From an uncultured Nocardioidaceae bacterium (GTDB lineage Bacteria; Actinomycetota; Actinomycetes; Propionibacteriales; Nocardioidaceae), in the NCBI GenBank assembly GCA_902805845.1, contig CADCUI010000016.1, forward strand, positions 1-48,893: a DNA stretch of 48,893 nucleotides. The letters are read 5' to 3'. Every line of letters begins with the position of its first letter. Position 1 is the stretch's first letter. The notes beneath the pieces are model-generated. The model was not told where the DNA came from, searched no databases, and saw only the letters and a list, made by a program, of their open reading frames with translations. Below are positions 1 through 48,893 of this stretch, in pieces. The translations under genes were made by a program, and so were the position numbers.

Positions 1-399
1 ATCAGCGCCGGTAACCTCGAACCACTGGTGATGCGCGAGGGACGGCTGGCCCGCATCCTCGGCGCGGATCCCGGCCTGCCACTCGGCCTCGGCGAGCACC
101 TCCCCGAGCGCTCGTCGGGGTCCCTGGGCTCCGAGCAGCTGCAACCCGGCGACCTCCTGCTGCTCTACACCGACGGGGTAGTCGAGGCACGTTCCCCGGA
201 GGGGGACTTCTTCGGGATCGAACGGCTCGTCGACCTCGCCGTCCGCAACCTCGCCGCGGGGCTGCCGGCGCCGGAGACGATGAGGAGGCTTGTCCGGGCC
301 CTGCTGGAGCACCAGTCCGGTGACCTCACCGACGACGCCACGATGCTGCTCATCCAGTGGCACGGGGACCCCCGCGCCACGCTGGAGTCAGGGACGTGA
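1..399 (+). CDS. SpoIIE-type PP2C serine phosphatase, C-terminal part
   Basis: The reading frame is open from the first base, so the gene starts outside the window and about 132 residues are visible. Visible motifs are SAGNLEPLV near the start, LLLYTDGVVEARSP in the middle, and LTDDATMLLIQ near the end. These match the last third of the PPM/SpoIIE phosphatase fold, where the aspartate of the DDAT motif binds a catalytic metal. Such proteins dephosphorylate anti-sigma-factor antagonists or act downstream of PAS/GAF sensors. The sensor part is missing, so the signal is unknown. The gene is convergent with the OmpA-like gene, with only four bases between the stops. Confidence 0.85.
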   Translation: MSAGNLEPLVMREGRLARILGADPGLPLGLGEHLPERSSGSLGSEQLQPGDLLLLYTDGVVEARSPEGDFFGIERLVDLAVRNLAAGLPAPETMRRLVRALLEHQSGDLTDDATMLLIQWHGDPRATLESGT

Positions 400-403
400 C
401 AGG

Positions 404-3400
404 TCAGTAGCCGATCCAGACCTCGACCCGTCGGTTGCGGGCCTTGCCCTGCGGGGTGTCGTTGTCGGCGACGGGGTCGTCGTACCCGAACCACTCCTGG
501 CTGCTCCGGAGACCTCGGGTGGCCTCGAGGAGCCGGGCGACCGTGTCCGTCCGGCGGCGGGAGAGCCGCAGGTTGTACGCCGCGCCACCGTCGGTGTCGG
601 TGTAGCCCCGCAGCTGCGCCACCCCGAACCCCCTCCGGTCACTGACCAGCGCGGCCCGGACGACACGGTCCCGCTGCCCCTCGTCCAGGGTCCAGCGGCC
701 GCTGTCGAAGTAGACCGTCGTGACCAGGAACTGGTAGTGCCCCACCGGGTGCGCGGGCTGGTACGACGACGACGTGTCGTCGGCACCGAGCACCTGCACC
801 CGAACCGGGATCTCCGGGCCGAGCACCCGGTCGAGGGTGCAGGAGGTGCTCGAGGTCCGGCAGAGGACCCGTCCCTCGACCTCCACCGCGTAACGGGCGC
901 CGTCCGTCGGCGCCTCCGTCCACGACACGACGGTCCCGTCGTCGGTGAGCCGGCGCTCGGCCGCCGCCACGGGACCCGGCGTCACCAGGTCACGCACCGT
1001 GGCCGTCGCCACGCCGCCGGCACCGTCGGCGACGCGCAGGTCGACCGTCACCCAGCCGCTCACCGCGCGCCGCGCGTGGACCACCAGGTCACCGCCGTCC
1101 ACCGCGGGCCGCACGCCCGGGTCGTGGCTGGTTGCCCGGACGGTCAGGTCGTCGCCGTTGAGGTCGTCGGTGCGGAGCCTCAGGCGGGCCTCGCTGCCCG
1201 CCAGCTGCCGGAGGCGGTCGTCGGCCACCGAGGGGACGGCGTTGGGCACCGTCACCGTGACCGTCGCCGTCGCCCTCCGGCCGAGCGCGTCCTCGACCTC
1301 GTAGGTGAACGTGTCCACCCCCCGGAAACCGGTGGCGGGCGCGTAGCGCAGCGCACGGCCCGCGGACCGCGTGGCCGCGCCGTGCGAGGGAGCCGAGACG
1401 CCGACGAGCCTCAGCCCCTCGGGGTCGTTGGCCAGCGGGGACACCGTCACCGTGGCCCCGCGGCGTGCCGCCCGGGTCATCGTCACGGCGTCGTCCGACG
1501 GCAGCACGAAGGTGACGGCCCGCCGGACCGGAGTGGCCGCGGCGTGGTCGTGCGCACCGGGCTGGGTGGCCTCGACGGTGCACTCTCCGGACGTCAGGCT
1601 CACCAGACCGGCGTCGGTCAGCGTGCAGCCGCCCTCGACGACGGCGAGCCCGACCGGAAGACCGGAGTCGCTGCCGGCCTCGAGCACGAGCGGGGAGGGA
1701 CCGGCCAGCACCCGGCTCGCCGGCAGCGCGAAGTCGATGGTCTGCGCCTCCTGCACCCCGGCGGGCACGGCGAGCGCGGCGAAGGTGCGGGTCACCGGCG
1801 TCGCGGCGGCGTACGTCGCGTTGCCCTCCTGGGTCGCCTCCACGCTGCAGGTCCCCTCGGTGACCGCGGTGACCCGCGCGTCGTCGATCGTGCAGACCGC
1901 CGGGGTCAGGGACGTGTACGTGACCGCGAGGCCCGAGGTGGCCGTCGCCTCCAGGTCGGTGCCGCTGCCCACGACGAGGTCGTCGGGCTGCCGGAAGTGG
2001 AGCGACTGGCCCGCGGGCACCGGTGGGGTCGGTGGCGGTGACCCGGCCACGACGTGGACCGTGACCGTGGCCGAGGCGGTCCCGCCCCGGCCGTCGGCGA
2101 CCACGTAGGTGAAGCTGTCGTCCCCCGTGAACCCGAGGTCGGAACGGTACTTCAGCCCACCCTCGTCCACCCAGGCGCTTCCGTGCTCGGCACCGGACGC
2201 CGAGCTCACCGTGACCGGGTCACCGTCGGGGTCCGAGACCGCCTCCGACACGTCGATCACGGTCTCGGTGTCGGGAGCCACGGTCGTGGTGACCGGGCCC
2301 GCCACCGGGGAGGAGTCGACGTCGATCGTGGCGGTCGCCGGGTTCGAGCCGTCGACCGCGGCGGTCGCCCCGATGCGGGCCTCGCCGAGCGCGCCGACCA
2401 GCGTGGTGACCTGGTCGCCGCCGGTGCCGTCGTGCGCCACCGTGAACACCAGCTTCCCGCCACCGGGCGGCGCCGTGAAGGGCCCCGGGAAGACCAGCTC
2501 GTCGCCGAGCCTGACCGGGTCGGGCAGCGAGGTCGCCGCCCAGGTCGCGCTGGCGGTCTCGAGCGTCGCCCGCGGCGGGACCGTGAGCCGGAACGAGTCG
2601 AGCACCGCCCCCGGCGTACCGGCGAGGGTGGCGGTGTAGGTGACGCTGCCGCCGCCGGCGGGAAGCCGGCTGGGGTCGTGGGCGAGCGCGAGGCTGAGGT
2701 CGTTCACCGGCGCGGCGATGGCGGGCAGGGTTGCCGGGTAGGCGCCGGTGTGCTTGACCTGGGTCCCGGAGGCGATCTCCTGCACGGGCATCACCGTGGT
2801 CGGGCCAGGGGTGAAGCCGACCGCCTGGAAGGTGTACGTCGCGGTGTAGTCCCTCGAAGCCGAGGGGAGGTTCGCCACCCGCAGCGTGTCGACCTCGTGG
2901 ACGGCAGGGTCGGAACCGGACGCGGGCATGTCCAGGCGCGTCCCCACCAGTCGGAACGAGCCTGCCGGCCAGTCGGCCGCGACCGCGGGCGTCATCCAGA
3001 ACGACGACGGGTCGTTGGCGATGCCGGAGCCGATCGTGCCCGTCTGGCCGGTGACGTGGACGTCGAAGACCGCGCCGAGGGCGGGCGTGCCCCCGATGAC
3101 GTCGATGCCGGTCACCTTGTTGGCGTTCGCGGCGATGGTTCCTGCGACCGATGCGAAGCCGTCGACGGTGGTGCACAGGGGCTGGCTGGTGGGCAGCTGG
3201 GGGTCGTGCCGGTAGACGGTGATCGTGTGCCTCTGGGGCGTCGAGCTGAGCCCGGTCGTGGCGTCGAGGTACCAGAACAGCGCGCCGAGGTCGCCGTCGT
3301 CCAGCGACCCGACCCGTTGTGCGGCCGGCTGCCCGGGGGCGAGTGCGAGGGAGCCCCCGGTGAACTGCGACAGCCGGACCCAGGTGTCGGGGAGGCCGGA

Positions 3401-3724
3401 GCCGGTCGCGTTCGTCACCCGGTAGCCGGTGTAGCCGCTGGTGAAGTCGGGGGAGGCGCCGTTGTCGATGTAGAAGTTCGGGCCGCCCAACGACGTGACC
3501 TCGATGCCGGCCTCGGCACAGGTGGGCGTCGGAAGCGCCGCCGCGGGGGACGGCAGCACCGTCGGCGCGAGGGCCGGGAGCAGCGCCACGACGAGCGCCG
3601 CGACCGGGGTCCTGGCAAGGCGCCTCGGACGGCGCCCACCGGCGCGGGTCAGCGGGTGCAGGGGCGGGGCAAGCGGGGCGGCGGACAAGGTGCTCCTGAG
3701 GTCGACGGGGCCGGAAGTCCTCAT
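404..3724 (-). CDS. Large secreted Ig-like repeat protein with C-terminal OmpA domain
   Basis: This 1106-residue protein has a basic N-terminus and a hydrophobic stretch at about 40-63 ending in PAAA, which reads as a secretion signal. Residues 65-470 carry no family I recognise. Then come a cadherin-like Ig domain (473-560, with SDPDGDPVTV and GDDSFTYVVADGRGG), two related beta repeats (571-655 and 659-740), a second cadherin-like domain (742-826), a further Ig-like segment (827-912), an FnIII-like segment (916-985) and an OmpA/MotB-like domain (1000-1106). The last has YFDSG, GYTDTDG, NLRLSRRR and ARNRRVEVWI. OmpA-like domains bind peptidoglycan, so a wall-attached, surface-exposed adhesin-like protein is inferred. 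The n-region is long, so the true start may lie a little further in. Confidence 0.8.
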   Translation of the reverse strand: MRTSGPVDLRSTLSAAPLAPPLHPLTRAGGRRPRRLARTPVAALVVALLPALAPTVLPSPAAALPTPTCAEAGIEVTSLGGPNFYIDNGASPDFTSGYTGYRVTNATGSGLPDTWVRLSQFTGGSLALAPGQPAAQRVGSLDDGDLGALFWYLDATTGLSSTPQRHTITVYRHDPQLPTSQPLCTTVDGFASVAGTIAANANKVTGIDVIGGTPALGAVFDVHVTGQTGTIGSGIANDPSSFWMTPAVAADWPAGSFRLVGTRLDMPASGSDPAVHEVDTLRVANLPSASRDYTATYTFQAVGFTPGPTTVMPVQEIASGTQVKHTGAYPATLPAIAAPVNDLSLALAHDPSRLPAGGGSVTYTATLAGTPGAVLDSFRLTVPPRATLETASATWAATSLPDPVRLGDELVFPGPFTAPPGGGKLVFTVAHDGTGGDQVTTLVGALGEARIGATAAVDGSNPATATIDVDSSPVAGPVTTTVAPDTETVIDVSEAVSDPDGDPVTVSSASGAEHGSAWVDEGGLKYRSDLGFTGDDSFTYVVADGRGGTASATVTVHVVAGSPPPTPPVPAGQSLHFRQPDDLVVGSGTDLEATATSGLAVTYTSLTPAVCTIDDARVTAVTEGTCSVEATQEGNATYAAATPVTRTFAALAVPAGVQEAQTIDFALPASRVLAGPSPLVLEAGSDSGLPVGLAVVEGGCTLTDAGLVSLTSGECTVEATQPGAHDHAAATPVRRAVTFVLPSDDAVTMTRAARRGATVTVSPLANDPEGLRLVGVSAPSHGAATRSAGRALRYAPATGFRGVDTFTYEVEDALGRRATATVTVTVPNAVPSVADDRLRQLAGSEARLRLRTDDLNGDDLTVRATSHDPGVRPAVDGGDLVVHARRAVSGWVTVDLRVADGAGGVATATVRDLVTPGPVAAAERRLTDDGTVVSWTEAPTDGARYAVEVEGRVLCRTSSTSCTLDRVLGPEIPVRVQVLGADDTSSSYQPAHPVGHYQFLVTTVYFDSGRWTLDEGQRDRVVRAALVSDRRGFGVAQLRGYTDTDGGAAYNLRLSRRRTDTVARLLEATRGLRSSQEWFGYDDPVADNDTPQGKARNRRVEVWIGY

Positions 3725-3797
3725 CGACCCCGGCGCCGCCCGCCTGAGCAGAAAGCGCCGGACCGGCTCGGCGGCCGGTGCGGCCGGGCGGCGGCTG

Positions 3798-4334
3798 TCA
3801 GCGCCCCCACTTCTGCGCGAGCGTGGCGACGACCTTCAGGTCGCGCACGGTCCCGTCGGCGAGTGCCTTCTTGAACGCGCCGAACACCTTCGCGGTGTGG
3901 AAGTCGTCGGTGATCCACACGTGGGCGGTGCGCCCGACAGCCCAGATGCGTTCGCCCGGCGGGTCGTAGGCAGCCATCCGCTCGGTCGCCTCGGCCGCGA
4001 GCTCGTCCTTGAAGAACACGACGTACCTGCGGCCCTCGGCCGCGCCGAACGGCGACTCCAGCGCCAGGGCATCGGCATGCACCTGTGCCAGCTCCGCCGG
4101 CGACGTGGCGATGCACGGGACGTCGAAGCCGCACCGCTCCGCAAGGATCGACTCCAGCCGTTGCTCCAGCTTCGCCCGGGAGCGCATCGGAGTGCTCACC
4201 CGGACGTTGCCGGTCTGGATGTAGGTCTCGACGTCGGTGAAGCCCTCGTCCGCCAGCCAGGCCCGCAGGTCCGCCATGCGGAGCTGCCGCTTGCCGACGT
4301 TGACGGCGCGCAGGAAGACCACGTGCGAGGGCAT
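3798..4334 (-). CDS. DUF1697 family protein
   Basis: 178 residues beginning MPSHVVFLRAVNVGKRQL. The pattern LRAVNVG, then ADLRAWLADEGFTDVETYIQTGNV, and a C-terminal KWGR is typical of DUF1697, a family of about 180 residues with no assigned biochemical role. The frame extends 43 codons further upstream, but that part does not resemble the family and would run into the divergent promoter, so the internal ATG is chosen. It is transcribed away from the acetyltransferase gene, with an 85-base region between them that holds a palindrome. Confidence 0.85.
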   Translation of the reverse strand: MPSHVVFLRAVNVGKRQLRMADLRAWLADEGFTDVETYIQTGNVRVSTPMRSRAKLEQRLESILAERCGFDVPCIATSPAELAQVHADALALESPFGAAEGRRYVVFFKDELAAEATERMAAYDPPGERIWAVGRTAHVWITDDFHTAKVFGAFKKALADGTVRDLKVVATLAQKWGR

Positions 4335-4379
4335 GCGGCAAAGCCAAGCACAGCCCCGCGTCCGATGCTGCTCGACGAA

Positions 4380-4394
4380 AGTGAGTTGCTCACT
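4380..4394. promoter_or_regulatory. 15-bp palindrome between divergent genes
   Basis: AGTGAG-TTG-CTCACT is a perfect 6-bp inverted repeat with a 3-base centre. It lies between the divergent starts of the DUF1697 gene (4334) and the acetyltransferase gene (4420). The symmetry and location suit an operator for a dimeric regulator. No regulator is encoded next to it, so the function is inferred. Confidence 0.35.
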
Positions 4395-4419
4395 GCTGCC
4401 AGGGTGGTCAGGGTGAGTG

Positions 4420-4914
4420 ATGCACTCCTCTGACGACACCTGGCAGCTGGCGACAGCGGTCAACCCGGCTCTGGCCGAGCAGCTGACAGACCGCCTGGTC
4501 GACTACAACCAGACCCGCTCGACCGCTGTGCAGGAGCGATTCCGACCGGGAAACCTGGACTCCGAGCCCGTGCACGCCTTCGCCGTCGAGCCCGACGGCG
4601 CCCTTGTCGGTGGCTGTACAGGCAGAGTCGAGCGCGTCTGGCACTGGCTCAACATCGACGCCATGTGGGTGAGGGCGACCCATCGCGGCGAAGGCATCGG
4701 TCTGGCGCTTCTCGAAGCCGTCGAGGATGCGGGTCGACAGCTCGGCTGTCGGTGGTCGGACGTGACGACGTTCGACTTCCAGGCGCCTGACTTCTACCGC
4801 AAGGCGGGGTACGTCGACTACGGGGTCAAGCAGGACTACCCACCCGGCCATGCCAACTACTTCTTGTGCAAGCCTCTCGGAGCAGGGCGGCGGCACGACG
4901 TCGGTTCGAGCTGA
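4420..4914 (+). CDS. GNAT family N-acetyltransferase
   Basis: 164 residues. The acetyl-CoA pyrophosphate-binding motif is visible as THRGEGIGLALLEAVEDAG (R/Q-x-x-G-x-G/A type), followed by the usual late motif DFYRKAGYVDYG. This is a single-domain GNAT acyltransferase; the acceptor cannot be predicted. ATG at 4420 is preferred over GTG at 4417 because CAGGG at 4409-4413 is then six bases upstream. The kinase gene follows after 55 bases on the same strand and could be co-transcribed. Confidence 0.85.
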   Translation: MHSSDDTWQLATAVNPALAEQLTDRLVDYNQTRSTAVQERFRPGNLDSEPVHAFAVEPDGALVGGCTGRVERVWHWLNIDAMWVRATHRGEGIGLALLEAVEDAGRQLGCRWSDVTTFDFQAPDFYRKAGYVDYGVKQDYPPGHANYFLCKPLGAGRRHDVGSS

Positions 4915-4969
4915 GCCGCGACCGGGTCCGGCGCTGGTCCGGCCACGACGCGTGTGCTGCAGTTGCCCC

Positions 4970-5908
4970 ATGGACGCCACGGAGTTATCCCGACGCTTCG
5001 GCCTCGGCGGTGCGGCCAGGCTGTCCGACGGGCCGGTGGCCCGAGGCAAGCAAGGCGACGTCTGGAGGCTCGACACCGACGACGCACGCTGGGCCGTGAA
5101 GGCGCCGTACAACCCGATCGACGAGGCGGAGGTGGAGACCGCGGCTGCCTTCCAGGAGGCCGCGCACGCAGCCGGCGTACCCACACCGCAGGTGCGGCGC
5201 ACCACCGATGGTGAGGCGTGCGCGACTCTCGGAGGGCTCACCGTCAGGGTCTACGAGTGGGTCGACCTCGGCGCGCCGGACGAGCTGCTCGACCCCGCGG
5301 TCGTCGGGTCGGTCGTGGCTGGCATCCACCGCACCTCGATGCCTGCGGAGGGATCGATGGAGCCCTGGTTCTGCGCGCCCGTCGGCGAGGAGGGATGGGA
5401 CCTGCTGGTCGAGCGGCTGATCGAGGCGGGGGCCCCCTTCGCGGACCGGCTGGCGGAGCTGCGCGACGAGCTCGTCGCCCTCGAGTCGTGGCTCGAGCCG
5501 CCGGAGAGGCTGCAGACCTGCCATCGCGACCTCTGGGCCGACAACGTGCTCCCCACCGCGGACGGCGGGGTGTGCGTGATCGACTGGGAGAACAGCGGGC
5601 CGGCCGACCCCGACCACGAGCTGGGCTACGTGCTCTTCGAGTTCACCCGCAGCGACCCGGGGCGGACCCGGGCGTTCCTCGACGCCTACCGGGCGGCCGG
5701 TGGGCCCGGGAGGGTCAGCCGGCGTGGCCACTTCTCGATGCTCATCGCGATCATCGGGCACGTCACGGAGCTCGCCGGCAACGACTGGCTGGTGCCCAAC
5801 CGACGTTCTCCCTCGCGCGTCGACTCGGCTGCCTGGATCGGCCTGACCCTCGACGAGCCGCCCACGCGGGCGGTGCTCGACGACCTGCTGGCCGCCGCGC
5901 AGGGCTAA
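4970..5908 (+). CDS. Aminoglycoside phosphotransferase (APH)-fold kinase
   Basis: 312 residues. The catalytic loop TCHRDLWADNVL (Brenner motif H-x-D-x-x-x-x-N) and the metal-binding aspartate in VCVIDWENSGPADPDHELG are both intact, and an ATP-site lysine is visible in WAVKAPY. This places it in the APH/choline kinase-like superfamily. The substrate is unknown; antibiotic resistance should not be assumed. Start: ATG at 4970, since the family-like sequence begins there and the upstream extension overlaps the acetyltransferase end. Its stop overlaps the stop of the dioxygenase gene on the other strand by four bases. Confidence 0.85.
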   Translation: MDATELSRRFGLGGAARLSDGPVARGKQGDVWRLDTDDARWAVKAPYNPIDEAEVETAAAFQEAAHAAGVPTPQVRRTTDGEACATLGGLTVRVYEWVDLGAPDELLDPAVVGSVVAGIHRTSMPAEGSMEPWFCAPVGEEGWDLLVERLIEAGAPFADRLAELRDELVALESWLEPPERLQTCHRDLWADNVLPTADGGVCVIDWENSGPADPDHELGYVLFEFTRSDPGRTRAFLDAYRAAGGPGRVSRRGHFSMLIAIIGHVTELAGNDWLVPNRRSPSRVDSAAWIGLTLDEPPTRAVLDDLLAAAQG

Positions 5909-7125
5909 CGACCGTCGGGCTCGGTCGCCCGCCGGCCGCCCGCCCAGCTCCAGGCGTACGCCGGGTCCTCGCAGGCCAGACCGGCCTCTCCCAGCTCCAG
6001 GGGGCGGAAGGTGTCGACCATGACCGCGAGCTCGTCGAAGTACTCGGCCCCCAGCGATGCCTCGATCGCCGCCGGCTGAGGGCCGTGCGCGTGACCACCG
6101 GGATGCAGCGAGATCGACCCGATCCCGATGCCGCTGCCCTTGCGTGCCTCGTAGTCGCCGCCGACGTAGAACATGACCTCGTCGGAGTCCACGTTGGAGT
6201 GGTAGTACGGCACCGGCACCGCCAGCTCGTGGTAGTCCACCTTGCGGGGCACGAAGTTGCAGATCACGAAGTTCCCGCCCTCGAAGACCTGGTGCACCGG
6301 TGGCGGCTGGTGGACCTTGCCGGTGATCGGCATGTAGTCCTCGACGTTGAAGGTGTAGGGGTAGAGGCAGCCGTCCCAGCCGACCACGTCGAACGGGTGG
6401 GTGGCGTACGTCAGACGGCTGCCCACGATGCCTCCGGGCCCGCTGCCCCGGTGCTTGACCAGCACGTCCACGCCGCCCTCGTCGGCCGGGCCCGTCGGGA
6501 CCGCCAGCGGGTCCGTCGGCCCGTGCAGGTCCCGTTCGGAGTACGGCGCGTGCTCCAGCAGCTGGCCGAACCTCGACAGGTACCGCTTGGGCGGGTGGAC
6601 GTGGCTGTTGGCCTCCACGGCGTACAACCGGCTGGGCTGGCTGGGCAGCCACCGGTGCGTGGTGGCGCGCGGGACCACGACGTAGTCGCCCGTGCGGTAG
6701 GACAGCGCCCCGAAGACCGTCTCGACGGTCCCTGAACCGGCCTCGACGTAGACACACTCGTCCCCGACCGCGTTGCGGTAGTAGGGCGAGACCTCGGCGG
6801 CGACCACGTAGGCGATCCGGACGTCGCCGTTGCCGAGCAGCAGCCGCCGTCCGGTGACGGCGTCGGCGCGGTCGCTCTCGCGCAGGTCGGGCAGCCGCAG
6901 GTGCCGGGGCCGCAGCGGGTGGTTCGGCGTCGTCCCCTGGTCGGGCAGCTCCCAGACCTGGCTGTCGATGATCGCCGAGGGCACCCCGCGGTGGTAGAGC
7001 AGGGAGGAGTCGGAGGAGAACCCCTCCTCCCCCATCAGCTCCTCGTACAGGAGGGTCCCGGCGTCGTCGCGGTGCTGGATGTGCCGTTTGGGGGGCACGG
7101 CTCCCACCTGTCGGTAGTACGCCAC
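5905..7125 (-). CDS. hmgA: Homogentisate 1,2-dioxygenase-like cupin protein (short actinobacterial form)
   Basis: 406 residues starting at a GTG with AGGAGG six bases upstream. The order of motifs (YYRQVGAVPPKRHIQHR at the start, a first cupin at about 100-180, then PYYHSNVDSDEVMFYVGGDY and LHPGGHAHGPQP) matches proteins annotated as homogentisate dioxygenase, which opens the ring of homogentisate to maleylacetoacetate. Candidate iron ligands are His309, Asp315 or Glu316, and His345/His347. The longer classical enzymes have H-x5-E at the first site; here the spacing is H-x5-D-E, so this is a divergent subgroup. The hydroxyphenylpyruvate dioxygenase gene three kilobases away supports a role in tyrosine breakdown. 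Confidence 0.8.
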   Translation of the reverse strand: MAYYRQVGAVPPKRHIQHRDDAGTLLYEELMGEEGFSSDSSLLYHRGVPSAIIDSQVWELPDQGTTPNHPLRPRHLRLPDLRESDRADAVTGRRLLLGNGDVRIAYVVAAEVSPYYRNAVGDECVYVEAGSGTVETVFGALSYRTGDYVVVPRATTHRWLPSQPSRLYAVEANSHVHPPKRYLSRFGQLLEHAPYSERDLHGPTDPLAVPTGPADEGGVDVLVKHRGSGPGGIVGSRLTYATHPFDVVGWDGCLYPYTFNVEDYMPITGKVHQPPPVHQVFEGGNFVICNFVPRKVDYHELAVPVPYYHSNVDSDEVMFYVGGDYEARKGSGIGIGSISLHPGGHAHGPQPAAIEASLGAEYFDELAVMVDTFRPLELGEAGLACEDPAYAWSWAGGRRATEPDGR

Positions 7126-7161
7126 CGGACCTCCTCGCTGAGCGTCTGCCTCACCTTCGGT

Positions 7162-7174
7162 TAGTGTCGCGAGG
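7162..7174 (+). promoter_or_regulatory. -10 box for a leaderless start
   Basis: TAGTGT (7162-7167) fits TANNNT and is followed by seven bases and then the GTG at 7175, so transcription would begin at or next to the start codon. It lies in the 49-base gap shared with the divergent dioxygenase gene. Confidence 0.5.
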
Positions 7175-8086
7175 GTGTCAACGACGCCGGAAGCAGCCGA
7201 GGAAACCGGCTCCGGTGCCCCCGGCTTCGTGCCGGCGGAGTACGCCCGGCTCGTCGACGACGCGGCGACCTTCCCGCCGGGGGACGCGCCGCTGCCGCGG
7301 GCCGTCGCCGGGCACCGGGCGCACCGGCGCGCCGCGTACGCCGACCTCGTCGGCCCGTTCGTGGTCAGTGACGTCCGGCTGCCGGACCTGGTGAGGGTGC
7401 TCGAGGACGCGGACGGCGAGGCGGCGCATCCGCTCGCCGTCACCGTGGTCGTCACCGGCGGCGCCGGCGGCCTCGCTCCCGCGGCCGCGTGGGCGACCCG
7501 GTCGCCGCGGGTGGACCTGGTCGGTCTGGAGGTGGCGCTCCGCGACCTCGACGACCTGCCCGGCAGCGCCCGACGGGTGGTCGCGGCGGTCACCGACCTC
7601 ACGGCCGACGTGCCGGTCTTCGTCGAGCCGCCCGTCATGCAGGCGGGTGGCCACTTGTGGCTCGCTGCGCTCGACGAGGTCGCCGCGGCGGACCTGCGGC
7701 TGAAGCTCCGCACCGGCGGCCTCACCGCGGACCTCTTCCCCGCCGCTGTCGACCTGGCGCGCTGCGTCGACGCCGCCCTCGACCGCGAGCTGCCGTTCAA
7801 GTGCACCGCCGGGCTGCACCGGGCGGTCCGGCACCGTGACCCGGCCACCGGGTTCGGCCACCACGGGTTCCTCAACGTCCTGCTGGCGACGAGGGCGGCC
7901 CTCGACGGCGACGACGTCGTCGCGGCGCTGGAGGAGGGCCGGCGGGAGGCGGTGGTCGCCGCGGTCCAGGAGGCGGGCTCGGACCGGCTGCTGAGCGCAC
8001 GCCGCTGGTTCACCTCGTTCGGCTGCTGCGAGGTCGAGGACCCGCTGCGCGAGCTCCAAGAGCTCGGCCTGGTGTCGCACCGATGA
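7175..8086 (+). CDS. Uncharacterised protein divergent from the homogentisate dioxygenase gene
   Basis: 303 residues, soluble, with no signal peptide or membrane segment. I recognise no catalytic family. The most motif-like parts are FVPAEYARLVDDAATFPPG near the N-terminus, LRLKLRTGG at about 180-190, ELPFKCTAGLHRAVRH, GFGHHGFLNVLLA and a C-terminal FTSFGCCEVEDPL. The Lys-Cys-Thr and His-His clusters look like a catalytic or metal-binding site. Divergent placement with a 49-base gap from the dioxygenase gene suggests a role in tyrosine or homogentisate metabolism, perhaps in an isomerase or hydrolase step; that is inference only. Confidence 0.75.
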   Translation: MSTTPEAAEETGSGAPGFVPAEYARLVDDAATFPPGDAPLPRAVAGHRAHRRAAYADLVGPFVVSDVRLPDLVRVLEDADGEAAHPLAVTVVVTGGAGGLAPAAAWATRSPRVDLVGLEVALRDLDDLPGSARRVVAAVTDLTADVPVFVEPPVMQAGGHLWLAALDEVAAADLRLKLRTGGLTADLFPAAVDLARCVDAALDRELPFKCTAGLHRAVRHRDPATGFGHHGFLNVLLATRAALDGDDVVAALEEGRREAVVAAVQEAGSDRLLSARRWFTSFGCCEVEDPLRELQELGLVSHR

Positions 8087-8147
8087 GCATCGACCGTCTC
8101 CCCGGTCAGTCCCTAGGGTGCCGGACCGTACTGCCTGGGGTGCGGAC

Positions 8148-8993
8148 ATGATCCCCGGACGCGCGCGCACGACGGCGACGGGCCTGCTCCTCGCCCTCGG
8201 CCTCACGCTGACCGGGTGCTCGGGCGAGGACGAGGCAGGCGCTTCCGGTTCCGGTGCCGGTTCCGGCTCCGGTTCGGGTGACCCCGAGACCACGGCGAGC
8301 GGCGAACCCTTGCGCACGATCAGGCCGGGCACGCTGACCGTCTGCTCCGACATCCCGTACGCGCCGTTCGACCTGCTGAGAGGAGGCACCTACACCGGCT
8401 TCGACGGGGACCTCGTCCAGGAGATCGCCGCGGGCCTCGACCTGGAGCTGCGGGTGAGGGAGTTCGGTTTCGACGCGTTGCAGTCGGGGCTGGCGCTGAA
8501 CGCGGACCGCTGCGACATGGTGGCCAGCGCGATGGGGATCACCGAGACGCGCGAGGAGAAGCTGGACTTCACCGAGGGCTACTACGTCATGGAGCAGTCC
8601 CTGATGGTCCGAGCCGGTTCGGACATCACCGGCCTCGACGACCTGGAAGGCCGGAAGGTCGGCGTGCTGCAGGGCACCGAAGGCAAGACCTACGCCGAGG
8701 GCAACGCGCCGTCCGACGCCACCGTCGTGAGCCTCTCGAGCGATGCGGAGATGGTCCGTGCCCTGGTGGCGCGCGAGGTGGACGCGGTGGTGCACGACCT
8801 GCCGGTCAACCTGGCATACGCCGAGGGCGAGGCGTTCGTGGTCGTCGAGAAGTACCCGACCGACGAGGCGTACGGGTTCGCGGTCAAGGAGGGCAACACC
8901 GTGCTGCGTGACGCGATCAACGAGCAGCTGGAGGAGCTGCGCGACGACGGCACCTATCAGTCCGTCTACGACGACTACTTCTCGATCGGCTGA
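8148..8993 (+). CDS. ABC transporter solute-binding lipoprotein (SBP family 3)
   Basis: 281 residues. A lipoprotein signal ends in LTLTGC with Cys24 as the lipidated residue. It is followed by a Gly/Ser/Ala linker (ASGSGAGSGSGSG) built from repeats of a tccggt-like hexamer. The binding domain begins GTLTVCSDIPYAPFD and contains FDGDLVQEIAAGL, GITETREEKLDFTEGYY and GRKVGVLQGT, as in polar amino acid-binding proteins. An upstream GTG at 8118 is possible, but a TAGGGT -10 box (8114-8119) overlaps it and GGGG precedes the ATG at 8148. No permease or ATPase gene adjoins it. Its position between two tyrosine-catabolic genes suggests an aromatic or amino acid ligand. Confidence 0.88.
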   Translation: MIPGRARTTATGLLLALGLTLTGCSGEDEAGASGSGAGSGSGSGDPETTASGEPLRTIRPGTLTVCSDIPYAPFDLLRGGTYTGFDGDLVQEIAAGLDLELRVREFGFDALQSGLALNADRCDMVASAMGITETREEKLDFTEGYYVMEQSLMVRAGSDITGLDDLEGRKVGVLQGTEGKTYAEGNAPSDATVVSLSSDAEMVRALVAREVDAVVHDLPVNLAYAEGEAFVVVEKYPTDEAYGFAVKEGNTVLRDAINEQLEELRDDGTYQSVYDDYFSIG

Positions 8994-9036
8994 CCCGCCC
9001 TCCATGTCTGCTCGACCCGCCCTGCATGTCGGGCGG
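8992..9036. terminator. Direct repeat and hairpin between convergent genes
   Basis: A 17-base sequence occurs twice (8992-9008 and 9014-9030, one mismatch, 22-base period), and the second copy forms CCGCCC-8 nt-GGGCGG (9017-9036). It lies between the stops of the binding-protein gene and the hppD gene and probably acts as a bidirectional terminator. There is no T-run. Confidence 0.4.
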
Positions 9037-9053
9037 CTCGGCACACCGCCTGG

Positions 9054-10412
<1,359 letters not shown>

Positions 10413-10451
10413 TCAGGAGACCCAGCGGCGGCCCAGGTCAGCCGGCCGGGG

Positions 10452-12296
10452 TCAGCGCGGCCGGGCGGCGGCCCAATCGCGGACCAGGTCGATCCGCGCC
10501 TGGAGCTGCTCCGCGGTGGCGACGGCGGCGGTCGGGCCGCCGCACTCCTTCCGCAGGGCGGCATGCGTGACGCCGTGAGCCTGGCCGGTGCGGTGGTGCC
10601 AGGCGGCCACGAGCCCGTTGAGCTCTCGCCGGAGCACGGCCAGCCGCTCGTGCGCCGGCCGCCCCCCGCTCTCGGCCTCGTCCGACTGAGCGCGGTCAAT
10701 ACGCCGCGCCCGGTCGGACGCGGCGGGATGGGCGGACGCGGCGGGATGGGCAGGCTGGCGGCGGGCCCGCTCGGACTGCCGGTGGCGCAACAGGTCACGC
10801 ACCTGGTCCGGCTCGAGCAGCCCCGGGATGCCGAGGAAGTCCATCTCCTCCTCCGACCCCACGTGGACCTCCCCGGCATGCCCGAACTCACCACCGTCGT
10901 ACAGCACCCGGTCGAAACGGGCCTCGGACCCCAGCGCCTGGAACGGCAGCAGCTGCTCCTCGGCGGAGGCCGACTCGGCCTGCTGGGCCCGCGCCAGGAG
11001 CGCGGCCTCCGCCGCCATCAGGTCGTCCTCGGAGGCGACCGGACGGCCCAGCACGTGGTCCCGCTCCAGCTCCATCTCCGCGGCCAGGCCGAGGAGGGCA
11101 GCCGTCGAGGGGACGAAGACCGAGGCGGTCTCCCCCCGACGTCGGGCCCGCACGAAGCGGCCGACCGCCTGGGCGAAGAAGAGCGGTGTCATCGTGGTCG
11201 TCGCGTAGACCCCGACCGCCAGCCGTGGCACGTCCACGCCCTCGGACACCATCCGCACCGCAACCATCCACCGGTCGTCGCCCTCGGCGAAGGCGCTGAT
11301 CCGCTTGGACGCCGCCTTCTCGTCGGAGAGCACCAGCACGGGCCGGCTGCCGCTCACCTGGGCGAGCAGCTTCGCATAGGCCCGTGCCGAGTCCTGGTCG
11401 GAGGCGATCACCAGCCCCCCTGCATCGGGAACGTGTCGGCGCACCTCGGTCAGCCGGGTGTCGGCCGCGGCCAGCACGGAGGGCATCCACGATCCGGCCG
11501 GGTCCAGCGCGGTGCGCAGCGCCTGGGCGGTGAGGTCCTTGGTGAGCGGCTCGCCGAGCCGTACCGCCAGCTCGTCGCCCGCCCGGGTGCGCCACTGCAT
11601 CTCCCCGGAGTAGGCCAGGAACAGCACCGGACGTACGACGTGGTCGGCCAGCGCGTGGGCGTAGCCGTAGGTGTAGTCCGCGAGGCTCCGCGGCGCACCC
11701 CCCGGGTCGCCGGGGTCCGCGGCGTAGGTGACGAACGGGATCGGGTTGACGTCGGAGCGGAACGGCGTGCCGGTGAGCGCGAGCCGTCGGTGAGCCGGCT
11801 CGAACGCCTCCCGCACCGACTCGCCCCAGGACAGCGCGTCCCCGGCGTGGTGGATCTCGTCCAGGATCACGAGTGTCTTGGACCGCTCGGTGCGGATGCG
11901 CAGGGCCAGGGGATTCGCCGCCACGCCGGCGTAGGTCACCGCGACGCCGACGAAGTCCCCACTGGTCCGCCCCTTCCCGCCGGCGTACGTCGGGTCCAGC
12001 GAGATCCCCGCCTTGGCGGCGGCCTCGGCCCACTGGGTCTTGAGGTGCTCGGTGGGCGCCACCACCGTCACCCGCTCGACGAGCCGACGCGAGAGCAGCT
12101 CGGCGGCAGCGCTCAGCGCGAAGGTGGTCTTGCCGGCGCCGGGCGTCGCGACCGCGAGGAAGTCACGAGGCAGTGCGGCCAGGTAGCGGTCGAGCGCCTC
12201 GGTCTGCCACGCGCGCAGGCTGGGAGCGGTGCCCCACGCGGCGCGGTCGGGGTACGCCGGGGGCAGGGCAGGCGTGCCGGAGGACGGTGGGGTCAC
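10452..12296 (-). CDS. DEAD/DEAH-box superfamily II helicase
   Basis: 614 residues. Helicase motifs are in order: motif I TPGAGKT (51-57), motif II DEIHH (146-150), motif III LTGTPFRSD, then SEGVDVPRLAVGVYATTT and motif VI QAVGRFVRARR. This resembles UvrB/XPB-type SF2 translocases. The C-terminal 180 residues are an accessory region with a short repeat (AHPAAS twice) and a GGPTAAVATAEQLQARI tail that looks like a small helical binding motif. The GTG start lacks an obvious ribosome binding site, but DUF3039 ends 43 bases upstream and the pair is probably co-transcribed. Substrate and partner are unknown; DNA repair is a plausible role. Confidence 0.88.
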   Translation of the reverse strand: MTPPSSGTPALPPAYPDRAAWGTAPSLRAWQTEALDRYLAALPRDFLAVATPGAGKTTFALSAAAELLSRRLVERVTVVAPTEHLKTQWAEAAAKAGISLDPTYAGGKGRTSGDFVGVAVTYAGVAANPLALRIRTERSKTLVILDEIHHAGDALSWGESVREAFEPAHRRLALTGTPFRSDVNPIPFVTYAADPGDPGGAPRSLADYTYGYAHALADHVVRPVLFLAYSGEMQWRTRAGDELAVRLGEPLTKDLTAQALRTALDPAGSWMPSVLAAADTRLTEVRRHVPDAGGLVIASDQDSARAYAKLLAQVSGSRPVLVLSDEKAASKRISAFAEGDDRWMVAVRMVSEGVDVPRLAVGVYATTTMTPLFFAQAVGRFVRARRRGETASVFVPSTAALLGLAAEMELERDHVLGRPVASEDDLMAAEAALLARAQQAESASAEEQLLPFQALGSEARFDRVLYDGGEFGHAGEVHVGSEEEMDFLGIPGLLEPDQVRDLLRHRQSERARRQPAHPAASAHPAASDRARRIDRAQSDEAESGGRPAHERLAVLRRELNGLVAAWHHRTGQAHGVTHAALRKECGGPTAAVATAEQLQARIDLVRDWAAARPR

Positions 12297-12339
12297 GGAG
12301 GAGGTGTCGTGCTGGGTGGCTGAGGCGGGGAAGGGACGC

Positions 12340-12597
12340 TCAGTCGTCGGAGCTCGAGTCGTCGCGCATGTTCTCCCACGCGTCCTTGCAGTCGGGGCAC
12401 ACCGGGAACCGCTCGGGGTCCCGGCTCGGCACCCACACCTTGCCGCACAGGGCCACCACCGGCGTGCCCATCACCATCGCCTCGGTGAGCTTGTCCTTGT
12501 CCACGTAGTGCGAGAACCGCTCGTGGTCACCCTCGTCGGTCGGCTGCGTGCGACGGTCCTCGATGGTCTGGGCGCCGGGGCTGAGAGAGGTGGTCAC
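12340..12597 (-). CDS. DUF3039 family protein
   Basis: 85 residues. The core VALCGKVWVPSRDPERFPVCPDCKDAWENM has a Cys followed by a CPDC pair, suggesting a small zinc-binding site, and matches the actinobacterial DUF3039 family. The function is unknown. The GTG at 12597 is preceded by TAGACT and seven bases, so the message is probably leaderless. The helicase gene follows on the same strand. Confidence 0.85.
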   Translation of the reverse strand: MTTSLSPGAQTIEDRRTQPTDEGDHERFSHYVDKDKLTEAMVMGTPVVALCGKVWVPSRDPERFPVCPDCKDAWENMRDDSSSDD

Positions 12598-12610
12598 GGG
12601 CCGGAGTCTA
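12598..12610 (-). promoter_or_regulatory. -10 box for leaderless DUF3039 transcript
   Basis: Read on the minus strand, TAGACT (12610-12605) fits TANNNT and is followed by seven bases before the GTG at 12597. This places the transcription start at the start codon. Confidence 0.5.
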
Positions 12611-12619
12611 CGCCGCTCG

Positions 12620-13209
12620 CTAGTTCTCGGCCGGGTCGACCGGCCGCGTCGAGATCCACGACAGCTCGCTCGGCTGCCGGCGGACGACGGTCCGCCACAG
12701 CTTGGTCGGGGAGCCGGCGAACACGTCGGTGGGGGTGAGGTCGACGACGTACCACGAGCCCTCGTCGATCTCGGCCTCGAGCTGGCCGGCTCCCCAGCCG
12801 GAGTAGCCGGCGAAGATCCGCAGTCCCGTCACCGCCGGCGCAAGCACCTCCCGAGGAGTGTCCAGGTCGATGATCCCGACGGTGCCGAACAGCCGCCGGA
12901 AGCCGATCGGCTCCGGTCCCTCGGTCTCCGGCACACCGGCGACCGCCAGCGCGGCGTCGGTGCTGACCGGCCCGCCCTCGAACAGCACCTCGGGCGGCTC
13001 GACCGACGGCGCCCAGTCCGGCAGCACGGCGGCCACCGCCACGGGTGAGGGGCGGTTGAGGACCACGCCGAGCGTGCCGTCGCCGTCGTGGTCGAGCAGC
13101 AGGACGACGGTGCCGGCGAAGTTCGGGTCGACCAGGGACGGACTGGCGACGAGGAGCCGGCCCGAAGCCGGCTCCTCGCTCGTCAGGGTGAACCGCTCGA
13201 CGTCCTCGT

Positions 13210-13213
<4 letters not shown>
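12620..13213 (-). CDS. YqgE/AlgH family protein (UPF0301)
   Basis: 197 residues. Motifs GRLLVASPSLVDPNFAGTVVLLLDHDGDGTLGVVLNRP, VLFEGGPVS and RIFAGYSGWGAGQLEAEIDEGSW are those of the YqgE/AlgH family, a conserved cytoplasmic protein without an agreed biochemical activity. The GTG start overlaps the malic enzyme stop by four bases (GTGA), so translation is probably coupled. Confidence 0.92.
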
Positions 13214-14637
<1,424 letters not shown>

Positions 14638-14725
14638 GTCAGCATCGTGCCACGTCGAGCGCGCCGCAGCGCCGGTGCCGAGCCCGGGTGAGCGCCGAGG
14701 CTCCCACGGGCGGCCGGGCGCGACG

Positions 14726-15739
14726 CTAGCGCGTCACCGTGACGTTGCCGCCGTCGACCGGCACGAGCTCGATCCACGTCCGGCCCGGGGGCAGCTTCAC
14801 GGACCGCCCGGCGCTGCGGAGCTCCACCCGGGCATCGAGCCCGTCCTTGACCCAGCTCCCCCGCACCACCCGACCCCCGTGGAAGACCATCGCCGGCCCC
14901 TCGCCGGTGAACTTCGTCTCCGGCACGGGGTTGCCCGCCGGGTCGAGGTAGCCCGCGTCGCCGACCTGCACCTGGAGCACCAGCACGGTCCTCGGCCGGA
15001 ACAGGTCGCCCTCCCCCGCCCGGGTGTTCGTGTGCTCGTAGCGGCCGCCCTGGTAGCTGAAGGTCGTGGAGCTGCTGGGCGAGAACGACGCCGTCAGCCC
15101 CTTCGCGGGCTGGCCCTTCGGCAGCCCACCGTCACCGAACGGCAGGTAGGGCCCCGGGGCCTCGCCGGCCTTGACGGTGCCGGCGATCTGCCGCACGTCC
15201 ACGAACAAGTTGTACGGCGCGCTGCGGGCGGTGTCCCTCGAGAACCCCTGGGCGGTCTCGGTGAACGTCTTGATGCCCGCGTCCCGCACCCGCTCGACGG
15301 TCGGCCGGGCGCCGCCGCTGGCCACCAGCACGGCATCCAGCGGCTGCACGACGCCGATGTCGGTGGCCCGGATCGAGCGGACCGGTCCGACCCTGGCCGG
15401 CGTCCTCTCGTGGTAGAAGAGCGCCAGCCGGGTGATCCCGCCCTCGACGAGCTCCTCGACGACCATGTCGGCGTCACCCAGTCCGACCTGGGGCGCGCTG
15501 CTCGTGGAGTTGTCGACCTTCACCGCCAGCACCGGGTGGCGCGGCGCCCTTCCCTGCAGCCGCAGACCCGTCAAGGGCGAGATGACGGGCTCCGTGCCGG
15601 CCACGGGCTCGCCGCCGGCGCCACCGCCACCCCCGGGGGCGCCGTCGTCACCGCTGCAGGCCGCGAGCCCCGTGCAGGCCACGAGGGCCGCCACCGTCAG
15701 GGCGGACCGGCGCCGGGTGCGGAGCAAGGCGGAGCGCAT
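14726..15739 (-). CDS. DUF3048 lipoprotein
   Basis: 337 residues. A basic N-terminus and hydrophobic core end in LAAC with Cys28 as the likely lipidated residue, followed by a glycine-rich linker. The mature part (ISPLTGL, HPVLAVKVDN, ADMVVEELVEGGITRLALFYHE, GPVRSIRATDIGVVQPLDAVLVASGG) matches DUF3048, a family including Bacillus YerB. The role is unassigned; an extracytoplasmic, cell-envelope role is likely. It lies 35 bases downstream of the NlpC/P60 gene and could share its riboswitch-controlled transcript. Confidence 0.9.
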   Translation of the reverse strand: MRSALLRTRRRSALTVAALVACTGLAACSGDDGAPGGGGGAGGEPVAGTEPVISPLTGLRLQGRAPRHPVLAVKVDNSTSSAPQVGLGDADMVVEELVEGGITRLALFYHERTPARVGPVRSIRATDIGVVQPLDAVLVASGGARPTVERVRDAGIKTFTETAQGFSRDTARSAPYNLFVDVRQIAGTVKAGEAPGPYLPFGDGGLPKGQPAKGLTASFSPSSSTTFSYQGGRYEHTNTRAGEGDLFRPRTVLVLQVQVGDAGYLDPAGNPVPETKFTGEGPAMVFHGGRVVRGSWVKDGLDARVELRSAGRSVKLPPGRTWIELVPVDGGNVTVTR

Positions 15740-15774
15740 GCGCCAAGCATGACAGCGCGATGCGCCCCAAGCCG

Positions 15775-16377
15775 TCAGCGACGCAGCGTGCCGGGGAACC
15801 AGGAGTCGGTCCAGATCGGGTCGCGGCTGACCCGCTCACCCGTGGAGGGCGCATGCACGATGTGGCGCTCGCCGTCGGAGCGTCCCGCGAAGATGCCGAC
15901 GTGGTAGACCCCGCTCTTCCCGGTGAAGAAGACGAAGTCACCACGCCGCATGGCGCTGCGCTTGATCCGCTTCATGAACGTCGCCTGCTCCGAGGACGTG
16001 CGCGGCACCCGGTTGAAGCCCGCCTTGTGGGTGCTGAAGTAGACGAGGCCGGAGCAGTCGAAGGCCCTCGGACCCTCGGCGCCGTACTTGTAGCGGTCAC
16101 CGATCTGATTGCGCGCGATCTCGCGGGCCCGGGCTATCCGGGCGTTCCGTGTCGTCGCGCGGGTCGCGACGCTCTCCGAGGCGACCGCTGACACGGCGGA
16201 CGACGCCGTGCCGGACGACGCTGTGCCGGAGGATGCTGTGGCGGCCGCGGGGGCGAACGCGCCCGGTCCGACCACTGCGAGCGGCGCCAGCACCGCGCCG
16301 AGCAGGAGTGCGCGCACGGAACGGGCCAGCGGTGGCCGGGTGCGGAGCTGACGACGGCGAAGCACGGTCGCAGGCAT
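15775..16377 (-). CDS. Secreted NlpC/P60 peptidoglycan endopeptidase
   Basis: 200 residues. There is an N-terminal signal (hydrophobic core about 22-47), then a Ser/Thr/Ala linker with repeated SSGTA units, then a single NlpC/P60 domain. The catalytic triad is readable: Cys108 in AFDCSGLV, His159 in VYHVGIFAG and His175 in HIVHAPS. These enzymes cut peptide stems of the cell wall. A c-di-AMP riboswitch precedes the gene, as in other actinobacterial wall-hydrolase genes. ATG at 16377 is preceded by GGAAGGGA, which is also the 3' edge of the riboswitch. Confidence 0.93.
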   Translation of the reverse strand: MPATVLRRRQLRTRPPLARSVRALLLGAVLAPLAVVGPGAFAPAAATASSGTASSGTASSAVSAVASESVATRATTRNARIARAREIARNQIGDRYKYGAEGPRAFDCSGLVYFSTHKAGFNRVPRTSSEQATFMKRIKRSAMRRGDFVFFTGKSGVYHVGIFAGRSDGERHIVHAPSTGERVSRDPIWTDSWFPGTLRR

Positions 16378-16383
16378 GAGGTG

Positions 16384-16590
16384 TCCCTTCCCACGCCTGT
16401 GAGGTGAGCTGTCGGGTTGGAGCCAGAAGGTGCTCCGCAGCGGTTCCGTGGAACCGCTGCTTCACCCCGAGCGCCCGGTACGCCGGCACGGGCCGGCGTC
16501 GCGGAGCGCGGTGGAGCCTGGGTCCCCCACTCCTGCCCACAGGTGTCGACGAGGCGGACCGCCTCCGGGCGGGCAGGACTCGGCGACCCC
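16384..16590 (-). ncRNA. c-di-AMP riboswitch (ydaO-yuaA class)
   Basis: On the minus strand the leader contains, in order, GCCGAGTCCTGCCC, a pairing GGGCAGGA, GTGGGGGACCCAGG, CTCGGGGTGAAGC, and near the gene CCCGACAGCTCACCTC and GGAAGGGA. This is the pattern of actinobacterial ydaO leaders. Supporting helices include TCCTGCCC/GGGCAGGA (16571-16578 with 16531-16538), an 11-bp perfect hairpin at 16437-16460 and an 8-bp hairpin at 16480-16499. The downstream NlpC/P60 gene is the classic target. Exact ends are approximate. It fills most of the 273-base gap 16378-16650. Confidence 0.85.
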
Positions 16591-16650
16591 GGGACGGCTC
16601 TTCGGTTGTGGCTCGACGCTACGACACGAGCGGGCCGGTCGGCGACGGTT

Positions 16651-17406
16651 TCAGATCTTTGCGCCACCGTCGACGTAGAGCGTCTGGCCGGTGATGAAGG
16701 ACGCCTCGTCGCTGCACAGGAAGGCGGCGGCCGCCGCGATGTCCTCCGGTTGACCGACCCTGCGCACCGGGGCGGCGTCCGCGTTGAGCTGCCGGAGCTG
16801 CTCGGGCTCCATCTTCAGTCGCACGGCGGTGGCGTCGGTCATGTCGGTGACGATGAACCCGGGCGCGATCGCGTTGACGTTGATCCCGAACGGTCCCAGC
16901 TCCAGGGCCAGCGTGCGGGTGAGGCCCTGGACCCCCATCTTGGCCGCGGAGTAGTTGGCCTGACCGCGGTTGCCGAGCGCGGAGACGCTGGACAGGTTGA
17001 GGATCTTGCCGTGCTTCGCGGCGACCATGTGCTTCTGGGCCGCACGGCTCATGAGGAACGCGCCCTTGAGGTGCACGTCGACGACCATGTCCCAGTCGTG
17101 CTCTGTCATCTTGAACAGCAGGTTGTCGCGGGTGATGCCGGCGTTGTTGACCAGGACGTCGACTCGCCCCAGCTCGGCAACCACCCGCTCGACCGCGGAC
17201 TCCACGGCCGCGGCGTCCGCGACGTCACAGGCAAGACCGATGGCCCGTTCGGCGCCCAGCCCCCTCGCGGTGGTGCTCGCCGCGCTCTCGTCGAGGTCCA
17301 GGACTGCCACGGACGCACCCTCGCTCGCGAAGCGCTGGGCGGTGCCGGCGCCGATGCCGCGGGCGGCTCCTGTCACGATCACGACACGTCCTGAGAAGCG
17401 GCTCAT
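16651..17406 (-). CDS. Short-chain dehydrogenase/reductase, FabG-like
   Basis: 251 residues. The nucleotide-binding TGAARGIGAG (12-21), NNAG (87-90) and the catalytic Ser139/140, Tyr152, Lys156 (NYSAAK) are present, as in 3-oxoacyl-ACP/acetoacetyl-CoA reductases. The substrate is not certain. The start at ATG 17406 has AGGGAGGG just upstream; a longer frame exists but adds an unrelated N-terminus. It lies upstream of the riboswitch on the same strand, with no other fatty acid gene nearby. Confidence 0.9.
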   Translation of the reverse strand: MSRFSGRVVIVTGAARGIGAGTAQRFASEGASVAVLDLDESAASTTARGLGAERAIGLACDVADAAAVESAVERVVAELGRVDVLVNNAGITRDNLLFKMTEHDWDMVVDVHLKGAFLMSRAAQKHMVAAKHGKILNLSSVSALGNRGQANYSAAKMGVQGLTRTLALELGPFGINVNAIAPGFIVTDMTDATAVRLKMEPEQLRQLNADAAPVRRVGQPEDIAAAAAFLCSDEASFITGQTLYVDGGAKI

Positions 17407-17491
17407 CGCCCTCCCTCTCGTCTCGCTGCCAGGCCCCTGGTCCCGTCGGAAGGGGGAGTCTGGCATGCAGCCCGGGGGACCTGGTCCTCGG

Positions 17492-17503
17492 TATCCTTGG
17501 CCG
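17492..17503 (+). promoter_or_regulatory. -10 box for leaderless PAP2 transcript
   Basis: TATCCT (17492-17497) fits TANNNT and lies six bases before the GTG at 17504. No ribosome binding site is visible, so a leaderless message is inferred. Confidence 0.5.
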
Positions 17504-18541
17504 GTGCACAAGGGTGGGTTCCGGTTCATGGTGATGCTGGCGTTGAGCCTCGCGGCCGCCACTCTCGTGGTGGCGTGGGTCTACGACCTGCCGGTCCGGG
17601 ACCCCGACAGCGCCGTCGGACCGACGTACCTCCGGCTCCCGGTCATCCTCCTCGCCGCCTTCCTGCTCGACGTCCTGCCCCGGGCCCTCTGGCGGGCTCG
17701 CCACCCGCTCCGGGTGGGCTCTCGGTTCGCCGAGGTCGTCCGGGAGCGCTGGGACGGCACCACCGTGCGGTTCGCGCTGGTCGGCCTGGGCGCGTGGTAC
17801 CTCATCTACGCCTCGTTCCGGAACCTCAAGTCCTTTGTGCCGTTCGTCAACCGGCACCTGTGGGACGGCGTCATGGCCGACGTCGACCGGGTGCTCTGGC
17901 TCGGGAACGACCCGGCGGCCCTGCTGCACGACTGGCTCGGCACCGGCGCCTCGGCGCACGTCCTGTCGTTCGTCTACATCGCCTGGATCGTCATGGTGCC
18001 GGCCTCGCTGGTGGTCGCGCTGGTCTGGTCCCGCGACGCCCGGGCGAGCGCGTGGTTCGTCACCGCGGTCGCCGTGGACTGGGTGCTGGGCGTCGTCACC
18101 TACTTCGCGGTGCCGACGCTGGGGCCGGTCTATGCCGAGCCGGACATGTTCAGCGCACTTGCCCGCACCGATGTGACCGGGCTGCAGGAGACGATGATGC
18201 AGGAGCGCCACGAGGTGCTCGTCAACCCGTTCCTGACCGACGCGGTGCAGACCATCGCCGCCTTCGCGTCCCTGCACGTGGGCATCTCGGTGACGATGGC
18301 CCTGATGGCCGAGCTGCTGCGGCTGCACCGCGGCGTGCGGGTCTTCCTGTGGGTGTTCCTTGCGCTGACGGTGGTGTCGACGGTCTACCTGGGTTGGCAC
18401 TACTTCGTGGACGCGCTGGGCGGGGCCGCCCTGGGCGTGGCGGGTGTCTGGATCGCCGCGCGGGGCACCGGGAACGCGTTCCGCCGTCGGTCGTTGACCG
18501 ATCAGCCGGTCGTGGTGCCCGAGGCCAGCCGGCCGGCGTAG
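17504..18541 (+). CDS. PAP2-superfamily membrane phosphatase (AUR1/inositol-phosphotransferase-like)
   Basis: 345 residues with about six hydrophobic membrane segments. The late motifs SLHVGISVTMA and VYLGWHYFVDALGG supply the two histidines and aspartate of the PAP2 active site in the form seen in the AUR1-like branch (PAP2_3), which acts on lipid phosphates or head-group transfer. The substrate is unknown. The GTG start is chosen because the hydrophobic segment follows directly and a -10 box lies six bases upstream. The 3' end overlaps the HIT gene on the other strand by 40 bases. Confidence 0.85.
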   Translation: MHKGGFRFMVMLALSLAAATLVVAWVYDLPVRDPDSAVGPTYLRLPVILLAAFLLDVLPRALWRARHPLRVGSRFAEVVRERWDGTTVRFALVGLGAWYLIYASFRNLKSFVPFVNRHLWDGVMADVDRVLWLGNDPAALLHDWLGTGASAHVLSFVYIAWIVMVPASLVVALVWSRDARASAWFVTAVAVDWVLGVVTYFAVPTLGPVYAEPDMFSALARTDVTGLQETMMQERHEVLVNPFLTDAVQTIAAFASLHVGISVTMALMAELLRLHRGVRVFLWVFLALTVVSTVYLGWHYFVDALGGAALGVAGVWIAARGTGNAFRRRSLTDQPVVVPEASRPA

Positions 18542-18930
18542 CCGGCCATCTCGGCGTCGTCGGCGTAGCGGGTCCGGGGCCAGAAGAACCCGCGCAACCC
18601 GTCCCCCTTGGTGCGAGGCACCACGTGCAGGTGCAGGTGCGGGACGCTCTGGCTCACGACGTTGTTCATCGCGACGAACGAGCCCTGGGCGCCGAGCACG
18701 TCGGTCATCGCCCGGCTCAGCCGCTGGGCCGCGTCGAGGAACGGGTCCCGCAGCGCGGCCGGGAGGTCGACGAGGGTGCCCACGTGCCCGCGCGGCACGA
18801 GGAGGACGTGTCCCTTGAACAACGGCCGGATGTCGAGGAAGGCGACGACGTCTGCCTCGTCGAGGACCACCGCCGCCGGGCGCTCCCCCGCCACGATGCC
18901 GCAGAAGAGACAGTCGGGGTCGCGCGCCAC
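18502..18930 (-). CDS. HIT family hydrolase
   Basis: 142 residues. The histidine triad PHLHLHVVP (His98, His100, His102) is intact, and the N-terminal CLFCGIVAGE has the paired cysteines common in HIT proteins. These enzymes hydrolyse nucleotide phosphoramidates or dinucleotide polyphosphates. The GTG start at 18930 is preceded by TAACCT and six bases, another leaderless arrangement. The tail overlaps the PAP2 gene on the opposite strand. Confidence 0.92.
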   Translation of the reverse strand: MARDPDCLFCGIVAGERPAAVVLDEADVVAFLDIRPLFKGHVLLVPRGHVGTLVDLPAALRDPFLDAAQRLSRAMTDVLGAQGSFVAMNNVVSQSVPHLHLHVVPRTKGDGLRGFFWPRTRYADDAEMAGYAGRLASGTTTG

Positions 18931-18942
18931 GGGCCGAGGTTA
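18931..18942 (-). promoter_or_regulatory. -10 box for leaderless HIT transcript
   Basis: TAACCT on the minus strand (18942-18937) is followed by six bases and the GTG at 18930. Confidence 0.5.
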
Positions 18943-18947
18943 GCGGC

Positions 18948-19745
18948 TCAGCCGAGAAGCGAGCCGAGACCGCCCCGTCCGATGCCCACCCGTGCGGGAA
19001 GCCGCTTGACGACCGTCGGCGGCAGCTCACTCTCGAGCGCGTCGTACGCCGAGGGCAGGAGGCCGGACAGCATCCGCAGCCGTCGTCCGGCCCTCAGCCC
19101 GGACACGGTCAGCGTGAGCAGCGCATGCGCGGTGGCTCTCGCCCGTTGGTCGCTGGCCAGCGCGCCGGCCTGGATCGCGACCCGGCGAGCCTCCTGCAGG
19201 TGCAGGCGGGCGGCCGGCACGAGCGTCAGCGCCCACACCTCCAGCGCCTCGCGCGGCCATCCTGGCCGGCAACCCTGCGGCAGTGTCAGCAACATCAGCA
19301 TCGGGTCCGCGTCCGTGGCGCTGCGCCGGGCAGGACCGCGTGGTGCGGGCACGCTGGGAGCCGACGGGTCCATCGGCGTGACCGGGACGACCCGCGGCAC
19401 CGGGGCACCAGCCCCACGTCGCGGAGGCGGCCCGCCCGAAGGCCCGATCATGGGCCCGCTGGCAGGCCGCGTCGACGGCATTGTCGGGGGCATGGTCGGG
19501 GGCACGCTGCGCTGCTGCGGGATGCTCGCCGCCGCAGGCACCGTCGTCCGTGCCAGTGCGGCGCGGAACGCATGGTTCAGCCGGATGAACGCCTCCTGCA
19601 CCGCGAGAGGCACGGTTCCGTCCTCGCGGACGTGCCGGTCGGGATGCAGGAACCGCGCGCGCTCCCGGTAGGCCGACTTGATCTCCTCGACCGTCGCGTA
19701 GCGCGGCACCCCCAGTACCGCGTACACGTCCATCTCCGCCCCCAT
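18948..19745 (-). CDS. J-domain (DnaJ-like) protein
   Basis: 265 residues. An N-terminal J-domain has MDVYAVLGVPRYATVEEIKSAYRERARFL and the HPD tripeptide at 34-36, which stimulates Hsp70 ATPase. A Pro-rich linker with repeated PPTMP units (about 72-130) follows, then a C-terminal helical region of unknown fold. There is no Gly/Phe or zinc-finger region, so this is a class III co-chaperone. ATG 19745 and ATG 19733 are both possible starts; the first has a TAGAAA box seven bases upstream, the second has GGGGG upstream. Confidence 0.85.
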   Translation of the reverse strand: MGAEMDVYAVLGVPRYATVEEIKSAYRERARFLHPDRHVREDGTVPLAVQEAFIRLNHAFRAALARTTVPAAASIPQQRSVPPTMPPTMPSTRPASGPMIGPSGGPPPRRGAGAPVPRVVPVTPMDPSAPSVPAPRGPARRSATDADPMLMLLTLPQGCRPGWPREALEVWALTLVPAARLHLQEARRVAIQAGALASDQRARATAHALLTLTVSGLRAGRRLRMLSGLLPSAYDALESELPPTVVKRLPARVGIGRGGLGSLLG

Positions 19746-19810
19746 GGGCACATTTCTACCCGAGTCGGGCAATCCCACACCACGGCCCTTGGTCCTTCCG
19801 GGGGTCCCGC

Positions 19811-19924
19811 TCAGCGACCGAGGTTCAACAGCACCGTGAGTAGGACCGACAGGCCGACGGAGATGAGGATCATGACCAGGCAGCCGACGGCGCCGCCGAC
19901 GGGACGGATCCGGACGGGGCTCAT
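19811..19924 (-). CDS. 37-residue single-pass membrane peptide
   Basis: The peptide MSPVRIRPVGGAVGCLVMI plus 18 more residues has a basic N-terminus, a Gly-Gly turn, one membrane helix and a C-terminal LLTVLLNLGR. Actinobacteria have similar tiny membrane proteins of unknown function. It has no ribosome binding site of its own; instead a 14-codon frame with a good binding site ends inside its ATG (ATGA), suggesting coupled translation. Confidence 0.6.
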   Translation of the reverse strand: MSPVRIRPVGGAVGCLVMILISVGLSVLLTVLLNLGR

Positions 19925-19965
19925 CGGGGCGCCGCTGACGTCTGGGTTGCGCTGCGTGGGCTCAC
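19921..19965 (-). CDS. Possible 14-codon leader peptide upstream of the membrane peptide
   Basis: GTG at 19965 is preceded by GAGGAG at a five-base spacing and opens a frame encoding VSPRSATQTSAAPR. It stops at TGA overlapping the next ATG. It is either a coupling leader or chance; the strong binding site makes it worth recording. The remaining gap up to 20106 shows no other feature. Confidence 0.35.
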   Translation of the reverse strand: MSPRSATQTSAAPR

Positions 19966-20106
19966 GCGGTCTCCTCGGGGACTCGGGGCAGGGCAGGTCA
20001 GTCACGTCCGTGCCCGACCGCGTCGCCGCCGAAACGTTCGACCGCCTCCGACAGCGCCCCGGACCCGTCGCGCCGTGCCGGCCGTCGACCGAGAAAGGGC
20101 GGGCGC

Positions 20107-21831
20107 TCAGACGCCCTCCTCGAGGCGGCGGCCCGTCAACCGCCGCCACAGCCACCCGGACGGCACGAATCGACCGTCGAGCACGTACTCCGTCGTCGGA
20201 GGATGGGTCAGCGTCGCGTCGAGGGAGCGACGTCCTGCTGCCTGCGCGGCGAGCAGGAGCTCGTCCCCCGGTTCGAGCACGACCTCGTCGTCCGGCGCCG
20301 CGATGCTGTCGTCGCCTCGCATCAGCGCCAGCACGACGACGTCGAGCTGCCGGTCGCGGTCCTCGGGGTCGCGCAGGACGGCCCCCAGCGGGAGCCCGTC
20401 CGCCAGCCTGGGCAGGAGCGCGGGTGCCTCCTCCTCGACCAGGCGGAGGCTCCACAGGTCGGGGGTCTGGGAGCCGCAACGCTCGCGGATCTTCTCGATC
20501 ATCCCGTCGGCCCACTCGTCGCCGAGGTGCGGCACCCGCGGCAGGAACTGCATGAGCGCGGGGTTGGCGAGCCGGGCGAGCACCTCGTGCACGATGACCT
20601 CCGAGGGCATCATCCCGAAGTCGACATGGGATGCCCGGTAGAGGGCGGCGTTGGCGGAGTGGTTCTGGAGGGTGACGAGGAAGAGCTCCGGCCGAGCCCG
20701 ACGCGCCACTTCGAGCAGCCACAGGTTCGCCATGTCGTCCTGGGAGGCCGCGACGAACGCGACTGCCTCGTCCAGGCGGGCCGCGGCGATCGCCTCGGCG
20801 TCCCGCCGGGCCGAGTCCCGGCCCATCGGCCCTCCTGCCTCCACCACCGAGACGTCGATGCCCTCCTCCCGAAGGTCGGTGGCGAGCTCCTCCAGCAAGG
20901 GGCCATGTCCACACACCACCCACCGACCGCGGGGCATCGGGTCCTCCCGCGGCGGGATCGGCGTACCGGGGGTGCTGGTGAGCCAGATCATCAGCTGGTA
21001 GGCGGCCGGCGACCGGAAGATGATGCGCAGGTAGTTGCCGAACCGGTCCAACGGGTTGACCACTTCCCAGGCCCCGAAGGCACGCATGCGCTCAGCGACC
21101 TCTCGGGACGACGTCCGGGCGATCACGGGCAGCCCGGGACGGAGCAGCCCCGTGGTCATCGTGACGTCGAGGTTCGTCTCGTCGTCACCGGCCAGCGCCA
21201 CCACGCCCTCACAGCAGGCGTGGGTGATCCCCGACAGCAGCAGGGTGCCGGTGTCCCGGGCGTCGCCCAGCAACGCCGGGGCGTCGGCCCGGTAGGCGTC
21301 GAGCTCCACCGCCGCCACGCGGTTCTCGTCGTCGTCGAGGACGACGAACCGCCGGCCCATCTCGTCGAGGGAGCGAACCAGCCGCTTGGCGGAGTTGCCG
21401 TAGCCCACGACGACGAGGAAGGGCTCCACGAGGGACTGCACCTTGCGGGCGACCTGGCGACGCGCCAGGGCCCTGCGGAACGCCCGGTCCTGCATGAGCG
21501 CGAGCATCGACCCGATCGCGTAGGCCCAGCCGATCACCGAGAGGAAGATCGCGACGGTGACCCACATCCGCTGCTGGGTCGTCAGCTCGTAGGGGATCTC
21601 GCCGAAGCCGATCGTCGTGGCGGTGTAGCTCATGAAGTAGAACGCCTCGAAGATCGTCATCCGGCGGGACGTGCCGTCGGCGTCCTGTCCCGGCAGCAGC
21701 GAGAGGCCGAGCACGCTGCCCGCGAAGATCACGATGAGGACGATGAGCGGGACGCGCATCCGTCGCAGCACCGTCGTCAGCCCTGACGAGACGCGCGGGA
21801 CCCTGACCTCGTCCGGTGGCGGCTGGTGCAT
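20107..21831 (-). CDS. Potassium channel with two RCK/TrkA-type domains
   Basis: 574 residues. Two membrane segments (about 27-47 and 88-110) flank a pore loop with the selectivity-filter-like TTIGFGE (72-78), where the usual GYG is GFG. Two cytoplasmic RCK-type Rossmann modules follow: EPFLVVVGYGNSAKRLVRSL from about 135, and GRWVVCGHGPLLEEL from about 325. A TrkA_C-like end contains the acidic DDEVVLEPGDELLLAA. Duplicated RCK modules suggest a BK/GsuK-like gating arrangement. The gene starts five bases after the small membrane protein gene, so the two form an operon. Confidence 0.88.
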   Translation of the reverse strand: MHQPPPDEVRVPRVSSGLTTVLRRMRVPLIVLIVIFAGSVLGLSLLPGQDADGTSRRMTIFEAFYFMSYTATTIGFGEIPYELTTQQRMWVTVAIFLSVIGWAYAIGSMLALMQDRAFRRALARRQVARKVQSLVEPFLVVVGYGNSAKRLVRSLDEMGRRFVVLDDDENRVAAVELDAYRADAPALLGDARDTGTLLLSGITHACCEGVVALAGDDETNLDVTMTTGLLRPGLPVIARTSSREVAERMRAFGAWEVVNPLDRFGNYLRIIFRSPAAYQLMIWLTSTPGTPIPPREDPMPRGRWVVCGHGPLLEELATDLREEGIDVSVVEAGGPMGRDSARRDAEAIAAARLDEAVAFVAASQDDMANLWLLEVARRARPELFLVTLQNHSANAALYRASHVDFGMMPSEVIVHEVLARLANPALMQFLPRVPHLGDEWADGMIEKIRERCGSQTPDLWSLRLVEEEAPALLPRLADGLPLGAVLRDPEDRDRQLDVVVLALMRGDDSIAAPDDEVVLEPGDELLLAAQAAGRRSLDATLTHPPTTEYVLDGRFVPSGWLWRRLTGRRLEEGV

Positions 21832-21836
21832 GCGCC

Positions 21837-22223
21837 TCAGCGCCGCTGGAAGGAGACCGTCTCGATGACCAGCAGCACCACCGAGACGACGTTGGCGAAG
21901 AGCGCGCCGCCGGAGAGCGACACGACGACCGCGGTCTCCTCCGCGGACAGCGCGCCTCCGCCGACGTTCGTGGCGTAGGTCCAGATGACGGCCGCGGCGA
22001 TCAGCTGCACGTTGGCCACGAGGCTGGTGGCGAGGTGGACCGCCCCGATCTGGGTGCGGTCGCCGAACTTGAGGACCGTCGCGACGAGGTTGACGACGAC
22101 CGCCGCGAACAGCTCCCACGGGCTGTGCAGAGCAGGGTCGGCGATGTCCCCGATGAAGAACCCGAAGTTCAAGGTGGCGGCGAGCAGCACGAAGAAGCCG
22201 AAGACCACCTTCTCCAGGTTCAT
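21837..22223 (-). CDS. Small four-helix membrane protein paired with the channel (DUF6394-like)
   Basis: 128 residues with about four hydrophobic segments. Distinctive parts are MNLEKVVFGFFVLLAATLNFG, FFIGDI, LFAAVVVNLVATVLKFGDRT and HLATSLVANVQLIAAA. From memory it resembles DUF6394; that assignment is not certain. ATG 22223 has GGGAG upstream. Only five bases separate its stop region from the channel start, so a channel accessory subunit is inferred. Confidence 0.7.
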   Translation of the reverse strand: MNLEKVVFGFFVLLAATLNFGFFIGDIADPALHSPWELFAAVVVNLVATVLKFGDRTQIGAVHLATSLVANVQLIAAAVIWTYATNVGGGALSAEETAVVVSLSGGALFANVVSVVLLVIETVSFQRR

Positions 22224-22438
22224 CCACGCTCCCGTGCTCGAGTGAGCGCATCGTACGACGCGCCGGGACGACCGACCCGGACGTGCGGCCCGGCGGGTCC
22301 GAGCACCCGTGCCGCCGTACGACATCCGGCCGTTCGCCTCCGCCCTCCTTCTGCCGGTTGCGATACTGCAGTCGTCGTCGACGCGGGACGGGGGCCGCCA
22401 GGGCAGTCCATCGCGGTGAGCCAGGACAGGACGGTGAC

Positions 22439-25400
22439 ATGCGCTCGTCGCGTCGGGTGGTCACGGTGCTCTTCGCCGACCTCGTCGGCTTCACCGCGCT
22501 GTCCGAGCGGCTGGACCCCGAGGACGTCGCTGCCGTCCAGCAGGCGTACTTCGCTCGTGCGCAGGAGACCCTGCAGCGCCACGGGGGTGTGGTCGAGAAG
22601 TTCATCGGCGACGCCGTCGTCGGCAGCTTCGGCGTGCTCCGCGCCCGGGACGACGACGCCGAGCAGGCCATCCGGGGTGCCCTTGACATCGTGGCTTCCG
22701 TGCAGGAGCTCGGTGAGCTCTTCGAGCTCGACGAGCCGGGACTCCAGGTGCGGGTGGGGGTCAACACCGGCGAGGTCCTCATCACCGGCGACCGTGACGG
22801 CGACTGGCAGCTGACCGGCGACGTCGTCAACGTGGCGTCGCGCCTGCAGTCGCGGGCACAGCCGGGGTCCGTTCTGGTCGGTCCGGACACCGCCCTCGCG
22901 GTCGAGTCGTCCGTGCTGCTCGAGCCGGCCGGCGGGATGACCCTCAAGGGCAGGACGGAGCCGCTCGACGTGTTCAACGTCGTCGCCCCCCGGTCCGCGC
23001 CCGTCGGCCGCACGACGTTCCTCGGCGGGGCGTCCGGCGTCGTCGGACGGGAGTCGGAGACCAGGCTCCTCCTCGACGCCTGGACGTCATCGGACACGGT
23101 CGCGCAGAGCTGGCTGCTCACCGCTCCTCCGGGCGCCGGGAAGTCCCGCCTCGTCGCCGAGCTGGCCGACCGAGTCACCGCGCAGGGCGGTCAGGTGTGG
23201 GCGACGGCGGCTGCAGCCGGCGACAACGGCGGCTACCGATGCGTGGGGCACTTGATCCGCCAGAGCCTCGGGCCGGCCGCCGACTCTGCGGACCTGGTGG
23301 GCGAGCTCGAGGCTCGTCTGCGTCACCGAGGCGCATCCGACCTCCGCGCGGCGGTCAGCGCCGAGCACGTACGCGCGCTGCTCGCGGGCGAGGAGCTCTC
23401 CGCCCAGCCCGAGGACCTCTTCGCCTCGTGGCTCGCAGTCCTCGAGGCGGCCGAGGGGGACCACGCTCCGGTGTGGATCGTGGAGGACCTCCACATGGCA
23501 GGTCCGGACCTGGTCGACTACCTGCACACGGCGCTCGCGGCTTCCACCGGGTCGAGGCGGCTGCTGGTCATGACGTCGCGGCCGTCCCCCTCCGTCGAGG
23601 CCCTCGCCGCCGCCGAGCCGGCGCTCCAGTCGCTGCACCTCGACCCGCTGTCGGTCGGCGCCACCGGCGAGATGGCGGAGGCACTTCTCGGTCGCGGTGT
23701 GCTGAGCGACGAGCTGGTGACGACGATCGCCGAGCGATCGCGGGGCAACCCGCTGTTCATCGAGGAGCTGTTCCGCTCCTGGGCGCAGGCGGGCGTGCTC
23801 CAGCCGCTCTCCGGCGGGAGCTGGCGGTTGGCGGGCACCGGATCGACCGACCGGGTGCCGACGACCGTGCAGTCGGTCTATCTCGGCCAGCTCGACGGGC
23901 TGCCGGACCAGCCTCGCCAGGTCATCCATTCCGGATCGATCCCGGGGTACACGTTCCCTTCGGCTGCGCTGCCGGTCCTGGAGGTGGCCGACGCCGGGGC
24001 CGGGCTGCAGCTCCTGACCGAGCTCGGTCTGCTCATGGGGCCGCACGACGCCGACGTCCACCCCGCCTCCTACACCTATCGCCACGGACTCCTTCGTGAG
24101 GTCGCCTACGCCTCGCTGTCGCGGGTCGACCGGGCCCGCCTGCATCTTCGCTTCGCCAGGTGGGTGGACCAGGGCCGGTCCGGGAACGACGCCGACGAGG
24201 CCGTCGGCCGGCACCTCGCGGCGGCGTACGACAACCTGCCGCGGCTGGCCGAGCCCCTGGAGGAAGGGCTGACGCGCAACGCCCTGGCGGAGGAGGCCGG
24301 GGAACGGCTCGAGCTCGCCGCCGAGCTGCACCGGACCAGCGCACCACTGCGAGCCGCCGTGCTCCTCGAGCGAGCCCTCGCCGTTGCCGGCGGCGCGGAG
24401 CCGCGGGTCACGCTGCGGCGGAGACTCCGGCTCGGCGTGGCCCAGCTGCGCTCGGGGCGCCTCGAGGACGCGATGCGGACCTTCGCCGCTGTCGGTGACA
24501 CGGCACGGCTTCCGGAGGACGTGGCGGCACTGGTCACCGCTGCGCTCGGCTACGAGGACGCGCTGTTCGCCAGCCGCCTGCCACGTGACACCTGGGGTGC
24601 CGACGGCAGCCGTCTTCTCGGGCTCGCCCTCGAGGCGGGGCCGCCCGACGACCAGCGCGCCCGGCTGCTGGCCGCGCTGGGCCGGACGCAGGTCTACGGC
24701 GGCGCCGGGCTGGAGAAGGGGCGTGCGACGTGCGCGCAGGCCGTCCGGCTGGCCACGGCGTCGAGGTCGGACTCGGCGCTGGCCTACGCGCTGCTGGCGT
24801 CCCTCGCGGGGATGACGGGTCCCCACCTCGGCAGGGAGCGCCGTGAGGCACTGCGACTCGCCGGTGAGGCAGCGCGCCGGGCGGACGACGGGGAGGCTGA
24901 GCTGGAGACCGCTCGGCTGCAGCTCGTCGAGGCGCTGGAGGAGGGCGACGTCGAGGCCTCGGAGGTCGCACGATCCCGGGCCACCGAGCTGGTCGAGGAG
25001 CTCCGGCGGCCGCTCTACTTCTGGTACCCGCCGATGTGGGAGGCGATGAGGGCGCTGATGAACGGCGACCCCTCGTCGGCTGAGCCGCTGGTGCGCACCT
25101 TCCGGGACGAGGGCACGCGCTGGCACTACCGGGACGTCGTCCCTGTGCACATGGTGCAGGAGCTGGAGCTGTGGACCCTGTCCGGTGACCCTGCGCGTGC
25201 GCTGCCGCTGTTGCGCTCCCTGTTCGCGCGCGGCGCGGACCCGTGGGCATCCGTGCTGGCCGCGGCGCTGGCGCGCTCCGGGGAGGCCGAGGAGGCCCGG
25301 CAGCTGTTCGGGGCACACATCGAGGGCAGCCTCGAGGACCCGAAGGACCTCAGCTGGACCTACCTGGCCGCGCTCCGAGCCGAGGTGGTCGAGGCCGTGG

Positions 25401-25681
25401 GCAACGCGTCCGCTGCTGCGGAGCTGTCGCGGCTTCTCGAGCCGTGGGAGGGACGGGCAGTCGTCCTCGGGTCGGGGGCGGTGTGCCTGGGCGCGGTCTC
25501 CCACTTCCGGGGACTGGCGGCACGGACGGCCGGCGATCTGGACACCGCCGTCAGGTGTTTCCGGGACGCCGTCATGATGAACGACAGCATGGTTGCCCGG
25601 TGGGCCGCGGCAAGGTCGCGCCACGAGCTCGACCGGACGGTGGCCCTGACCGAGGCGTCGACAACGAGGAGCATGCGATGA
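22439..25681 (+). CDS. Class III adenylate/guanylate cyclase fused to AAA ATPase and TPR-like region
   Basis: 1080 residues. The N-terminal cyclase domain (1-185) has LFADLVGFT with metal-binding Asp14, KFIGDAVVG with Lys54 and Asp58, and GDVVNVASRLQ with Asp128, Asn131 and Arg135, so catalytic residues appear complete for adenylate cyclase. An ATPase domain follows, with Walker A APPGAGKS at about 229-236 and a Walker B-like WIVEDLHMA. A long helical region with TPR-like pairs reaches the C-terminus. This is the cyclase-AAA-TPR regulator type; no DNA-binding domain is visible. AGGACGG precedes ATG 22439. Its stop overlaps the next ATG (ATGA). Confidence 0.9.
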   Translation: MRSSRRVVTVLFADLVGFTALSERLDPEDVAAVQQAYFARAQETLQRHGGVVEKFIGDAVVGSFGVLRARDDDAEQAIRGALDIVASVQELGELFELDEPGLQVRVGVNTGEVLITGDRDGDWQLTGDVVNVASRLQSRAQPGSVLVGPDTALAVESSVLLEPAGGMTLKGRTEPLDVFNVVAPRSAPVGRTTFLGGASGVVGRESETRLLLDAWTSSDTVAQSWLLTAPPGAGKSRLVAELADRVTAQGGQVWATAAAAGDNGGYRCVGHLIRQSLGPAADSADLVGELEARLRHRGASDLRAAVSAEHVRALLAGEELSAQPEDLFASWLAVLEAAEGDHAPVWIVEDLHMAGPDLVDYLHTALAASTGSRRLLVMTSRPSPSVEALAAAEPALQSLHLDPLSVGATGEMAEALLGRGVLSDELVTTIAERSRGNPLFIEELFRSWAQAGVLQPLSGGSWRLAGTGSTDRVPTTVQSVYLGQLDGLPDQPRQVIHSGSIPGYTFPSAALPVLEVADAGAGLQLLTELGLLMGPHDADVHPASYTYRHGLLREVAYASLSRVDRARLHLRFARWVDQGRSGNDADEAVGRHLAAAYDNLPRLAEPLEEGLTRNALAEEAGERLELAAELHRTSAPLRAAVLLERALAVAGGAEPRVTLRRRLRLGVAQLRSGRLEDAMRTFAAVGDTARLPEDVAALVTAALGYEDALFASRLPRDTWGADGSRLLGLALEAGPPDDQRARLLAALGRTQVYGGAGLEKGRATCAQAVRLATASRSDSALAYALLASLAGMTGPHLGRERREALRLAGEAARRADDGEAELETARLQLVEALEEGDVEASEVARSRATELVEELRRPLYFWYPPMWEAMRALMNGDPSSAEPLVRTFRDEGTRWHYRDVVPVHMVQELELWTLSGDPARALPLLRSLFARGADPWASVLAAALARSGEAEEARQLFGAHIEGSLEDPKDLSWTYLAALRAEVVEAVGNASAAAELSRLLEPWEGRAVVLGSGAVCLGAVSHFRGLAARTAGDLDTAVRCFRDAVMMNDSMVARWAAARSRHELDRTVALTEASTTRSMR

Positions 25682-26457
25682 GCACGGGGGACAACACGTT
25701 CGACCCCCAGGCGGCGGGGGCGGTGATCGACCGCGAGTGGCGGTCCGCGATCCAGCTGCTCGAGGGGCTGGGCGACGGCGAGTGGCAGCTGCCCACGCGC
25801 TGCGCCGGCTGGAGCGTGCGCGACCTGGCGTTGCACAACGTCTGGGGCGTCACCATGGAGGTCGACGCGCTGCGACGGTCCGCCCGCGGGGACAGCGATC
25901 CGGCCGAGGGCTACACCATGCCCACCCACAGTCCGCCGACGGAGATCCTGGCCACGTTGCGACTGGCCGTGACCGACCTGGTGGACGGGGTTTCGGCCCT
26001 CAGCCCTGCGGACGCGGACAGGAGCTGCCCGATGCCGTACGGCGAGGTCCCGCTGCCGGCCGTCCTCGCGGTGTTCATGTTCGAGGCCGTGCTGCACGCC
26101 AACGACCATGCCGATGCAGTCGGACGAAGCGCTCCACTCGGCCCCGAGGTGACGCCGGTCATCGCCTCGGTCCTGGCCGCCTTCCTGCCCAGCATGGCCA
26201 TGGCGAGCACGGCCGAGCGACCCGACGGGGCCACCTTCACGGTCGTCGGCGAGACCGTGCGGCTCGACGGAGGGTGGTCCGGCTCCGCGCTCGTCATGGG
26301 GCCAGCCGTTGCGGACCCGTCATTCGCCGTCAGCGGCGATGACTCGTCCGCACTCCTGTTCGTCACGGGCAGGCTCGACGTCGACGACCCTCGGCTGACG
26401 GTACGCGGGGACCGCGAGCTGGCGCGTCGGTTCAAGGAGCTTGTCCCAGGTCCCTGA
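25678..26457 (+). CDS. MDMPI/DinB-fold protein (maleylpyruvate isomerase family)
   Basis: 259 residues. The N-terminal half has LPTRCAGWSVRDLALHNVWG and EAVLHANDHADAVG, giving the histidine and acidic residues of the DinB-like metal site used by mycothiol-dependent maleylpyruvate isomerase. A C-terminal domain follows (about 170-259). The substrate cannot be told. It overlaps the cyclase stop by four bases, so the two are translated together; the enzyme may respond to or feed the signalling protein. Confidence 0.82.
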   Translation: MSTGDNTFDPQAAGAVIDREWRSAIQLLEGLGDGEWQLPTRCAGWSVRDLALHNVWGVTMEVDALRRSARGDSDPAEGYTMPTHSPPTEILATLRLAVTDLVDGVSALSPADADRSCPMPYGEVPLPAVLAVFMFEAVLHANDHADAVGRSAPLGPEVTPVIASVLAAFLPSMAMASTAERPDGATFTVVGETVRLDGGWSGSALVMGPAVADPSFAVSGDDSSALLFVTGRLDVDDPRLTVRGDRELARRFKELVPGP

Positions 26458-26458
26458 C

Positions 26459-26540
26459 AGGGCGGGCTCGGCGAGCCAGGGTGACTGCGATGCCGAGGAT
26501 CCGGGGGTCCAGCACGGACGCCATGCCGAGCACCCGCCCT
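26459..26540. terminator. Inverted repeats between convergent stops
   Basis: A small hairpin GGCTC-GGC-GAGCC (26465-26477) lies inside a wider 8-bp inverted pair, AGGGCGGG (26459-26466) and CCCGCCCT (26533-26540). The 81-base gap separates the MDMPI-like and HNH genes. Terminator function is inferred. Confidence 0.3.
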
Positions 26541-27795
26541 ATTGGCGGATCCGACTGAACCGGATCTCCCCGGAGGCCAGCACAGTCGACGCGAACGCCG
26601 CGTCGTGTGCCTTCTTGTGGTGGCGGGGACAGAGACTGTGACCTTCGGCGATCGAGGTGGCTCCGCCACGGCTGAACGGCACACGGTGGTGGACGTGGCA
26701 CCAGTTCGCCGGGATGTCACAGCCCTCGGCGCGGCACGTCCTGTCCCTCGCGTGGATGACCTTGCGTTGGGCCGCCGTGTGGAAGCGGCGTTCCCGGCCG
26801 TAGTCGAGAACTGCGGAGGCGCCGCCGAGGACCTGCGGCACCAGTCCCGCCTCGCACGCGAGCCGGCGCGCCTGCCCCGCGGAGAGCAGGTGTCCGTTGA
26901 GCAGGTCAGCGGCCTTCAGGCCATCCGTCAGGCTCGCGGCGTCGATGCTGACAAGCAGCGTGGTGTTCAGTCCACCGGTGTGGGGCAACCGGTCGACGGG
27001 ATAACGCTCGACGTACTCGACAAAGGCCTGGCCGAGCAGGACGGAGTTCGTCACCCGCCCTCCGTGCTGGTCGGTGCGGTCGTAGGCGTCGGACCGGCGG
27101 GGTGAGGCCAGCGCGTTGAGTGCGGTTGCCAGCATGTCACCGTTCAACGTGGGCATGGCGAAACGGCCCCACGTGGTGCCCGCGCCGTCGTCCCACAACG
27201 TCAAGAAGGTCTTGCGGGCTGCCGCCTCCTCCTGCCGGGCAAGCTGGCGTCCAAGGTGCAGCTCGGCGGCCTCGGGATCGACGACCTCGAAGATCCGCCG
27301 GCCCAGCACGCGCAGCTCCTGGGGCCCGAAGACCTTCGCCTTCTCCAGCAGGTGCAGCTCGGCCTTCGCACGTCCCTCCGCTCCAACCGACGACGGGAGC
27401 GACTCGACCGCGGCCACGATCACCTCGGCCTGCTCCCAGGAGACCATCCCGCTCTCGAGCGACTCGCCCGTGCGTGAGCGCGGCCCCTGCAGCGACGCGG
27501 TCAGCACCACCTCACGGCGAGCGCGGCGGCGGTCCATCGCCGTCGCCGCAGCCAACCACGCAGGCGTGGAACACGCTGACGCCTCTCCCACGTCTGCTCG
27601 GTCGGCCGCGGCCAGAAGCCGCATCCGGAGGCCGGCCAACCGGGCCTCGGCGCGGTGGAGCTCCACCACCGACTCCGCAAGCTCCTCCACCGCCATGCCC
27701 AGGTGAGAGGCGTTGGTCAGCCCGTCCAGCACCTCGTGCACACGTCCGGCGAACGCGTGCAGCGGGTGCCTGCGACGCTGCGTGCCCTCTGACAT
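26539..27795 (-). CDS. DUF222/13E12-type HNH endonuclease domain protein
   Basis: 418 residues. An N-terminal DUF222 helical region (VVELHRAEARLAGLRMRLL, SWEQAEVIVAAVESLP) is followed by a C-terminal HNH site CDIPANWCHVHHRVPFSRGG and LCPRHHKKAHD, with paired cysteines and histidines. This is the multicopy actinobacterial 13E12 repeat family, some members of which are DNA-damage induced in mycobacteria. ATG 27795 is preceded by GTGAGG. A degenerate LexA-like box lies 33 bases upstream. Confidence 0.88.
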   Translation of the reverse strand: MSEGTQRRRHPLHAFAGRVHEVLDGLTNASHLGMAVEELAESVVELHRAEARLAGLRMRLLAAADRADVGEASACSTPAWLAAATAMDRRRARREVVLTASLQGPRSRTGESLESGMVSWEQAEVIVAAVESLPSSVGAEGRAKAELHLLEKAKVFGPQELRVLGRRIFEVVDPEAAELHLGRQLARQEEAAARKTFLTLWDDGAGTTWGRFAMPTLNGDMLATALNALASPRRSDAYDRTDQHGGRVTNSVLLGQAFVEYVERYPVDRLPHTGGLNTTLLVSIDAASLTDGLKAADLLNGHLLSAGQARRLACEAGLVPQVLGGASAVLDYGRERRFHTAAQRKVIHARDRTCRAEGCDIPANWCHVHHRVPFSRGGATSIAEGHSLCPRHHKKAHDAAFASTVLASGEIRFSRIRQ

Positions 27796-27827
27796 GACCT
27801 CACGCTGGAGCGTCGTACCGACAATTT

Positions 27828-27845
27828 TCGAGCACACACGTTCTA
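27828..27845. promoter_or_regulatory. Degenerate LexA/SOS-like box between divergent genes
   Basis: TCGAGC-ACACAC-GTTCTA resembles the actinobacterial SOS box TCGAAC-N4-GTTCGA, but with a six-base spacer and one changed base in each half. It lies upstream of the HNH gene and overlaps the -10 box of the divergent pentapeptide/DinB gene. Confidence 0.4.
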
Positions 27846-27849
27846 TACT
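27844..27849 (+). promoter_or_regulatory. TATACT -10 box
   Basis: TATACT is a near-consensus -10 element 39 bases before the ATG at 27889. A convincing -35 box is not visible. The right half of the LexA-like box overlaps it. Confidence 0.5.
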
Positions 27850-27888
27850 TGTGGAAGGGACTCGAATTGCGGCGCTAACGTCTGCGCC

Positions 27889-28635
27889 ATGGCTGACTTC
27901 ATCGACCAAGACCTCGTCGGCTCCCAGTTTCGCTTGGTTGATCTGAGCGGCGCCACCTTCCGGGAGGTCGACCTGACCGGCGTCGTGATGCGCGGTGTCG
28001 AGCTCGTCGACGTCGACATCAACGGCGAGATACACAACCTCGTCGTCAACGGCGTGGACGTGGTCCCCCTGATCAACGAGGAGCTCGACCGGCGTCACCC
28101 CGAGCGCGTCAAGATGCGCCCCACCGATCCGGCCGGCTTCCGCGAGGCCTGGGACATCGTCGAGCGGCTCTGGGACGGCACCGTCGACCGCGCCCGTCGC
28201 CTGGACCCGTCTCTCCTCCACGAGTCCGTGGACGGCGAGTGGTCGTTCGTGGAGACACTCCGCCACCTCACGTTCGCCACCGACGCCTGGGTACGTCGGG
28301 CGATCCTCGGCGACCCGTCGCCATGGCACCCGCTGGGCCTGCCGTGGGACGGGATGCCGGACACACCCGGCGTCCCACGCGACCGGCTGGCCCGCCCGTC
28401 GCTCGACGAGGTGCTCGAGCTGCGCCGGGACCGCATGGCCACCGTCCGGCAGGTCGTCGACGAGCTGACCGAGGAGTCGCTCGACGCCCACACCCAGCCG
28501 GTCGACGCCCCGGGTTGGCCGGAGCCACGCAGCTACCCGGTGCGGAAGTGCCTGTCGGTCGTGCTCAACGAGGAGTGGGAGCACCGGATGTTCGCCGAGC
28601 GTGACCTCGACGCCCTGGCGGTCCGGAGCGGGTGA
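27889..28635 (+). CDS. Pentapeptide-repeat/DinB-fold fusion protein
   Basis: 248 residues. The first 50 residues show pentapeptide-repeat layers (LVGSQFRLVDLSGATFREVDLTGVVMRGVEL). The rest is a DinB_2-like four-helix domain with SFVETLRHLTFATDAWV and EEWEHRMFAERDL, whose histidines would bind a metal. Such proteins are common in actinobacteria and may be thiol- or metal-dependent enzymes; substrate unknown. It shares its promoter region with the divergent HNH gene. Confidence 0.82.
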   Translation: MADFIDQDLVGSQFRLVDLSGATFREVDLTGVVMRGVELVDVDINGEIHNLVVNGVDVVPLINEELDRRHPERVKMRPTDPAGFREAWDIVERLWDGTVDRARRLDPSLLHESVDGEWSFVETLRHLTFATDAWVRRAILGDPSPWHPLGLPWDGMPDTPGVPRDRLARPSLDEVLELRRDRMATVRQVVDELTEESLDAHTQPVDAPGWPEPRSYPVRKCLSVVLNEEWEHRMFAERDLDALAVRSG

Positions 28636-28645
28636 AGGGTTCGGG

Positions 28646-28661
28646 CGGCCCTCAGGGGCCG
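28646..28661. terminator. Hairpin between convergent genes
   Basis: CGGCCC-TCAG-GGGCCG forms a 6-bp stem, followed on the plus strand by a pyrimidine-rich TCCTTCTCC. It covers the end of the VOC gene and follows the DinB-type gene by ten bases. Confidence 0.45.
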
Positions 28662-29011
28662 TCCTTCTCCTCGACAGGTCCCCCACCGAAGCTGATCTCG
28701 TTCCCGTCCGGATCGCGGTAGATCGCCTTCCGGACGCCGTTCGAGTAGACCTCGCGCTCGATGGGCTCGATCCCCCGGTCGGCGATCTCCGCCACGCGTG
28801 CGTCGAAATCCTCGACGAACGCGGTGTGCATCGCATACCCCGCCCGCTCGGGGAGCTCCTCGATGTAGACGAACCGGTGATCGGCCAGCTCCCAGACCGC
28901 CTCGGTGGCGTTCGGCAGGAAGGAGGGGGCCGAGCCCAGGAGGCGCTCGTACCAGGCCAGCGCCGCTCCGTAGTCCCTCACCGGGATCCCCGCGAAGAGG
29001 TCAAGCGTCAC
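28652..29011 (-). CDS. VOC superfamily (glyoxalase/dioxygenase-like) protein
   Basis: 119 residues, one VOC module: LDLFAGIPVRDYGAALAWYERLLG at the N-terminus and REVYSNGVRKAIYRDPDGNEISFGGG at the C-terminus, where Glu of GNEI is the usual metal ligand. The GTG start at 29011 is chosen because TAGCCT lies seven bases upstream (leaderless). Substrate unknown. Confidence 0.82.
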   Translation of the reverse strand: MTLDLFAGIPVRDYGAALAWYERLLGSAPSFLPNATEAVWELADHRFVYIEELPERAGYAMHTAFVEDFDARVAEIADRGIEPIEREVYSNGVRKAIYRDPDGNEISFGGGPVEEKDGP

Positions 29012-29024
29012 GATCAGCAGGCTA
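29012..29024 (-). promoter_or_regulatory. -10 box for leaderless VOC transcript
   Basis: TAGCCT on the minus strand (29024-29019) is followed by seven bases and the GTG at 29011. Confidence 0.5.
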
Positions 29025-29142
29025 CTCCGGTCGACGTGCGGAGCAGGCTCAGATCTTGCTCTCGCTCGTTCCTGCGAGTAGGTGTTGACTGGAGGCAACG
29101 GACCAGAATCCGCCCAGCCTGCTTGGACAGGAGGAGAAGGAG

Positions 29143-29562
29143 ATGTCCCTCGAAGAAACCACCACCACTGTTCGTCAGTATCTGGATGCGCTGCTCGACG
29201 GCGGCGACTTCGGTTCCCACTTCGCCGACGACGTGTCGTGGACAACGATGGAGACCGGCGACGAGATCCGCGGTCGTGAGGCCGTCAAGGACTTCATCGT
29301 CGGCTTGCACCAGCAGTGGTTCGACGCATCGCCCGAAGTGGTGAGCACCGCATTCGCCGACGATGTCGCCGCGCTCGAAGCCGTGTTCGTGGGCACGCAC
29401 ATCGGCGAGTTCGCGGGCATGCCGGCGACCGGCGCCCGGGTGCGGCTCCCCTACTCGGTGTTCTACGACGTCTCGGGAGGGAAGATCGCCGCGCTGCGCG
29501 CGTACTTCCCCGTCACCGAGCTGGGACGTCAACTGTCGGAAGCGGCTTCCGCGCACGCGTAG
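29143..29562 (+). CDS. SnoaL/NTF2-like protein
   Basis: 139 residues with the cone-shaped NTF2 fold pattern: VRQYLDALLDGGDFGSHFADDVSW at the start, GREAVKDFIVGLHQQWF, and a late FYDVSGGKIAALRAYFPVTELGRQL. Members are isomerases, cyclases or ligand-binding proteins; the substrate cannot be predicted. The start is well supported by AGGAGAAGGAG immediately before ATG. Confidence 0.82.
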   Translation: MSLEETTTTVRQYLDALLDGGDFGSHFADDVSWTTMETGDEIRGREAVKDFIVGLHQQWFDASPEVVSTAFADDVAALEAVFVGTHIGEFAGMPATGARVRLPYSVFYDVSGGKIAALRAYFPVTELGRQLSEAASAHA

Positions 29563-29923
29563 GCGCCGCGGGAAGGCGCACGGTTGCACCCGACGATCTG
29601 CTACCGGCCGCTGTTCCCGACGCCTCTGACGACCTCCCTTACGTCTGGCCCGTCCACTCACAGGCGGTCATCGATGCGGAGCAGCGGCGGGTGGCGTTCC
29701 AGGAACGGCGCAAGGAGCGGACGCTCGAGCAGGCGCGACTCGAGGCCGAGCGGGCTCGCGTCGAGGCAGCCGGGCCGCCAAGAGGGCGTGGCAGCAGCCC
29801 TGGCGGCAGAACGCCGGCGGGTGAGGCGTGGTGTCGCAGGGCGCCCGCTGCTTTTGACGGGGCACTGCCCACCCTGCTGCGCTCCGGTCATGGCCGCGAT
29901 CATCTATATCGGCATCGGGAACC
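29563..29923 (+). other. Gap with a coding-like remnant
   Basis: No complete gene is seen. A plus-strand frame across about 29580-29790 reads like protein (LPYVWPVHSQAVIDAEQRR, then an Arg/Glu-rich stretch ending EAERARVEAA) with GC-rich third positions, but it has no start codon of its own and loses coding character after 29790. It may be the tail of a decayed gene. Confidence 0.25.
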
Positions 29924-29961
29924 GACCAGCCCGGACCCGCTCACGCGGGTCCGGGCTGGTC
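29924..29961 (-). terminator. Strong terminator of ssrA
   Basis: A perfect 17-bp stem with a four-base TCAC loop begins 24 bases downstream of the ssrA 3' end. It has no U-run, as is common for actinobacterial I-shaped terminators. The stem arms are 29924-29940 and 29945-29961. Confidence 0.8.
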
Positions 29962-29984
29962 CGATGTCCTGGGACATCACATGA

Positions 29985-30353
29985 TGGTGGAGCTGGCGGG
30001 AATCGAACCCGCGTCCTTCGGCGCCGTACCAGGTCTTCTCCGGGTGCAGTCTGTTGTGTCGTTTTCTCAGCCCCGACGCTCGAACAGACACGTCGTCGAC
30101 AGGCTCAGCCGGATTTGAGTCCCGGGACGCCCCTCCGGCGGGAGCGCCACAGCAAGCCTCCTAGCTGAGGCCAGGGTCTGAGGCGGAGGCGCCCTCAGTC
30201 TGACCCGTCACTGTCGCCGTCAGGCGGCGAGAGCGAACGAACTGCGCTTTGAATCGGCAGTTATTTGTTTCCAGGGATCGTTCACGAGATGACCCTGGAT
30301 CCTCGACCCGCTTCCCCTGGGACTGACGTCCCAAGTCGAAACCGTTCAGCCCC
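29985..30353 (-). ncRNA. ssrA: Transfer-messenger RNA
   Basis: 369 bases. The 5' end GGGGCTGAACGGTTTCGACTT and the 3' end GACGCGGGTTCGATTCCCGCC-AGCTCCACCA (read in two parts) form the tRNA-Ala-like half, with acceptor pairing GGGGCUG/CAGCUCC and an encoded CCA. The message part lies at 30223-30258 and ends with TGA at 30220-30222; with the charged alanine the predicted tag is AADSKRSSFALAA, ending in the usual ALAA degradation signal. Together with SmpB it rescues stalled ribosomes. The smpB gene lies 99 bases upstream on the same strand. Confidence 0.95.
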
Positions 30354-30377
30354 TCTTGAGTTGTCGAACTGCTGCGC

Positions 30378-30383
30378 AGTCTA
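30378..30383 (-). promoter_or_regulatory. -10 box of ssrA promoter
   Basis: TAGACT on the minus strand lies 24 bases before the mature 5' end, which fits a short precursor trimmed by RNase P. The matching -35 is not clear. Confidence 0.45.
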
Positions 30384-30452
30384 GCGCGGTCAACCGACAT
30401 GGCTCACGCGGTATTCCACGCACCTCAGCCGAACGGCGCCACCGTGACCTGC

Positions 30453-30929
30453 TCAGCCCATGCCCTTCACGCGACGGCCTATGGCGACCTCGGCCTCGCG
30501 CTTCGCGGTGCGCTCGGCGATCGCGTGCCGCTTGTCGTAGGACTTCTTGCCGCGCGCCAGCGCGATCTCGACCTTGGCGCGGCCGTCCTTGAAGTACAGC
30601 GCCAGCGGGATCAGGGTGAGCCCGCGCTCCCGGATCCGACTGTCGATCTTCTCGATCTCTGCCCGGTGCAGCAGCAGCTTGCGGACCCGCCGCGGCTCGT
30701 GGTTCGTCCAGGTGCCCTGGGTGTAGACGGGGATGTGCACCGCATGGAGGAAGGCCTCGCCGTCGTGGACCTCGGCGAACCCGTCGACCAGCGACGCGCG
30801 GCCCGAGCGCAGCGACTTCACCTCGGTGCCCACCAGGACGAGGCCGGCCTCGTAAGTCTCCTCGACGTGGTAGTCGTGGCGCGCCTTCTTGTTCTGCGCG
30901 ACGACTCTGCGCCCGGTCTCCTTCGCCAT
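30453..30929 (-). CDS. smpB: SsrA-binding protein SmpB
   Basis: 158 residues, normal length. Features are [45 protein letters not shown], and a basic tail [21 protein letters not shown], which enters the ribosomal mRNA channel. It binds tmRNA and delivers it to stalled ribosomes. The ATG lies 22 bases after the M23 gene stop, with GAGAGA upstream, so it is probably in the ftsEX transcript; ssrA follows. Confidence 0.97.
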
Positions 30930-30951
30930 GACGGCGATTCTCTCAGGCGGG

Positions 30952-32256
30952 TCAGAACCAGGTGACGGGGTCGACGGGCACCCCGTTCTGCATCACCGTG
31001 AAGTGCAGGTGGCAGCCGGTCGACCAGCCGGTGTCCCCGACGTACCCGACGACCTCGCCGCGCTCGACGTGGTCACCGGCCTCGACCGCGTAGCCGCTGA
31101 GGTGGTTGGAGATCGTCGCGACCCCCACGCCCCGCTTGAGGCCGTGGTCGATGATGACGCGGTTGCCCCAGGCGGACTGGAAGTACGTCGAGATCACGGT
31201 GCCCGCCGCCGGCGCGACGACCGGAGTGCCGCAGCCGGCGCCGTAGTCGACGCCGTCGTGCATGGCGCGGTAGCCCCAGATGGGGTGGGTGCGATAGCCG
31301 AACGGCGAGGTGACCGAGCCGGCCACCGGCATCTGCAGGGCGCCATCGCCCGACGGTCCGGTGTAGCCGGTCCCCTCGGACATCGCCTGCTGGATGAGCG
31401 CGGCGATGCGGTCGCGCTCGGCCTGCAGCTTCGCCAGCGTCTCGAGGTCGCTCTTCTTGGCCTGCTGGGCGTCGCTCATCGCCTGCTGCCGCGCGGCCAC
31501 CAGCTCGGTGACCTGCAGCTCGGCGTCGTGGGCCTGCTGCTCGAGCGCCTGCTTGCGCGCCAGGTTGGCCGCGGCGTCCTGCCGGCGCTGAGCCACCTCG
31601 CGCTTCGCGGCCTGGGTCTCCTCCTCCTCGACGGTCAGGAGGACGTCGGCCGCCAGCAGCTGGTCGAGGATCTTCGACTCGGTGTTCGCCACCGAGCTGC
31701 TGGCGTTCATGGTGCCGGCGAGCTGGGAGGGGTCCTGGGTGGTGAACACCATCGACAACCCCATCAGCGCCGGGTCGCCCTGCTGGTAGGAGGCGACCAC
31801 CATCCGGCGCAGCTGCGCCTCCTGCGCGGCCACGTCGCGACGACCGGCCTTCAGGTCGAGGCGGGCGGCCTCCAGCCGGACGACGGCCTCGTCGAGCCGG
31901 CGCTGCATCTCGAGGTCGCGGGCCGCTGCCACGGCCAGCGCCTCCTGGGTGGAGGCGAGGTAGGCCTGGGCGTTGGCGAGGTCGGCGCGCGCCTGGAGCA
32001 GCTCCGCGGTCGCCGCCTGCAGCTCGGCACTGGAGTGGTCGAGGTGGTCGTGGGCGTCGTCGATGTGCTCCTCGACCTGGTCCCGCTTGTCCTCCAGGTC
32101 CTCGGCGGCGGCGCCGGAGACCGTCAGGCAGAAGGACAGGCCGACGGCGGCAGCGGCGGCGAGGGTACGGCGGCGCGCGGGCACGCGTGCGAGCGCACGG
32201 ACGGGCACCTGGCCCGTGGTGCGCGCGCGAGGACGCGCGGGGAAGAGGCGAACCAC
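30952..32256 (-). CDS. Secreted coiled-coil M23 (LytM) peptidase, EnvC-like
   Basis: 434 residues. The signal (core about 30-50, ending SGAAA) is followed by a long coiled coil (about 52-300) rich in Glu, Gln, Ala and Arg. A C-terminal LytM domain contains [25 protein letters not shown] (His and Asp zinc ligands) and [12 protein letters not shown] (HLH). The metal site looks intact, so it may cut peptidoglycan itself, unlike degenerate EnvC. Placement directly after ftsX implies that FtsEX controls it through the coiled coil. The GTG at 32256 is preceded by GAAGG. Confidence 0.92.
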
Positions 32257-32324
32257 GAGGAACCTTCGAACGAGCCGATAGTGGACGAATCGGACATCAA
32301 CAGTTCGACGGTAGCCGAGGTCGG

Positions 32325-33245
32325 TCAGACTTTGAGGTATTTCCGGGTAAGTAGGAGTGTCGGGATGAGCGTCAGCGCCAGCCCCACCACGGTGATCGCG
32401 CCGATCGCCAGCATCCCGTCGCCCCAGTCGATCCAGGCCACCAGATTGGAGTTCGGCCGGAGCAGCCGGTAGACCACGACGTAGAGGAAGAGGCCGATCG
32501 CCCCAGCCGCCAGGAGCACGCCGACCAGAGCTGCGAACAGCGCCTCCATGAGGAACGGCAGCTGGATGTAGAGGCTGGAGGCGCCGACCAGCCGCATGAT
32601 GCCGATCTCCTTGCGGCGGGCGAAGGCAGCAAGCCGGATCGTGTTGCCGACCTGGAGGATCGCGGCGAGCAGCAGGAAGCCCGCGATGACGATCGCGCCC
32701 CACTTGAAGGCGTCGATCCAGAAGTAGATCGGCTGGAGCACCTCCCGCAGGTCACGGACCGTGCCCACGCCCGGCAACTCACTGACCTCGTTCTTGAGTC
32801 CCTCGAACTGGCGGGGGTCCTCCAGCGTGATCCAGTAGGACTCCGCGAGGTCGCTGGGCTTGATCGCCTCGACGACCTGGCGCTGGGTGGCGTCGTCGGC
32901 GGTATAGACCTCACGCCACTTGTCGTAGGCCTGTCGGCTGGTCTCGAAGTGCCACTTCTCGACCTGCGGGTTGGTGTCGAGCACCTGCTCCACCGCGCGG
33001 CGCTGGGCCGCGCTGGCCTGGCCGTCGATGCAGTTGGCGCCCGGCGAGCTGTCCGTGCACAGGAACACCGTGATCTGCAGCCGGTCTCCCCAGAACTTCT
33101 CGGCCTTCTCGGCCTGCGCGTTGAGCAGCAGCCCCAGCCCGACGAGGGTCAGCGAGACGAACATCGTGACGATCACGGCGACCATCATGGAGAGGTTGCG
33201 CCGGAGCCCCGTCCGGAGCTCGGAGAAGACATAGGTCAACTGCAT
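32325..33245 (-). CDS. ftsX: Cell division ABC-like permease FtsX
   Basis: 306 residues. Four membrane segments: one at about 20-42, a large extracellular loop (about 45-170), then three segments near the C-terminus with the MacB-like core RRKEIGIMRLVGASSLYIQLPFLMEA. It transmits FtsE ATPase cycles to an outer-face wall hydrolase. It is 28 bases downstream of ftsE. Confidence 0.97.
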   Translation of the reverse strand: MQLTYVFSELRTGLRRNLSMMVAVIVTMFVSLTLVGLGLLLNAQAEKAEKFWGDRLQITVFLCTDSSPGANCIDGQASAAQRRAVEQVLDTNPQVEKWHFETSRQAYDKWREVYTADDATQRQVVEAIKPSDLAESYWITLEDPRQFEGLKNEVSELPGVGTVRDLREVLQPIYFWIDAFKWGAIVIAGFLLLAAILQVGNTIRLAAFARRKEIGIMRLVGASSLYIQLPFLMEALFAALVGVLLAAGAIGLFLYVVVYRLLRPNSNLVAWIDWGDGMLAIGAITVVGLALTLIPTLLLTRKYLKV

Positions 33246-33273
33246 GACGTGATCCCTTGGTTGCCTGGGTCGC

Positions 33274-33963
33274 TCAGTGCTGGTAGCCGTAGACGCCGCG
33301 GGCCTGGTCGCGCACCACGCGGCCTCCCGACAGCTCGATGACGCGCTTGCGCATCTGGTCGACGATGGTGGAGTCGTGGGTGGCCATGAGCACGGTCGTG
33401 CCGGTCCGGTTGATGCGGTCGAGCAGCTTCATGATCCCGACCGAGGTGTTGGGGTCGAGGTTGCCGGTCGGCTCGTCGGCGATCAGCAGCATCGGCTTGT
33501 TGACGAACGCACGGGCGATCGCGACCCGCTGCTGCTCACCGCCGGAGAGCTCGTCGGGCATCCGGTCGCCCTTGCCCTCCAGCGACACCAGCTCGAGCAC
33601 CTCGGGCACCACGTCCCTGATCATCGAGCGGGGCTTGCCGATCACCTGCAGTGCAAAGGCGATGTTCTCCGAGACGGTCTTGTTGGGCAGCAGCCGGAAG
33701 TCCTGGAAGACCGTCCCGATCTGGCGGCGGAGCGCCGGCACCTTCCAGCCCGAGAGCCGGTTCAGCTCCTTGCCGGCGACGTGCACGCGACCCGAGGTGG
33801 GCCGTGCCTCCCGCAGCACCAGCCGCAGCAACGTCGACTTCCCGGACCCCGAGGCACCGACGAGGAAGACGAACTCGCCCTTCTCGATCTCGACCGACAC
33901 GTCGTCCAACGCGGGTCGCTGCTGCCCCGGGTAGTTCATCGTGACGTTCTCGAAAGTGATCAC
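33274..33963 (-). CDS. ftsE: Cell division ATP-binding protein FtsE
   Basis: 229 residues. Walker [11 protein letters not shown] (35-44), signature [14 protein letters not shown], Walker [13 protein letters not shown] and the switch histidine in MATHD are all present. It pairs with FtsX. The GTG start at 33963 begins the family-typical [13 protein letters not shown]. Confidence 0.97.
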
Positions 33964-34073
33964 AGCAGTCCAGACCGGCTCTTGGGGACAGGGTGTCGTG
34001 GCCCGGCAACAGGCCTGGGCTCCGACCGACGTCCGAGTCTAGGTGACCGATCCAGCCGATCCGGGCACTGACG

Positions 34074-34086
34074 TAGGTTGCGAGGC
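34074..34086 (+). promoter_or_regulatory. -10 box for leaderless lipoprotein transcript
   Basis: TAGGTT (34074-34079) is followed by seven bases and the ATG at 34087. Confidence 0.5.
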
Positions 34087-34758
34087 ATGCGGACGCGAGC
34101 CGGAGTGCCCCGCGGGCGGCGGGCGGCCCTCGTCCTGGTGACGTCCCTCACCTGCCTGCTCACCGGCTGCGCCGACGACCCGGCCCCGCCCGCCGCTCCG
34201 TCGTCACCGGAGACGGTGCCGCTGACCGACGTCGACCTGGCGGGGCTGGCCGCGGTGCGCGCGCCGTTCTGCGAATCGCTCGACGTGGCCCGCGTCGGCG
34301 ACGTCCTGGGCGGACCAGCGCGGCATACCGACTCCTACGCCCCCGGTGACCGGGTGCGGCTGACCTCAGAGGTGGTCGACGTGGCGGACGAGCACGGCTG
34401 CACGTTCACGCGCGGTGCCGTGACCGCCCGCGCGTGGCTGCTCGCGCAGCCGGTCACCCGCGGCCAGGCGCGGGAGTACGCCACAGCGCGGCGCCGCCAG
34501 CCCGAGTGCTCAGCGGCCGGCGTCCTGGAGTTCGGCTCGCCCGGCGTGGTCCAGACGTGCCGGCCGCCGAGCACGTCGGAGAAGCCGGGCGGCGGCGAGG
34601 CGGGCAGTGGATCCCTCGTCGTGACGATGTCGGGGCTGTTCGGGGACGGCTGGCTCACCTGTCAGGTGACGGACCGCTCCCCCGCTGAGGGTGACGCCCT
34701 CCTCGAGGGCGCCCAGCGCTGGTGCGCCGAGGTGGCGCGCACGGTGGCGTCCGGCTGA
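34087..34758 (+). CDS. DUF3558-like lipoprotein
   Basis: 223 residues. The signal ends in LLTGC with Cys28 lipidated. The mature domain has four to six cysteines (FCESLD, EHGCTFT, QPECSA, VQTCRP, WLTCQV, RWCAEV) and layout similar to DUF3558-type actinobacterial lipoproteins; the assignment is tentative. It lies on the plus strand between ftsE and prfB and breaks that conserved minus-strand run. Confidence 0.75.
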   Translation: MRTRAGVPRGRRAALVLVTSLTCLLTGCADDPAPPAAPSSPETVPLTDVDLAGLAAVRAPFCESLDVARVGDVLGGPARHTDSYAPGDRVRLTSEVVDVADEHGCTFTRGAVTARAWLLAQPVTRGQAREYATARRRQPECSAAGVLEFGSPGVVQTCRPPSTSEKPGGGEAGSGSLVVTMSGLFGDGWLTCQVTDRSPAEGDALLEGAQRWCAEVARTVASG

Positions 34759-34784
34759 GCCGCGCTCCGCTCGGGAGCTGCGGC
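34759..34784. terminator. Hairpin between convergent genes
   Basis: GCCGCGCTCC pairs with GGAGC-T-GCGGC around a five-base loop, a ten-pair stem with one bulged base. It begins right after the lipoprotein stop and precedes the end of the dehydrogenase gene. Confidence 0.5.
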
Positions 34785-34787
34785 CGA

Positions 34788-35864
34788 TCAGACCGCGTCC
34801 ATCACGATGCAGACCTTGCCGGCGGTCGCACCGTCGGCGGTCCGGTAGGCGTCGGCCGCCTCGTCGAGAGGGAACGTGTGGGTGACGAGCACCTCCGGGT
34901 GCAGCTGCCACCGGTCCAGGAGGACGAGCAGGTCGGCCATGTGGCCCACCGAGGTGACCCACGAGCCGTGCAGGGTCACCTGCTTGTGGATCAGCGACGG
35001 GGAGACGTCGAGCTCGACCGTGCCACCCTCCCCCACGAAGACGCACCTGCCCCACGTCGCCGTGGCCTCCAGCGCCTGCCGACGGGCCACCGGGCTGCCC
35101 GAGGCGTCGAGGGTCGCGGTGAAGCCCCGCCCGCCGGTGAGCCCGGCCAACGCGTCACCGACGTCGTCGCCGGCGAGCACCGCCTCGTCGACGAGACCGA
35201 GGTCCCGGGCCAGCGCCACCCGCTCGGGCGTCACGTCGGAGCCGACCACGAAGGGGACTCCCATCGCGCGGCCCAGCATGGCCGCCGCAAGGCCGACCGG
35301 GCCGAGCCCGGTGACGAGCAGCGTGTCCGTCCCCGAGACGTCGAGCCGCAGCAGCGCCTCGAAGGCGGTGCCGAAGCCGCACGAGACCAGCGCCCCGTCG
35401 ACGTACGTCAAGGAGTCCGGGAGGGGCAGGCAGGTCCGCTCCTCGGCGAGCAGGAAGTCGGCGTGCCCGCCGTCACGCTGCCAGCCGTACGCCGCGCGGG
35501 AGGGGTCGGTGCAGCCGATGTAGTAGCCGCGTCGGCACTCCTCGCAGAGCCCGCATCCTGCGATGTGGTAGACGACGACGCGGTCGCCAGGGGCCAGCCG
35601 GTGGACGCCCGGGCCGACGGCGACGACCTGCCCGCAGGGCTCGTGCCCGGCGATCACGCCCTGGTAGGCCTCGGGGCCGTGGCCGAGGTGCTCGCGGTAG
35701 ATCGCGCGCAGGTCGCTGCCGCAGATCGACGACGCCTTCATCGCGAGGAGCACTTGCCCGTGGCCCGGCCGGGGAACGGGTCGGACGACGTCCTCCACCG
35801 CCCGGTCCCCCGGGAGCAGCACGCCGCGCATCGTGGCCGTCGGGGACGGGTCTGGCGTGGTCAC
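34788..35864 (-). CDS. Zinc-dependent medium-chain alcohol dehydrogenase
   Basis: 358 residues. The catalytic zinc residues Cys48 (ICGSD) and His74-Glu75 (GHEPCG) are present. The structural zinc lobe has Cys104, Cys107, Cys110 and Cys118. The Rossmann motif is [19 protein letters not shown]. This places it in the MDR group with threonine and polyol dehydrogenases; the substrate is unknown. The GTG start has CATAGT six bases upstream, possibly leaderless. It follows prfB by 42 bases. Confidence 0.9.
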
Positions 35865-35906
35865 AGGCTCACTATGCCGGGTGGGCTCGGAGGGGTGGGC
35901 CCCCGG

Positions 35907-37025
35907 TCAGTTGAGGGCGGCCTTCTCCGCGCCCCGGCGCCAACGGATGCCGGCCTCGAGGAAGCCGTCGATGTCCCCGTCGAAGACCGCAGGCGGGTTG
36001 CCGGTCTCGTACTCGGTCCGCAGGTCCTTGACCATCTGGTAGGGGTGCAGCACGTAGCTGCGCATCTGGTCGCCCCAGGAGCCCTGGACGTCACCGCGCA
36101 GCGAGTCGAGGTGGGCCTTCTCCTCCTCGCGCTTCTTCGCGAGCAGCTTCGCCTTGAGGATGACCATGGCGGAGGCCTTGTTCTGCAGCTGTGACTTCTC
36201 GTTCTGGCAGGACACCACGATGCCCGTGGGGACGTGCGTCAGCCGCACGGCCGAGTCGGTGGTGTTGACCGACTGACCACCGGGACCGCTGGAGCGGTAG
36301 ACGTCGACGCGCACGTCCTCCTCCGGCAGGTCGATCTCGTCGGTCTGCTCGATGACCGGCACCACCTCGACGGCTGCGAACGAGGTCTGCCGACGGCCCT
36401 GGTTGTCGAAGGGACTGATCCGCACCAGCCGGTGGGTGCCGGCCTCGACGGAGAGGGTCCCGAAGGCGTACGGCGCGTGCACCGCGAAGGTCGCGGACTT
36501 GAGGCCGGCCTCCTCGGCGTACGACGTGTCGAAGACCTCGACCGGGTACTTGTGGCGCTCCGCCCAGCGCGTGTACATCCGCATGAGCATCTCGGCGAAG
36601 TCCGCCGCGTCGACCCCGCCGGCGCCGGAACGGATCGTGATGAGGGCCTCGCGAGCGTCGTACTCCCCGCTCAGGAGGGTGCGCACCTCGAGCGCCTCGA
36701 CCGCCTTGCTGATCCGGGCCAGCTCCTTGTCGGAGTCGGCGAGCGACTCGTCGTCGCTCTCCTCCTGCGCCATCTCGATGAGCATCGCCACGTCGTCGAG
36801 GCGGGTCTGCAGCGAGGTGAAGCGGTCGAGGTCGCCCTGGAGCACCGAGAGCCGTCCGGTGACGCGCTGGGCGTTGGCCTGGTCGTTCCAGAGGTCGGGG
36901 GCGGCCACCTGCTCCCCCAGCTCCGCGATCTCACCGCGGATGCGGTCGAGGTCGAGCACCTGCTCGATGGTGTGCATCGTCGCCTGGAGCTGCTTGATCC
37001 GGGTGTCGTAGTCGGGGCCTGCCAC
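35907..37025 (-). CDS. prfB: Peptide chain release factor 2
   Basis: 372 residues. The stop-codon-recognition tripeptide SPF (204-206) and the catalytic GGQ (249-251, in [20 protein letters not shown]) identify RF2, which reads UGA and UAA. The N-terminal region runs without an internal stop, so the programmed +1 frameshift known from many bacteria is absent. The GTG at 37025 has TAACGT (37039-37034) eight bases upstream, giving a nearly leaderless message. Confidence 0.97.
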
Positions 37026-37065
37026 GAGAGGCAACGTTACCCGCACCCGGACGGTGGGCTGTTCG

Positions 37066-38073
37066 TCAAGCCTCCGGTGCGGGCTCGTCCGCGTGCGGGG
37101 GGACGTCGTCGGCGACCACGGCGCCACGGTGACCGGGTGGCTTCTCCGACCCGACGGTCGAGTCATGCACGGTCTGGCGCTCCGCCTCCGCGTTGAGAGC
37201 GGCGCCGAGGAGCACGAGGACGACGCTGATCCAGAGCCAGAACATGCTGATCGCCACGCCGGCGAGCGACCCGTAGGTCGACTCGTAGGTGCCGAGGCCC
37301 TGGACGTAGGCGAACAGCGCCAGGGAGGTGAGCAGCCACAGCCCCGTCGCGGCCGCCGATCCCCAGCTGATCCACCGCCACTGCGCCTGCTTCCTGTCCG
37401 GCGCGAACCGGTACACCACCGCGAGCACGGCCGCCATCAGGAGCGCCAGGGTCAGCCATCCGATGCTCGGCGCCACCGCTCGCACCTCGCTCGGGGCATC
37501 CTGCAGCCACCTGGAGAAGAAGCTCGCGGTGGTGATGACCGCGCCGAGCAGGACGGCGCCACCCAGGACGAACCCGAGCGCGAGCAGCAGCCGGCGGAGG
37601 AAGCCGCGGGTCTCGGTCTCGTGATAGGCGATGGTGAGGGCGTCGATGAGGCACATCGCGGCGGTCGTGGCGGTCCAGAGGGCAATGGCCAGTCCGGTGG
37701 CGCCCCGCCGGGTGAGCACCCTGCCCGAGGCGGTGGTGATCGTCGTGAGCTGCTCGGCGACGAGCGGCTCGAGCTCGGGAGGGAGCAGGTCGGTCATCTC
37801 GGAGAGCTGGTCGAGCGCCTGAGCCGGGGTGTTGATCGCGCCGTAGACGGAGAGGGCGGCCACGAGCACCGGCGCGATCGAGAGAACGGCGAAGAAGGCG
37901 ACGCCGGCGGCGAAGAAGGGAATGCGTGCGGTCATGGTGCGCCGCGCGACCCGGCCGAGGACGATGCGCCAGCCGCGGGCCGGGATGTCGCCGGGAGACA
38001 CCGCGTCACTTCCGGGGTGCGGGTCGTCCGGCGGCGCTGCCGTGACCTCAACGGGCCCACCAGCGTCCGCCAT
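37066..38073 (-). CDS. YihY/BrkB family integral membrane protein
   Basis: 335 residues with about six membrane segments. Family hallmarks are [55 protein letters not shown] and the late [38 protein letters not shown]. YihY proteins lack an agreed role; nuclease or transporter annotations are old. The start ATG has CGGAG upstream. The gene ends 40 bases before prfB and could be in its transcript. Confidence 0.93.
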
Positions 38074-38180
38074 GCCTGCTCCGCCCGTTCCTCGCCGTCC
38101 CGGGCACCGTACCCAGGCGGTCGGGGTTCAGACGGCGGTCGCCGCCCCCGGAGTGGGCCGGGTGGCTTGGCCGTTCTGGT

Positions 38181-38186
38181 TAGGTT
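38181..38186 (+). promoter_or_regulatory. -10 box of capA-like gene
   Basis: TAGGTT lies 36 bases before the GTG at 38223, leaving a leader of about 30 bases that contains AGGTGGGA as a binding site. Confidence 0.4.
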
Positions 38187-38222
38187 CGGGGGACTTTCGT
38201 CGAGCGCAGGTGGGAACGACCC

Positions 38223-39401
38223 GTGGGGCATCCGAGAGACAGGCGTCGCCGTCTCGACGTACTCGTCGTCGGCCTGCTCCTGGCGCTTCTCGCCGCCGCC
38301 GCGGGATGCGACGACCCGTCGGGTGCGTCGCCTGACCGGCCCGCGTCCGTGGCGCCGTCCGAGGACGGCCTGCCCAGCGACGAGGGGTCGACGGGCAGTG
38401 ACCCGACTGGCGAGGGTCCCAGCCGCGGCGGCAAGGACGCGTCTCGCGACGATCCGCGGGGCAGGGTGACGTTGGCCTTCGGGGGCGACGTGCACTTCGA
38501 GGCTCACGTGGCCGCCCTGCTGCAGCGCCCCCAGCAGGGGCTGGGACGGATCAACGAGGTCCTGTCAGGCGCGGACCTGGCGATGGTCAACCTGGAGACC
38601 GCGATCACCACCCGGGGCACCGCGGAGCCCAAGCTCTACACCTTCCGCACGTCGGCCAGGGCGCTCGACCTGCTCGCCGCCTCTGGTGTCGACGTGGTGA
38701 CGATGGCCAACAACCATGCCGCCGACTACGGCAGCGTCGGGCTCGAGGACACCCTGGAGGTCATCCGCGACCACCCGATGCCGGTCGTGGGGGTCGGTCG
38801 GGACTCCGCGCAGGCCTTCCGTCCGCACCGGGTCTCGATCGGCGGCACCGACCTCGCCGTCCTCGGGGCCGTCACGACGCGCGAGTACACGACGCGGAAC
38901 TGGGCAGCAGGGGACGGTGAACCAGGGGTCGCCAGCGCCACCACGCCCAAGCCTCGGCGGCTGCTCGAAGCGGTCCGCGCGGCCAAGGCCCGTGACCACG
39001 TCGTGGTCGTCTACCTGCACTGGGGCCACGAGCTGGACACGTGCCCCACGCCTCGACAGCGCAGCTATGCACGTCAGCTGTCGCGCGCGGGCGCCGACAT
39101 CATCGTGGGTTCCCATGCCCATGTCCTCCAGGGCTCGGGCTGGCTGGGGGACACCTACGTGAACTACGGGCTGGGCAACTTCGTCTGGTACCACGGCTAC
39201 CGGCCCCAGACCGGGGTCCTCACCCTCACCCTCCGCAACGGTGAGGTGACCGGCGACTCGTTCGCCCCTGCTCTGACCCAAGGCGACGGGACTCCCGGAC
39301 CGCTGGCCGGGTCCGCACAGGCGGCGGCCGTCGAGGCGTGGGAAGGGCTGCGGGGCTGTGCGAATCTCGCTCCCGCACCACCTGGACCCGGGTCCTCCTG
39401 A
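38223..39401 (+). CDS. CapA-family metallophosphoesterase-like lipoprotein
   Basis: 392 residues. The lipoprotein signal ends AAAGC (Cys29). An acidic, Gly/Ser-rich linker reaches about residue 80. The domain then shows LAFGGDVHFE, VNLETAITTRG, MANNHAADYG, YLHWGHE and IIVGSHAHVLQG, as in PgsA/CapA proteins tied to poly-glutamate or capsule synthesis and related to calcineurin-like phosphoesterases. The first metal site is DVHFE rather than DVMLG. No other capsule gene is nearby. Its stop lies one base from the M15 gene stop. Confidence 0.9.
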   Translation: MGHPRDRRRRLDVLVVGLLLALLAAAAGCDDPSGASPDRPASVAPSEDGLPSDEGSTGSDPTGEGPSRGGKDASRDDPRGRVTLAFGGDVHFEAHVAALLQRPQQGLGRINEVLSGADLAMVNLETAITTRGTAEPKLYTFRTSARALDLLAASGVDVVTMANNHAADYGSVGLEDTLEVIRDHPMPVVGVGRDSAQAFRPHRVSIGGTDLAVLGAVTTREYTTRNWAAGDGEPGVASATTPKPRRLLEAVRAAKARDHVVVVYLHWGHELDTCPTPRQRSYARQLSRAGADIIVGSHAHVLQGSGWLGDTYVNYGLGNFVWYHGYRPQTGVLTLTLRNGEVTGDSFAPALTQGDGTPGPLAGSAQAAAVEAWEGLRGCANLAPAPPGPGSS

Positions 39402-39402
39402 C

Positions 39403-40212
39403 TCAGCTGCCGGTCGCGGAGAAGTGCTGGTAGTCCTTCGCGCTCGCCCAGTCGCCTCCCCACTCCCAGCCGATGCTGGAGAACGCCTCGACGACCACGT
39501 CGCCGTCCCGGATCACACCCTGGGGAGGGCTCGCACTCCGGGACCGGTCGATGGCCGCGAACCGGCGGCCGCCCGGGGGGTCGACCGAGCCGCTCTGCAC
39601 GTAGGGGTTCTCCACCGGGTTGAGGTCGATCGCGCGGCCGTAGGCGTGCTCGGACCAGCGGGCGGCTCCGGCGACCTGTCGGCAGTTGTACGCCGAGGTG
39701 TTGTCGGCAGCCATGGACGCGTCGTCGTCCCCGCCGTACTCGTCGACGAGCCGCATCCGTCGGATCGGCCACCGCGCGGCGTACAGCCGCTGGAAGACGC
39801 CGACGATGCCGGTCGCGTGATCCTTGTGGACCACCAGCTCGCCGGTGCGTGCGGTGCCGTCGAAACCGATGTGGCGCAGCCGCAGGTAGCGGAGGTCCTG
39901 GAGGTCGACGGGGCACCCGGCGCGGTGGGACTGCTGCATGCGGGCCCTGAGCTCCGGTCCGATCCGTCGCACGGTCGCGGCGTACGGCGGCTTGCCGGCA
40001 GAAGCCGAGGGGGAAGGGGACGAGCTCGGGGTCTCCGAGGGCGGGCTCTCGGAGGCCGGGGGCGTGGATCCGGCCGCCGACGCCGTCGTCGGCGCCGGCT
40101 CCTCGGCTGTCGACCCCGACGGCGTGGAGCAGCCGGTCACCACCAGGGCGAGGAGGAGGGGAGCGACCACCTGCCCCACGAGTCGCGGGTCAGGGGCGAC
40201 GGGGTTCCTCAT
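39403..40212 (-). CDS. M15-family D,D-peptidase-like lipoprotein
   Basis: 269 residues. The signal ends VVTGC (Cys28), followed by a long Ser/Pro/Thr linker to about residue 72. The M15 zinc site is visible as SEHAYGRAIDLNP (His-x6-Asp) and the late DYQHFS (His). Such enzymes cut D-Ala or related bonds in the cell wall. ATG 40212 overlaps the TetR stop (ATGA), so it is the third gene of the hydrolase-tetR operon. Confidence 0.85.
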   Translation of the reverse strand: MRNPVAPDPRLVGQVVAPLLLALVVTGCSTPSGSTAEEPAPTTASAAGSTPPASESPPSETPSSSPSPSASAGKPPYAATVRRIGPELRARMQQSHRAGCPVDLQDLRYLRLRHIGFDGTARTGELVVHKDHATGIVGVFQRLYAARWPIRRMRLVDEYGGDDDASMAADNTSAYNCRQVAGAARWSEHAYGRAIDLNPVENPYVQSGSVDPPGGRRFAAIDRSRSASPPQGVIRDGDVVVEAFSSIGWEWGGDWASAKDYQHFSATGS

Positions 40213-40790
40213 GAGGAGCCACCGTCGAAGACGTGACCCTCGATCGCGGCGACCAGCCCGTCGACGAGACGGTCGAAGCTCCGCTCCACGTCCCGGGGGA
40301 GTCCGAAGCCGGCTCCTGTCTCCAACACGTGGAACCCGTGCAGCGCCGCCCGGATCGCGCGCGTCGCGTCGACCGCATCGTCGCCGGAGAGCCCAAAGCC
40401 CTCGAGGACGCCGAACACCACCTCGGACGCCGCCGAGGCGGCCTCGAGGTCCTCGGCATCCGCGGCTTCCGGCGCGCGCACCGTCGCGGCGTACCGGCCC
40501 GGGTGCGCGAGCGCCCAGGAGCGATAGGCCCGGCACAGAGCGCGGACCGCATCGGCTCGCGCCCGTCCGACTGTCGCCCGCCCGAGCACCTCCGCGAGCT
40601 CGCGCTTGGCCCGGATCGCGATGCTGCGCTGCAGGCCGTCCATCCCGGTGATGTGCTTGTAGAGCGAGGGCTGTCGTACGCCGAGCCGGTCGGCCAGTCC
40701 GGCGAGGGTGAACCTGCGCAGCCCCACCTCGTCGGCGATCCGCTCCGCCTCGACGACGACACGGTCCTCGGTGAGTCCCGCTCTAGGCAC
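40209..40790 (-). CDS. TetR family transcriptional regulator
   Basis: 193 residues. The N-terminal helix-turn-helix is FTLAGLADRLGVRQPSLYKHITGMDGLQR (about 27-55), with a TetR_C/WHG-like ligand domain after it. GTG 40790 overlaps the hydrolase stop by eight bases. It is presumed to repress its own operon through the palindromes at 41599-41624, since no other regulator is nearby. Confidence 0.92.
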   Translation of the reverse strand: MPRAGLTEDRVVVEAERIADEVGLRRFTLAGLADRLGVRQPSLYKHITGMDGLQRSIAIRAKRELAEVLGRATVGRARADAVRALCRAYRSWALAHPGRYAATVRAPEAADAEDLEAASAASEVVFGVLEGFGLSGDDAVDATRAIRAALHGFHVLETGAGFGLPRDVERSFDRLVDGLVAAIEGHVFDGGSS

Positions 40791-41595
40791 CCGTCACCTG
40801 GCCCAGGAAGCCGAGTACGGCCGGGGCGACGACGTCTGGTCGCTGCGACTGCGGGTAGTGGCCCGCGTCGGGGATCATCGCCACCTGTGCCCCGATGCGG
40901 CCGGAGATCCACTCGGCCTCGGCTGCGGGGTCGGGGAAGTCCGGGTCGCGCTCCCCCATCACGACCAGTGACGGGGCACGCACGGCGTCGAGCCGTGCCT
41001 CCACCACGCCGTGGTCGAGCTGGGCGATCAGCCGCGCGAACGCCGCCGTGTGACCGGGCTTCCGGATGGATGCGGCGACCGCGTCGAGGTACTCATCCTG
41101 GTCGACCGCGGGCTGACCGGCGTAGAGCTTGGGCAGGTAGGACTTCCACACGACGCCGGCCCACGGCCTGGCCATGGCGACACGCACCAACAGCCGCTGC
41201 ATGGTGCTGGTCGTGTCCCGGACGAAGGGCCCGATGAGGACCAGGCCGCTGACCAGGTCGGGACGCTCGGCGGCCGCGTACGCCGCGGCGCCTGCGCCCA
41301 TGGAGTTGCCGACGATGACGGCTGGACCGCCGAGGGCCTCGACCAGCGCGAGGATGTCGGCGGCGGTCTCCGCGTCGCCGTAGGAGGAGAACGTGGTGTC
41401 GCTCTCGCCGTGGCCGCGCAGGTCGGTGACGGCCACTCGGTAGCCGGCATCGCGCAGGGCAGGGGCAAGGAAGCGGTACGTCGCTCGCAGGTCGCCCATG
41501 CCGGGGACCAGGATGACGCACGGGCCCTGGCCCGCGACGTCGTAGGCGATGCGGCCCTCGGGACGGGCCAGGAACTCAGTCGTCTGTACGGTCAT
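40783..41595 (-). CDS. Alpha/beta hydrolase
   Basis: 270 residues. The oxyanion region VPGMGDLRA, the nucleophile elbow GNSMGAG (Ser of G-x-S-x-G), a late acid in MGERDPDFPDP and His in DAGHYPQS give a complete hydrolase triad. Substrate unknown. ATG 41595 is chosen because it starts the conserved part and sits seven bases after a -10 box; the message should be leaderless. First gene of the operon with tetR and the M15 peptidase. Confidence 0.9.
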   Translation of the reverse strand: MTVQTTEFLARPEGRIAYDVAGQGPCVILVPGMGDLRATYRFLAPALRDAGYRVAVTDLRGHGESDTTFSSYGDAETAADILALVEALGGPAVIVGNSMGAGAAAYAAAERPDLVSGLVLIGPFVRDTTSTMQRLLVRVAMARPWAGVVWKSYLPKLYAGQPAVDQDEYLDAVAASIRKPGHTAAFARLIAQLDHGVVEARLDAVRAPSLVVMGERDPDFPDPAAEAEWISGRIGAQVAMIPDAGHYPQSQRPDVVAPAVLGFLGQVTGA

Positions 41596-41598
41596 GGT

Positions 41599-41624
41599 GG
41601 CTAATTTATTTAGCCTGCTGGCTA
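41599..41624. promoter_or_regulatory. Overlapping TetR-type operator palindromes
   Basis: GGCTAA-TTTAT-TTAGCC (41599-41615) and TAGCC-TGCT-GGCTA (41611-41624) share their middle half-site, giving three GGCTA-type half-sites in a row. They cover the -10 box and most of the -35/-10 spacer, so a bound repressor would block polymerase. Confidence 0.7.
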
Positions 41625-41631
41625 GTGTCAA
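41603..41631 (-). promoter_or_regulatory. Consensus sigma-A promoter of the hydrolase-tetR operon
   Basis: On the minus strand TTGACA (41631-41626), a 17-base spacer and TAAATT (41608-41603) form a near-ideal promoter, seven bases before the ATG at 41595. Confidence 0.8.
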
Positions 41632-41632
41632 T

Positions 41633-42215
41633 AGCGCACGTGGACTGTCAGGACCAGGTGCGTGACTTGCCTCGATGGTGGCCACGGCCAGCGGCGCATG
41701 GCCAACGGGTGTCAACACCCAGCTCCCGGACCTCGCGCGTAGTCCGGCGGAAGGACTATGGCGCCGGGCGACGGGGACTCCCGGACAATCACCGCGATGG
41801 CGGAGGGCCTTCCAGAGCGAAGGCCTGCTACAGGTGGAGTCGCCCCCGCTGCTGACACAGGCCTCAGGTGGCTCCTAGGGCGTCCTAGGGGGTATCGAGT
41901 CGCCTTGCACCGCTTGTAGTGCCTTGGAGTGTGGCCGGGTCCTTCTAGCCGAACGCACGACCGGCAGTCACACCGCGAAGGAACGCCGACTGGCTGTTCG
42001 GACGGTTGCGTGGCCACACGCCCGCGCTTCCATGCGACGCAGCGCCCTGCGGGCCGATTGGGACCAAGCCGGCGGACACCTTGCGCCGAACGAAATTCGG
42101 GGACGGGGCCGGCAGCGCTCCTTGGATCTCACTCCTGGGGGGTGCGGGCATAAGGCCCACCGCTGCATTCAGCGCATCAGCGCCGAACCGCCCGGCACTG
42201 CTGAAGGAGCCGAGA
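41633..42215. other. Gene-poor stretch
   Basis: No supported gene on either strand. The only structure noted is a 10-base-period direct repeat of TCCTAGGG (41873-41880 and 41883-41890). The open frames here look like chance frames in GC-rich DNA, with unconvincing composition and no binding sites. Confidence 0.5.
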
Positions 42216-42392
42216 ATGACGACTCGATCGTGTTCACGTGGCGCACGTTTGTGCGCGCGCCGCGCATGCAGGTTCCTGACCGCGGGTCTGCTTTTCGTGG
42301 CACTAAGTGGCTGCGGGGACCCCGACGATGGAGATGGTGGTGGAGGGGGTGGCGGTTACGTCACGGGCGCTCAAGTAGTCGCCACCCGTTGA
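42216..42392 (+). CDS. Small lipoprotein, 58 residues
   Basis: ATG 42216 has AAGGAG seven bases upstream. The precursor has a basic, Cys-rich n-region, a hydrophobic core (about 20-30) and the lipobox ALSGC, so Cys33 would be lipidated. The mature peptide of 26 residues begins CGDPDDGDG, continues with a seven-glycine run and ends YVTGAQVVATR. No family is recognised. It stands alone in a gene-poor stretch. Confidence 0.6.
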   Translation: MTTRSCSRGARLCARRACRFLTAGLLFVALSGCGDPDDGDGGGGGGGYVTGAQVVATR

Positions 42393-42414
42393 TCGAGCAT
42401 TCACGGCGCTTGCA

Positions 42415-42597
42415 TCAGACGCTGGGCCGCGCATGGGGGCTTAGAAGCGTCGAGGTCGCGCAGTGACGTGCTGCACCCGGAGCCGCGAGATCCGTCCTCG
42501 GGATGCGTGCGACGTGGGTCTTGACCGTCGTCGGACTGATCACCAAAGGACCCGCGATCTCGGCTCTCCGCTGGAGACATGCTCCAAGCGCTTCCCG
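42415..42597 (-). pseudogene. Remnant of a LuxR/NarL-type regulator (HTH end)
   Basis: Minus-strand residues REALGACLQRRAEIAGPLV and ISPTTVKTHVARI (helix-turn-helix at about 42502-42558) match the DNA-binding end of a NarL-family response regulator, where NAEIA-x-x-LVISPTTVKTHVARIL is typical. The sequence then leaves the family (PRTDLAAPG) and no receiver domain is readable upstream. A decayed gene fragment is inferred. The flanking 42598-42969 shows no gene. Confidence 0.6.
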
Positions 42598-42969
42598 CCT
42601 GGGCGCCCTCGTCGTCTTGATCGCGTGCGCCGCCGCTGTCGTCATCCCTGGCACCCGTCGCGTCGTTCGCGCGGACATCGGCTGAGAGAACGGCATGTAC
42701 GCGTTGGTGAGCACCGGGCTGCTCCGACTCCGCACCACCCGCTGGCCGAACGCGCTGGAGCTCCCCCTCAGGGGACCGCGTGCAGGCGGTGATCTTCACC
42801 AAGAAGTCGGGGCCTCATCCATCCCGGCCACACCCGAGACAACCAAGTCGTGCGACGCGATAGGCGAACCCTTGCCGGCGGGTCTCAGCAGTTCACGAAC
42901 CCGGGCCCGGTGCCCCACCGGCAGGAGTCGACTCGCGCTCCAGCGCTGGGGGGCCCGGGGGCGTGCGGG

Positions 42970-43647
42970 TCAGCGGACGATCTTGAGCTGGAACGACGCC
43001 GTGCCCAGCGTCCCGGCGAGCCGCACCCACAGCGGCAGCCACATCTCGACGCCCCGGGCGGTGGTGATGTCGCCGAGGTCGATGACGTCCCGGTGCCCCA
43101 GCTGGGTCAGCAGCTCCCGGACGATCTCCTTCGCCTCGGCGTCGTCGCCGCTGAGAAAGGCACTGTGGTCCCCACCGCCGACCGAGGTGGGATCGGCCAT
43201 CACCGAGGCGTTCATCGTGTTCAGCGACTTCACCACGCGCGCCTGGGGGTACGCCCTCTGCAGCTCCTCACCGAGACTGTCGTCATTGCACACCGACAAC
43301 AGCGGCGGGAACCCGCCCGAGAACTCGAGCGGGTTCGAGACGTCCAGCACGACCGTCCCGTCGAGGTCGGCCACCGCCTCCTCCAGCGCCTCGAGAGCCC
43401 CTTCCCCCGACGTGGCATTGACCACGAGCTCGGCATCCCGCGCCGCCTCGCCGTACGCCGCGACCCCGATGTCGGGATGCGCCTGCGCCCAGGCCCCGAA
43501 GCCGGGCATGCCTCGCTGGTCGGGCTCGGTCCGGGCCAGGCTCGACGCCGGGTCGCGGGTGCCCACCGTGACCTCGTGTCCCAGCTCGGCAAGCCGTGCC
43601 GCGAGTGTCTGCCCCACCATGCCTGTTCCGAACACCGCGATTCTCAT
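42970..43647 (-). CDS. NAD(P)-binding oxidoreductase, F420-reductase (NpdG)-like
   Basis: 225 residues. The N-terminal Rossmann motif is MRIAVFGTGMVGQTLAARLAELGHEVTVGTR. Further on are ELVVNATSGEGALEAL, LDVSNPL and VVKSLNTMNASVM. This is the pattern of the F420:NADP oxidoreductase/6-phosphogluconate-like family; the true cofactor is not certain. ATG 43647 has CAGACT seven bases upstream, a possible leaderless start. Confidence 0.85.
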   Translation of the reverse strand: MRIAVFGTGMVGQTLAARLAELGHEVTVGTRDPASSLARTEPDQRGMPGFGAWAQAHPDIGVAAYGEAARDAELVVNATSGEGALEALEEAVADLDGTVVLDVSNPLEFSGGFPPLLSVCNDDSLGEELQRAYPQARVVKSLNTMNASVMADPTSVGGGDHSAFLSGDDAEAKEIVRELLTQLGHRDVIDLGDITTARGVEMWLPLWVRLAGTLGTASFQLKIVR

Positions 43648-43781
43648 GCGATCAAGTCTGCTGGCCTGACGCCCGGACCGACAGGGGCGTCGGCGCGGAG
43701 CTTTCAGTGAGGACGACGGCCGCAACGAGGGTGCGGCACCTCGTCTTGCACAGGGTTGACGTCCGGCAGGACGATCGCGGC

Positions 43782-44177
43782 ATGCAGCCTGACTTCTCCG
43801 TCGCGGTGGGTGCCGGCACGCTTCGTGGCTCCGTGCGTGCCGATGCAGCCTTTCCCCATCGGTGGACCGACGAAGGCGTGGCGGCCGAGGTGCAGTTCAC
43901 CGGCGCCCACCTGCTGCACGTGTCGGTCGCTGCGTGTGTGCTCAACGACCTGTACCGGGAGGCTGCCCGGCTGGGTGTGCACCTCGACGGAGTACGTGTC
44001 ACCGCCGACGGCGGCTTCGACACCGACACCTGGCGGTCCACCGGCATCGCCTACGACGTGACGATCGAGTCGAATGCCGATGAGGAGGCAGTGTGGGACC
44101 TCGTCCGCGTCGTCGACCAGGTTGCCGAGATCCCTCGGGCTCTGCGGGCCGGCGCGACGGTACGACACGCGGGCTAG
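43782..44177 (+). CDS. OsmC-like protein
   Basis: 131 residues. The fold pattern AFPHRWTDEG, GAHLLHVSVAACVLNDLYREAARLG and the late DQVAEIPRALRAGATV match the OsmC/Ohr superfamily. The helix carries the expected Cys (AACVLND), but the first catalytic cysteine is not evident, so peroxidase activity is doubtful. It is divergent from the dehydrogenase gene. Confidence 0.8.
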   Translation: MQPDFSVAVGAGTLRGSVRADAAFPHRWTDEGVAAEVQFTGAHLLHVSVAACVLNDLYREAARLGVHLDGVRVTADGGFDTDTWRSTGIAYDVTIESNADEEAVWDLVRVVDQVAEIPRALRAGATVRHAG

Positions 44178-44225
44178 CCGGCCGTGAGCCGCGATGACCG
44201 TGACGAGCGCGTGTCGTCGGCCAGC

Positions 44226-44657
44226 TCAGTCGATAACCTGCACGAACGCCGCGGCGTCCGAGGTGACCGTCGTCCGGGTGCCCCAGCCGGGCGGGGCCAG
44301 CGGCAGGTCGAGGGGCGCTGTCACGGTCACCGACACGGAGTCCGGCGTGGTGCGCACCTGGTAGCGAAGCCCGGGGTACCTGCCGTGCGCGCCGGTCCCC
44401 CGCAGATAGTCCGCGACCAGCTGCTGCGCCAGAGCCGGGTCGACCGCCGCGCGCTCGCCGAGTCCCCGCACGTAGACGCTTTCGCTCTCGATGCCGTCCA
44501 CCGCGGCGAGCGCCGCTCCGTCGGCCATGGCGTCGAGCCGTTGGCGGCGCAGGTACGCCGCGGACGCGTCGACGACCACGACGACCAGGAGGATCGCCAC
44601 GAGGGCGAAGCCCACCACCAGGACGGTCACCTGTCCGTCCTCGCTCCGACGGCTCAC
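44226..44657 (-). CDS. TadG-like (Tad pilus-associated) membrane protein
   Basis: 143 residues. MSRRSEDGQVTVLVVGFALVAILLVVVVVDASAAYLRRQRLDAMADGAALAAVDG is the N-terminal pattern of TadG/TadE-like pseudopilins and Rv-type secreted proteins: one membrane helix then a helical AAxxDGAALAA segment. The rest is extracellular. Its GTG overlaps the TadE-like stop (GTGA). It is the last gene of the Tad operon here. Confidence 0.85.
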   Translation of the reverse strand: MSRRSEDGQVTVLVVGFALVAILLVVVVVDASAAYLRRQRLDAMADGAALAAVDGIESESVYVRGLGERAAVDPALAQQLVADYLRGTGAHGRYPGLRYQVRTTPDSVSVTVTAPLDLPLAPPGWGTRTTVTSDAAAFVQVID

Positions 44658-45100
44658 CGGTCCTCCCGGTAGGTGCCGTAGCCGACGGTGTGGCTGGCCT
44701 CCACCCGGAAGCTCGGCGCGCCACCTCCGAGTGCGCTCGGCACCAGCGGGAGCCGCACCTGGTGGGCCAGCTCCACGGTGATGAAGCTCCCCGGTGCCAG
44801 GCAGTTACCCGGCAGTGGTCGGCAGCGGACGGCCATCGCGACCTCGTTCGCGTCGACGCGCTGGTCCCGGAGAGCAACGGCGGCCGCCGCCCTGGCCCTG
44901 CCGGGCGCGGAGGCCTCGTCCGGTGCCAGCGAGTACGCGCGGGCGGCGGCACGGGCGGCGCCGCTCACGCCGTACGACGCCCGTTGGAGGTCGAACACCG
45001 CCAGCAGCACGTAGACCAGCGGCACCAGGAGGAGCAGCGACAGCCAGACCGCCTCCACGAGCGCGGTGCCGGCCTCGTCCTTGTCGTGGATCCCGGGCAT
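44654..45100 (-). CDS. TadE-like pseudopilin (second copy)
   Basis: 148 residues. DEAGTALVEAVWLSLLLLVPLVYVLLAVFDLQRASYGVSGAARAAARAYS shows the TadE motif with the conserved Glu (ALVEA) in the membrane helix. The mature part has a Cys pair (RCRPLPGNC). ATG overlaps the stop of the previous TadE-like gene by one base (TGATG). Confidence 0.85.
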   Translation of the reverse strand: MPGIHDKDEAGTALVEAVWLSLLLLVPLVYVLLAVFDLQRASYGVSGAARAAARAYSLAPDEASAPGRARAAAAVALRDQRVDANEVAMAVRCRPLPGNCLAPGSFITVELAHQVRLPLVPSALGGGAPSFRVEASHTVGYGTYREDR

Positions 45101-45495
45101 CACGGCGGCACCTCCTCGACGGCGTGCCCGGACACCCGCAAGGACACCGCCGGACCCCACAGCCCCAGCGGCGGCACCTCGGCGGACACGACCACCTCAA
45201 CGCCGGGGACTCCCTCGAGCGCGACCTCCCGCGCTGTCACCTGGCGCGCGAATCGGGAGGCGAGCGCGTCGTCGATCTGGCCGCGTGTGCGGGCCACACC
45301 GTCGGCGGGCGAGCGGTCGACCGTCGCGGCGTAGCGAGCGCCCTCCGACGCTGCCGCCACCAGAGTGTTGCGCACGTGCAGCACCAAGCCCAGCTGCAGT
45401 ATGCCCAGGAGAAGCGGCACGAGCACGACCAGCACCAGGACGAAGTCGACGACCGCGGCCCCGTTCTGAGTCCGGCTCCCGAGCCGCGCCGGCAC
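45100..45495 (-). CDS. TadE-like pseudopilin (first copy)
   Basis: 131 residues. NGAAVVDFVLVLVVLVPLLLGILQLGLVLHVRNTLVAAASEGARYAA is a TadE-type helix, with Asp (VVDF) where Glu is usual. It is thought to be processed and to assist Flp pilus assembly. GTG 45495 follows the pilin-like gene by one base. Confidence 0.85.
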   Translation of the reverse strand: MPARLGSRTQNGAAVVDFVLVLVVLVPLLLGILQLGLVLHVRNTLVAAASEGARYAATVDRSPADGVARTRGQIDDALASRFARQVTAREVALEGVPGVEVVVSAEVPPLGLWGPAVSLRVSGHAVEEVPP

Positions 45496-45496
45496 G

Positions 45497-45706
45497 TCAG
45501 CCGACCGAGCTCAAGGCGCTCCGCAGCATCCGCTCCAGCGCCGGGCCGGCCACCGCCCAGAGCGCAGCTACCAGACCCGCCGTCATCACGGTGATCATGA
45601 CCCACCCTGGGACATCTCCGCGCTCACTGGTGCGGTCGCGGTCTCCTCGGAGCAGCGCCAGACACACGACTATCCCGTTCAGCAGCTGGTGAAGCTTGGT
45701 CATCAT
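45497..45706 (-). CDS. Small pilin-like Tad locus peptide
   Basis: 69 residues. A cytoplasmic basic part (LLRGDRDRTSERGD) precedes one helix VPGWVMITVMTAGLVAALWAVAG. It holds the position of the Flp pilin, but the Glu five residues after the cleavage Gly that pilins need is not present. It may be a non-classical pilin or a stabilising peptide. Confidence 0.75.
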   Translation of the reverse strand: MMTKLHQLLNGIVVCLALLRGDRDRTSERGDVPGWVMITVMTAGLVAALWAVAGPALERMLRSALSSVG

Positions 45707-45729
45707 CTGTTCTCCTCGGCGGCTGGGTG

Positions 45730-46653
45730 TCAGGTCACAAGACGGAGGCCCACGATCCCGGGCCAGAAGGCGAACATCACGGTTGTCGGCAGAACAAGAA
45801 ACACCACCGGGACCATCATCGCGACCTCCCGACGTGCGCCGGTCTCGATGAGTGCCCGGCGCTGCGCCTCGCGCACGTCGCCGGCCTGGGCGTGGAGGAC
45901 GTCCGCCAAGGGTGTTCCGCGCTCGACCGCGACGGCGACGCCGCCCGCGAACCGGGCGACCACCGGAAGTCCTGTCCGCCGTCCGTAGTCGTCGAAGGCA
46001 GCGGCGACGGGCGTCCCGGTCCGGATGTCGGCGAGGACCCGCCCGAGATCACGGGACAGGGCTCCCCTGCTCCTGTGGACGACCCGCTCGAGCGCCGCGA
46101 CCGGTCCCTCGCCCGCGGCCACGGAGAGCGCCAGCAGCTCGGCCAGAGCCGGAAGCTCCGCCAGCACGCGTTCCTCGTGCGTGCGGACCTGGGTCGTCAG
46201 CCGGTTGTCGCGCAGCAGGACACCCCCCACGCCGGTCAGCGCCGCAAGCACCATCAGGGGTACCGCCCGCTCGGGACTGCGCAGCGAGACGAGCAGCGCG
46301 ACCGCCGCCGCTGCCACCAGGCCAACGCAACCCCAGATCACCTGGCGTACGCGGAACTCGTGCACGGTCAGGTCCAGTCCGGCGCGGTCGATCCGCCGCT
46401 GCACCGACGTCGCTCCGCCGACCAGACGCTCGAGTCGGGCCGCGGCCACCTGCAGCACCGGCCCGAACACGAGCCTGAGGGGGCCAGCCGATTGCTTCGT
46501 GGGTGCCTGATGCAGGCCGGGGATGTCCTGCAGCGGCCGGAGAACCCGCGCCTCGAAGTCACCGCTTCGGAGCGCAAGTATCCGCGCCATCACGAGCCAG
46601 AGCCCGAGACCGCAGACCACTCCGAGCAGCGCACCCGCCAGCGAGCCGGTCAT
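45730..46653 (-). CDS. tadC: Type II secretion F-domain protein TadC
   Basis: 307 residues with membrane helices at about 8-25, 115-150 and 280-305. The cytoplasmic T2SSF domain contains ELPALAELLALSVAAGEGPVAALERV and GTPLADVLHAQAGDVREAQRRALIETGARREVAMM. It forms the inner-membrane platform with TadB. ATG overlaps the TadB stop (ATGA). Confidence 0.92.
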   Translation of the reverse strand: MTGSLAGALLGVVCGLGLWLVMARILALRSGDFEARVLRPLQDIPGLHQAPTKQSAGPLRLVFGPVLQVAAARLERLVGGATSVQRRIDRAGLDLTVHEFRVRQVIWGCVGLVAAAAVALLVSLRSPERAVPLMVLAALTGVGGVLLRDNRLTTQVRTHEERVLAELPALAELLALSVAAGEGPVAALERVVHRSRGALSRDLGRVLADIRTGTPVAAAFDDYGRRTGLPVVARFAGGVAVAVERGTPLADVLHAQAGDVREAQRRALIETGARREVAMMVPVVFLVLPTTVMFAFWPGIVGLRLVT

Positions 46654-47501
46654 GACATCACGCGCTGATCGACCGGCAGACGGCCGATCCGGATCATGAC
46701 CCGGTACGCCACCACGCAGCAGACGGCTCCCAGGGCGAGGACCACCACCCCGGCGGGCGAGGCGTAGCGGATGATCACGTCGCGGCGGAAGCACAGCATC
46801 AGCAGGACCAGCCACGGGGAGGCGACGGCCAACCTGGCGCCGTTGACCGCCCAGCTCTGGCGCGCCTCGAGCTCCGAGCGCGTGCGTGCATCGTCGCGCA
46901 GGTGTCCCGAGAGACTCCTAAGCAGCCGCCCCAGGTCGCCGCCGCCGACCTCTCTTGCGACGCGCAAGCCCTCGACCACCCGGTCTCCGACCGGGTCGGC
47001 CAACCGACCCTTCAGCCGGTCGAGACACTCCTCGAAGCGCCCGGAGACCTGGTACTCGCTGGCGAAGAGCCTGAACGCCTCCCGCAGAGGCTCGGGTCCG
47101 CGTTGGCCGAGGCCGCCGACCGCTTCGGCCAACGACATCCCCGCCCGGACCGCGCTGGCGAGGTTGTCCACGGCGTCAGGCCATACTTCCGCGAGCTCTC
47201 GCTGCCGCCGCCTCGCCCGCCCCGACACCACGGCGAGGGGTGCGTAGCCGGCCAGGAGCGCAAAGGCCAGGGAGACGGGCACGGTGCGGGACAGCATCTG
47301 AACGGCAACGAAGACGAAGCCGAACAGAACCGCGCACACCGCCAGCAGGCTGCGCACCGAGAGCCCCATCAGCCCGGCACGGTCGAGCATCGCGCGCAAT
47401 CGGCCGGGATCGGACCGCGGCTCCCGGTCGATCGGCATCGTGAACCACGACCAGACAAGGAGCAGGCCCAGCCCTACGCCGAGTCCGACCACCACGCCCA
47501 T
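46650..47501 (-). CDS. tadB: Type II secretion F-domain protein TadB
   Basis: 283 residues. N-terminal helix, two helices at about 50-95, the T2SSF core WPDAVDNLASAVRAGMSLAEAVGGLGQRGPEPLREAF with GGGDLGRLLRSLSGHLRDDARTRSELEARQSW, and C-terminal helices. It is the platform partner of TadC and starts one base after the TadA stop. Confidence 0.92.
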   Translation of the reverse strand: MGVVVGLGVGLGLLLVWSWFTMPIDREPRSDPGRLRAMLDRAGLMGLSVRSLLAVCAVLFGFVFVAVQMLSRTVPVSLAFALLAGYAPLAVVSGRARRRQRELAEVWPDAVDNLASAVRAGMSLAEAVGGLGQRGPEPLREAFRLFASEYQVSGRFEECLDRLKGRLADPVGDRVVEGLRVAREVGGGDLGRLLRSLSGHLRDDARTRSELEARQSWAVNGARLAVASPWLVLLMLCFRRDVIIRYASPAGVVVLALGAVCCVVAYRVMIRIGRLPVDQRVMS

Positions 47502-47502
47502 G

Positions 47503-48798
47503 TCATCGGCCGCCGGTCAGAAGCCTGGCGATGTCGATTCCGGCGTGCTCGTAGCGCTCGCGCCGGGGCGGGAGGCCCGGGCCCCGGACGAGCTCGTCAC
47601 CGCGCCGTACGAAGATCTGCTCGATCTCGATGATGTCGCCCTCGGCGCGACCGGGCACGGACACGATCTCGTTGACCCGGCGTACGCCGTGGTGGTCGAT
47701 GCCCAAGTGGATGACCAGGTCGACGGAGGCAGCGACCGTGGGCACCACGAACCGGGCCGAGATGTTCTCGCCGGCCAACAGGGGAAGCGTGCACATCTTG
47801 ACCAAGGTCTCGCGGGCACTGTTGGCGTGCAGGCTCGCCATGCCAGGCAAGCCGGCGTTCAGAGCCAGCAGCAGGTCGAGGCACTCCTCGGCGCGGACCT
47901 CACCCACGATGATCCGCGAGGGCCGCATCCGGAGGCTCTCCTTCACCAAGTCCCGCAGCCGCACCTCGCCGGTGCCCTCGAGCCCACGCTGACGGGTCTG
48001 CATCGCCACCCAGTCCGGGTGCCGGAAGTCGAGCTCGAACACTTCCTCGGCGCTGATGACTCGCTGGCCGCCCGGGATGGCAGCCGCGAGCGCGTTGAGC
48101 ATCGTCGTCTTGCCGGCTTGCGTGCCGCCCGAGACAAGGATGTTCAGTCCGGCGACGACCGAGGCGCGCAAGAACTGTGCCGCGCCGACGCTCATGCTGC
48201 CGAGGTTGACGAGGTCGTCGAGCTGGCCGGCCTTGATGACGAACTTGCGGATGTTGACCGCGCTGTACCCGCGGGAGATGCCCTCCAGCACCACGTGGAG
48301 CCGGTGTCCGCCCGGCAGCAAGGCGTCGACGAACGGCTGGCTGAGGTCCACCCGGCGGCCGCTCGACTTGAGCATCCGCTCCACAAGCTCGGCCACCTGC
48401 GCGCGGGTGAGCACCACCGGCGTCAGCTCGTGCCGACCGTTGCGGGCGATGAACACGCGGGCCGGGTCGTTGACCCACACCTCCTCGATCTCGGGGTCGT
48501 CGAGGAAGGGCTGCAGCGGTCCGAAGCCCGCCACGTTGGCCACCAGCGTCTCGACCAGGTGCTCCGGGTCGCCGGTCGGGAGCACCGCGCCGGTGAGGCT
48601 CCGCTGATCGTGGTCGTGCACCACCCGCTCGGCGATCCGCCGTACGACGGCCGACTCGCGCTGCGGGTCGACGCCGTCGCGGCGCACCTGCGCCCGCAGG
48701 GCAGCATCGAGCGAGGCGAGGATGTCCTCGTCTCGTGAGAGATGCGTCAGCCCCATGGCGTCCCCGTGCCCCTGCAGCCAGGTCCAGGCTGCCTTCAC
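47503..48798 (-). CDS. tadA: Tad pilus assembly ATPase TadA (CpaF)
   Basis: 431 residues. The secretion ATPase core shows NPxxx-like EEVWVNDPARVFI, Walker A GGTQAGKT (224-231), RVISAEEVFELDF, the Asp box, Walker B RIIVGEVRAEECLDLLLALNAG and the HANSARE motif. It powers Flp pilus assembly. GTG 48798 and ATG 48756 are both possible starts; the first is taken because it lies nearer the upstream gene end. Confidence 0.93.
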   Translation of the reverse strand: MKAAWTWLQGHGDAMGLTHLSRDEDILASLDAALRAQVRRDGVDPQRESAVVRRIAERVVHDHDQRSLTGAVLPTGDPEHLVETLVANVAGFGPLQPFLDDPEIEEVWVNDPARVFIARNGRHELTPVVLTRAQVAELVERMLKSSGRRVDLSQPFVDALLPGGHRLHVVLEGISRGYSAVNIRKFVIKAGQLDDLVNLGSMSVGAAQFLRASVVAGLNILVSGGTQAGKTTMLNALAAAIPGGQRVISAEEVFELDFRHPDWVAMQTRQRGLEGTGEVRLRDLVKESLRMRPSRIIVGEVRAEECLDLLLALNAGLPGMASLHANSARETLVKMCTLPLLAGENISARFVVPTVAASVDLVIHLGIDHHGVRRVNEIVSVPGRAEGDIIEIEQIFVRRGDELVRGPGLPPRRERYEHAGIDIARLLTGGR

Positions 48799-48837
48799 GA
48801 CAGTCTTGCGACTTTTACCTTCTTTCTCACCTGCGGA

Positions 48838-48893
48838 TCAGGCGGCCTGTGGACAACTCGGGACGTTGAAGGCGGCCACCAGCGAGTGGAACT
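48838..48893 (-). CDS. Probable C-terminal end of the preceding Tad gene
   Basis: A minus-strand frame enters from the window edge and encodes FHSLVAAFNVPSCPQAA before TGA at 48840-48838, 39 bases before the TadA start. In other Tad loci the gene before TadA is the CpaE/TadZ ATPase; too little is visible to confirm that. Confidence 0.4.
   Translation of the reverse strand, partial: FHSLVAAFNVPSCPQAA

Follow-up and report, generated by a model that had tools for sequence, protein, structure and literature searches.

DUF6394, a family of small four-helix membrane proteins encoded beside RCK-gated potassium channels, as a likely auxiliary channel subunit

The stretch of DNA analysed here (the window) comprises 48,893 nucleotides from an uncultured Nocardioidaceae bacterium (contig CADCUI010000016.1). 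On its reverse strand it encodes a small membrane protein and, directly downstream of it, a potassium channel. The coordinates of both genes include the stop codon:

21837..22223, (-) strand: DUF6394 gene, encoding a 128-aa four-helix membrane protein (translation, PF19931, AlphaFold2)
20107..21831, (-) strand: gene for a two-helix K+ channel with a TIGFGE filter and two RCK (TrkA_N) modules, 574 aa (translation, Pfam, AlphaFold2, Foldseek)

The small gene runs from an ATG at 22223 to a stop codon at 21839-21837. Its translation into 128 residues and its AlphaFold2 model (mean pLDDT 93.5, pTM 0.87; 84-sequence alignment) both bear out the four-helix protein of a preliminary description of this DNA, the helices spanning residues 3-23, 35-52, 58-86 and 94-126. 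The same description had named DUF6394 as a possible family, and the protein is indeed a member: residues 33-122 match positions 2-89 of the 89 in the Pfam profile (PF19931) with 123.9 bits against a curated cut-off of 30.8 (E 3.5e-36). Neither this protein nor the channel is named by NCBIfam above cut-off, and no paper naming DUF6394 or PF19931 was found in the literature consulted; the protein query P0001 had no match in viral contigs, phages or plasmids. An N-in/C-in topology with four helices is predicted, and by the positive-inside rule both termini as well as the loop from K52 to R56 are likely to be cytoplasmic. The fold had no Foldseek match at E 0.001 or better. In VIA-align 2 it is matched by many unrelated four-helix bundles at Z 10-14, with soluble four-helix bundles, designed proteins and pieces of cytochrome oxidase subunits listed at similar Z, so that the likeness is to a common arrangement only. 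When compared with the sequences of PDB chains by phmmer, the protein had one hit only, a construct fused with the transporter SLC18B1, and its E of 2.1 is what chance would give. An internal duplication (TM1-2 versus TM3-4), suspected by eye, found no support (hhalign probability 0.5%). The last helix (94-126) contains no arginine or lysine, R127 and R128 coming after it; as it thus lacks the basic series of an S4 segment, DUF6394 is unlikely to be an S1-S4 voltage sensor of the classical kind.

The channel gene starts with an ATG at 21831, its last codon ends at 20110 and its stop codon occupies 20109-20107, giving 574 aa from that ATG. The two-helix channel with a GFG filter and two RCK modules that had been described earlier is recovered by the Pfam profile Ion_trans_2 (33.6 bits, cut-off 22.5, E 3.6e-8), by the filter TIGFGE in the translation and by two TrkA_N stretches (E 7.3e-28). 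In the AlphaFold2 model (pLDDT 90.4, 78 sequences) long helices at residues 26-45 and 85-113 flank the pore loop. The best PDB fold match of the model is GsuK (Foldseek, E 6.3e-22), which is also the best match at the sequence level (phmmer, E 5e-10 over 213 residues). With an Ion_trans_2 pore and K+ filter followed by C-terminal RCK domains, the protein is by sequence and predicted fold one of the two-helix RCK-gated potassium channels of the GsuK/MthK type. Downstream of the pair lies a 37-aa single-helix ORF (about 19814-19924), whose only match with a good E-value is to the window's own locus.

The five bases reported between the two genes correspond to 21832-21836, which separate the first gene's stop codon from the start codon of the channel, though this exact spacing is as uncertain as the channel start codon itself, because in many relatives the homology sets in only around residue 13-22 of the channel as translated here. 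We scanned named genomes (contigs of one genome per species) for the small protein and obtained at least 443 confirmed matches, of which the best 80 were kept. In all 80 of these best loci a channel relative lies directly downstream on the same strand; in two of them (L011, L046) the contig ends inside the channel and in another (L080) the channel reads in two pieces. Of the 83 loci L003-L085, 79 have a channel start that could be called (mechanically). The small gene and the channel are -4 to +112 nt apart in these 79, the median being 12 nt; 14 of the pairs overlap and 75 lie within 30 nt. In two further loci (L154, L158) about 590 and 700 nt separate the channel match from the small gene, with the order and strand kept. 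The preliminary description had taken the close spacing to imply equal expression. Given this range of distances, and a channel class that is encoded in the opposite order (see below), that claim is not supported; what close spacing points to is joint transcription of the two genes, possibly with coupled translation, rather than any stoichiometry. L154 and L158, both from Pseudomonadota, have a repeat-bearing stretch, seen in the translations, between DUF6394 and the channel, and upstream of DUF6394 they encode a Kef-type antiporter (L154:1-1320, with Na_H_Exchanger and TrkA_N; L158:1-1254, recognised by eye).

Samples of whole phyla and orders gave comparable linkage. In Actinomycetota, the phylum of the window, DUF6394 occurs in 4 of 396 genomes including the window's own, and the channel is present with all four. 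In Pseudomonadota 29 of 398 genomes match DUF6394, 28 of them over the cut-off, and each of the 32 over-cut-off copies adjoins an RCK channel; 20 of these copies are of a long form with the channel downstream, and 12 are of a shorter form with the channel upstream. Two order-level samples, chosen around genomes having DUF6394, contained 49 positive genomes out of 250 and 30 out of 200, with a channel beside 49/49 and 30/31 copies. None of these counts can be read as independent events, because the samples overlap partly and include near relatives. One candidate (L114), which at 21.6 bits falls below the PF19931 cut-off, was dropped as a non-member. No gene fusing DUF6394 to the channel was seen in the loci examined.

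The association is also found when the channel is used as the query. Among the 246 Actinomycetota genomes searched there were two close matches, along with five distant channels at E 4e-21 to 7e-23. The 299 Pseudomonadota genomes, in most of which at most 4 or 5 candidates per genome were scored, yielded 18 close matches (E 1.2e-75 or better) with none from there to 1e-20. DUF6394 lies upstream of all 20 close relatives in these 545 sampled genomes, and of 18 out of 18 if two genomes chosen for their DUF6394 (the window's own and G412) are left out; it is found in none of the loci of the five distant two-helix RCK channels of the Actinomycetota sample. The co-occurrence in other genomes that the preliminary description had named as its check is therefore present in both directions.

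A conserved pair of neighbours might be no more than incidental operon conservation without functional meaning, and the close relationship of several of the sampled genomes, whose copies are not independent, lends this explanation some weight. A survey of neighbours covered the 66 of the 80 named loci that have 6 kb on both sides, with opposite-strand ORFs overlapping the pair excluded. DUF6394 and the channel are present in all 66, whereas the other neighbours of the window recur in three (FabG), one (DnaJ) or none (HIT, the cyclase and the gene at 25.7-26.5 kb); when the flanks of five of the loci were searched for instead, each ORF other than the pair turned up in at most 10 of the 66. As the tested neighbours are thus common to at most three loci, while the pair itself is kept between Actinomycetota and Pseudomonadota and its association survives a swap in gene order, an incidental pairing is very improbable and we strongly disfavour it. 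The cyclase gene of the window (22439-25681, (+) strand) is divergent from the pair and encodes a large protein with class III adenylate/guanylate cyclase and AAA ATPase domains and weak TPR matches; this cyclase-AAA protein had no match in the 66 related loci.

The swap in gene order concerns the short form of DUF6394, which in 12 of 12 genomes is encoded after a single-RCK channel (in one, G571, the channel reads in two pieces). These short-type channels are only 26-29% identical to the long-type channels in eight of nine loci, and 37% identical over a 98-residue piece in the ninth. We searched for the short-type channel in 48 genomes of one order, chosen around one of its 12 short-form genomes. 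Close matches (E 1.5e-104 or better) were obtained in 12 genomes, which are exactly the 12 that have the short-form DUF6394, and the other 19 genomes of that order, with distant channel matches only, gave no PF19931 match. Going by its sequence, the next gene downstream looks like hemA (glutamyl-tRNA reductase) in three of six short-form loci inspected (L105:1-1228, L110:1780-3048 and L112:196-1458).

Certain copies depart from this pattern. Virgisporangium ochraceum has a second copy (L116:4941-7603) downstream of TrkH and TrkA_N/TrkA_C genes, which form a pair of the KtrB-KtrA type, with no two-helix channel within 7.6 kb; this copy has lost the otherwise conserved E37. A full-length copy in another genome (L219:2268-2720, genome G1238) has no potassium gene that could be seen in 3.2 kb, and is possibly a drifting duplicate, the same genome having another copy that is partnered by a channel. 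In an Accumulibacter genome a 41-residue DUF6394 fragment (L051:2974-3102) lies about 3 kb upstream of an intact pair and is perhaps the remnant of a duplication. The unpartnered L219 copy would suit an explanation in which DUF6394, perhaps a small transporter or a membrane sensor, serves the same physiological response as the channel but acts alone and shares only its expression with it. The conserved polar residues E37, K52, R56 and N111 could form a site of its own, and potassium physiology could be the common factor, as one copy adjoins a KtrB-KtrA type pair. A free protein should, however, be seen away from channels more often than this one is: almost every copy examined goes with one or other of the two channel classes, and the samples contain no close channel relative without DUF6394. 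We accordingly regard a stand-alone function as improbable.

The two partners also differ in their conservation. The 84 aligned small proteins are 66-81% identical to the window's and share 44 invariant columns out of 129, while the channels (78 sequences) are 36-62% identical to the window's. This difference is biased, the loci having been selected for resemblance to the small protein, and the comparison was repeated on 18 pairs found through the channel. In these, identity to the window's proteins is 46-70% (median 58) for the small protein and 33-41% (median 35) for the channel, the small protein being the more conserved partner in every pair. Such conservation was judged unusual for a mere helper, and bears on the possibility that DUF6394 is a dedicated assembly or insertion factor that aids folding or tetramerisation of the pore and stays outside the working channel. 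A small membrane protein encoded just before the channel, as in the long-form loci, would fit this role, and obligate pairing would suit a chaperone equally well. As the small protein is nevertheless more conserved than its supposed client, and the short forms are encoded after the channel in all 12 genomes, we consider a dedicated assembly factor unlikely.

Taken together, these observations make it likely that RCK-gated potassium channels have in DUF6394 a transmembrane auxiliary subunit. This is the most economical reading because the gene almost never strays from the channel, no sampled close channel is without it, its association extends to a second channel class with the reverse gene order, and its conservation exceeds that of the channel itself. 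An accessory subunit that sets gating or assembly, as originally proposed for the window, is thus the best-supported reading. In such a system the two genes would probably be co-transcribed, and the small protein, presumably in one copy per channel subunit, would pack on the outside of the channel pore (pre-M1, M1 and M2). There it might set how easily binding of nucleotides or ions to the RCK gating ring opens the pore, and it may be needed for a stable, functional channel.

Conserved segments that stand out in the two proteins are:

22050..22070, (-) strand: codons 52-58 of the small-protein gene (K-F-G-D-R-T-Q), the conserved loop between TM2 and TM3, with K52, G54 and R56 kept in both subfamilies
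21748..21765, (-) strand: codons 23-28 of the channel gene (R-R-M-R-V-P), a conserved segment ahead of M1
21520..21528, (-) strand: M2 motif W-A-Y of the channel, codons 102-104, with W102 in 172/172 distinct partnered long-type channels

At 18 positions of the small protein, conservation is at least 95% among the 172 distinct long forms as well as among the 12 distinct short forms, including E37, K52, G54, R56, G60, S67, G106, A107, A110, N111 and S114; K52, G54 and R56 are invariant in the long forms and reach at least 95% in the short ones. In the pre-M1 segment of the long-type channels P28 is present in 172 of 172 sequences, R23 in 170, R24 in 167 and R26 in 168. The 12 short-type channels have the pre-M1 sequence R-F-x-x-P, with the proline displaced in one (L237), and all 12 have W-x-Y in M2. 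Neither the pre-M1 proline nor the M2 tryptophan motif could be seen by eye in any of five unpartnered two-helix channels. The pre-M1 segment and the M2 tryptophan motif are put forward, from sequence conservation, as candidate docking elements, though the motifs shared by the two partnered channel classes may equally reflect shared descent.

A more specific proposal, which we hold to be possible though rather doubtful, is that DUF6394 is the detached peripheral domain of a split ion channel. It would be a separate four-helix sensor that docks, via the M2 tryptophan and the pre-M1 RRxRxP, at the place taken by S1-S4 in six-helix channels. Gating by nucleotides through the RCK domains would thereby be supplemented with a signal from the membrane, such as lipid, tension or redox state. 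If so, whole classes of prokaryotic K+ channels would have an obligate transmembrane auxiliary subunit. Most of 18 distant RCK channels that were read in the Pseudomonadota order searched above for the short-type channel, all from genomes without DUF6394, have by eye an S1-S4-like N-terminus of their own before the pore, which fits such a division of labour and is no proof of it. The five unpartnered two-helix channels of Actinomycetota have neither DUF6394 nor an S1-S4-like N-terminus.

Contact between the two proteins was also approached by covariation in 172 distinct paired sequences (effective number about 97), which recovered plausible pairs within each protein. In mean-field coupling the means of the top 10 and top 50 inter-protein pairs lie above those of all 16 within-clade shuffles, and the observed maximum was exceeded by two shuffles. 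In pseudo-likelihood coupling the top-10 mean between the small protein and the pore is 4.8, versus 5.2 for the cytosolic RCK1 taken as a negative control. Among 30 helix-pair blocks the enrichment between TM2 of the small protein and M1 of the channel is high by both methods and was reached by 3 of 50 within-clade shuffles; that between TM3 and the M2-RCK linker was reached by none of 50, yet under the second method just one of the 40 highest-scoring pairs falls in it. Because the signal at the pore is no stronger than that of the RCK1 control, the covariation neither supports nor excludes a contact.

Among known systems the closest in architecture is GsuK of Geobacter sulfurreducens (PDB 4gx0, 4gx1, 4gx2 and 4gx5), which like the window's channel combines a two-helix pore with two tandem RCK domains per chain, with only about 15-18% identity in structural alignments. 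MthK, a lower-ranked fold match, likewise has a two-helix pore opened by an RCK gating ring, but carries one RCK domain per chain where the window's channel has two, and we know of no auxiliary membrane subunit for it. MthK and KcsA, like GsuK, serve as prokaryotic models of channel gating and are studied as single proteins. KtrAB and TrkHA are RCK-regulated potassium systems, and one DUF6394 copy follows TrkH and TrkA_N/TrkA_C genes as noted above; in these systems, however, it is the RCK protein, located in the cytosol, that forms the extra subunit, whereas DUF6394 is a small membrane protein. A working analogy is provided by the BK beta and KCNE proteins of animals, small membrane proteins that sit on the outside of the pore and tune gating. 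No sequence relation of DUF6394 to them was found among PDB chains with phmmer, and beta4 of BK has two membrane helices against four in DUF6394. To our knowledge prokaryotic two-helix K+ channels have not been described with a transmembrane auxiliary subunit, and the parts of the literature consulted yielded no paper on an auxiliary or accessory subunit of this kind for prokaryotic potassium or RCK channels. If the auxiliary-subunit reading is true, a Pfam family so far without an assigned function would gain one, and bacteria would offer a simple model for the tuning of a pore by auxiliary membrane subunits; if whole classes of RCK channels have an obligate membrane partner, they will have to be studied as complexes.

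GsuK was purified and studied alone; ADP and NAD are reported to activate it and Ca2+ to inhibit it, and its single-channel activity could not at first be detected, low open probability and small conductance being named as possible causes (PMC3510474). Given this initial lack of detectable activity, channels of this kind might be missing a partner. The authors attribute the weak K+ selectivity of GsuK partly to a Phe that replaces Tyr in its filter (PMC3510474), and this Phe is shared by the TIGFGE filter of the window's channel. TIGFGE is found in 145 of the 172 distinct long-type channels, and the position after the first Gly of the filter is occupied by Phe in 147 of the 172 partnered channels, by Tyr in 23 and by Leu in the other 2. 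In view of this variation and of the role ascribed to the Phe of GsuK, K+ selectivity may vary within the channel family.
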